A stretch of 41,388 nucleotides of DNA from Candidatus Blackburnbacteria bacterium RIFCSPHIGHO2_01_FULL_43_15b (GTDB lineage Bacteria > Patescibacteriota > Microgenomatia > UBA8517 > UBA10165). The stretch spans positions 12,506-53,893 of the forward strand of contig MHBW01000003.1 in NCBI GenBank assembly GCA_001816385.1, read 5' to 3'. The position numbers and the translations under genes are program-made. The first letter of the stretch is position 1; each line of letters starts with the position of its first letter. The notes under the pieces were generated by a model. It did no database searches, was not told where the DNA came from, and saw only the letters and a program-made list of their open reading frames with translations. Below, in pieces: positions 1 through 41,388 of this stretch.

Positions 1-2
1 AC

Positions 3-368
3 GCTGGCAGCACCGTAACCTTCTCTTCAAACGAACGCGGTGTTTTTACAGGAACATTTACCAATATCACTTTACAGCCAGATACTTACGATGTTTATGT
101 AACTGGCCCCGTTCACCCCAGACGTAAGGTGGGGAGTGTCGTTCTTGGCACAAATAATACTTCACTAAATGCCACCAGCATAGAACTTTTCCCCGGCGAC
201 TTAACCAGCGACGGGAAAATTGACCTTTTTGACTTTAATAAATTTGTTGAAGACTTTGGACCAAGGATGCCACAGAGTGGGAGTCCGGCTGATTTCGACC
301 AGAACAGAAAAGTAGATTTATTCGACTACAACTTGTTTGTTCCCAACTTTGGGAAAGTCGGTGAATAG
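3..368 (+). CDS. C-terminal part of a dockerin type I-containing extracellular protein (5' end outside window)
   Basis: Frame 3 is open from the window edge to the stop at 366-368. Two Ca-binding-like repeats: DLTSDGKIDLFDFNKFVEDFG and DFDQNRKVDLFDYNLFVPNFG, typical of dockerin I. Confidence 0.75.
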   Translation, partial: AGSTVTFSSNERGVFTGTFTNITLQPDTYDVYVTGPVHPRRKVGSVVLGTNNTSLNATSIELFPGDLTSDGKIDLFDFNKFVEDFGPRMPQSGSPADFDQNRKVDLFDYNLFVPNFGKVGE

Positions 369-418
369 ATATACTTACTTGTGTTCTAAGACAAAGGCAG
401 GCATACTAAATTACCCTT

Positions 419-991
419 ATGTACCCAACTGCTAATCACAACTGGACAACACCAATCTTGAGCGCAGTGGCAATTCTTTTAGCCACAGTAGTCGTTAGCC
501 CGCTGCAGAAAATTACCACTAGCCCAACACTCCCTCAAAGACAAACTACAATTGCCGCCACAACAATTGCACCCTTGCAGTCTCAGAAAGATGCGGTCTT
601 AACAACAACACCCGCGACATTAACCCTGTCTGTCTCGCAGGAAAAAACAATATTGCTAAACATAGCTTCCCCCAAGAACAAAGTTACAGGCAGTGAAATT
701 CATTTAAAGTTTAACCCAGAAGTCATTTCGATAAAAGAAATATCCGCGGGCGATTTTCTTGCTAACCCACTACGTTTGGCAAAACAAATTGACAACCAGA
801 AAGGGGAAGTTGTTTATACCATAGGAACACTGAAACCTTCCGCAGGAAGTGGCATTTTGGCCAATGTGATAATAAATGCAAAAGGTACCGGTGCAACTCA
901 ACTTTCTCTTGACGGCACTATTGTCACGGCAGAAAATCAAAATGAAAATACAGTAAAGTCGTTGCAAGGCGCAACTATAACAGTTCAATGA
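419..991 (+). CDS. Secreted/anchored protein with cohesin-like domain
   Basis: N-terminal hydrophobic segment; cohesin-like pattern VTGSEIHLKFNPEVISIKEISAGDFL...GEVVYTIGTL...GILANVIINAKGTG. Stop overlaps next start (ATGA). Confidence 0.65.
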   Translation: MYPTANHNWTTPILSAVAILLATVVVSPLQKITTSPTLPQRQTTIAATTIAPLQSQKDAVLTTTPATLTLSVSQEKTILLNIASPKNKVTGSEIHLKFNPEVISIKEISAGDFLANPLRLAKQIDNQKGEVVYTIGTLKPSAGSGILANVIINAKGTGATQLSLDGTIVTAENQNENTVKSLQGATITVQ

Positions 992-1770
992 GCAAAAAAA
1001 ATATCATCATTGGCACAATCATCTTGGTACTTTTGATTGTAGGTCTAGTTGTAGGTATGGTTTTGGTCAAACAACAACAGGATTTAAGAAAAAATGCGGC
1101 ACCCGCAACAACCCTCTCTATTCTTCCTCCTACAAAAACAGCCAACGTGGGTGAAGAGGTCAGCTTAACAGTCCAAATGAACACCGGAACCAATACGGCA
1201 ACTGGTGCTGAACTTCATGTTACATACGATCCACAAAAATTAACGTTGAAAGATTTTACTCCCTTAACAGAGATGCTGCCGGTTGTATTTGTCAGCCCGC
1301 AGATAAACAACACCACAGGAACTGCAAACATAACTTTATCCGCCCAACCGGCAAATCCTCCTCAAGGGCAAGGCGGCCTGGCAACTTTAAAATTTATCGC
1401 CAAAGCTCCCGGTTCTGCAACCGTTAGTTTTACGCCACAAACTCTCGTTACAGGAATTGGGGAAGGCACAAATGTGTTGGCCTCACAAAACTCGGCCTCC
1501 ATAACAGTACTTGCTCCGGCAGCAGCTGCACTTCCAACTGGAACTACTCCAACAACTCCATCTGTTGCCGTAACGCCCACTTCTGCTGCTCCAACAAGTA
1601 ATCCCATCGGCGGCATTGCTACATCTCCAACACCAACCAGCATTTTGTCACCCACCACCAAGGTTGCTTCAGGCTCCGCAACTCCCACCGTTGGTGTCAA
1701 TACACCCATATTATTGAGTGTTTTAGGCGGCCTGGCGCTCCTACTTGTCGGCATCGCGCTTGCTTTGTAA
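988..1770 (+). CDS. Cohesin-like domain protein with Pro/Thr-rich linker and C-terminal TM anchor
   Basis: N-terminal TM; ATGAELHVTYDPQKLTLKDFTPL...GGLATLKFIAKAPGSATVSF; PT-rich linker; C-terminal hydrophobic helix. Confidence 0.7.
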   Translation: MSKKNIIIGTIILVLLIVGLVVGMVLVKQQQDLRKNAAPATTLSILPPTKTANVGEEVSLTVQMNTGTNTATGAELHVTYDPQKLTLKDFTPLTEMLPVVFVSPQINNTTGTANITLSAQPANPPQGQGGLATLKFIAKAPGSATVSFTPQTLVTGIGEGTNVLASQNSASITVLAPAAAALPTGTTPTTPSVAVTPTSAAPTSNPIGGIATSPTPTSILSPTTKVASGSATPTVGVNTPILLSVLGGLALLLVGIALAL

Positions 1771-1809
1771 GTTTCTTCCTCAACTTTTTCCTGTTAGAAT
1801 CTTGTCAAC

Positions 1810-3081
1810 ATGAGAATAGGAATTATAGGCGCCGGGTTTGTAGGCTTATCTTCTGCTTTGGCGTTGACTAAAAAGGGGCACAGAGTCACTGTTTTTGAGA
1901 AAAATATAGTTCCTGGCGGTTTAGCAAAAGGCTTTAGATCTCAGGGCTGGGAATGGACACTCGAGGAACACTATCACCACCTTTTTACATCTGACTGGTC
2001 AATCCAAGACCTCTCCAAAGAGGTCGGTGTCCACATTATTTTTAAAAAAGCCAAAACCTCAACTCTCTACGATGGTAAAATTTACCAGCTAGATTCTGCC
2101 GTCTCATTGTCAACCTTCTCACCCCTTAGTCTTTTTGAAAAAACCAAAACCGCGCTAGTCCTGGCGTATTTAAAACTTACCACACTATGGAAAAATCTAG
2201 AAAATCAAACGAGTGAAAATTTCTTGTCAAAAACCATGGGCAAAAAAGCTTGGGAAGTTTTATGGCAACCTTTATTTACCAAAAAGTTTGGGAAATACGC
2301 CAAAAAAATCCCCGCCGTTTGGTTTTGGGCAAGAATTAAAAAAAGAAGCGCGTTTTTGGGATACCCCGAAGGCGGCTTTCAACATTTGGCCAACAAAATA
2401 GCTTTCATTGGGAAAAGAAACGGTGTCAGGTTTTTATATAAAACAAATATTTCTCAAATCCGGCCAAAAGACGGAAAGTTTTTGCTAACCACAAACAATC
2501 GCCGGCAGGAAGAATTCGACCGGGTAATTTGTACACTTCCCAGTCACCTGTTCTGCCAAATCACCCCGGACTTACCTCCCGCATATGTTAAGTCTGCGAC
2601 CAGTCTTAAAGGTTTGGGAGCTGTTAACCTAATTCTTTCCCTGAATAAACCATTTTTACCCGATAAGACTTATTGGCTAAACGTCAACGAAAAAGATTTT
2701 CCTTTTCTTGCTGTTGTAGAACATACAAATTTAGTTAACAAAAAGCATTACAGAGACAACACGCTTTTGTACGTGGGAAATTATCTGGAGGCAACTCATC
2801 CGTATTTTAAAAAGACTTCTCAAGCACTTTTTAATGAGTTTGCCCCCTACTTTAAAAAAATAAATTCAGAATTTTCAAAGTCATGGGTTAAAAAAATGTG
2901 GGTGTCCAAAACCCCCTTTGCTCAACCAATAATTCCTCTAAATTACTCGTCTAAAATTCCTTCAATACAAACCCCGATTGGGGGTTTGTATCTGGCTAAT
3001 ATCCAACAAGTCTACCCTTGGGACAGAGGAACCAATTACGCTGTCGAGTTAGGCCAAAAAGTGGCACAATTGGTTAAATGA
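1810..3081 (+). CDS. FAD/NAD(P)-dependent oxidoreductase (amine oxidase / protoporphyrinogen oxidase-like)
   Basis: N-terminal Rossmann motif MRIGIIGAGFVGLSSALALTKKGHRVTVFEKN; C-terminal GGLYLANIQQVYPWDRGTNYAVELG. Confidence 0.8.
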   Translation: MRIGIIGAGFVGLSSALALTKKGHRVTVFEKNIVPGGLAKGFRSQGWEWTLEEHYHHLFTSDWSIQDLSKEVGVHIIFKKAKTSTLYDGKIYQLDSAVSLSTFSPLSLFEKTKTALVLAYLKLTTLWKNLENQTSENFLSKTMGKKAWEVLWQPLFTKKFGKYAKKIPAVWFWARIKKRSAFLGYPEGGFQHLANKIAFIGKRNGVRFLYKTNISQIRPKDGKFLLTTNNRRQEEFDRVICTLPSHLFCQITPDLPPAYVKSATSLKGLGAVNLILSLNKPFLPDKTYWLNVNEKDFPFLAVVEHTNLVNKKHYRDNTLLYVGNYLEATHPYFKKTSQALFNEFAPYFKKINSEFSKSWVKKMWVSKTPFAQPIIPLNYSSKIPSIQTPIGGLYLANIQQVYPWDRGTNYAVELGQKVAQLVK

Positions 3082-4700
3082 TTTTTCTTTTTAGGAAACA
3101 CTTCTTTGAGGTGTCGCTGTTAAGTGTGGCTTTGATCTTTAGCGCGTGGTTGATGTGGCACACTTTCTCTTACCAAGACGGGTATTTGTTCATTGCCGCC
3201 AAGGCCTGGAGTGACTTTGCCAGCCACATCCCCCTTATTCGTTCATTTTCGCTTGGTGACAACTGGCCGCCAGAATATCCTCTCTTTCCAGGAGAACCCA
3301 TTCGATACCACTTCCTCTTTTATCTGCTGGTTGGACTTTTGGAAAAGGTTGGGCTTCCACTGGATTGGGCTTTAAATTTTCCCAGCGGCCTTTCGTTTTT
3401 TCTTTTGCTGGCCGCGATCTACCTTTTAGCCAAACATCTTTTCCAAAGTAAAGGCGTGGCCTTGTTGTCTGTTCTTTTTTTTCTTTTTAACGGTTCCCTG
3501 TCGTTTTTAGAATTTTTCAAAAACCACCCTTTGGGCATTCACACTTTGTCTGACATGCTTCAAGTTTCAGACTTTCCGTCTTTTGGTCCATACGACGGTA
3601 AAATAGTTTCGGCCTTCTGGAATTTAAATATTTACACAAACCAACGCCACCTAGCTCTCCCCTTGGCACTGCTTTTACTACTCGTGCTATGGATTTTGAA
3701 AACAGAAAAGAAAGCGTCAATGCTCCAAATAGCGCTTGGTGGAATTTTCTTAGGAGTTTTACCGTTTGCCCATTCGAGTGTTTTTATAATGGCCATTGGA
3801 ATTTTTGGAATGCTCTTTATTCTATTGAAAAAGCAAAAAATGACAATTTTTGGAATCCTGATCGCGGGGGTTTTGCTTTCCATGCCCCGTGTGATTTTTT
3901 TGAAAAACTCTGCAAGTTTTATTCCGAAGCTAGAGTTAGGGTACCTTACTCCACATCCGGTGACTTTGTCGTCTTTCTTAAACTACTGGTTTCTCAATCT
4001 TGGACTAGCGTTTTTACTTATTCCATTTGGTTTTTTCCTAGCGCCCAAGCGAGCAAAAAAAGTTTTTGTTGCTTTCTTGCCTCTTTTTTTAGTCGGCAAC
4101 CTTGTCCAATTCAGTATTGAAATGGCTGGAAATCACAAATTTTTCACAGTGTTTGTTATTGTTGCCAATATGTTTGTAGCTTACAGCGTCTTCAAAATTT
4201 GGCACCAAAAGATCTTTGGGAAAATTTTAGCGATAATTCTATTTTTCTTTTTAACACTTTCCGGCATTATTGACTTCTTTGTGGTGAAAAACGACCACTT
4301 TTACCAAATTGCTGATTACCCAAAAAATCCAGATGTTGCCTGGATAATGCAAAATACCCTCAAGAATACAATTTTCTTAAATTCAAATTACTTATATAAT
4401 CCTGCAAGTCTTGCCGGCCATAAAATTTTCCTCGGCTGGCCATATTTTCCCTGGTCGCTTGGATATGACACTACAAGACGCGATAAAGAGTTGAGAGACA
4501 TGTTGAACACAAACAGTACTGACGAGGCTTGCAAGCTTTTAATGCAAAATCGCATCTCCTATGTAGAGATACAACGCCATGACGTTAACCCAGACTTTAC
4601 AATTAATTATGATCTATTTAACAAAAGTTTCAAACAAACTTACAACAATCCTGAATCCGGGCTATCTTTGTTTACTATTCAGCCCACATGCAACAATTAA
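3078..4700 (+). CDS. Multi-pass membrane protein, probable envelope glycosyltransferase-like
   Basis: 540 aa with many TM segments; overlaps neighbours, consistent with an operon. Confidence 0.6.
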   Translation: MIFLFRKHFFEVSLLSVALIFSAWLMWHTFSYQDGYLFIAAKAWSDFASHIPLIRSFSLGDNWPPEYPLFPGEPIRYHFLFYLLVGLLEKVGLPLDWALNFPSGLSFFLLLAAIYLLAKHLFQSKGVALLSVLFFLFNGSLSFLEFFKNHPLGIHTLSDMLQVSDFPSFGPYDGKIVSAFWNLNIYTNQRHLALPLALLLLLVLWILKTEKKASMLQIALGGIFLGVLPFAHSSVFIMAIGIFGMLFILLKKQKMTIFGILIAGVLLSMPRVIFLKNSASFIPKLELGYLTPHPVTLSSFLNYWFLNLGLAFLLIPFGFFLAPKRAKKVFVAFLPLFLVGNLVQFSIEMAGNHKFFTVFVIVANMFVAYSVFKIWHQKIFGKILAIILFFFLTLSGIIDFFVVKNDHFYQIADYPKNPDVAWIMQNTLKNTIFLNSNYLYNPASLAGHKIFLGWPYFPWSLGYDTTRRDKELRDMLNTNSTDEACKLLMQNRISYVEIQRHDVNPDFTINYDLFNKSFKQTYNNPESGLSLFTIQPTCNN

Positions 4701-6742
4701 CCCATATGATCCCTGACTTTCTTTTTGTTTTTCACTGGTGGGCATTGCTGTTCTTTTTGGGGCTTATTGTAGTTCCTACAACAACTCTTGTCTTTCCAAA
4801 CCTTTTTGACAAAGGATACGCATTTGCCAAAATTTTTGGCATTCTCTTTGTTTCTTATCTTGTTTGGATTTTGGGCAGTTTAAAAATCCTACCGTTTACC
4901 TACATAAATACCTGGTTGATAGTCGTCGCTATCACGTTTCTAAATTTTATACTCCTGAGTTTTCGCTGGAAAACAATCAGCAAAACTATTCGTCAATCCT
5001 GGAAAATATGGCTTTTTGAAGAGCTGCTGTTTTTTCTGACTTCGACAATCTGGTCTTTTATCAGGGGGTTTCAGCCGGATATTCGGGGCTTGGAAAAGTT
5101 TATGGATTTTGGTTTTGTCAACGCAATTTTAAGAAGTGTTTACTTTCCACCCCAAGACATGTGGTTTTCCAACAACCCCATTAATTACTATTATTTTGGC
5201 CATTTGGCAACTGCTGTTTTAACCAGACTTTCCAATATCCCCTCAAGCCTTACATACAACTTAATGATCGCCACACTATTCGCACTTTGCTTTACCGGCG
5301 CATTTTCACTAGGTGGCAATTTATATTCTTTGGGCGTTGGCAAGAAAAAATCTATCCCGCTTTTGCTCATTCTGGGACTTTTAACTGCCATTCTTCTGAC
5401 ATTAAGCAGCAATCTCCATCCTCTTTATTGGCTACTTACCCATGGGTCATTCCAAGGTTACTGGTACCCCGATGCCACTCGTTTTGTTGTTCAACAATTC
5501 GGCGCTATCGATAACACCATCCACGAGTTTCCCATATATAGTTTTGTTGTGGCTGATCTTCACGGACACCTGATCAACCTCCCTTTTGTGCTTACCTTTT
5601 TGGCTTTATCCATCTCAATTGCCCGGCAAGGACCAAGCGTGTTCAAGGCGGCAATTGCCTCCTGGCTTTTGGGGATTTTCTACATTACTAACGCATGGGA
5701 CTTGCCTATTTATTCTTTGGTGTTTCCAGGTGTTATATTTTTCTATTATTTATCCAAAAAAAGCTCTCTACCGCAAACAATAGTCAAAGCGCTTGCGTGG
5801 ACTATCCCCACAGTACTAGGCAGTTTTATTTTCAGTCTGCCCTTCCAGTTAACTTTCAAAAACATCTCCCAGGGAGTCTCCCTAGTTGATTATCATTCGC
5901 CCATCTGGATGTTAGCAGTTTTGTGGGGTTTGCCTGCAATTATGACTTTGTCCTTTGCCGTTTGTTTGCTAAAAAGCTCTAAGTCCAAGGAAAAACCAAG
6001 CTCCACAAATTTATTTGTTGGAGTTTTATTATTGGTCTCATGGCTTCTAATTTTTTTGCCCGAAGTAATTTATATTAAAGATATTTATATCCATGAATAC
6101 CAAAGAGCAAATACCATGTTCAAATTCACCTATCAGTCTTTTGTTATGTTTACGCTGGCAACACCTTACATTCTCTGGCAAATCCTTTCCGCCACCCCAA
6201 GAAAAATCCGGCGTTTTTGGGCTCGACTTTTTTATATCGTTCCGGTTGTAAGTTTGTTGATAATAGCTATTTCATATTCATATTTTGCGGCGAAATCATA
6301 TTACTTGGGCAATACGTATTATGGATTAGACGGCACCAAATGGCTGCAAAAAACGTATCCGGGGGAATTCCATGCAGCCAAGTGGCTAAATAACTTGCCC
6401 GATCAACCTGCCGTTTTGCAAGCAGCAGGCGATAGTTATACAGACTACGATGTTATTTCTTCCTATACGGGTTTGCCGACAGTACAAGGATGGTTGGTGC
6501 ACGAATGGCTTTGGCGCGGATCTTATGATGAGCCAGGCAAAAGAGCAACGGATGTAGAAACTCTTTACACTTCCGCGAATCCCAAAACAACCAGATCACT
6601 GCTTGAGAAATATGCCATTAAATATGTAGTCGTTGGAAATTTGGAAAAACAGAAATACCCAAAGTTAAATGATAAATTTGCCAATTTTGGCACTGTGGTT
6701 TTTTCCTCAAACAACACAAAGATCTACAAAATTAATTTGTAG
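4688..6742 (+). CDS. DUF2298-like (YYY-domain) multi-pass membrane protein
   Basis: Many TM segments and the motif NPINYYYFGHLATAVLTRLSNIPSSLTYNL recalled from DUF2298/YYY proteins. Confidence 0.65.
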   Translation: MQQLTHMIPDFLFVFHWWALLFFLGLIVVPTTTLVFPNLFDKGYAFAKIFGILFVSYLVWILGSLKILPFTYINTWLIVVAITFLNFILLSFRWKTISKTIRQSWKIWLFEELLFFLTSTIWSFIRGFQPDIRGLEKFMDFGFVNAILRSVYFPPQDMWFSNNPINYYYFGHLATAVLTRLSNIPSSLTYNLMIATLFALCFTGAFSLGGNLYSLGVGKKKSIPLLLILGLLTAILLTLSSNLHPLYWLLTHGSFQGYWYPDATRFVVQQFGAIDNTIHEFPIYSFVVADLHGHLINLPFVLTFLALSISIARQGPSVFKAAIASWLLGIFYITNAWDLPIYSLVFPGVIFFYYLSKKSSLPQTIVKALAWTIPTVLGSFIFSLPFQLTFKNISQGVSLVDYHSPIWMLAVLWGLPAIMTLSFAVCLLKSSKSKEKPSSTNLFVGVLLLVSWLLIFLPEVIYIKDIYIHEYQRANTMFKFTYQSFVMFTLATPYILWQILSATPRKIRRFWARLFYIVPVVSLLIIAISYSYFAAKSYYLGNTYYGLDGTKWLQKTYPGEFHAAKWLNNLPDQPAVLQAAGDSYTDYDVISSYTGLPTVQGWLVHEWLWRGSYDEPGKRATDVETLYTSANPKTTRSLLEKYAIKYVVVGNLEKQKYPKLNDKFANFGTVVFSSNNTKIYKINL

Positions 6743-7808
6743 AAATGCTGCATGTAGCCTGAGCCAAAAGGCAACTTACCCAAAGGTGCACCTTATCCCA
6801 ATTACCACCTTCGGGGATAAGCACCCACTCGTCTGAGTACTTTGGTGAGACGGGGGGGTGGAAAAGCAAACTAGGAGCAGACTCGGGAACAGATAAAATT
6901 TCTGATTTGACATTTTGGCGGTTTAAAAAGATAAATAATCTAGCCAGTATACCTAAGTCCTTTTGCGGAATATCAGTTTCTACAACATCCCCCAACATTG
7001 TTAAAAGCTGGTTAATTTTCCAAGGGTTAGCCCAAAGAAATGGAGACTGGAGTTTTTCTTTTACGGCTAAAACAACCTTCTGTTGTCGAACGGCCCTGGC
7101 AAAATCCGTTCCTTCCTCTCCTTGGGCATGTCTTGATCGCACAAATTTCAACGCCTCTGTTCCGTTAAAATGGTGTTTCCCTTGTTCAAAATAAAGAGTT
7201 TCCCAGCGGCATTTGGTTTCTGCGTCTCCATCGCAAAGATCGTTTTCTCTTCCCGAGACCGGATACTTTGGATCTGTAAAAGAGCGATCCACGCCAACAT
7301 CAACGCCGCCAAGAAGATCTATGACCTTAACAAATCCATCAAAAGAAATAACCACTGAATAGTGTACCGGCTGCCCTGTAATTTGCGACATAAAACTATT
7401 CGTTAAATCAATTCCCGACCCTTCGGAATTATTGCCGTAAGAATAGGCGCTGTTGATTTTCCCGTTAATTTCAGGAATCCAAATGTCCCGAGGGATAGAA
7501 AGCATTAAATGGCGAGCGTTTGCGTGGTCATAAGAGACGAGCAGTTGAGTATCAGTCATCCCCGCAGGATCGTTCTTGTGTCCTCCCAAGCCAAGAATTA
7601 AAAAGTTCGTTCTATCGTTGGACGACCTTAAGCTTCCCACCGAGCCATCTAAAAAACCGCGGCCCAGAATAAGTGCTTGAGGAATAAATTGGAAAAGCGG
7701 TGCCAACCAAGCCAAAAAAGCCAACAATATACCTGCCCAAACAATGAGTGCTTTATGCCTTAAGGGGAAAAGATAGAACTTACGGAGCGTGTGATACAAT
7801 CGTACCAT
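6732..7808 (-). CDS. LytR-CpsA-Psr (LCP) family protein
   Basis: TM helix then NFLILGLGG...MTDTQLLVSYDHANARHLMLSIPRDIWIPEINGKINSAY...VDLLGGVDVGVDRSFTD...RSRHAQGEEGTDFARAVRQQKVV. Start taken at ATG 7808. Confidence 0.85.
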   Translation of the reverse strand: MVRLYHTLRKFYLFPLRHKALIVWAGILLAFLAWLAPLFQFIPQALILGRGFLDGSVGSLRSSNDRTNFLILGLGGHKNDPAGMTDTQLLVSYDHANARHLMLSIPRDIWIPEINGKINSAYSYGNNSEGSGIDLTNSFMSQITGQPVHYSVVISFDGFVKVIDLLGGVDVGVDRSFTDPKYPVSGRENDLCDGDAETKCRWETLYFEQGKHHFNGTEALKFVRSRHAQGEEGTDFARAVRQQKVVLAVKEKLQSPFLWANPWKINQLLTMLGDVVETDIPQKDLGILARLFIFLNRQNVKSEILSVPESAPSLLFHPPVSPKYSDEWVLIPEGGNWDKVHLWVSCLLAQATCSISTN

Positions 7809-9633
7809 GGCGCTGGATTCAATTTTAGCCGATCTTAACCCCAATCAGCAAGCAGCAGTCAGCTACTGGGGCAGTCCTTTGCTGGTTTTGGCTGGTGCGG
7901 GCTCTGGTAAAACTAAAGTTTTAACCCATCGCGCAGCCTGGCTTATCCAAGAAAACAAGGTTCACCCTACCGGTTTACTTGCGATTACCTTTACAAATAA
8001 AGCGGCTGGCGAAATGAAAGAGAGAATGACTCATCTTACCGGGACAACTTCTGGGTTCACAGGCACCTTTCATGCATTTTGTGCTCGAATCTTAAGGCAA
8101 TACGGATCCAACATGGGCATCGACCCAGACTTTGTAATTTACGATACAGCCGACCAGCTGGATGCTGTAAAAGACGTAATGTCCAGACTGGGCATAGAAA
8201 AGTCTTTCAAGCCCGGATCATTGCTCTCGGTTATTTCTCAAGCCAAAAACGAGCTGGTCACAGCTTCAGAATTTGCCAAATACGCGCAAGGTGACTGGCA
8301 AAGAAAAGCCGCTTTAGTTTTTTTAGAATACCAAAGACTTCTTAAAGACAATCACGCGCTGGATTTTGATGACCTTTTGACCCATTCAGTTAAACTTTTA
8401 AAAGAAAGTCCGGAAACTTTGCAAAAATTAGGCGTTCGTTTCCAATATATTTTGGTTGATGAGTGGCAAGATACCAACAAAGCCCAATACGAGATTGTCC
8501 GACTGCTTGCTCGAGCCAATGGCAGCCAACTCACTGTTGTTGGCGATGCCGCGCAATCGATTTACTCATGGAGAGGTGCCAATTACAGGAACATCAGTTA
8601 TCTTGAGAAAGACTTTGAAAACCTTAAAATTATCAACCTTGATCAAAACTATCGCTCCACCCAAGTAATTTTGGATGCCGCATATGGTGTTATTAACAAA
8701 AACAAAAACCATCCCATCCTAAAACTCTGGACACAAAATCCAACAGGTGAACGGATTAAACTTTATCAGGCCAGGTCAGAAATGGACGAGGCAGTTTTCG
8801 TTGTTCGGGAGTTAAAATATTTATTGAAAACCGGTTTTGAATATTCCAACATTGCCGTCTTGTATAGAATCAACGCCCAGTCCCGGGCTTTGGAAGAGGC
8901 ACTTTTACACGAAGGCGTCCCCTACACGCTAATTGGCGGCGTCCGCTTTTACGACCGGCGGGAAGTAAAAGATGTTCTTGCTTATTTAAAACTTTTAGCC
9001 AATCCGAACGATTCAATCTCGCGCAAGCGCGCGGAGAGTCTTGGAAAAAGAAGGTTTGCCGCTTATGAAAAACTTCAGGAAAAATTGGTTAAAGATCAAA
9101 GGTCCACGCTTGAATTGCTAGACCAGGTTTTAGAGGCAACCAACTACATGGAGCTTTATGACAAAAATGATCCGGAAGACCAGGCAAGGCTGGAAAACAT
9201 TAAAGAATTAAGGTCTGTGGCGACTGAATTTCCTAATCTGGTTGATTTCTTAGAACAGGTGGCGCTTGTGGAAACCGCCCAGAATTCCAAAGGCAGACTC
9301 CTCACTCCTCACTCATCACTCATCACTAATAACAATGGTGCCGTTACTTTAATGACTGCCCACGCGGCCAAAGGTCTGGAGTTCCCGGTTGTTTTTATTG
9401 TAGGCTTAGAAGAAGGCTTGTTTCCGCATTCTAGAGCATTAACAGATCAGGAAGAGTTAGAAGAAGAACGGCGTTTGGCCTATGTGGGAATAACTAGAGC
9501 CAAAAAACAACTTTATCTAACGTTTGCATCCAAGCGACTTTTGTTTGGCCAATCGGGGACAAGTTACCCTTCGCGGTTTTTGTCTGAAATCCCCGAAAAC
9601 TTAATTGAAAACGCGCAATGGACAAGACAGTAA
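7807..9633 (+). CDS. UvrD/PcrA-type ATP-dependent DNA helicase
   Basis: LNPNQQAAVSYWGSPLLVLAGAGSGKTKVLTHRAAWL; ILVDEWQDTNKAQYEIVRLL; VVGDAAQSIYSWRGA; MTAHAAKGLEFPVVFIVGLEEGLFPHSRA; RRLAYVGITRAKKQLYL. Confidence 0.93.
   Translation: MALDSILADLNPNQQAAVSYWGSPLLVLAGAGSGKTKVLTHRAAWLIQENKVHPTGLLAITFTNKAAGEMKERMTHLTGTTSGFTGTFHAFCARILRQYGSNMGIDPDFVIYDTADQLDAVKDVMSRLGIEKSFKPGSLLSVISQAKNELVTASEFAKYAQGDWQRKAALVFLEYQRLLKDNHALDFDDLLTHSVKLLKESPETLQKLGVRFQYILVDEWQDTNKAQYEIVRLLARANGSQLTVVGDAAQSIYSWRGANYRNISYLEKDFENLKIINLDQNYRSTQVILDAAYGVINKNKNHPILKLWTQNPTGERIKLYQARSEMDEAVFVVRELKYLLKTGFEYSNIAVLYRINAQSRALEEALLHEGVPYTLIGGVRFYDRREVKDVLAYLKLLANPNDSISRKRAESLGKRRFAAYEKLQEKLVKDQRSTLELLDQVLEATNYMELYDKNDPEDQARLENIKELRSVATEFPNLVDFLEQVALVETAQNSKGRLLTPHSSLITNNNGAVTLMTAHAAKGLEFPVVFIVGLEEGLFPHSRALTDQEELEEERRLAYVGITRAKKQLYLTFASKRLLFGQSGTSYPSRFLSEIPENLIENAQWTRQ
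9298..9332 (+). repeat. Tandem heptamer array (5 units of CTCATCA type) inside UvrD CDS
   Basis: CTCCTCA CTCCTCA CTCATCA CTCATCA CTAATAA. Confidence 0.8.
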
Positions 9634-10625
9634 GAATCCTTAACGGCTCCGACAAAAAAATTTTTAACGAGCTTGCTTGTCACCCTATCCAATCCTGGGA
9701 ATGGGGAGATTTTCGGCAAGAGATGGGCAACACAGTTGTCCGGATGGGAGTCTTTACAAGCAATAAACTGGGAGAGGGACACCAGCTGACAATTCATAAA
9801 ATCCCCAAGACTTCTTATAAACTTGCTATGCTCTTAAGAGGCCCTTTACCGTCAACCGAGGCTATTCAGTTTATTAAGGAATATGCACAAAAAGAAAGAA
9901 TTATTTTTATCCGCTTGGAGCCAAACGTCACGTTTAACCTGGAAGCTGCAAGAAAGTTTTTGCGCGTTTCAGGCGCGGTTCCCGGCAGACGCTTTTTTAC
10001 ACCTGAAACATTTGTACTTGATTTAACAATTCCTGAGGAAGAATTGTTAAAAAGTTTCCACCCCAAAACCCGCTACAACATTCGCCTGGCGCAAAAACAT
10101 GGCGTTACAGTAACCATAGAGAATTCCGAAAAAGCTTTTGAGGAGTATCTCCAACAAACAGAAGGTACTGCCAAAAGGCAGGGCTTTTTTGCGCACACCG
10201 CCCGGTACCACAAGCTTATGTGGAAACATCTGCACAACTTAGGCATTGCCCATCTTTTGCAGGCAAAATACCAGGGAGAAACACTCGTTTCCTGGGTTGT
10301 TTTTGTCTGGCATGACACACTCTACTATCCATATGGCGCATCAAGTTTAAATTACAAAAACGTGATGGCGCCAAATTTAATGATGTGGGAAGCCATAAAA
10401 TTTGGCAAAAGTCAAAAATTAAAATTATTTGACCTTTGGGGCAAAGAAGAGGGAAGGGGGTTTACCCGATTCAAAGAAGGCTACACCCCAAAAGTGGTAG
10501 AGTTTATAGGAACTTGGGATTTTATTGTAAGCCCTACGCTTTATAAAATTTACAGGGCGGCAGAGAACCTTCGTTGGAAATTTTTAAAAATGCCTCTGCC
10601 TTTGCCTAAACCATCATTTAGATGA
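9618..10625 (+). CDS. FemAB family peptidoglycan bridge aminoacyltransferase-like protein
   Basis: GNAT-like FemX features: SFHPKTRYNIRLAQKHGVTV...GTAKRQGFFAHTARYHKLMWKHL...LFDLWGKEEGRGFTRFKEGYTPKVVEFIGTWD. Confidence 0.85.
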   Translation: MDKTVRILNGSDKKIFNELACHPIQSWEWGDFRQEMGNTVVRMGVFTSNKLGEGHQLTIHKIPKTSYKLAMLLRGPLPSTEAIQFIKEYAQKERIIFIRLEPNVTFNLEAARKFLRVSGAVPGRRFFTPETFVLDLTIPEEELLKSFHPKTRYNIRLAQKHGVTVTIENSEKAFEEYLQQTEGTAKRQGFFAHTARYHKLMWKHLHNLGIAHLLQAKYQGETLVSWVVFVWHDTLYYPYGASSLNYKNVMAPNLMMWEAIKFGKSQKLKLFDLWGKEEGRGFTRFKEGYTPKVVEFIGTWDFIVSPTLYKIYRAAENLRWKFLKMPLPLPKPSFR

Positions 10626-11464
10626 CCACAGATCTTCGGCAAACTCCACAGTACGCCCGCTATATGGAAACTTTGGGATGGCAAACTGCTAAAGTAAACG
10701 GCGACTATTTATATTTCCGAAAACTGCCTCTGATCGGAAATGTCGGTAAACTCCAGCGGCCACAAAAATTGCCAACTGCAGAACAGTTAAGAGCTTTGCA
10801 AAAAAGACATCATCTATCAGTACTTTATTTAGAGCCCACTCGTCACCCATCACCTATCACCCACCACCTGACTCGCGCCAAATCCGCCTTTCTGCCTTCC
10901 AAAACAATTTATATCGATTTGGCAATATCCGAAGAAACTTTGTTGAAAGAAATGAAGCCAAAAACTCGGTACAACATCGGGCTTGCCGCGCGGCGTGGCG
11001 TGATAATTAAAAACTCCACCCTAATTAACGAGTTCGCCAATCTCTGGCAATCTTCTGCGCGCAAGCGCGGTATGTGGCTTCCTCAAAAGAAAGAAATAAA
11101 AGCCTTGTGGAGCGCCTATGGTGATAAAGCACACTTACTGCTGGCACACTCTGCAGAAAAACCCATTGCAGGTGTTTTGTTAGTGGAGTCACCAGAGATT
11201 ATGTATTACATGTACGCCGGCTCAACAAGTGAAGGGAAAAAACTATTTGCTCCCACTCTTCTTGCTTGGGAAGCGATGAGGTTGGCAAAAGAAAAGGGTA
11301 AAAAGTTTTTTGATTTTGAAGGGATCTATGCCCCGCGCTACAAATCCACAAAAACCTGGAAGGGTTTTACAAAATTTAAAGAAGGTTTTGGAGGAAAGGT
11401 TGTCGAGTACCCGCCAACGCTAGTTTATTATTCAAACCCGCTTTTAAAATTACTTAATATCTAG
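10622..11464 (+). CDS. FemAB family protein (second tandem copy)
   Basis: EMKPKTRYNIGLAARRGV...SARKRGMWLPQKKEIKALW...FFDFEGIYAPRYKSTKTWKGFTKFKEGFGGKVVEYPPTLVYY; overlaps previous gene by 4 nt. Confidence 0.85.
   Translation: MTTDLRQTPQYARYMETLGWQTAKVNGDYLYFRKLPLIGNVGKLQRPQKLPTAEQLRALQKRHHLSVLYLEPTRHPSPITHHLTRAKSAFLPSKTIYIDLAISEETLLKEMKPKTRYNIGLAARRGVIIKNSTLINEFANLWQSSARKRGMWLPQKKEIKALWSAYGDKAHLLLAHSAEKPIAGVLLVESPEIMYYMYAGSTSEGKKLFAPTLLAWEAMRLAKEKGKKFFDFEGIYAPRYKSTKTWKGFTKFKEGFGGKVVEYPPTLVYYSNPLLKLLNI
10839..10873 (+). repeat. Tandem heptamer array (5 units of CYCATCA type) inside FemAB CDS
   Basis: CTCGTCA CCCATCA CCTATCA CCCACCA CCTGACT. Confidence 0.8.
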
Positions 11465-11474
11465 AGAGGAAAGA

Positions 11475-11597
11475 TCAAACCCAGGAATAGCCGTGGGCCA
11501 GACTAAACTGCGCGTATTCCTTATGGCTCTGTTCCAAGTCGACTAGACGCTGCAACTCTCGTACGAGTTTCGTAAGTTCTGGTGAAATTACTTCCAT
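11475..11597 (-). CDS. Candidate 40-aa small protein (not in ORF track)
   Basis: ATG at 11597: MEVISPELTKLVRELQRLVDLEQSHKEYAQFSLAHGYSWV*; amphipathic-helix composition, same strand as the downstream-reading helicase operon. Confidence 0.4.
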   Translation of the reverse strand: MEVISPELTKLVRELQRLVDLEQSHKEYAQFSLAHGYSWV

Positions 11598-11734
11598 GTC
11601 ATTCCCACGAAAGCGGGAATCTATAGCCGTACTTGCTTCTTAAAACGAAGTGAATACACCAAAATAATTATTTGTGTAGATTCCGTATCAAGCTCGCCTC
11701 GTCTTTGACTTGTCGAAGCGGGTCCGGAATGACA
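11597..11734. repeat. REP/MITE-like inverted-repeat element
   Basis: TGTCATTCC (11597-11605) ... GGAATGACA (11726-11734) perfect terminal inverted repeat; internal hairpin CCC-ACGAAAGC-GGG. Confidence 0.6.
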
Positions 11735-14623
11735 TCACGCTGCCTTACAGAAAAGTTTAAACTCACATTCTTTGCACCAAAAGTTGCCCGAGCAGGAAAA
11801 GTCAGAGGTTTCTATCTCCTGTTTGGCTTTTGAAATCTCCTGTTTGGCTTGTTCTAATTGTTTTTTAGTGCGCGTTGTGGAAACTTTTATGGCTTTATTA
11901 AAAAAGTATAAAGACAAAACTATTTTGTCAGTATCAACTGTAAACACAGGATCTCTAACTTCGACAGCAGCCAAAGCATAAAAAGAAAGCTGCAAATCTT
12001 TTTCCAGATCACGTTTTGTGGGAGGGCCTTTGGTTTCTATGTCTGTAGTTTTGTAGTCAATAATCTCTATCCCCCCGTCTAAAGTTTTATCAATACGGTC
12101 AATTTTGCCGCCTAGTTTTAAACCCGGCCCAATCGGAAAGATAAATGGTTTTTCCAAATCCACAGGGAGACTTTTGGGGTTGTGCAAATCCGTTTTTAAA
12201 TATTCAACTAAATATTCTTTTCCCTGCTCTTTGGTTTTTTGCTCGTGGGATTTACTTAAATATCCCGCGCGGATCCAATCTCTTTCGTAAATTTCCAGAA
12301 TTTCTTTTTCTCCCAAGGGATTGCCGATTTTGCCCAGCTCGTGGAAATCTTTCATGGTGTTATGAAGTGAGATGCCAAAACTTTGCGCAGGACTTGTTGG
12401 CGTAGGAATCCGCAAAATATATTTCATTTTGTAGTGAAGCGGGCAAAAGCGGAAACAGTCAATTTGCGAATAGGATAGATATGTAATTGGGGGGATGGTT
12501 GTGGGTTGTGGGCTGCGAGACTGGGGTAGGGGTAAATACTCTAAAATAGAGAGTTGCTCACCTTTAGTTGCAGCTGTGGACAATACTTCTTCTCCCAATG
12601 CTTCCGGAACAAAAAGCGATATCTTTTTCTCTCTCCTTCCTTCGCCGTAATAATCCGCAGCTGTAAAATACAATCTGTCTTTTGCCCGCGTTGCCGCAAC
12701 ATAGGCCAATCTTCTTTCTTCCTGGAGATGATAATTCCCTTCCGGCAATACTTCTTTTATTAACTGCTCAGGAATAGGTATTTGTTCCCTTCTTTCTCTT
12801 GTCGGAAAACGGGCATCCACCATATTCACAACAAAAACAACCGGAAACTCTAGACCTTTTGAGGCGTGAATAGTTAAAATATTTACCGCGTTTTCGGAAT
12901 CCCAATCCATGTCAGACGCCAAGGGCGATTCTCCTAAGTCCAGAGACAGCTCAATCCAGTCAACTACGGCAAAAACTGAAGCCTCCTCATGTTCCCCTTC
13001 GTAAGACTTTAGCTTGTCAAAAAATCGCGCGACATTTTGCGCTCTCTTTTCGTCGGTAGGATTTTTGGGGTTAACTATATGTTCCAACAGCCCCGAATCC
13101 TGAAAAAAGCTATACAAAATTTGTCCGGCCGTTTTTTTAGGCATTAACTGCATATGTTTATGGATCATTTCAACCAAACTCTTAATCTTTTCGCGTGTTC
13201 CCGAGTTAATAGAAATGTCATCTACTTTTTCGGCAGCTTCAAAAAGGCTTAAGTTGTTTTTTCTGGAGTAGTTAATAAGTGAGGCAACGTCACGCATGGA
13301 AAAGCCCAAGTGCTCCATGGTCAAAACTTTATAAAATGCCGCCGAGTCTTCAAAGTTCGTCAAAATTTTTAAATAACAAAATATTTCTTTTATCTCATCC
13401 TGGCGGAATAACTGTCCTGGACCTAAAAACTGGTAGGGGATACCGGCGCGGGCGAGCGCTCTGGCAAAAGGTTCGGCATGATTATTTGCCCGTACCAAAA
13501 TCGCAAAATCAGAATATTTTCTTTTTTCCTCTTGGCACAAATAGCTAATTTTTTTGGCCACCATCTCCGCTTCATTTTCAACTCTGTCTGCATGGATAAA
13601 TTCAGGGACAATGTGGTTTTTGCGGCGAGTAGTTTGAAGATTTTTGGTTACCCCAAGCTTTGCTTCCAGTGTGTCAGGGTTATTAAACTGAATTAATTTA
13701 TACGCAGAGTCTAAGATGCTTTGTGTCGAACGATAATTTTCGGTCAAAACCACCTGTTTGGCATTTTTATAATCGTCGATAAAATGAAGAATATTTGAAA
13801 TTGCGGCTCCCCTAAATTTATAGACGCTTTGTGAATCGTCTCCCACAACTGTCAGGTTTGCATCTATCTCTGGAGGTGCTAAAAGTTTTATCAACTCATA
13901 TTGGGCGATGTTGGTGTCCTGAAACTCATCAACAAGAATATATTTAAATGCTTTCTTGTATGTGTCCAAAACATTGGGTCTCTCTCTAAAAAGTTTTAAC
14001 GTATTGCAAATAAGATCTGAAAAGTCTGCCAATCCCTCTCTGTTTTTTAGTTCTTCGTACTTTGCATAAGCCTTCGCCAGCTCTGTCCACTTGTTTGCCT
14101 CACCGCTTTCCGCGCTATTTTGAGCCCATCGGATATAGTCCGAAGGCGAAATGTCCTCATCCTGTAAACGCGAGAAGTGCTGAAATATTCCTGATAAAAA
14201 CTTGGTAGGGTTGCCTAAAGGTAGAAAATACGAAAGGCCAAAATCGAAAATGTGCTTTTTCAAAAAAGCGACTGCCTCCGCCTCTGTCATTACCCGATAA
14301 CGCGGGTCAAGACCAATTTGCATCCCATCATTTTTTAAAATTCGGTCACCAAAAGAATGGAAGGTGGAAATCCACATTTGCGCATACCCATAGGGCATTG
14401 CCACATCAACTCTTTCCTGCATTTCATGCGCCGCTTTTTCTGTAAATGTCAAAGCCAAAATTTCTGACGGGAGAACGCCTTGATTTAAGATAAGGTGTTT
14501 TATTCTCTCCGTAACTACCGTGGTCTTACCGGTTCCGGCTCCAGCAATAATTAATAATGGCCCCTGACCCCACAAAACTGCTTCTTCCTGGGCACTGTTA
14601 AGAGAGATTGCTTTGTTGCTCAT
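11735..14623 (-). CDS. UvrD/RecB-like SF1 helicase fused to C-terminal PD-(D/E)XK nuclease with Cys cluster
   Basis: LNSAQEEAVLWGQGPLLIIAGAGTGKTTVVTERI; ILVDEFQDTNIAQYELIKLL; VVGDDSQSVYKFRGA; C-term YLSYSQIDCFRFCPLHYKMKYIL...GKIDRIDKTLDGGIEIIDYKT...CSGNFWCKECEFKLFC. Start taken at internal ATG 14623. Confidence 0.9.
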   Translation of the reverse strand: MSNKAISLNSAQEEAVLWGQGPLLIIAGAGTGKTTVVTERIKHLILNQGVLPSEILALTFTEKAAHEMQERVDVAMPYGYAQMWISTFHSFGDRILKNDGMQIGLDPRYRVMTEAEAVAFLKKHIFDFGLSYFLPLGNPTKFLSGIFQHFSRLQDEDISPSDYIRWAQNSAESGEANKWTELAKAYAKYEELKNREGLADFSDLICNTLKLFRERPNVLDTYKKAFKYILVDEFQDTNIAQYELIKLLAPPEIDANLTVVGDDSQSVYKFRGAAISNILHFIDDYKNAKQVVLTENYRSTQSILDSAYKLIQFNNPDTLEAKLGVTKNLQTTRRKNHIVPEFIHADRVENEAEMVAKKISYLCQEEKRKYSDFAILVRANNHAEPFARALARAGIPYQFLGPGQLFRQDEIKEIFCYLKILTNFEDSAAFYKVLTMEHLGFSMRDVASLINYSRKNNLSLFEAAEKVDDISINSGTREKIKSLVEMIHKHMQLMPKKTAGQILYSFFQDSGLLEHIVNPKNPTDEKRAQNVARFFDKLKSYEGEHEEASVFAVVDWIELSLDLGESPLASDMDWDSENAVNILTIHASKGLEFPVVFVVNMVDARFPTRERREQIPIPEQLIKEVLPEGNYHLQEERRLAYVAATRAKDRLYFTAADYYGEGRREKKISLFVPEALGEEVLSTAATKGEQLSILEYLPLPQSRSPQPTTIPPITYLSYSQIDCFRFCPLHYKMKYILRIPTPTSPAQSFGISLHNTMKDFHELGKIGNPLGEKEILEIYERDWIRAGYLSKSHEQKTKEQGKEYLVEYLKTDLHNPKSLPVDLEKPFIFPIGPGLKLGGKIDRIDKTLDGGIEIIDYKTTDIETKGPPTKRDLEKDLQLSFYALAAVEVRDPVFTVDTDKIVLSLYFFNKAIKVSTTRTKKQLEQAKQEISKAKQEIETSDFSCSGNFWCKECEFKLFCKAA

Positions 14624-15638
14624 GGTGTGTAATGGCAGGAATTGTGACTTCTTCTCCCTGCTCAACTTGCGCCACTGTTTCTTTGCCCAAACTTTGGGTG
14701 GATGTTATCTTTTGCCCCAGTTGAGTAAATCCTGACGTAAGATTACTCATCGCGTTATACGCATTCGTCACATGGCGACCCAAAACTGATATAACACTTT
14801 CGACTTTTTCGTAATCTTTTTGAATCGCTCGAATGGAAGAAAGCACCTGCCTGGCTTGTTGCTCAATTCTTTTGCCTTCAAAGCTGACCAAAATAATTCG
14901 AAGGTGTGCATACATTGTAGTTGGAGAAACCGGGTAAACTCTCTGCGTCCGGGCATAATCCATTACTTCAGGCAAATTTACAATTTCGTAATAAACACTT
15001 TCGGAAGGGATATACATAATGGCAAAATCAACTGTTCCTTCCTCCGGCAAAATATATTTTTTAGATATAGCGTCAATATGGCGCTTAACATCCCGTCCGA
15101 ATTCACGCCTGGCTCTCTCCCGATCTTCTTCTTTTTCCTCTTTAACCATGCGGGTAAAGTTTTCCATTGGGAACTTGGAGTCTATAGGTAGAATCCCGGC
15201 ATCAGTTTTTAAAGCAGCGTCAACTTTCTCACCCGATTTAAATTGGTGTTGAAAAAAGATCGCACTTTTAGGAAAAACCTGGGATAAAAGGTCCTGCAAT
15301 ATCTCCTCACCTAAATTACCTCTGAGTTTGGGGCTTTTTAAATAGTCTTGAAGATCGCGCATTGAACGGGAAACTTCTGAAAATTGTCCTGCTTCTTTTT
15401 GCAAATCCCCAATAACTTTGGCTGCCCTATCCAAACGCTCGTTAATGTCGCGGGTGTTTTGCGAAAGCGTATCGGTTATGTTTTTACTGTTTCGGGAGAG
15501 GGCTTCCTGGTTGCTTTTGAGCCATTCAATAAGGGTATGATCCGAAGAATTCTTGCTTAGTCTTCTGTTTATAATCCAGATGATCCCGCAAAACCCGGCA
15601 CCAATAAGTAGTAGTGTGAGGACAAATTCCTGGGGCAT
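14598..15638 (-). CDS. rmuC: RmuC family DNA recombination protein
   Basis: N-terminal TM then coiled coil; KLRGNLGEEILQDLLSQVF...DAALKTDAGILPIDSKFPMENF...RHIDAISKKYILPEEGTVDFAIMYIPSESVYYEI. Confidence 0.85.
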   Translation of the reverse strand: MPQEFVLTLLLIGAGFCGIIWIINRRLSKNSSDHTLIEWLKSNQEALSRNSKNITDTLSQNTRDINERLDRAAKVIGDLQKEAGQFSEVSRSMRDLQDYLKSPKLRGNLGEEILQDLLSQVFPKSAIFFQHQFKSGEKVDAALKTDAGILPIDSKFPMENFTRMVKEEKEEDRERARREFGRDVKRHIDAISKKYILPEEGTVDFAIMYIPSESVYYEIVNLPEVMDYARTQRVYPVSPTTMYAHLRIILVSFEGKRIEQQARQVLSSIRAIQKDYEKVESVISVLGRHVTNAYNAMSNLTSGFTQLGQKITSTQSLGKETVAQVEQGEEVTIPAITHHEQQSNLS

Positions 15639-15710
15639 GTGAGCTAGATTCAAACACAGCATAAAATAAAAAGCAAGGGTTTGGTCAAAAATAAGTTGTA
15701 CAATTTGTAT

Positions 15711-16046
15711 ATGGAGAAAAAAGCCCAGGAGAGAATTAGAAGGAATCGTAACTTTTTACCCGCGCTAATTTTAGGCTTAATTTTTTTATCTCTTTGGCTT
15801 TTAATGTTCTTTTTCGTTCTGCCGGAGGGTCTTTTTTTGATTCTTGTGTTTTTGATTTTGCTTTTTTTCTGGCTATTTTTTATTTCGTCACTTCTTTTGG
15901 GCAATACCAGGCTGGGTTTGTTTTTAGGCACAGGCGTGTTGATATTTTTAGGAATCAGCTACTACGGTGCCGGAACGTGGCTTAACTTTTTGCTAATTGC
16001 AGGGATATTAATTGCCCTGGAATACACCATTGCCACAAGAAGTTAG
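15711..16046 (+). CDS. Small membrane protein, unknown function
   Basis: Strongly hydrophobic helices after a basic N-terminus; TACAAT box 6 nt before ATG. Confidence 0.5.
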   Translation: MEKKAQERIRRNRNFLPALILGLIFLSLWLLMFFFVLPEGLFLILVFLILLFFWLFFISSLLLGNTRLGLFLGTGVLIFLGISYYGAGTWLNFLLIAGILIALEYTIATRS

Positions 16047-16092
16047 CTTGTGTTACACTGCCATTAATTAAACAGCCTGCTCAAAATAATAT

Positions 16093-16446
16093 ATGCGGTT
16101 GTCTAAGGGAAAAGTTAATCCTCATTTAAAAAAAGAGCTTTACCAAGCGCTTCATCAAACTTTGGCTGATTTAAAAAACCCGCAGGATATTAAAGATTTT
16201 TTAGAAGCATTTTTGTCAGAAGCCGAACACGAGACACTCACCAAAAGAGTCGCCGTTGCTTATTGGCTGGACAAAGGAAGAAGCTATGTCAACATATGTG
16301 ACAATTTAAAAGTTTCTTCAGCAACCATTGCCGTCGTACAGGACGCTTGCACTAAACATAAAGGGGTTAAACTTGCACTAAACCACATCAAAGCGGAAGA
16401 ATGGGCCAATGTCTGGGCTGAGAAAATCAAAAAATTCGTCCGCTAA
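16093..16446 (+). CDS. TrpR/YerC-YecD family HTH protein
   Basis: DFLEAFLSEAEHETLTKRVAVAYWLDKGRSYVNICDNLKVSSATIAVVQDACT, typical of the YerC/YecD TrpR-like family. Confidence 0.8.
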   Translation: MRLSKGKVNPHLKKELYQALHQTLADLKNPQDIKDFLEAFLSEAEHETLTKRVAVAYWLDKGRSYVNICDNLKVSSATIAVVQDACTKHKGVKLALNHIKAEEWANVWAEKIKKFVR

Positions 16447-16472
16447 CCTCAATTCAAGTATAATGTACTCAC

Positions 16473-17876
16473 ATGGCTAAATATTGTGTAACCACGCCAA
16501 TTTATTACGTTAATGACGTTCCGCACATCGGGCATGCTTATACCACCGTTGCAGCCGATGTCTTGGCTCGCTTTTGGCGCAAAAATCTAGGCGAAGAAAA
16601 TGTCTTTTTTTTAACAGGAACGGACGAGCATGGAGCAAAGGTTGCCCAAGCTGCACAGAATGCCAAGCTTACTCCTAAAGAATTTGCCGATAAAGTTGCT
16701 CCGGAGTTTGAAAAAGTCTGGCAGGAGCTGAGGATTTCCTACAACCACTTTTTTAGAACCACAGACCCACGGCACGAAAAAATCGTCCAGCAAATTTTGC
16801 AAAAGTTATTTGAAGATGGGCATGTCTATGAAGGAGTTTATGAAGGTCTTTATTGCGAGGGCTGCGAAAGATTTTACACAGAAGAAGAGTTGGTAGACGG
16901 AAAATGCCCGCTTCACCCCAACAGAGAACCACAATATCAAAAAGAAAAAAACTATTTCTTCAAGCTTTCTTCATTTAAAGAGGAGTTGGTGCGCATTTTT
17001 GAAACGGGAGAAGTAAAAATCCTTCCTGAAAGTCGCAAAAATGAAGTTTTAGGGAAATTAGCCGGAGAATTAAAAGATGTATCTCTCTCCCGAGAAAGTG
17101 TTTCCTGGGGAATACCTATTCCCTGGGACTCTTCGCAGACTTGCTATGTTTGGTTTGAAGCTTTGTTAAATTACTACACGGCAACTCAATTTTTGGAGAA
17201 TAAAGAAAAATTTTGGCCTGCTGATGTTCACTTAATGGCCAAAGATATTTTGTGGTTTCATACAGTAATCTGGGTTGCTCTTTTGAAGGCGGCTGGCCTG
17301 CCCTTACCTAAAATAGTTTTCGCCCACGGCTTCTTTACTGTAAATGGCCAGAAAATGTCCAAATCTTTAGGTAACGTGATTGCCCCCAAAGAGCTGGTCG
17401 AAAAATTTGGTTCGGATGCCACCCGTTATCTTTTGCTGGGAGAGTTTCCTTTCGGACAAGATGGAGATTTTTCTCTTGAGAAGTTAACTGTAAAATACAA
17501 TGCCGATTTAGCCAATGGGTTTGGCAACTTAGTCTCCAGGGTCGCCAAACTTTGCGAAAATGAAAGATTGGAGGTAGAGGAATACAAAGGCGACTTTGAC
17601 TCAAGATTTGAAAAGCTTTTTAGCGAGTTTAATTTTACAGAAATACTTGCCTTAACTGCCGAAAAAGTGACAGAAGCCAACAGGGAAGTAAACGAGAAGA
17701 AGCCCTGGGAGCTGGAAAAAGGAGAAAAGGTCAAAGTCTTAAAAAGTCTTGCCCAAAAAATTCAACACATTGCGTTCAATCTCTCGCCATTCTTGCCTAC
17801 GGTTTCTGAAAAAGTGCTACAGCAATTTAGCGGTGAAATAAAAGTAGACAAACCTCTTTTCCCAAGAATTAAGTGA
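16473..17876 (+). CDS. metG: Methionyl-tRNA synthetase
   Basis: TTPIYYVNDVPHIGHAYTTVAADVLARFWR; GTDEHGAKV; CEGCERFYTEEEL; KMSKSLGNV. Confidence 0.95.
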   Translation: MAKYCVTTPIYYVNDVPHIGHAYTTVAADVLARFWRKNLGEENVFFLTGTDEHGAKVAQAAQNAKLTPKEFADKVAPEFEKVWQELRISYNHFFRTTDPRHEKIVQQILQKLFEDGHVYEGVYEGLYCEGCERFYTEEELVDGKCPLHPNREPQYQKEKNYFFKLSSFKEELVRIFETGEVKILPESRKNEVLGKLAGELKDVSLSRESVSWGIPIPWDSSQTCYVWFEALLNYYTATQFLENKEKFWPADVHLMAKDILWFHTVIWVALLKAAGLPLPKIVFAHGFFTVNGQKMSKSLGNVIAPKELVEKFGSDATRYLLLGEFPFGQDGDFSLEKLTVKYNADLANGFGNLVSRVAKLCENERLEVEEYKGDFDSRFEKLFSEFNFTEILALTAEKVTEANREVNEKKPWELEKGEKVKVLKSLAQKIQHIAFNLSPFLPTVSEKVLQQFSGEIKVDKPLFPRIK

Positions 17877-17942
17877 ACAGATCGTCAACGGCGCGAGCGC
17901 GAAAACTCCAGTAATGCTACAATATGTCCTAGCCTCGGAAAA

Positions 17943-19436
17943 ATGTTTAAGGATTTCGTTATCAAGCACAGAAAAGGCTTTCATCGAGCTCTGGAGATTT
18001 TGCCCGGCTTTGTTTCCTGGAACCTGATTCTTTTTCCATATTGGGGGATTTTGGTTGCACCTCTGGCCGTTGCCTATTTTGTCTTGCTTTTTGACATTTA
18101 CTGGTTTTTCCAGGGTTTAACCGTAGCCGTAACTTCAAGCATTTCTCACCTTCGAATCGAAGCCTCAAAGCGCTTTGACTGGAAAGAGGAGATAAAAAGC
18201 CTGCCGGACTGGCAACAAGTCCAACACATAGTCGTTATTCCAACATATAAAGAACCCTTGCACATTTTGGAGCGCACGTTTGGCTCTTTGGCTCACCAAG
18301 ATCTTCCTTTAAAACAAATGCATGTAGTTTTAGCCATGGAAGCCAAAGAAGACGAAGTACAAAGATCTCGCAAAGTGAAAGCCCTCAAGACAAAGTTCAG
18401 CAAAAAATTTGGCACCTTTTTGGTAACAGTTCACAAATTAGTTCCTGGGGAAGTTGTAGGCAAAGCGGCCAACGAAAGATATGCAACTCTTGTCGCCAAA
18501 AAAGAAATAATCCAAAAAAAGAAGCTGGATGAGCGTTATGTAACCGTTACCTCCTGCGACGCCGACCATTATTTTCACCCCAAGCATTTTGCTTGTTTAA
18601 CTTACAAATTTTTAGATGATCCTGAACGCTATTACAAATTCTGGCAGCCTGCCGTTATGTTTTATCAAAATATCTGGAAACTGCCCGCCCCAACGCGCGT
18701 GGTTAACTCCCTCTCTTCTATTTGGAACCTCTCTCAACTTCCCCGAAAAGACAGACTGGTTAACGCTCAAAATTACTCTTTGTCGTTTAAACTTTTAGAC
18801 CAAGTCGGCTATTGGGACGCTGATGTCATTCCTGAGGATTACCACATCTTTTTTAAAACTTTTTACAAAACAGGCGGAAGAGCCGAGGTTGAAGCAATTT
18901 ATTTGCCGCTCTTTGCTGATGCGCCCGAATCGGACAGTTGGTGGGGGACAATTAAAAACCAATACTTCCAATACCAGCGCTGGGCATGGGGAGTGTCCGA
19001 TGACCCCTATGTTATTCAGAACTTTTTTCTCACCCCAGGAGTTCCCTTTACCACCAAAGCCTTTCGTTTAATTTCTTTGATAAGGGAACATTTTCTCTGG
19101 CCTGTTAATTGGTTTATTATCACCCTTGGAATTTCTATTCCTGTATTCTTAAACCCTTCTTTTGCCCGAACTGTCATTGGCTATACACTCCCAGGCTTAT
19201 CTTCCGGAATTTTGACCCTTTCGTTATCCTTTTTAGCAGTCATGCTTTTTATAGAGTCAAAACACAAACCACCCCGACCTCACTATGTTCCAGCCTGGCG
19301 AGCGGCCATGGTTCCTTTTGAATATTTATTAATGCCTATTGTAGGATTATTTTTAGGGGCTCTTCCAGGAATTGATGCTCACACACGATTAATGTTGGGC
19401 AAATATATGGAATACCGAGTTACCGAAAAAGTCTGA
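17943..19436 (+). CDS. Membrane glycosyltransferase family 2-like
   Basis: VVIPTYKEPLHILERTFGSLAHQDLPLKQMHVVLAMEAKE...TSCDADHYFHPKHFACL...QYQRWAWG; TM helices on both sides. Confidence 0.8.
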   Translation: MFKDFVIKHRKGFHRALEILPGFVSWNLILFPYWGILVAPLAVAYFVLLFDIYWFFQGLTVAVTSSISHLRIEASKRFDWKEEIKSLPDWQQVQHIVVIPTYKEPLHILERTFGSLAHQDLPLKQMHVVLAMEAKEDEVQRSRKVKALKTKFSKKFGTFLVTVHKLVPGEVVGKAANERYATLVAKKEIIQKKKLDERYVTVTSCDADHYFHPKHFACLTYKFLDDPERYYKFWQPAVMFYQNIWKLPAPTRVVNSLSSIWNLSQLPRKDRLVNAQNYSLSFKLLDQVGYWDADVIPEDYHIFFKTFYKTGGRAEVEAIYLPLFADAPESDSWWGTIKNQYFQYQRWAWGVSDDPYVIQNFFLTPGVPFTTKAFRLISLIREHFLWPVNWFIITLGISIPVFLNPSFARTVIGYTLPGLSSGILTLSLSFLAVMLFIESKHKPPRPHYVPAWRAAMVPFEYLLMPIVGLFLGALPGIDAHTRLMLGKYMEYRVTEKV

Positions 19437-19440
19437 CAAA

Positions 19441-21120
19441 ATGCTCAAACGCCTGCTCATTCTAACCTATTGCATCCTTCTTATCCTTTTAAGTTTCCCT
19501 GCAGTTGGCGAACTAATAAAACCCGGATATTTTTCAAATCATGATGGAGTAGGACATATCATAAGACTCGCCGAATTTGACATTGCCCTAAAAGATGGCG
19601 CCATTCCGCCGCGCCTTGATAAAAACTTAATGTATGGCTACGGATACTATTTTTTCAACTTTAACTACCCTTTGGTTTACTACCTGGGAGAAATAATCCA
19701 TTCTTTGGGATTTGACTTTGTCTCTTCGATAAACATTCTAACGCTGACAACTTTTGCGCTTTCAGGTTTAGGCATGTTTTTATGGCAGAGAAGACACTGG
19801 GGCAACATTGGCGGGTTCGTTGCAGGAATGCTTTACATGTATGCTCCCTACCGCTTTTTGAATATGTATGTGCGCGGCTCAACTGCTGAGCATCTAGCTT
19901 TCGTGATGCTGCCTCTTTTGTTTATGTTCACAGAATTGATTGCCGAAGGCAGCCGCAGAAAACAAACTTTGCATAGTGTTTTGGGAGGCATAGCGTATGC
20001 TTTGCTTCTGCTTTCCCACAACATAACTGCTTTTATCTTTACAATCATTTTAGGGCTTTTTATGCTTTTTCATTTGTTAATTTCAAGAAGAGTTAGTGTT
20101 TTAGTACATTTTGTGTTGGTAGGCATTATTGGTCTGGGTCTAACCACTTACTTTTGGCTGCCTTCATTGGCCGAAAAAGGGTATGTGCGCCTGGATAACA
20201 CAATTGCTCAGGATTATCCACATCATTTTGTGTATCTCCAACAACTTATCAATTCCCCCTGGGGGTTTGGTGGTTCTGTCGAAGGCTCCAACGACGGTCT
20301 CTCTTTTCAACTAGGCAAAGTACAGCTTATACTATCCGCCATCGGAATTTTTGCTTTGGGATACCTGTGGAAACACAAGCGAGCTAAAGCTTATCACCTT
20401 ATTCTTTACATGTCTATTCTGGTGTTGTCAGTAATTCTTATGCTGTCAATTTCTTCCCCAATTTGGAAAAACTTGCCACTTTTGCCCTTCGTGCAATTCC
20501 CCTGGCGTTTTCTTTCCTGGTCCATTTTTGCTATGGCGGCAATCGGTGGGGCGGCAAGTTTTGTTGTGGGAATTATTTTGCAAAAGGTCAACCGATTTTT
20601 GCCTTGGATTTTCGTTGTTGTGGTAGCGGGGGGGCTTTTCTACTTTAATCAGGATTACTGGAAAGTAAACCAAAGAATCCAGGTAAGTTTACCCGGCGAC
20701 CAACCAATTGCCGGATCAACAACCTGGGCAGACGAGCAGTTCCCCATTTGGTTTGAACCCAAGCCTGCAAGTATTCCCAAAAATCACATAGAGATAATTT
20801 CAGGCAAAGCAGATGTTTCGTCTATCTCCTGGAAAACAGCACAACACTCCTACAAAGTAAACGCCCAAAATACAAGCATCCTGGTTGAAAATACCGCCTA
20901 TTACCCTGGTTGGGAAATATCTGACAATAACCACCCTTTAAAGTTCGATTATGAAAACAAAAATTACCCTGGTAGGATGGTTTATACTTTGCCCACAGGC
21001 AAGCACAATATTGAAAGCAAATTTGTCGAAACTCCTCTGAGAAAAAGTGCAGATTTAGTATCTGTGATTTTTGTTTTCCTGACCGGGGCTTTTGCCTTAA
21101 CCGCCCTTAAGCACACTTAG
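19441..21120 (+). CDS. Multi-pass membrane protein (6-pyruvoyl-tetrahydropterin synthase-related / YfhO-like envelope protein)
   Basis: FSNHDGVGHIIRLAEFDIALKDGAIPPRLDKNLMYGYGYYFFNFNYPLVYYLGE...MLYMYAPYRFLNMYVRGSTAEHLAFVMLPL. Confidence 0.65.
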   Translation: MLKRLLILTYCILLILLSFPAVGELIKPGYFSNHDGVGHIIRLAEFDIALKDGAIPPRLDKNLMYGYGYYFFNFNYPLVYYLGEIIHSLGFDFVSSINILTLTTFALSGLGMFLWQRRHWGNIGGFVAGMLYMYAPYRFLNMYVRGSTAEHLAFVMLPLLFMFTELIAEGSRRKQTLHSVLGGIAYALLLLSHNITAFIFTIILGLFMLFHLLISRRVSVLVHFVLVGIIGLGLTTYFWLPSLAEKGYVRLDNTIAQDYPHHFVYLQQLINSPWGFGGSVEGSNDGLSFQLGKVQLILSAIGIFALGYLWKHKRAKAYHLILYMSILVLSVILMLSISSPIWKNLPLLPFVQFPWRFLSWSIFAMAAIGGAASFVVGIILQKVNRFLPWIFVVVVAGGLFYFNQDYWKVNQRIQVSLPGDQPIAGSTTWADEQFPIWFEPKPASIPKNHIEIISGKADVSSISWKTAQHSYKVNAQNTSILVENTAYYPGWEISDNNHPLKFDYENKNYPGRMVYTLPTGKHNIESKFVETPLRKSADLVSVIFVFLTGAFALTALKHT

Positions 21121-21163
21121 AAGCTATTCGCCGCCTCATTTTTTTGCTAAACTAGCCTTTAGA

Positions 21164-22615
21164 ATGATTTTATTTCACCGCGAAGAGATTAAAATAACTC
21201 CCCTTACTCTTCTTGTTCTTCTGGGCATAGCTTTGCGTATCCCATCTTTATTTGAACCTTACTGGTATGGAGATGAGGCAATTTATTTGACGTTGGGGGA
21301 AGGGATCCGCCAAGGGCTTTTATTGTATCGCGATATTTTCGACCACAAACCCCCTCTTATCTATTTGCTGGCCGCAATCGCCGGATCCGTTTTTTGGTTT
21401 AAGTTTATCCTTCTGGTTTGGAACACTGTCGCAATTATTCTTTTCTGGAAATTGGCCAAAAATTTCTTAGCCGCTTTACTCTTTGTTCTGGTAACTTCTC
21501 TACCTCTTTTGGAGGGCAATATCGCCAATGCCGAACTTTTTATTTTGGGTCCGACTTTGGGAGCCTACCTTCTTTTGTCAAACCAGGAGAAAATAACTCC
21601 TAAGCGCGTCTTTTTGGCAGGCATATTGTTATCTCTGTCAATACTATTTAAGGTTCCGGCTGTTTTTGACCTTTTTGTTGTTATTGTCTTTTGGGGAGTG
21701 TCCGTTAGAAGTGGCGCCACATTCCAACGCGCTTTTTTCAACACCTTAATACTGTTTGCAGGAGTTAGCATGCCCATACTTATTTCTATGGTTTATTTTG
21801 CCTGGCATCACGCCTTGGGGGCATACCTAACAACCGCCTGGTCTGACAACTTTACCTACATCGGGCGCTGGGGAAGTGCAACTGCTCAAAAAACACCGCT
21901 GTTTTCCCTAAATGGCCTGCCTGCCAGAGCTTTAATTACCAGCCTGGTTTTAGGGCTTATTTTCGTTTTTCGCAAAGCTTTTACACCATCCACCCTTTTT
22001 ATAGTCATCTGGTTAACCTTATCTCTTTTTGCTTCCTTAATCTCAGCCCGACCTTATCCTCACTATTTAATACAAGTAGCTCCAGCACTTTGCTTGGCAA
22101 TTGCTGTCGTTTACTCAGGCCGGCTCAAAGTACGATTTCTGCCTTTGCCCTTCATACTTTTGGTGTTATTAGCTGTTATTTATTATCGTTTCTCTTATTA
22201 CCCGATTCTTTCTTATTATCAAAACTTTGCCCAACTTTTACTGGGTCAGAAAACTAAGGATCAATACATAAACTACTTTGACAGCCGCATGTCCCGAGTT
22301 TATAAGCTTTCTACCGCCCTCCAAAACCGAACCTCTCTCAAAGAACGCGTATTTATTTGGGGAACCGCGCCGGAAGTGTACGCTCTGTCGCGCCGACTGC
22401 CGCCCACCCGATATGTAACATCCTTCCATATAACCGACTTTGGCGGGGGAAAGGAGACTTTGGAAGCTTTGAGTAAAAACAAGCCCGAGTATATAGTCGT
22501 TTTGCCTGAAGAAGACAGGAGTCTGCCCGGTTTTTTCTCGTTTTTACAAAACAATTATTTTTACATTAAAAACATAGAAGGAGCCCAATTTTGGAAACTG
22601 GTCAAAAAATCTTGA
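21164..22615 (+). CDS. GT39/ArnT-like membrane glycosyltransferase
   Basis: LRIPSLFEPYWYGDEAIYLTLGEGIRQGLLLYRDIFDHKPPLIYLLAAIAG. Confidence 0.75.
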   Translation: MILFHREEIKITPLTLLVLLGIALRIPSLFEPYWYGDEAIYLTLGEGIRQGLLLYRDIFDHKPPLIYLLAAIAGSVFWFKFILLVWNTVAIILFWKLAKNFLAALLFVLVTSLPLLEGNIANAELFILGPTLGAYLLLSNQEKITPKRVFLAGILLSLSILFKVPAVFDLFVVIVFWGVSVRSGATFQRAFFNTLILFAGVSMPILISMVYFAWHHALGAYLTTAWSDNFTYIGRWGSATAQKTPLFSLNGLPARALITSLVLGLIFVFRKAFTPSTLFIVIWLTLSLFASLISARPYPHYLIQVAPALCLAIAVVYSGRLKVRFLPLPFILLVLLAVIYYRFSYYPILSYYQNFAQLLLGQKTKDQYINYFDSRMSRVYKLSTALQNRTSLKERVFIWGTAPEVYALSRRLPPTRYVTSFHITDFGGGKETLEALSKNKPEYIVVLPEEDRSLPGFFSFLQNNYFYIKNIEGAQFWKLVKKS

Positions 22616-22959
22616 TAAACCTACTTCTTCCCAAAGAACCAATCTTCAGACGGCTTTTGCTGGCAGGCTTTGTCAGTCTTGCTTCAAGCGGAATTTTGCT
22701 GGCAATCGTTTACCGTCATCTTCCCCCTCTGGTACCTCTTTTTTACAGCCATCCCTGGGGTAGGGAACAGCTTATGCCCCCCTACATGCTCCCTTTGCCG
22801 CTATTGATTTCATTTTTATTTTTTGCCGCCAACACCTACCTTGCTCAAAAAATTTTCGCCGGTTATCCCTTTGTTCGACAAGCGCTTTTTATAAGTATAT
22901 TTTTAACCATTATCCTTGGGGCAATTACAATCACTCGTATTATTCTATTAATAGGTTAA
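22591..22959 (+). CDS. Small membrane protein, unknown function
   Basis: 122 aa, three predicted TM segments, overlaps previous CDS; non-ATG start likely. Confidence 0.5.
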   Translation: METGQKILINLLLPKEPIFRRLLLAGFVSLASSGILLAIVYRHLPPLVPLFYSHPWGREQLMPPYMLPLPLLISFLFFAANTYLAQKIFAGYPFVRQALFISIFLTIILGAITITRIILLIG

Positions 22960-22964
22960 GGAAC

Positions 22965-24062
22965 ATGCCTACTTTATTAAATCTTTTCGTTCTTCCCACA
23001 CTTGTATCGCTGATAATCAGCGCGACAGCAACTTTTCTGGTTATCAAAAATGCCAAAATTTTGAAGGTTCTGGACGATCCTCAAAAAAGGGCACACCCCG
23101 CCACACTACATACAAAAGTTGTCCCCAGAGGGGGAGGGCTGGCGCTTTTTGCCGCCATTTTAACAACCAGTCTACTTTTTCTTCCCACAGACCAGCGCCT
23201 AATTGGCATATTAATAGGCGCCGGAATTATTGTTCTGATCGGGTTTTTAGACGATAGACGAGACATTAACCCTTATTGGCGCTTAATCGGACAATTTTTA
23301 GCAGCAGCTGTAGTTGTTGCCTCGGGAATCGGCATCGCCTTCCTGTCAAACCCCATAGGATTCGGTGTCATTGACCTTTCGCACCCGCAGATACAGTTTG
23401 ATCTATTTGGCACCACCAGACACCTTTGGGTGCTTTCGGCTGCTTTTGCGTTAGTTTGGATTATTGGACTTACCAATGCTGTTTCCTGGTCTTCGGGGGT
23501 TGATGGACAACTATCGGGGTTTGTGGCTATAGCCGCGGCAGTTATAGCAATATTGTCATTCCACTACTCTGCCGATATTACTCAGTGGCCCATAACAGTG
23601 TTAGCTGCTGCAACGCTGGGAGCGTTTTTGGGCTTTCTCCCCTACCACATTTATCCACAAAAAATAATGCCTGGATTTTCCGGGGCAACCTTGGCTGGTT
23701 TTATGCTGGCAGTTTTGTCGATTCTAACCACTGCCAAAGTAGGTACACTTCTTCTGGTTTTAGCTATCCCCGTAACCGATGCCGGGTATATTGTCATAAG
23801 GCGCATTTTGTCCGGAAAATCCCCGGTTAAGGGTGATCGCAGCCATCTTCATCACAGACTGCTAAACGCCGGCTGGAGCAAGCAAAAAATAGCTTTCTTT
23901 TATTGGGGCATAACAGCAATCCTCGGCATTACAGCCCTACGTTTGAACGCTACTGAGAAGTTCTATACAATGGTGGGGATAGTTCTTTTGGTCGGCGCTT
24001 TAATAATATGGCTAACCTCCCGCTCGCTATTTTCAAAACTGCAAGACCTCGACAATGGCTGA
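22965..24062 (+). CDS. MraY/WecA-like polyprenyl-phosphate sugar-1-phosphate transferase
   Basis: DDPQKRAHPATLHTKVVPRGGGLALF; GFLDDRRDINPYWRLIGQ; SHLHHRLLNAGWSKQ. Confidence 0.85.
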   Translation: MPTLLNLFVLPTLVSLIISATATFLVIKNAKILKVLDDPQKRAHPATLHTKVVPRGGGLALFAAILTTSLLFLPTDQRLIGILIGAGIIVLIGFLDDRRDINPYWRLIGQFLAAAVVVASGIGIAFLSNPIGFGVIDLSHPQIQFDLFGTTRHLWVLSAAFALVWIIGLTNAVSWSSGVDGQLSGFVAIAAAVIAILSFHYSADITQWPITVLAAATLGAFLGFLPYHIYPQKIMPGFSGATLAGFMLAVLSILTTAKVGTLLLVLAIPVTDAGYIVIRRILSGKSPVKGDRSHLHHRLLNAGWSKQKIAFFYWGITAILGITALRLNATEKFYTMVGIVLLVGALIIWLTSRSLFSKLQDLDNG

Positions 24063-24982
24063 AAAACTTTGCCATTTTTGCCGGCATCTTTTTTACCGGC
24101 CAACTTTTTGATAAAGATCTTTTTAAAATCACAGTTTTGGGGTTCTTCGCCCTCTCTTTTTTGGTTTCTTCAATCTACTACATTAATGATATCGCAGATA
24201 TCAGCTCCGACAGACTTCACCCCTTCAAAAAAAAGCGGCCAATAGCCAGCGGACAGCTTCCAGTTTCTTTAGCAACTTTTATTGCCAGCATGGGAGTTGT
24301 GGTCTCTTTGCTTCTTGCCCAGCTGTTATCGCAAGTTTTTTTCTGGGCGTTAGCTGGATATTTTATTTTGCAAATTTTATACACCCTCTGGCTTAAGAAG
24401 TTGGTCATCGTGGACATCCTGGCTATTGCCACGGGGTTTGTTATTAGAGTCTATGCCGGAGTTTTCTTAATCAACGCCCATCTTAACGTCTGGTTTTTGT
24501 TGTGTGTCGTTTCGGTTTCTCTATTTTTAGCAGCCGGCAAGCGACGGGCAGAACTTGCCCTACTTCGAGCCAACGTTGCCTCTCAGCACCGAAAAACTTT
24601 AAGCATGTATTCTACCCAACTTTTGGACGCCTATTTATCGATCTTTGCCACAGCAACTTGGCTGTCCTGGGCTTGGTTTACGTTTATAACTGAATCTGAA
24701 AAAGACTTTTTCGTCAGCCGAGCTGTTGCACCCGTTGCCCCTGATCTTTTATCCGCCCTGCCTTTGGCCATTTTGGGAGTGGGCAAGCCCCTGATGATTA
24801 CGATTCCTGTGGTTATTTTTGGAGTAATGAGATATCTGCAAATTGTTTATGACGGCTCCCGTGCCGAAACCCCCGAACGCGTCTTAACTTCTGATAAACC
24901 CCTGTTATCCTCCGTTGTGGTTTGGGCCTTCCTTGTCCTATTAATTCTCTACTTTGTCAGCCCCCCCGCCACCGCGCAATAA
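24008..24982 (+). CDS. UbiA-family prenyltransferase, decaprenyl-phosphate phosphoribosyltransferase-like
   Basis: ARPRQWLKNFAIFAGIFFTGQLFD...YYINDIADISSDRLHPFKKKRPIASGQLPV. Confidence 0.8.
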   Translation: MANLPLAIFKTARPRQWLKNFAIFAGIFFTGQLFDKDLFKITVLGFFALSFLVSSIYYINDIADISSDRLHPFKKKRPIASGQLPVSLATFIASMGVVVSLLLAQLLSQVFFWALAGYFILQILYTLWLKKLVIVDILAIATGFVIRVYAGVFLINAHLNVWFLLCVVSVSLFLAAGKRRAELALLRANVASQHRKTLSMYSTQLLDAYLSIFATATWLSWAWFTFITESEKDFFVSRAVAPVAPDLLSALPLAILGVGKPLMITIPVVIFGVMRYLQIVYDGSRAETPERVLTSDKPLLSSVVVWAFLVLLILYFVSPPATAQ

Positions 24983-25040
24983 GTGTCTTCTTGCCAACCC
25001 CTGGGGTTGACTAGGTAGAAACCAGGGCTATGTCTACAGA

Positions 25041-25151
25041 CTACCGCGGGACACCGAAGAGGGTCCGGTAGCCGGTCGCCAGCTTGTGTCGGACTCCTCT
25101 GGCCCGTTGGCCACATCCGCGCCAGTTTGTGCAGACGTAGAACTTCGCCAC
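25041..25151 (-). CDS. Candidate 36-aa small GC-rich ORF with perfect Shine-Dalgarno
   Basis: AAGGAGG-ATTTACTC-GTG; (V/M)AKFYVCTNWRGCGQRARGVRHKLATGYRTLFGVPR*; C/G-ending codons unlike neighbouring genes. Confidence 0.4.
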   Translation of the reverse strand: MAKFYVCTNWRGCGQRARGVRHKLATGYRTLFGVPR

Positions 25152-25296
25152 GAGTAAATCCTCCTTGGGTCCTCCGCAAGCCTTCTTGCTCGGGTCCCGG
25201 ATTGCAGTCGGTTTCACACAACCGACAGGTATTTGCGCTGCGACGGATCGCTCACAACCCACCTTGTGTTTGATTGGCAGCCGCCCAAAGTTGAAA

Positions 25297-25381
25297 TGTC
25301 ATTCTGAACGAAGTGAAGAATCTATGGCGTATGCCAGTTCTCGAACAAGTCGAGAGATCCTTCGATTCTCTCAGGATGACA
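25297..25381. repeat. REP/MITE-like inverted-repeat element
   Basis: TGTCATTCTGA (25297) ... TCAGGATGACA (25381), one mismatch; CGAAGTGAAGAATC and CCTTCGATTCTC internal arms. Confidence 0.6.
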
Positions 25382-25506
25382 GGATTCCACATTGGAAAGC
25401 CACCAACCAGGAAAATCAAAGTGCTAATTCGAAGCTAATCGAATGAAGTACTCTATCACACTTAGGCTCAAAAGTCAAACACTATAAGCTTGAGGCCAAG
25501 TTGTAT

Positions 25507-25540
25507 TAGCGCATTTCAATGCGCGCAATGAATTGCGCTA
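25507..25540. repeat. 34-bp near-perfect palindrome
   Basis: TAGCGCATTTCAATGC / GCAATGAATTGCGCTA, two mismatches over 16 bp arms. Confidence 0.6.
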
Positions 25541-25547
25541 CTACACC

Positions 25548-26423
25548 CTAAGTGTTCACCTTCTTCACATACTGCGCGGAAATCCAGCCTTGCTTGCCCT
25601 TTTCGTATTCAATCTTATACCACTCCCCGCTTTTGTCCTCCTCAATTAAATCGAATTGCTTTCCTGGGGTCACTTGTGTAATTTCCACAGAAGCCTTACT
25701 AGCCTCTGCGCGAACGCGCAAAAATCCTGTTCCTGTCTCAAGAATTTCCACCTTGCTGATTTCAGGCTCTTCAGAAACCGTTGATGAAGCGCTTGCTTCT
25801 TCAGCTTGAGCTTGAGCCTGGACTTGAGGATCCTGGGAAAGATAAACAACCGCCGTCAGTTTGTAACCAGGCACGGTCTTCAAACCAGTTATCTCGCGAG
25901 TCACATACCCAGGATGAGAGACGGTTAGTGTGTGTTCTTCCATCGAAGAAGCGTTATGTATAGGCAAAGGCGTAAAACCCCGCGATTGGCCATCAAACTT
26001 TACCTCCGCTGCGTCAGGCACCGAAACTACAGCCAGTTCCGCCTTTTTACTTCCAGTTTTTTCAAATGAAAGCACTTCCCCGGCAGAAAGATCGTTTGTC
26101 TCGCCAAAGTCGTGCCTGATAACCGTTGTTACCCCTTCTGTTAAAGTTATTTTAGATTCCCAAACTGCCATAGGCTTGCCAGAGCTTGAGGGCACCAGTC
26201 TTAAGATTATTTCTGCCGGCTTTCTATATTCTTCGTAGGGAGTAGCAAAAGAGACCTGCCTACCGTCAATATAAACTGCGGCTGACACATTTGTTTGGAT
26301 AATCTGGACTTTAGCCTGAGGAGGAGAAATTCTGTTTTTTAGAAAAAACCACGTTGCTCCCAGCCCAATAAGGACAACCACGCCTACAATTAGCCATTTT
26401 CGACTCACAGCCAAAGATAACAA
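25548..26423 (-). CDS. Membrane-anchored PEGA-like + SH3b domain protein
   Basis: N-terminal TM; PEGA-like VSVPDAAEVKFDGQSRGFTPLPIHNASSMEEHTLTVSHPGYVTREI; C-terminal SH3-like LRVRAEASKASVEITQVTPGKQFDLIEEDKSGEWYKIEYEKGKQGWISAQYVKK. Confidence 0.75.
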   Translation of the reverse strand: MLSLAVSRKWLIVGVVVLIGLGATWFFLKNRISPPQAKVQIIQTNVSAAVYIDGRQVSFATPYEEYRKPAEIILRLVPSSSGKPMAVWESKITLTEGVTTVIRHDFGETNDLSAGEVLSFEKTGSKKAELAVVSVPDAAEVKFDGQSRGFTPLPIHNASSMEEHTLTVSHPGYVTREITGLKTVPGYKLTAVVYLSQDPQVQAQAQAEEASASSTVSEEPEISKVEILETGTGFLRVRAEASKASVEITQVTPGKQFDLIEEDKSGEWYKIEYEKGKQGWISAQYVKKVNT

Positions 26424-26515
26424 ACCCCAGCCTCAAGCGCAATAAGAACCTCCTCTGGAGAACCTTGTTGCTGCGCAATAGGTTCAAATTGTGGTAGAAT
26501 AAGCATTAGACAAGT

Positions 26516-26587
26516 GGCGCCATAGGCAAGTGGGAAGCTAGGAGACTGCAAATCTTCCATGAGCGAGTTCGATTCTCGCTGGCGCCT
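26516..26587 (+). tRNA. tRNA-Cys (GCA)
   Basis: Acceptor GGCGCCA/TGGCGCC, anticodon loop CTGCAAA, T-arm GCGAG-TTCGATT-CTCGC; discriminator T; CCA not encoded. Confidence 0.93.
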
Positions 26588-26606
26588 CAAAAGCAGCCCA
26601 CAGAAC

Positions 26607-26635
26607 TTGACTTTTAGCCTATATCAAGGTACAAT
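26607..26635 (+). promoter_or_regulatory. Sigma70-type promoter
   Basis: TTGACT-17-TACAAT. Confidence 0.55.
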
Positions 26636-26647
26636 GCTCCCGTTAAT

Positions 26648-26675
26648 CCTGAACACATGATGTGTCAGGTTTTTT
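26648..26675 (+). terminator. Intrinsic terminator-like hairpin
   Basis: CCTGAACACAT-GA-TGTGTCAGG followed by TTTTTT. Confidence 0.6.
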
Positions 26676-26769
26676 GTTGCCCCAAAGAGTAAACTCACCA
26701 ACTCTGTCCTGACCAAGGTTTCTCTTTTGAAGAAGGTAAAACAACTATCCTCGCCTGAGGCGGGGACAT

Positions 26770-27483
26770 ATGATACAACTTTCTACCAATTTACTTGGTG
26801 GTTACAAGTTCCGCGTGCAGGTTGTAAAACAACGACGGAACGTTTCTTGTGCCTCTTTTTTCCCAAAATGGGAAGATATTAAAAAAACCCGTTCAGGCTC
26901 AAAAATCAGCCGGTTCTTTAGGCACGTCTTCGAAAAAGGCAATTTAAGGTCAATGGTCGGTAAGAACCTGGCTGCTGCAGCAATTATAGCCAGTATTACT
27001 ACTCCCGGTTTGGGGTACATGCCCCGCACTCAAAACGCCACTTTTGCCGAAGTTGATGTGTTATCAATAGATCAACCGCTGTCAACAGACGTTCGCCTTC
27101 GATACCCTGTTGAGTTTGTCACCATAAATCAAGGCTATTTTTCCTACCATCCTGGTATCGACTTAAAAGGCAAAGTTGGAGACCCGATCAAACCAGTTAT
27201 GGACGGGAAAGTTATTGTTATCGAAAACTTTAGATTTGGTTACGGAAAATCAATAGTTATTGACCATTTAAACGGCTATGGTTCCCGATATGCCCACTTG
27301 TCAAAAATTCTTGTTACCGTAGGCCAGGATATCGATACAAGAACTACAATTGGTGAAGTTGGAACCACAGGACGTGCCACAGGTCCACATCTTCATTTGG
27401 AGATTTATCGCAATGGAGCCAAAATCAATCCTTTAACCTTCTTGCCCCCGCTTACCACCACAACTACCGCTTCCGCACAGTAG
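26770..27483 (+). CDS. M23 family metallopeptidase
   Basis: YHPGIDLKGKVGDPIKPVMDGKVIVIENFRFGYGKSIVIDHLNGYGSRYAHLSKI...VGTTGRATGPHLHLEIYRNG. Confidence 0.9.
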   Translation: MIQLSTNLLGGYKFRVQVVKQRRNVSCASFFPKWEDIKKTRSGSKISRFFRHVFEKGNLRSMVGKNLAAAAIIASITTPGLGYMPRTQNATFAEVDVLSIDQPLSTDVRLRYPVEFVTINQGYFSYHPGIDLKGKVGDPIKPVMDGKVIVIENFRFGYGKSIVIDHLNGYGSRYAHLSKILVTVGQDIDTRTTIGEVGTTGRATGPHLHLEIYRNGAKINPLTFLPPLTTTTTASAQ

Positions 27484-27537
27484 TCTTAGTAAGAACCTCA
27501 GAAGAACCTTGTTGGTGTTTTGCTCGGAAGCGACACA

Positions 27538-29166
27538 CTAATAGTCCATACCACCCATCCCGCCAGGTATTGGTTTCTCAGGCTCCGGCTCGGTTGCCAC
27601 CAATCCTTCTGTCGTCAAAACCATCATCGCTACAGAAGCTGAATTCTGAACAACAGATCTAACAACTTTCGCCGGATCTAAAATCCCTGCCTCAAGCATA
27701 TTTTCATACTTTTCGCTCATCACATTAAATCCGTAGGCTGAATCTTTCGAAGCCAAGACTTTTCCAACAACCTCATCTTCTTTTTCGCCTGCATTTTTCA
27801 ATATCCAGCGAATTGGCTGCTCTAGCGCGGCATAAAGAATATCCAAACCTGCCTGTTCGTCTTTGTTTTCTGCGTTAACTCCCTTGATTACTTCCCGAGC
27901 GCGCAGAAGTGTTACGCCCCCTCCCGGAACAATACCCTCTTCACGCGCTGCTTTGGTTGCCTCAACCGCATCTTTAACTCTTTCTTTCTTCTCATTAAGT
28001 TCAACCTCAGTTGCCGCACCAACATTAATTTGGGCCACCCCTCCAGCAAGCTTTGCCAATCGTTCATGCAGTTTCTCGCGGTCAAAATCTGAATCAGTCT
28101 CGCTTATGCCCCTTTTAATTTGAGCAATGCGGGCATCAATTTTCCCCTTATCACCTTTTCCACCAATTATTCTTGTATTGTCCTTGTCCGACCAAACTTT
28201 ATCAGCAGTTCCCAAATCATCAAGTGTGACTGATTCTAAAGTTCTGCCGGTATCTTCAGAAATAACCGTTCCACCGGTCAAAGTCGCAACATCCTCAAGC
28301 ATTTCACGGCGCCTATCGCCAAATCCTGGAGCTTTTACAGCCAAAACACTAAATGTGCCTTTTAATTTATTAACCACCAACACCGCCAATGCCTCGCCTT
28401 CAATTTCATCAGCGATAATAACAATATTTTTCGAAACTTTTACTGTGTTTTCCAAAAATGGCAAAAGGTCGGATATGGCTGAAATTTTCTTATCAGTAAT
28501 TAAAATCCTGGGGCTATCAATTTCTGCTTCCATCCGTTCCGGGTTGGTGACAAAATATGCAGAGGCATAACCGCGGTCAAACTCCATTCCTTCCTTGTAC
28601 TCCACTTCGATAGTTAAGCCTTTTCCTTCTTCAACCGTAACAACTCCTTCGTTGCCAACTCTTTCCAAAGCCTCAGCAATAATTTTCCCAATCTCCCCGT
28701 TTTGCGCAGAGTTAGTTGCAACCTGCTCTATTTCTTCTTTATTTTTAACCGGTTTGGCCACCTTGCCAACTTCTGCTAAAACTGCGACTACTCCTTTTTC
28801 AATCCCGCGCTTTAAAACCATAGGATTAGCAGGATCTTTTTCCGCCTCAATCCTTTTGATGCCCTCTTGAGTTATGACCTGGGCTAAAAGCGTAGCGGTT
28901 GTGGTTCCGTCTCCAGCCACATCATTGGTTTTTGAAGAGGCTTCTCGAATAAGCTGGGCACCCATATTCTCAAAAGGATCTTTAAGCTCTACTTCCTTGG
29001 CAACTGAGACTCCGTCGTGAATAACCCGAGGGGCTCCCCATTTGCGATCAATGGCAACATTTCTCCCCTTTGGCCCCAAGGTTGTCACTACAGCCCGAGC
29101 CAGCTGATCAATACCAGAAAGGAGGGCAGTTCGCGCATTTTTCCCGAACAGTAATTGTTTTGCCAT
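27538..29166 (-). CDS. groEL: 60 kDa chaperonin GroEL
   Basis: [40 protein letters not shown]...[13 protein letters not shown]...C-term GGMGGMDY. Confidence 0.97.
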
Positions 29167-29169
29167 AGA

Positions 29170-29466
29170 TTATTTGTAAATTGCAAGAATATCGTCAAAC
29201 TTTACAAACAAGTATTCTTTGCTATTTATCTTCATTTCATTCCCTCCCCATTTTTTATAAATTACCCTATCTCCAACTTTGGCTGGACTTTGCCGCTTTG
29301 CACCACCATCAGTTACCTCTTCATCTCCAACGGCTAAAACTTTTCCGGATTGGGGTTTTTCCCCAGCTTTATCCGGCAAAACAATTCCTGAGGCAGTTTT
29401 TGTCTCTGCCTCTTCCGGCTCAAGAAGTAGATAACCGGCAGTTGGTTTCAAATTAATATCAGCCAT
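29170..29466 (-). CDS. groES: 10 kDa chaperonin GroES
   Basis: LKPTAGYLLLEPEEAETKTASGIVLPDKAGEKPQSGKVLAVGDEE...VGDRVIYKKWGGNEMKINSKEYLFVKFDDILAI. Confidence 0.95.
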   Translation of the reverse strand: MADINLKPTAGYLLLEPEEAETKTASGIVLPDKAGEKPQSGKVLAVGDEEVTDGGAKRQSPAKVGDRVIYKKWGGNEMKINSKEYLFVKFDDILAIYK

Positions 29467-29495
29467 AATTTGTCAGTTGTCCTTAGCGAGTGCTA

Positions 29496-29524
29496 GTGTA
29501 AACAATGTATTGTTGGCTTGTCAA
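29496..29524 (-). promoter_or_regulatory. groES promoter
   Basis: Minus strand TTGACA-17-TTACAC, with TAGCACTC (CIRCE half-site-like) at the predicted start. Confidence 0.6.
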
Positions 29525-29538
29525 GCCCCTGTTTAAAT

Positions 29539-29568
29539 TTGACATAGGCATACTCTTGATACTACAAT
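29539..29568 (+). promoter_or_regulatory. Sigma70-type promoter of leader/small gene cassette
   Basis: TTGACA-18-TACAAT. Confidence 0.65.
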
Positions 29569-29574
29569 ATACTT

Positions 29575-29712
29575 ACGAATGTCGAGCTTTAGTGTTTGGT
29601 TTACCGTCCTTCCACTTACTCTCCTTATTAAAAAGGAGCGGGAGGCCTGTAGCTAAATAGCTCAAAGCTAAAAAGCACAAGGGAACCTCCCAGAAGCGGG
29701 AGGTCTTTTTTT
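29575..29712 (+). ncRNA. Structured leader / attenuator-like RNA (or independent sRNA)
   Basis: Between promoter and terminator; hairpin CTCCTT/AAGGAG; GGGAGG (29640-29645) can pair with CCTCCC (29686-29691), competing with the terminator stem. Confidence 0.5.
29685..29712 (+). terminator. Intrinsic terminator
   Basis: ACCTCCC-AGAAGC-GGGAGGT then CTTTTTTT. Confidence 0.8.
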
Positions 29713-29745
29713 GCTGTGCAGCACACTACATACAAGGAGGTTGCC

Positions 29746-29997
29746 GTGATCGATCTAAAACGCGCTGATGAACTTGGGCTTGTCGTAGAAGGCGACTTCA
29801 CCGACATTCCCAAAACCGAGTTTGTTTCCTTCAGGACTCCGCAGGATCACGTAGCGGTAAGGGTTGTCCCTCAGGTGGTCCACACAAATATCGGGGTGTG
29901 CACTATCTTGATACCGCGTAAAGCGTTCGATCAAGAGTTGGTGGAGTGGATTCTGGACTCGGAACTGTCCTCCCCCGCCCTTCCTCGCCACTGGTAG
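29746..29997 (+). CDS. Orphan small protein (83 aa), unknown
   Basis: AAGGAGG SD 5 nt before GTG; MIDLKRADELGLVVEGDFTDIPKTEFVSFRTPQDHVAVRVVPQVVHTNIGVCTILIPRKAFDQELVEWILDSELSSPALPRHW; flanked by terminators on both sides. Confidence 0.65.
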   Translation: MIDLKRADELGLVVEGDFTDIPKTEFVSFRTPQDHVAVRVVPQVVHTNIGVCTILIPRKAFDQELVEWILDSELSSPALPRHW

Positions 29998-30008
29998 TCA
30001 CTGCCCAC

Positions 30009-30066
30009 GCTGGCTGCTCATGCCCTATCCCACCCAAGGGTACAAGCAGCCAGCTTTTCTTTTTTT
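30009..30066 (+). terminator. Intrinsic terminator
   Basis: GCTGGCTGCT ... AGCAGCCAGC followed by TTTTCTTTTTTT. Confidence 0.75.
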
Positions 30067-30817
30067 ATATGCACCCAAAACGGGGCCTAGTCTTTCCACA
30101 TCCAGGGCACATCTCGCCTTTTGCCACACGCACTACTCTTTGGCAATTTGGACACATTACACTATCGCCCAGCATAAACATCGCATCAAAAGCGTTTAGT
30201 GGACAACTCAATGGGTGTCCCCCATAGATTTGGGTATCGCCTCGGCGTATTGCTCTTAATATCTCTCTTTTCTCCAGCCAAACTTCTTTATTTCTTATCC
30301 TTTCCCATTCTTTATTAGGAAGTACTAAGTCTGCAAAATGCGTCCAGTGAACGGTAGTACCGTTTAAAAATATTGGCCTCTTCCTTCTCTCCAAGGCATC
30401 GCTTATCTCCGCTTCTTTTGCATATTCGGCAATGCCGTTTGCCGCGCCTACAAACTGTTCTGTTGAAATTTCGGATCGCAGGAATAGAACTGCAAAGTTA
30501 AAAGTAATTTTCCTGCCGTTCTCAGCAGTGTATATCTCTGTTCCAAGTATTTTGTGAGATTCGCAAGGATTAAGCGCCGGACTAAACCAGAAAACTGTAC
30601 CTTCAGTTTCTTTTCTAACCACATCTTCCAGGAAATCATAAGCTGCCATGTCTGGGGAATTTTCTTGGATACATGAACGGACAAGACATCTGTGGTTTGG
30701 AGAATACAAACCTTTCTCCGTCCACCATAAAACATAAGGATCAGCTACAAGGCGTGACTCGTGGGAAATTGAAGAGGCAAACTCAACAGATGAATATCGG
30801 CGCTCAGCGGTTATCAT
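30065..30817 (-). CDS. Uncharacterised protein with C-terminal zinc-ribbon-like motif
   Basis: 250 aa ORF, C-term VMCPNCQRVVRVAKGEMCPGCGKTRPRFGCI (CxxC...CxxC). Confidence 0.6.
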   Translation of the reverse strand: MITAERRYSSVEFASSISHESRLVADPYVLWWTEKGLYSPNHRCLVRSCIQENSPDMAAYDFLEDVVRKETEGTVFWFSPALNPCESHKILGTEIYTAENGRKITFNFAVLFLRSEISTEQFVGAANGIAEYAKEAEISDALERRKRPIFLNGTTVHWTHFADLVLPNKEWERIRNKEVWLEKREILRAIRRGDTQIYGGHPLSCPLNAFDAMFMLGDSVMCPNCQRVVRVAKGEMCPGCGKTRPRFGCI

Positions 30818-31196
30818 ATTTTCCTGCTCGGGATTCTTGGATTGCTAGTTTTCCGACTTTCCTTCGACTACGCTCAGGATTACGGTTGCGGCACAGTGCA
30901 GGAGTTACACCTGCTTCCTTTAGCACAATCTCTTTGACAACATACTACACAGAGAACACAACACAAAACAAGTGTTAAATTGGGGAAAGCATTTACTGGT
31001 TTAACCAACAATTCTCAACTGTAAACAGAAATCCCGGAAAAACCCAGTGGCCGTACTTTTTCTTTAAAGATGAATACACCGTTTGGTTTGTTTATCAAAT
31101 TATGTGGCAATGCGCCTGCGCGGCATCGGTGATATTTTCAATTTACTTTGTGCACCAATGGCTGGGTGCACTTTAGTCTGTACGTTTTATACAATT

Positions 31197-31225
31197 TGAC
31201 ATTTTGTCAAATATGTGTTAACTTG
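31197..31225 (+). promoter_or_regulatory. TA module promoter/operator
   Basis: TTGACA-17-TAACTT; palindrome TTGACATTTTGTCAA overlaps the -35. Confidence 0.6.
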
Positions 31226-31230
31226 TTTTT

Positions 31231-31491
31231 ATGCCAATACTAATTAGCACAACTGAGGCCAGAACACGCTTTGCAGAAATTACAAATAAAGTGCAGTACT
31301 TGGGAGAAGAATTTATTGTTGAGAAACAAGGTAAACCTGTTGTACTTATTACTCGAGCACCTAAGAAAAAGGCTGTAAAAAAGAAAGACTTAAGCCCTGG
31401 GCTAAAATTTTTGGAAGAGTTGACTACCTTCCATATGAAGGGTGGTCCCAAGGACCTAGCTAAAAATCATGACAAGTATACCTGGGAATGA
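31231..31491 (+). CDS. Phd/YefM-like antitoxin
   Basis: MPILISTTEARTRFAEITNKVQYLGEEFIVEKQGKPVVLITR; upstream of and overlapping a PIN-domain ORF. Confidence 0.8.
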   Translation: MPILISTTEARTRFAEITNKVQYLGEEFIVEKQGKPVVLITRAPKKKAVKKKDLSPGLKFLEELTTFHMKGGPKDLAKNHDKYTWE

Positions 31492-31918
31492 TGACAACAG
31501 TGCTGGAAGTGTGGTTATAGACTCTGATACAATCATTGGTCTAATACACAATGACGATGCACTGCATGAACGTTGCACAAAGATTCTTAAGTTTCTAAAA
31601 GTCAATAATTCAGATATTTTTGCTCCATATGCCATTATTTTGGAAGCCGCTACTACTCTGGCCAAAGATAAAATGGTTAAGCGTCCTGACTTAGCTGCTA
31701 AATTGCTTAAAATTTACAAAAACCTCGGAAGTCCACTCGAAGGTAAAAATGAGCAAACCTTAACTGGTGATATCTATAATCCAAAAACCTCCAAGAAAAA
31801 CTCTCCTTTTGATTTTTATGTTCTTGCCTGCGCCCGCGCAAACAACATCAAAACAGTTTTCTCATTTGATTCGTTTTACAAGAAAAATGGCTTGATCTTG
31901 GCTGAAGCTCTACTCTAA
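31469..31918 (+). CDS. PIN-domain toxin (VapC-like); start may be GTG 31511
   Basis: VVIDSDTIIGLIHNDDALHERC...FAPYAIILEAATTLAKD...FDFYVLACARANNIKTVFSFDSFYKK. Confidence 0.8.
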   Translation: MTSIPGNDDNSAGSVVIDSDTIIGLIHNDDALHERCTKILKFLKVNNSDIFAPYAIILEAATTLAKDKMVKRPDLAAKLLKIYKNLGSPLEGKNEQTLTGDIYNPKTSKKNSPFDFYVLACARANNIKTVFSFDSFYKKNGLILAEALL

Positions 31919-31926
31919 TTCATTAT

Positions 31927-33018
31927 TTATTCCAAATAATCCTGAAGTTTCTTGCGGCGGGAGGGGTGTTTTAATTTTCTTAATGCCTTGGCTTCAATTT
32001 GGCGAATACGTTCGCGGGTCACGCCAAACTCGCGCCCCACTTCTTCCAAGGTCATTGGTTTTGAACCATTCAAACCAAAACGTAGACGCAAAACTTTTGC
32101 TTCACGATCTGATAAGCTTCCCAAAACTTCCTCTAGGCTTTCCTTTAAGAGCTCACGGGATGCTTGGTCAACCGGTGAAGGTTGTCTTGTGTCTTCAATA
32201 AAATCTCCCAGGAAGGAGTCTTCATCGTCCCCAACTTTGGCATCAATGGAAGTAACCTCTTGAGCAATCTTGAAAATCTCCCGAACGCGATCGGCCGTAA
32301 GTTCTAATTCTCCGCCAATTTCCTCAGCTGTCGGCTCCCTACCCAATTCCTGCATCAAGCGACGGGAAGTGTGGAAAAGCTTATTGATCGTCTCCACCAT
32401 ATGAACCGGAATACGAATGGTTCGGGCCTGGTCTGCAATTGCGCGGGTTATGGCTTGGCGAATCCACCATGTAGCATACGTTGAGAACTTGTAACCTTTT
32501 CTCCAATCATATTTTTCAACCGCTCGGATAAGACCCTGGTTGCCTTCCTGAATAAGATCCAAAAGAGTTAAACCCCGCCCTACATATTTTTTAGCAATGG
32601 AAACAACAAGCCTTAAATTTGATTGGGTAAGAACCTCTTTTGCCCTTCTTTCGCTTTTCTCTATTCTCTTGGCCAAATCAACTTCTTCTTCAGGCCCCAA
32701 AAGTCGGACGCGTCCAATTTCCCGAAGATATTGCCTGACTGGATCTGTAGAAACTCCCTCGTCAAAACGGGTCAAAGCCTCAATCTCCCGCTCAAGATCA
32801 GCCGGAGCTTTTGCTTCTTCAATCAACCCATCTTCAGTAACCGATTCAAAAACATCAATTCCGCGCGCTTGAAGTTGGAAATAAAATTCATCCAGTTCTT
32901 CCAAACGGTCTTCGGCATCAGGAAAAACATCCAAAATTTCATCCTGGGTTAAGAAACCTTGTTTCTCCCCCCGATCAAGAACCTCTTGTACTGGTTTTCT
33001 CAAAGCTTGTTGTGTCAT
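31927..33018 (-). CDS. rpoD: RNA polymerase primary sigma factor
   Basis: [117 protein letters not shown]. Confidence 0.97.
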
Positions 33019-33078
33019 TTAACAAAAAGTTATCACGCTTTTTGCGCGGTCGCATGTGTATGTATGATACCACTTCTT

Positions 33079-34830
33079 TTACTCGTTCTCGAGCTTACCT
33101 AAATTCTTTGCCGCACAATCCAATTCTTCGGTTAAGATTCTCAACGTTTCCGGATCCTCTGTTGATTCTCTTTGTGCAATGTCTCTGGTTATCTGCAAAA
33201 TTCTTTCTCTCAGATCCAAAATTTCAATTTCTTTTTTAATCTCCTCGATTTCCTCTTCTATTTTCAAGCTACTGGAATCGCTGTATGCAAAAAATACTTC
33301 GCCAAAAAAGTCCCTAAGCTCTGCTGGCAAGGAGGCCGCAAATTCCCCCGGATCAAATTTATCTTTCCCCCAATTTGGCAAGGTCTGAGCCAGCCTTAAA
33401 GCTTTATTAGTTTTGAATACCCCATCAAACTTTTCTAAATTTGGAGACTGTAAAATTAGCCCCAGAAGGGTTTCTTCCAAAATTTCTCTTCGAGATTTTT
33501 CTTCCATCTTTGCCGGGATACTTTCTCCTCCTTGTTGGGTAAAAGCTGCCTGGTGTTTCCTAACCTGCCTGACAACTGCTTCCTCTGGTACGCCAAGTCG
33601 ACCAGCTACTGTTTTCATGCAAGATGCTTTAACAATTTCGTCTTCAATCCCAGCCAATATCGGAGATAGCTCGCGGCTTATTTTTTCTTTTCCCTCTGTA
33701 GTTTGAGCATCAAATTTTGAAAAAGCAGTTCTTATCAAAAAATCGTAAATGCCCTCTCCTTCTTTGACAACTTTTTCCCAGCCTTCCGGATCCGAGCGGG
33801 CAAAATCATCAGGGTCCTTTGCCCCATCTCCCATTTTGACAACTCGAATATCAACACCCGCTTTTTTTAAGATATCTATCCCGCGCCTTGCGGCTTGATC
33901 TCCCGCAAAATCTGCGTCCAGTGCTAAATAAACTTGAGAGCAAAACCTGCTAACAAGCTGTGCCTGCTCCGGAGTGAAGGCCGAACCTTTGATGGCAACA
34001 ACATTTTTTACCCCTGCCTGATAAGAAGACAAAAGGTCAAACTCCCCCTCGACAACAATGGCAAATCCGGCTTTTTTAATATCCTGTTTGGTAATGTTTA
34101 AACCAAACAAATTGTTACCCTTTTTATAAACCAAAGTGTCGGGACTATTTATATATTTTGCTATTTCTCCCCCGTCTTTTATAACTCTTCCAGAAAACCC
34201 CAAAATGTTTCCGTAATGGTCTGATAATGGAAAAATCACCCGTCCGCGAAAACGATCAAAATACTGGCCATTGCGCAAAACAGACAAGCCCGCCTTGACA
34301 ATTATTTCCGGTTTGTATCCTCTCTTTTTGCCCAGAAAGTTAAAAAGTGTGTCAGATCTGTCCGGTGCAAAACCAATTTTAAAAAGCTTAACTGTTTCTA
34401 AAGTTATCCCCCTGTTGGCTAAATATTGCCGCGCCACCTCTCCCAAGGGGTGTTCAGCTAATAAATAGTGGTAAAACTCAGCGGTTAAAAAATTTACTTT
34501 GTAAAGCTCTTCCTTTTCTTCATATCCGGCAAAGCCCCCAAGAGGGCGCAGCTTAACTCCTGCCCTGTCAGCCAAGATTTTTAAGGCTTGGGGAAAATCA
34601 ATTTTTTCGTAGTCTTCCAAAAATTTATAAACGTCCCCTCCGACGGAACATCCAAAACATTTAAAAATTTGAAGCTCCTGGGAAACCATAAAAGAGGGAG
34701 TTTTTTCACCATGAAAGGGGCAAAGACCTTTGTAGTTTCTCCCGGCTTTTTTTAAATCAACATATTCGCCAATAATTTCCACAATGTCTGTCTTGCGCTT
34801 TATTTCTTCGATTTGATTATCTGGAGCCAT
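33079..34830 (-). CDS. dnaG: DNA primase
   Basis: IEEIKRKTDIVEIIGEYVDLKKAGRNYKGLCPFHGEKTPSFMVSQELQIFKCFGCSVGGDVYKFLEDYE; VEGEFDLLSSYQAG. Start at internal ATG 34830. Confidence 0.95.
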   Translation of the reverse strand: MAPDNQIEEIKRKTDIVEIIGEYVDLKKAGRNYKGLCPFHGEKTPSFMVSQELQIFKCFGCSVGGDVYKFLEDYEKIDFPQALKILADRAGVKLRPLGGFAGYEEKEELYKVNFLTAEFYHYLLAEHPLGEVARQYLANRGITLETVKLFKIGFAPDRSDTLFNFLGKKRGYKPEIIVKAGLSVLRNGQYFDRFRGRVIFPLSDHYGNILGFSGRVIKDGGEIAKYINSPDTLVYKKGNNLFGLNITKQDIKKAGFAIVVEGEFDLLSSYQAGVKNVVAIKGSAFTPEQAQLVSRFCSQVYLALDADFAGDQAARRGIDILKKAGVDIRVVKMGDGAKDPDDFARSDPEGWEKVVKEGEGIYDFLIRTAFSKFDAQTTEGKEKISRELSPILAGIEDEIVKASCMKTVAGRLGVPEEAVVRQVRKHQAAFTQQGGESIPAKMEEKSRREILEETLLGLILQSPNLEKFDGVFKTNKALRLAQTLPNWGKDKFDPGEFAASLPAELRDFFGEVFFAYSDSSSLKIEEEIEEIKKEIEILDLRERILQITRDIAQRESTEDPETLRILTEELDCAAKNLGKLENE

Positions 34831-34867
34831 TTGTAAGTGAAGTATACAGTGGAAGTAAAGAAGGAGG

Positions 34868-35269
34868 CTATTCACCAATCCTGCTGATGTGTGGGAACCT
34901 GTCAAAATGGGAGTCGAAAGAGTAAATCTTTTTAACTTTCTTTTTCAACACTAAGGCGGTCTGATAAGCATCGGCAAAACTAACGTTTTTTTCTTCATAA
35001 AAACCTAGCGCCTGCTCAAGAACATTCGGTTTATCAGACCTCACGTTCTCTAATTTAAGAATTGATAAAAACTTTTGGGCGATTATTGATTTGGAGAGGC
35101 TGTATGTTCGCTCAAGTGTAAACACTACTTCAAACGCAGCCATTGCACTTATGAAGACCTTGACTCGCCCACTGTTTATTGTCTCAAATATTGATCTTGC
35201 TTTTGGTGAAAATATAGGATTGTCATCAAGTATAAAACGAAGTATTACGTTTGCATCTAAAAAGATCAT
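34868..35269 (-). CDS. PIN-domain toxin (VapC-like)
   Basis: MIFLDANVILRFILDDNPIFSPKAR...MAAFEVVFTLERTY...FADAYQTALVLKKKVKKIYSFDSHFDRF. Confidence 0.85.
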   Translation of the reverse strand: MIFLDANVILRFILDDNPIFSPKARSIFETINSGRVKVFISAMAAFEVVFTLERTYSLSKSIIAQKFLSILKLENVRSDKPNVLEQALGFYEEKNVSFADAYQTALVLKKKVKKIYSFDSHFDRFPHISRIGE

Positions 35270-35571
35270 TTGTGTTTCGAGTAATTTCGCAATATCCTGC
35301 GGTCTTCTTCGGCTACACCTCGTTCAAAAGCCTCGCTTTCCCATCTAATCAGTTCCTCGCCCGTCTTAAATTTTGGAACTTTTACCCGTGGTTTGAGTGA
35401 ACCATAAAGATGCATTATGGAAGTACGTTCTGCTGTTTTGATTTTAACCTCTTTCTTTTGAGTCACTACAAACCTAACTTTGTCCCCGCTTCTTAAGCGA
35501 AGGAGGCGCCTAACTTCAACGGGTATTGTTACTTGTCCTTTTTGGGTAATAGTCGTCGCTGGAATTTGCAT
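35266..35571 (-). CDS. SpoVT/AbrB-type antitoxin
   Basis: TITQKGQVTIPVEVRRLLRLRSGDKVRFVV; 4-nt overlap with the PIN gene. Confidence 0.85.
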   Translation of the reverse strand: MQIPATTITQKGQVTIPVEVRRLLRLRSGDKVRFVVTQKKEVKIKTAERTSIMHLYGSLKPRVKVPKFKTGEELIRWESEAFERGVAEEDRRILRNYSKHK

Positions 35572-35757
35572 GGTATTACCTAAATTATAGTATTACCAAA
35601 GTTTCAAGTCAAGGACTCGGAGAAAAAATGAGGGGTTGTACATTTTTTAATGTACCGCACACGGCGTCTTTCACCTAATTACCTCCTTAGACGCAACAAT
35701 CCCTGACTGGAGCAACTATATTCGGATCATCTTTTGAGGTCAACTTGAGATTATTTG

Positions 35758-35776
35758 GCGGAGGGTACAGGATTCG
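35758..35776 (-). repeat. tRNA-Ser(GCU) 3'-end fragment (att-like direct repeat)
   Basis: GCGGAGGGTACAGGATTCG identical to 38929-38947 at the tRNA-Ser(GCU) 3' end. Confidence 0.7.
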
Positions 35777-35989
35777 CTACACATCATTTCTTCCGAGGTG
35801 TGCCGACGAACGCCACCGACTCTGCGAATGAAATGAGCGGTGTTTTTTGATTGAAGTTCGAACTTCCGCATTGCCGACCGCACGCTGGCGTGCGATTTCA
35901 AAAATGCCTTCAAAATTGCGGGAAAATACCATGCCGAGGCGCTTTGCGCCGAGGCTTCCAATCTTGATTTTTCGAAATGTGATTCTTGG

Positions 35990-36077
35990 CGGAGGAGGTG
36001 GGATTCGAACCCACGGTCACCTTGCGGCGACAACCGCTTTCGAGGCGGTCCCGTTATAACCACTTCGGTACTCCTCC
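35990..36077 (-). tRNA. tRNA-Ser (CGA)
   Basis: Acceptor GGAGGAG/CTCCTCC; anticodon loop CTCGAAA; long variable arm; T-arm GTGGG-TTCGAAT-CCCAC; GCCA encoded. Confidence 0.92.
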
Positions 36078-37063
36078 AGAAATCTGTTAAGTATAGCATA
36101 ATGACGCTTGTTGCTAGGCACAATTTCACCGAAAAATCTTAGTATTTCTTTTTCTCTCCGGAGCAAAACTCTATGCTTAGTAGTTAATGTGGGTGCATAA
36201 CCCAAAATTTTAAGTGCCTTAGTGATGTTTTTCTTCAAAGCAGGAGAGTAAGTAGTATAAGCGATTCCCAAATGGCCATACTTTTTATCCTTATACAAAT
36301 GATGATCGATATAAGTACACCCGTCGGTGTCCAACATTCCTCTAAGACATGCACGCAGCCAACTTTTTCGCGTATAAATCCAACTTGGAATGTCTAAACC
36401 GTTTCTTAGTTTGTCTCCAATTGGCAAACCTTTCCTGTGAAGAAATCCCACCAACCTACTACTGCTAATGCAAACCACAACAACTGACTCTTTGCAGTTT
36501 TCTCTTACCGCGACATTCACCCCAAAGAGTGCCAGCAATTGTTTCCGCAAAAACCTGGCGTATGGTTTGTCGGTTTTGATATTCAAATAAATGCTAGTTT
36601 GACTGGGAGTCAAACTTCCGTCCCCCATTAAAACTCCAATTATCTCTGCCAACTTGCAGTTAGGTTGTGGTCTTTTTATTGTATTTACATTGAAAAACTT
36701 TGTTTTCAGAAGTTTGTGTGTTTTAAGTGAGTTTCTTCCGCCTTTTCGTCTGCCCTCCAATGTGCCAAAAGGCTTATTTCCATATAACTCAAATCGCTTG
36801 CGCCATCCTAAAGATGCTCACTTATTTACATACCAATAGTCATTAACCTCTGCGGTATTTTCGGGAATGGGAACCGAGAACTTTTCGGATAAACTTTGTG
36901 CAGCAGATTTTGATATGTTGTATTTTCCACGAACCCAATCTCTAAACGTCCTACCCGAAACCTCGCATAGTTGAGCAAGTTCCTCATTCGAGAGTCCACT
37001 TGATACTCTCACTAACTGTAAAAAAGTCTTTTGGGAATCATTGGTAAAAATCAATCGAGGCAT
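36017..37063 (-). pseudogene. HTH + LAGLIDADG homing endonuclease-like gene with one in-frame TGA (36818-36820)
   Basis: MPRLIFTNDSQKTFLQLVRVSSGLSNEELAQLCEVSGRTFRDWVRGKYNIS...DYWYVNK*ASLGWRKRFELYGNKPFGTLEGRRKGGRNSLKTHKLL...LAEIIGVLMGDGSLT...LRACLRGMLDTDGCTYI; both halves are in one frame. Confidence 0.75.
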
Positions 37064-37094
37064 ACATTTACTATACCCAAACAAAATGCGAAGG

Positions 37095-37510
37095 TCAAGA
37101 GGCTTTTTGTAGTTTGTTTGCTTTCTCTAAAACTTCTTTTTCACTTTTAAAGGTTAATTTCTCGAACGCTGCCTCGTATGGCAGCCAAACGACTTCTTCT
37201 GTTTCCCAATCGTGACCTTCTTTTGTATCCTTTAAATATTTTACCAAGTAAAAGTCAACTTTTTTAATAACTCTCTCGCCGTTTTCGGCAAAAAAGATCG
37301 TAATCGTATCAACTTTCCCCCTAACTCTCCCTCAACCCCACCTTCTTCGCGAACTTCTCTTATAGCCGCCTCCCGGGAAGTCTCCCCCGCATCAATCCAT
37401 CCTTTGGGAAATTGCCAGCGATTTTTGCCTGTGGGCTTTATCAATAACCACTCAATGTTTGAAGAAGATTGGCGATATACGGTTCCGCCGCTTGAGAATT
37501 GCCTTTTCAA
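37095..37510 (-). pseudogene. Nudix hydrolase with -1 frameshift (disrupted, programmed, or sequencing artefact)
   Basis: SSGGTVYR...EWLLIKPTGKNRWQFPKGWIDAGETSREAAIREVREEGGVEGELGGK then in -1 frame VDTITIFFAENGERVIKKVDFYLVKYLKDTKEGHDWETEEVVWLPYEAAFEKLTF... Confidence 0.75.
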
Positions 37511-37923
37511 TTTATTTTTGCTTCGTCCTCTCTCTTCTTGATAAGCTCTTTTAAAACATCTTTCGCCTGGGATAGTATTTTTCTCTCTTTGTCGGATCCC
37601 AACGACTTTACAATTTGGCCGTATTGTCCCCATTTTTCCCGGTGGGTTATTCTTTGTTTATCAGCAGGCGCCGACTGTTCAATAAGATAATAAATGGTTT
37701 TTGAAGAAGAACCAATTCTGCCGGATTCCTCCAAAACTTCAACAACCATTCCCTGTTCTTCCCGCAAAATCCGCAAAATCGCGCCCACGGAAGACTCTCC
37801 GCGCCTGACGGAGCCTTTTATCAATTCCCCGAACGCTTTTGAGCCGGCCTTTATCACAAGCCATTCCGCTTGTCCTCTTTTTTTTCTAAATACTGTTGCT
37901 CCTGTTGTTAATTGTTCTACCAT
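37507..37923 (-). CDS. Nudix-like protein with degenerate Nudix box
   Basis: TTGATVFRKKRGQAEWLVIKAG...GSVRRGESSVGAILRILREEQGM; ATG 37923 directly after the tRNA-Arg gene. Confidence 0.6.
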   Translation of the reverse strand: MVEQLTTGATVFRKKRGQAEWLVIKAGSKAFGELIKGSVRRGESSVGAILRILREEQGMVVEVLEESGRIGSSSKTIYYLIEQSAPADKQRITHREKWGQYGQIVKSLGSDKERKILSQAKDVLKELIKKREDEAKIN

Positions 37924-37924
37924 G

Positions 37925-37998
37925 CGCACCCGATAGGATTCGAACCTACTGCCTCGACTTCCGCAAAGTCGCGCTCTGTCCAGATGAGCTACGGGTGC
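37925..37998 (-). tRNA. tRNA-Arg (GCG)
   Basis: Acceptor GCACCCG/CGGGTGC; anticodon stem-loop CGACT-TTGCGGA-AGTCG; T-arm GTAGG-TTCGAAT-CCTAT. Confidence 0.88.
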
Positions 37999-38099
37999 AA
38001 TCTTTTTTGCATAACTTTACCTTACTTGTGCAAAAAAATTTTACGATTGTGTCGCATCCTCGCAAAACAATCGCAAGGTTCTCGCCATAGGCGAGGTTC

Positions 38100-38621
38100 T
38101 TAAGCTTCTAAAGGAATCCTTTTTGACAACCATGACGCAGCTTTGTCCAAAAAAGTTGGGGCAGCTTCTTCGTTTACTAAATATTCCTGCATTATTTCTT
38201 TTATTTTTTCTCTATCCTCTGAACCGATTACAAACTCTATCCTTCCAGGCAATCTGGTTGTTTCAACTATCAAGAGTTCGCTGCCAAACCGTTCCGCCAT
38301 CCAAAATCTTGTCAACTCTTCCCAAAGATAGGTCTTCCCCACAAAAACCACGCCTCTTGTGGTTATTTTGTGCTCCACTTGCTCCGGGGCAACGCTTGAT
38401 AAAACGTAAACCAAAAAAACCAGAGAGATGATCACAACAACAGGCAAAACACCGCCAATGGTGAAAAAGATCACAGAAAGCAGGAAAGCGACCGCCAAAA
38501 TGGTGGTAAAAAATTCTCTATTCCTTTTTTTAAAGGGCCGAGCGTATGCATGCCAAGAAAAGAGCTCTTTTGTCTGGACAACAACAGTCGGAACTGGAAC
38601 AGCCAAGTCTTCCTCGGGCAT
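38100..38621 (-). CDS. Hypothetical membrane protein
   Basis: 173 aa with a TM hairpin (FFTTILAVAFLLSVIFFTIGGVLPVVVIISLVFLVYVLSS). Confidence 0.6.
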   Translation of the reverse strand: MPEEDLAVPVPTVVVQTKELFSWHAYARPFKKRNREFFTTILAVAFLLSVIFFTIGGVLPVVVIISLVFLVYVLSSVAPEQVEHKITTRGVVFVGKTYLWEELTRFWMAERFGSELLIVETTRLPGRIEFVIGSEDREKIKEIMQEYLVNEEAAPTFLDKAASWLSKRIPLEA

Positions 38622-38654
38622 GATTTATACCAGATTATATCACAGATGAGAATG

Positions 38655-38739
38655 CGGAAGGGGTGGGACTCGAACCCACAAGCCCATTGCTGAGCGCTGG
38701 TTTTCAAGACCAGTTCCTTACCATTCGGAGCACCCTTCC
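38655..38739 (-). tRNA. tRNA-Ser (UGA)
   Basis: Anticodon stem-loop CTGGT-CTTGAAA-ACCAG, long variable arm, acceptor GGAAGGG/CCCTTCC-type. Confidence 0.92.
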
Positions 38740-38745
38740 ACAAAA

Positions 38746-38834
<89 letters not shown>

Positions 38835-38847
38835 AGATAATTACAGG

Positions 38848-38920
38848 CGCACTCGGGTGGATTCGAACCACCGACCTTAGGATCCGGAATCCTATGCTCT
38901 ATCCGCTGAGCTACAAGTGC
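38848..38920 (-). tRNA. tRNA-Arg (CCG)
   Basis: Anticodon stem-loop TAGGA-TTCCGGA-TCCTA; acceptor GCACTTG/CGAGTGC. Confidence 0.9.
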
Positions 38921-38929
38921 AAACAGTTG

Positions 38930-39014
38930 CGGAGGGTACAGGATTCGAACCTGTGGACGGCTATTCGCCGCCACGGCTTAGCAAGCCGCTCCATTACCGC
39001 TCTGGCAACCCTCC
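38930..39014 (-). tRNA. tRNA-Ser (GCU)
   Basis: Anticodon loop TTGCTAA, long variable arm, acceptor GGAGGGT/ACCCTCC. Confidence 0.9.
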
Positions 39015-39097
39015 AGGTTGCATGCATTATATCAGAAATGGTGGGTATTTTCTCCCCACTTGACAGCACATGTGTTATGTGTTAACTTTTTAAGCAT

Positions 39098-39373
39098 ATG
39101 TACCGCCTTCATCTATATTTAACCGACAACTTGAAAAAAGAGTTGGACATCAAAGCCAAACTTAGCAAGAAAACCAAAGCCGAAATTGCGCGTCTTGCTT
39201 TAGAGAAAGGACTTAAACAAGTCAAAATCCCCAAGTCTAAATCTGCGCAAGCCTTGCTCGACCTTGCCCATTTTGCGGAGTCTCTTCCGTACGACAAAAA
39301 TGCTCCAAAAGATGTGGTAAAAAACATGGATTACTACACTTGGGGCGGAGAGAAGGACAAGAACCATGAGTAA
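39098..39373 (+). CDS. Antitoxin, probable ribbon-helix-helix (CopG-like)
   Basis: MYRLHLYLTDNLKKELDIKAKLSKKTKAEIARLALEKGL; overlaps a PIN toxin ORF by 8 nt. Confidence 0.75.
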   Translation: MYRLHLYLTDNLKKELDIKAKLSKKTKAEIARLALEKGLKQVKIPKSKSAQALLDLAHFAESLPYDKNAPKDVVKNMDYYTWGGEKDKNHE

Positions 39374-39794
39374 TCGCATCGTGGCAGATGCAGACATACT
39401 AATAGCGTTAACTTTCGACGAGGATCCTCTACACAATAAAGCAAAAGCGTTTAGTGAAACTCTCGCCCGAATGGGTATCACCGTAGTTTTTCCAAATACT
39501 GCCATATTAGAAGCAATCACAGCCCTTAAACGGAGCTTAAATAAACCCAAGGAAGCCCACTTTATCAATCAACAATATTTACAGGGAGCATACGAGGTTG
39601 AATATATAGACTCAGAAACCCAAAAAAGAGCAGGGGTTATCTTTGAAAAAAAAGCGGTTTCCAAGAAAAATACCATCTTTGACGCTGTTGTGGCAGCTAC
39701 CGCCGAAAAATTAGCTACAAATACAATATTCTCCTTCGACGAGTGGTATTCTAAACTCGGTTTTAGCTCTGTTGGTGAATTATCGAAAAACTAA
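39366..39794 (+). CDS. PIN-domain toxin (VapC-like)
   Basis: IVADADILIALTFDEDPLHNKAKAF...FPNTAILEAITALKR...IFDAVVAATAEKLATNTIFSFDEWYSK. Confidence 0.85.
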   Translation: MSNRIVADADILIALTFDEDPLHNKAKAFSETLARMGITVVFPNTAILEAITALKRSLNKPKEAHFINQQYLQGAYEVEYIDSETQKRAGVIFEKKAVSKKNTIFDAVVAATAEKLATNTIFSFDEWYSKLGFSSVGELSKN

Positions 39795-40472
39795 TTATCT
39801 AGCCAAAGTCAGGCAATACACTTGTGCAAAGCCTTCCGCCTTGAGGGTTTTTGTGGCTTCTTTTAAGGTTGAACCGGTCGTCCAGACATCGTCAAAAAGA
39901 ACAATCTTTTTGTTTAGGTTCAAGACGATCCACTTTTCAATTTGAAATATTCCACCAACATTGGTTTTGCGCTCCTCACCTTTTAAACCCACCTGATGCT
40001 TGGTGTTTTTGGTGCGAACCAATAAATCTTTAAATTCCCAACCCATTTGTTGTGCAATTAATTCCCCCACGTTTTTGGCTTGATTAAACCCACGCCAGTT
40101 TTCGCGTCTCCAATATAAAGGTATAGGCACCAAGGTGTTTTTACCTTTTAACCAATATGGGCAAGACTTCGACAGCTCTAAAGACACTCCTCGCGCCAAA
40201 TCGCAGGCCGCCTCTTCCACAAATTTGTATTTAAGTTGAATAATAAGTTTTCTTGGGACGCCTGTATATTCCCAAACTGAAAATAGCCCCTCGGGAGAAA
40301 CTCCGCTTTTACATTTTGCATGGGTTACGCCATCAATTGAAGCCCGTTCACAAACCGGACAAACAAGCGGAAAGGTTCTTTTGGCGCGAGCGACACAATC
40401 GTGGCAAAAATATGTGCCACCTTTTTTACATCCAACACATTGCTTGGGAAACAAAAAATCTAAAATACCCAT
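39795..40472 (-). CDS. ComF family phosphoribosyltransferase-like protein
   Basis: LFPKQCVGCKKGGTYFCHDC...CPVCERASIDG...LVPIPLYWRRENWRGFNQAKNVGELIA...KIVLFDDVWTTGSTLKEATKTLK. Confidence 0.9.
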   Translation of the reverse strand: MGILDFLFPKQCVGCKKGGTYFCHDCVARAKRTFPLVCPVCERASIDGVTHAKCKSGVSPEGLFSVWEYTGVPRKLIIQLKYKFVEEAACDLARGVSLELSKSCPYWLKGKNTLVPIPLYWRRENWRGFNQAKNVGELIAQQMGWEFKDLLVRTKNTKHQVGLKGEERKTNVGGIFQIEKWIVLNLNKKIVLFDDVWTTGSTLKEATKTLKAEGFAQVYCLTLAR

Positions 40473-40493
40473 AATTTAGTATACTTGCAGTAT

Positions 40494-40934
40494 ATGAAAA
40501 TATTAAACAAGCGCGCCCGACGTGATTATCAAATCCTGGAAACATTCGAGGCGGGCATTTGCTTGCTGGGGACTGAAGCTAAAGCTTTAAGAGCCGGTCG
40601 AGGAGATATAAATTCAGCTTATGGCAGGGTTAAAGACAGTGAAGCATATCTGGTGGGAGCCAACATTCCTGCGCATATTACCACATCAGTAAAAGATTAC
40701 GATCCATTGCGCACCAGAAAGCTTTTGTTGCACAAGAAAGAGCTTCTTTCTTTGAGTACAAGAATAAAGCAGCAAAACTTGAATTTGATACCCCTTTGCT
40801 TGTATAATAAGGGACCTTTGGTTAAGGTTCAGTTGGCTTTAGCTCGAAGCAAGAAACAGTTCGAGAAAAAGGAGGCTAAAAAGCGTCGCGACATAGCGCG
40901 CGAAGCTGAGGTCGAAGCCAGAGGCAAATGGTAA
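40494..40934 (+). CDS. smpB: SsrA-binding protein SmpB
   Basis: MKILNKRARRDYQILETFEAGICLLGTEAKALRAGRGDINSAYGRVKDSEAYLVGANIPAH...YDPLRTRKLLLHKKEL. Confidence 0.95.
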   Translation: MKILNKRARRDYQILETFEAGICLLGTEAKALRAGRGDINSAYGRVKDSEAYLVGANIPAHITTSVKDYDPLRTRKLLLHKKELLSLSTRIKQQNLNLIPLCLYNKGPLVKVQLALARSKKQFEKKEAKKRRDIAREAEVEARGKW

Positions 40935-40950
40935 GCAAATTACCACCCAG

Positions 40951-41317
40951 GGGATGATAGGCATCGACGGGAAAGTACTTTAACACGTTGCAAGCCGAGT
41001 TTGACTAACAACTCGTTAAACAATAGTCAAAAATATAAAAGGCACGGGTCAAACCGAAGCCCGAGCTTATAATTACGCATTCGCGTAATATAGCTCGCAT
41101 CCGCACACTATGTGTCTGGTCGTAATGTGTTGGGTGTCAACTGATAACCCAGAACGCAACCAGTAACCTGATCAGTACCGGCCAAGCCTTGATCTTTGCT
41201 TGGAAACTAACTTTGGTTTGCTAGAGAGTTTCCCGGCGAGAATAATTAGCAAAATAAGCTTGTAGACACGTTTAAAAATCTTGCTCGGATGAGGGTTCAA
41301 CTCCCTCCATCTCCACA
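40951..41317 (+). ncRNA. ssrA: tmRNA
   Basis: 5' GGGGATGATAGGCATCGACGGG; 3' GAGGGTTCAACTCCCTCCATCTCCA pairing with the 5' acceptor; adjacent to smpB; tag ORF ending YNYAFA*. Confidence 0.93.
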
Positions 41318-41388
41318 ATTCAAAACTTTTCAACTTTTTCGCTGGGGACAAGACTGAATGCTCGCCGCGCCCAGTGGCGCGGCTCGCA

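Follow-up and report, generated by a model that had tools for sequence, protein, structure and literature searches.

A cassette on the plus strand at 29539-30066 of the window, the stretch of 41,388 nucleotides analysed here, very probably encodes a ribosome-mediated transcription attenuator that would respond to scarcity of charged branched-chain tRNA, leucyl-tRNA being the likeliest, by turning on a small orphan gene. The anatomy of the element, the conservation of the leader frame in a relative from another genus (G001, Candidatus Blackburnbacteria, JACPEJ010000001.1), the logic of the stall positions and the match between codons and targets across a wider family were all computed; that the leader is translated and ribosomes stall on it, which amino acid it senses in this genome and what the orphan product might do are what we infer. 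The window comes from G000, a genome of 904,670 bases in 35 contigs that is 96.8% complete, and the cassette is placed between groES (29170-29466, minus strand), from which it diverges, and a gene for a 250-aa zinc-ribbon-like protein (30065-30817, minus strand). Directly upstream of the latter gene, which has distant relatives only, lies an Rfam cobalamin riboswitch aptamer (30826-30976, minus strand; 34.3 bits against a gathering score of 31.5) that keeps much of its conserved core, pointing, in this lineage, to a near-orphan gene with a B12 riboswitch. The window also carries a tight cluster of tRNA genes for Ser (TGA, GGA, GCT) and Arg (CCG) at 38654-39014, and a tmRNA at 40950-41316.

All the features named in the original prediction, that is, the promoter, the GGGAGG word, the terminator, the Shine-Dalgarno sequence with its GTG, the 83-aa ORF and the second terminator, were found where it had placed them, but a leader-peptide ORF of 25 codons (29579-29656, plus strand) had been overlooked, and once this ORF is counted the leader has the anatomy of a classic 1:2 / 2:3 / 3:4 attenuator. 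The cassette opens with a sigma-70-type promoter, TTGACA-18-TACAAT (29539-29568; -35 at 29539-29544, -10 at 29563-29568), of which TTGAC and the -10 region, together with the block TATACTTAC[AG]AATG, are also present in G001. The leader ORF translates as MSSFSVWFTVLPLTLLIKKEREACS and ends at a TAA stop (29654-29656); its ATG (29579) lies 10 nt past the -10 hexamer and lacks a Shine-Dalgarno sequence, so that the leader peptide is almost leaderless, with a 5' UTR of probably about 4 nt. As in attenuators, this short ORF overlaps the first RNA strands. The putative regulatory codons 10-17 (29606-29629), GTC CTT CCA CTT ACT CTC CTT ATT (V L P L T L L I), specify Leu, Ile or Val at six of eight positions, and the aligned codons of G001 do likewise. 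Strand 1, CCTTCC (29608-29613), pairs in the minimum free energy fold with strand 2, GGGAGG(CCT) (29640-29648), in a protector hairpin capped by CTCCTT/AAGGAG; the equivalent of the 1:2 pairing in G001 is CTCTC(C):GGGGAG. Strand 2 is common to protector and antiterminator, its partner in the latter being strand 3, AGGGAACCTCCC (29680-29691), which also provides the left arm of an intrinsic terminator at 29685-29712 (ACCTCCC 29685-29691, AGAAGC 29692-29697, GGGAGGT 29698-29704, then C and T7 29706-29712) that is kept in G001 and in the family. The regulated gene (29746-29997, plus strand) follows, with the Shine-Dalgarno sequence AAGGAGG (29734-29740; GGGAGG in G001) 5 nt before its GTG, and it ends ahead of a terminator of its own (30009-30066; GCTGGCTGCT 30009-30018 / AAGCAGCCAGC 30044-30054, T-rich tail), so that the orphan is the only gene in the controlled unit; G001 also carries a hairpin after its small ORF.

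Ribosome-mediated attenuation is a textbook principle, and in this leader it would operate as follows. Judging by the -10 box, transcription would start about 4 nt ahead of the leader ORF, at whose nearly leaderless ATG a ribosome would load. With Leu, Ile and Val in ample supply, the ribosome would pass codons 10-17, reach the stop at 29654 and cover strand 2, and the 3:4 terminator would form; a stall within codons 10-17 would block strand 1 and leave strand 2 (GGGAGGCC) to pair with strand 3, which would prevent the terminator and permit readthrough into the 83-aa gene with its own strong Shine-Dalgarno sequence and terminator. If the leader were not translated at all, 1:2 would form and termination would be the default. 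Leucine is the most likely amino acid to be sensed, because four of the eight regulatory codons are Leu codons, all CTT or CTC, with Ile or Val as possible alternatives.

The leader of the window is more stable than all 200 of its dinucleotide shuffles (z -2.98) and that of G001 folds 7.3 sd below shuffles (z -7.3). In the best fold of the window, GGGAGG at 29640-29645 pairs upstream with CCTTCC at 29608-29613, the CCTCCC of the terminator (29686-29691) being the alternative partner; this second pairing is feasible and can be lengthened by GCC(U) against AGGGAA. In the stall model the ribosome was set codon by codon with an assumed footprint of 14 nt that begins at the first base of the codon in the A site, and the RNA before strand 4 was folded: a ribosome stalled at codons 1-17 allows 8-9 antiterminator pairs, from codon 18 onward none form, and the regulatory stretch thus ends exactly where stalling ceases to free strand 2 in the model, a placement at which a stall blocks strand 1 and not strand 2. 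An automatic scan with a broader strand 3 places the loss of the antiterminator at codons 19-20 in the window and 21-22 in G001. Taken by itself, the antiterminator of the window is marginal against shuffles and not significant (p about 0.10), and it becomes convincing through its homologues; with one close homologue, the base pairs of the window itself show little covariation, and the pairing of strand 1 with strand 4 given by RNAalifold on the two-sequence alignment is an artefact of the repeated CCTCCC and GGGAGG words. The claim that antiterminator and terminator exclude each other finds support in the folds of the window and of G001, and in 58 of 59 further loci of the class.

The leader also holds W7 and F8, and stalls there would free strand 2 as well in the folding model. 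On an alternative reading, the attenuator would respond to tryptophan or phenylalanine, to a ribosome-targeting drug or to general translation stress. A leader from another family (L042) has SVW in its peptide too, and drug-resistance leader peptides have a similar anatomy according to excerpts of PMC6851288 and PMC4191407. Such a signal is nevertheless unlikely, since the G001 leader contains neither W nor F, the codons adjacent to the cut-off read V L P L T L L I in the window and N L S I V L L L in G001, and the validated leaders of the class have their regulatory run right before the cut-off; in 20 other leaders, too, the run lies just before the antiterminator is lost. A branched-chain amino acid is accordingly retained as the preferred signal.

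G001 is the closest relative with the same cassette, which lies at groES, upstream and divergent, with its parts in the same order as in the window: TTGAC.., TATAATATACTTACAAATG, a hairpin, GGGAACCTCCCC-GGGAGGTTTTTT, GGGAGG-ATG, a 73-aa ORF and a hairpin. Its leader, MQGLSINTINLSIVLLLKKDGETLAS, shares the frame and the TAA stop of the window leader with a single 3-nt gap, and positions 11, 13, 15, 16 and 17 are Leu, Ile or Val in both despite codon changes (CTT/ATC, ATT/CTT). An open frame with a 6/8 Leu/Ile/Val stretch arises in 0.5% of dinucleotide shuffles of the window and 0.2% of those of G001. The groES locus of four other genomes of the family showed no such cassette, and one of these (G002) has a branched-chain-type leader elsewhere, ahead of an unrelated 84-aa ORF. 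Other short DNA matches in relatives were attributed to chance; a pattern scan of genome contigs returned the record of G001 itself and two presumed chance matches in unrelated bacteria, and two pattern matches in viral contigs were not matched by the covariance model R1 described below. The original prediction had named a leader always separate from the ORF as the outcome that would favour a standalone small RNA; in G001 the leader and the gene with its Shine-Dalgarno sequence occur together, and across the class almost all the loci read have a gene behind the terminator. This persistent linkage makes it very improbable that the leader is a stand-alone small RNA, or the gene of a small membrane peptide, adjoining an unrelated orphan, even though the RNA ending at the terminator, about 137 nt long, would be stable and part of the leader peptide is hydrophobic.

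A search with Rfam 15, at gathering and lax thresholds, found no leader, T-box or riboswitch class in the window leader or in 13 relatives, and no known aptamer class within 29460-30070, in agreement with the earlier statement that the leader could not be matched to any riboswitch class. The best Rfam match by layout is Phe_leader (RF01859), of which the window is not a member (19.8 bits against a gathering score of 55, E = 1). The terminator/antiterminator layout and the stable leader fold would also suit a metabolite riboswitch with an aptamer within 29575-29680; the conserved part, however, is an open frame whose single indel is a multiple of three, and related leaders change their amino-acid run with the downstream gene and keep no aptamer, so that a riboswitch has very little probability. 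The original prediction had likened the element to attenuators and riboswitches alike, and it is the attenuator, with its leader ORF and codon run, that is supported, not the riboswitch.

The covariance search across Candidate Phyla Radiation genomes that had been proposed revealed a class-wide leader family. Searched against 58 genomes of the order, model R1, built from the leaders of the window and G001 only, gives matches at E <= 1 in 24; most of these matches read as attenuators, and some weak ones (e.g. L058, L061, L062) are clearly due to chance. Similar full-length leaders found in this way include MNIRKNKIVLVCCCSHF (CCC) before cysK, MNSCLNSKWFRHYVA (W) before a 71-aa ORF and then trpS, and MNLNITMIDSKKKTAS (KKK) before a 66-aa ORF and then lysS, and further ones carry Phe, Thr or Leu/Ile/Val runs ahead of unannotated genes. 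Model R2 was built from eight branched-chain-type leaders, the window included, so that its score at the window is not independent evidence; it matches 149 of 382 genomes of the class at E <= 0.01, whereas in a phylum-wide draw of 382 genomes it has matches in only eight at E <= 0.001, and six of these belong to the same class, in which the family is therefore concentrated. Leu/Ile/Val leaders precede acetolactate synthase ilvB (L102), dihydroxy-acid dehydratase ilvD (L106, L121, L155), 2-isopropylmalate synthase leuA (L103, L122 and, by Pfam, L124, L126, L160, L163) and the branched-chain transaminase ilvE (L092). The correspondence extends to an FYFYFYF leader before DAHP synthase (L167, Pfam), a similar one before L164 (a DAHP synthase by eye only, NCBIfam giving no match at the 1e-40 cut), an SSSS leader before a phosphoglycerate dehydrogenase fusion of the serine pathway (L161), a CCTTT leader before a 64-aa ORF and then thrS (L152), and a CCC leader before a cysteine-synthase-like gene (L154). 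In all 59 further complete loci of the class the leader ORF ends ahead of the terminator, and in 58 of them a stalled ribosome frees the antiterminator; as the ATG and the terminator form part of the models that picked these loci, the ORF count is partly built in, which does not hold for the codon-gene match. Pairing between leader and strand 3 exceeds that of shuffles over the 20 other leaders (Fisher p about 1e-22, a value that is indicative only, as the loci are related).

Some additional features of the family were recorded. Between the attenuator and a tRNA synthetase gene there is a small ORF of 64-71 aa in the cases of thrS (L152), lysS (L078) and trpS (L057), with a strong Shine-Dalgarno sequence in two of the three (L152, L078). 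In G049:C9 (L050, L068) and G030:C13 (L051, L069) a Phe-type attenuator and a branched-chain-type one are separated by 1-2 kb, each preceding a large uncharacterised protein, one of them weakly like the glutamate-cysteine ligase GCS2, and these paired loci may represent an amino-acid-controlled cluster of peptide or amino-acid ligases. The leader peptide type MKKMVLFYIILLFIVLV recurs (L110 and L111 in G335, L101 and L112 in G295, L115, L118), with several near-identical copies per genome ahead of differing uncharacterised proteins, as a multi-copy attenuator, and the aromatic leaders NYWYDRP and LFWFYYTF precede genes of the Asp/Glu racemase family (L046, L134).

The target in the window is the orphan and not a branched-chain gene, whereas many targets in relatives fit the metabolism of the sensed amino acid. 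The description of the 83-aa gene as an orphan holds: with the exception of the syntenic G001 ORF, no homologue, family or structure was found for its protein in Pfam, PHROGs, NCBIfam, PDB, phages, 58 relatives and 85,462 genomes, and its likeness to that 73-aa counterpart is confined to the N-termini (MIDLKRADELGLVVEGDF / MLRPDEARQFGLLVEGRF). An AlphaFold model from the two-sequence alignment is not interpretable (pLDDT 41), and all-against-all BLAST of the orphans behind 34 attenuators revealed no shared family. The gene ilvD, a key gene of branched-chain amino acid synthesis, was not found in G000 or in five other genomes of the family that were searched, and those members of the class with an attenuator before ilvD do have the gene; its apparent absence, a single gene in a genome of this completeness, suggests that the organism is probably a branched-chain auxotroph.

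The leu, ilv, phe, thr and his attenuators of enterobacteria, and that of ilvBNC in Corynebacterium, have the same short leader peptide, regulatory codons, protector, antiterminator and terminator strands and stall logic, and the class at large shows the same pairs of amino acid and gene (leuA, ilvB, ilvD, cysK). The window differs from these systems in its Candidate Phyla Radiation host, in a leader ATG 10 nt after the -10 box without a Shine-Dalgarno sequence, and in its target, an orphan of 83 aa in a genome where no ilvD was detected. In Staphylococcus aureus, a Leu-rich leader peptide likewise governs transcription beyond the ilv-leu attenuator, which, unlike that of the window, controls biosynthesis (excerpts of PMC5794164); the likeness is one of layout, and no sequence relation is expected. 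What is new relative to known attenuators is thus the combination of a nearly leaderless leader ORF with an orphan target in a probable auxotroph. No description of the family in the Candidate Phyla Radiation appeared in the literature searched, with subscription journals and preprints outside the search, and it looks like an undescribed class-wide family of leader-peptide switches in these ultra-small bacteria.

As to the wider meaning, a tentative proposal, which may well not hold, is that auxotrophs of the class use amino-acid-specific leader-peptide attenuators, derived from or shared with biosynthetic operons, as a main means of nutrient sensing, and that these drive fast-evolving small orphan proteins of the starvation response, the 83-aa gene of the window among them; such proteins might, for instance, help in attaching to a host, in uptake or in the hibernation of ribosomes. 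Gene regulation is very poorly understood in bacteria of the Candidate Phyla Radiation, and according to a 2024 review the mechanisms of differentiation between cell states in this group are completely unknown (PMC11665869). The class-wide attenuator family raises the question of why auxotrophs retain an amino-acid sensor, and it provides concrete testable signals, in the form of named amino acids, for otherwise unannotated genes; the nearly leaderless leader peptides, in turn, could be natural expression switches for the genetic tools that are emerging in these organisms.
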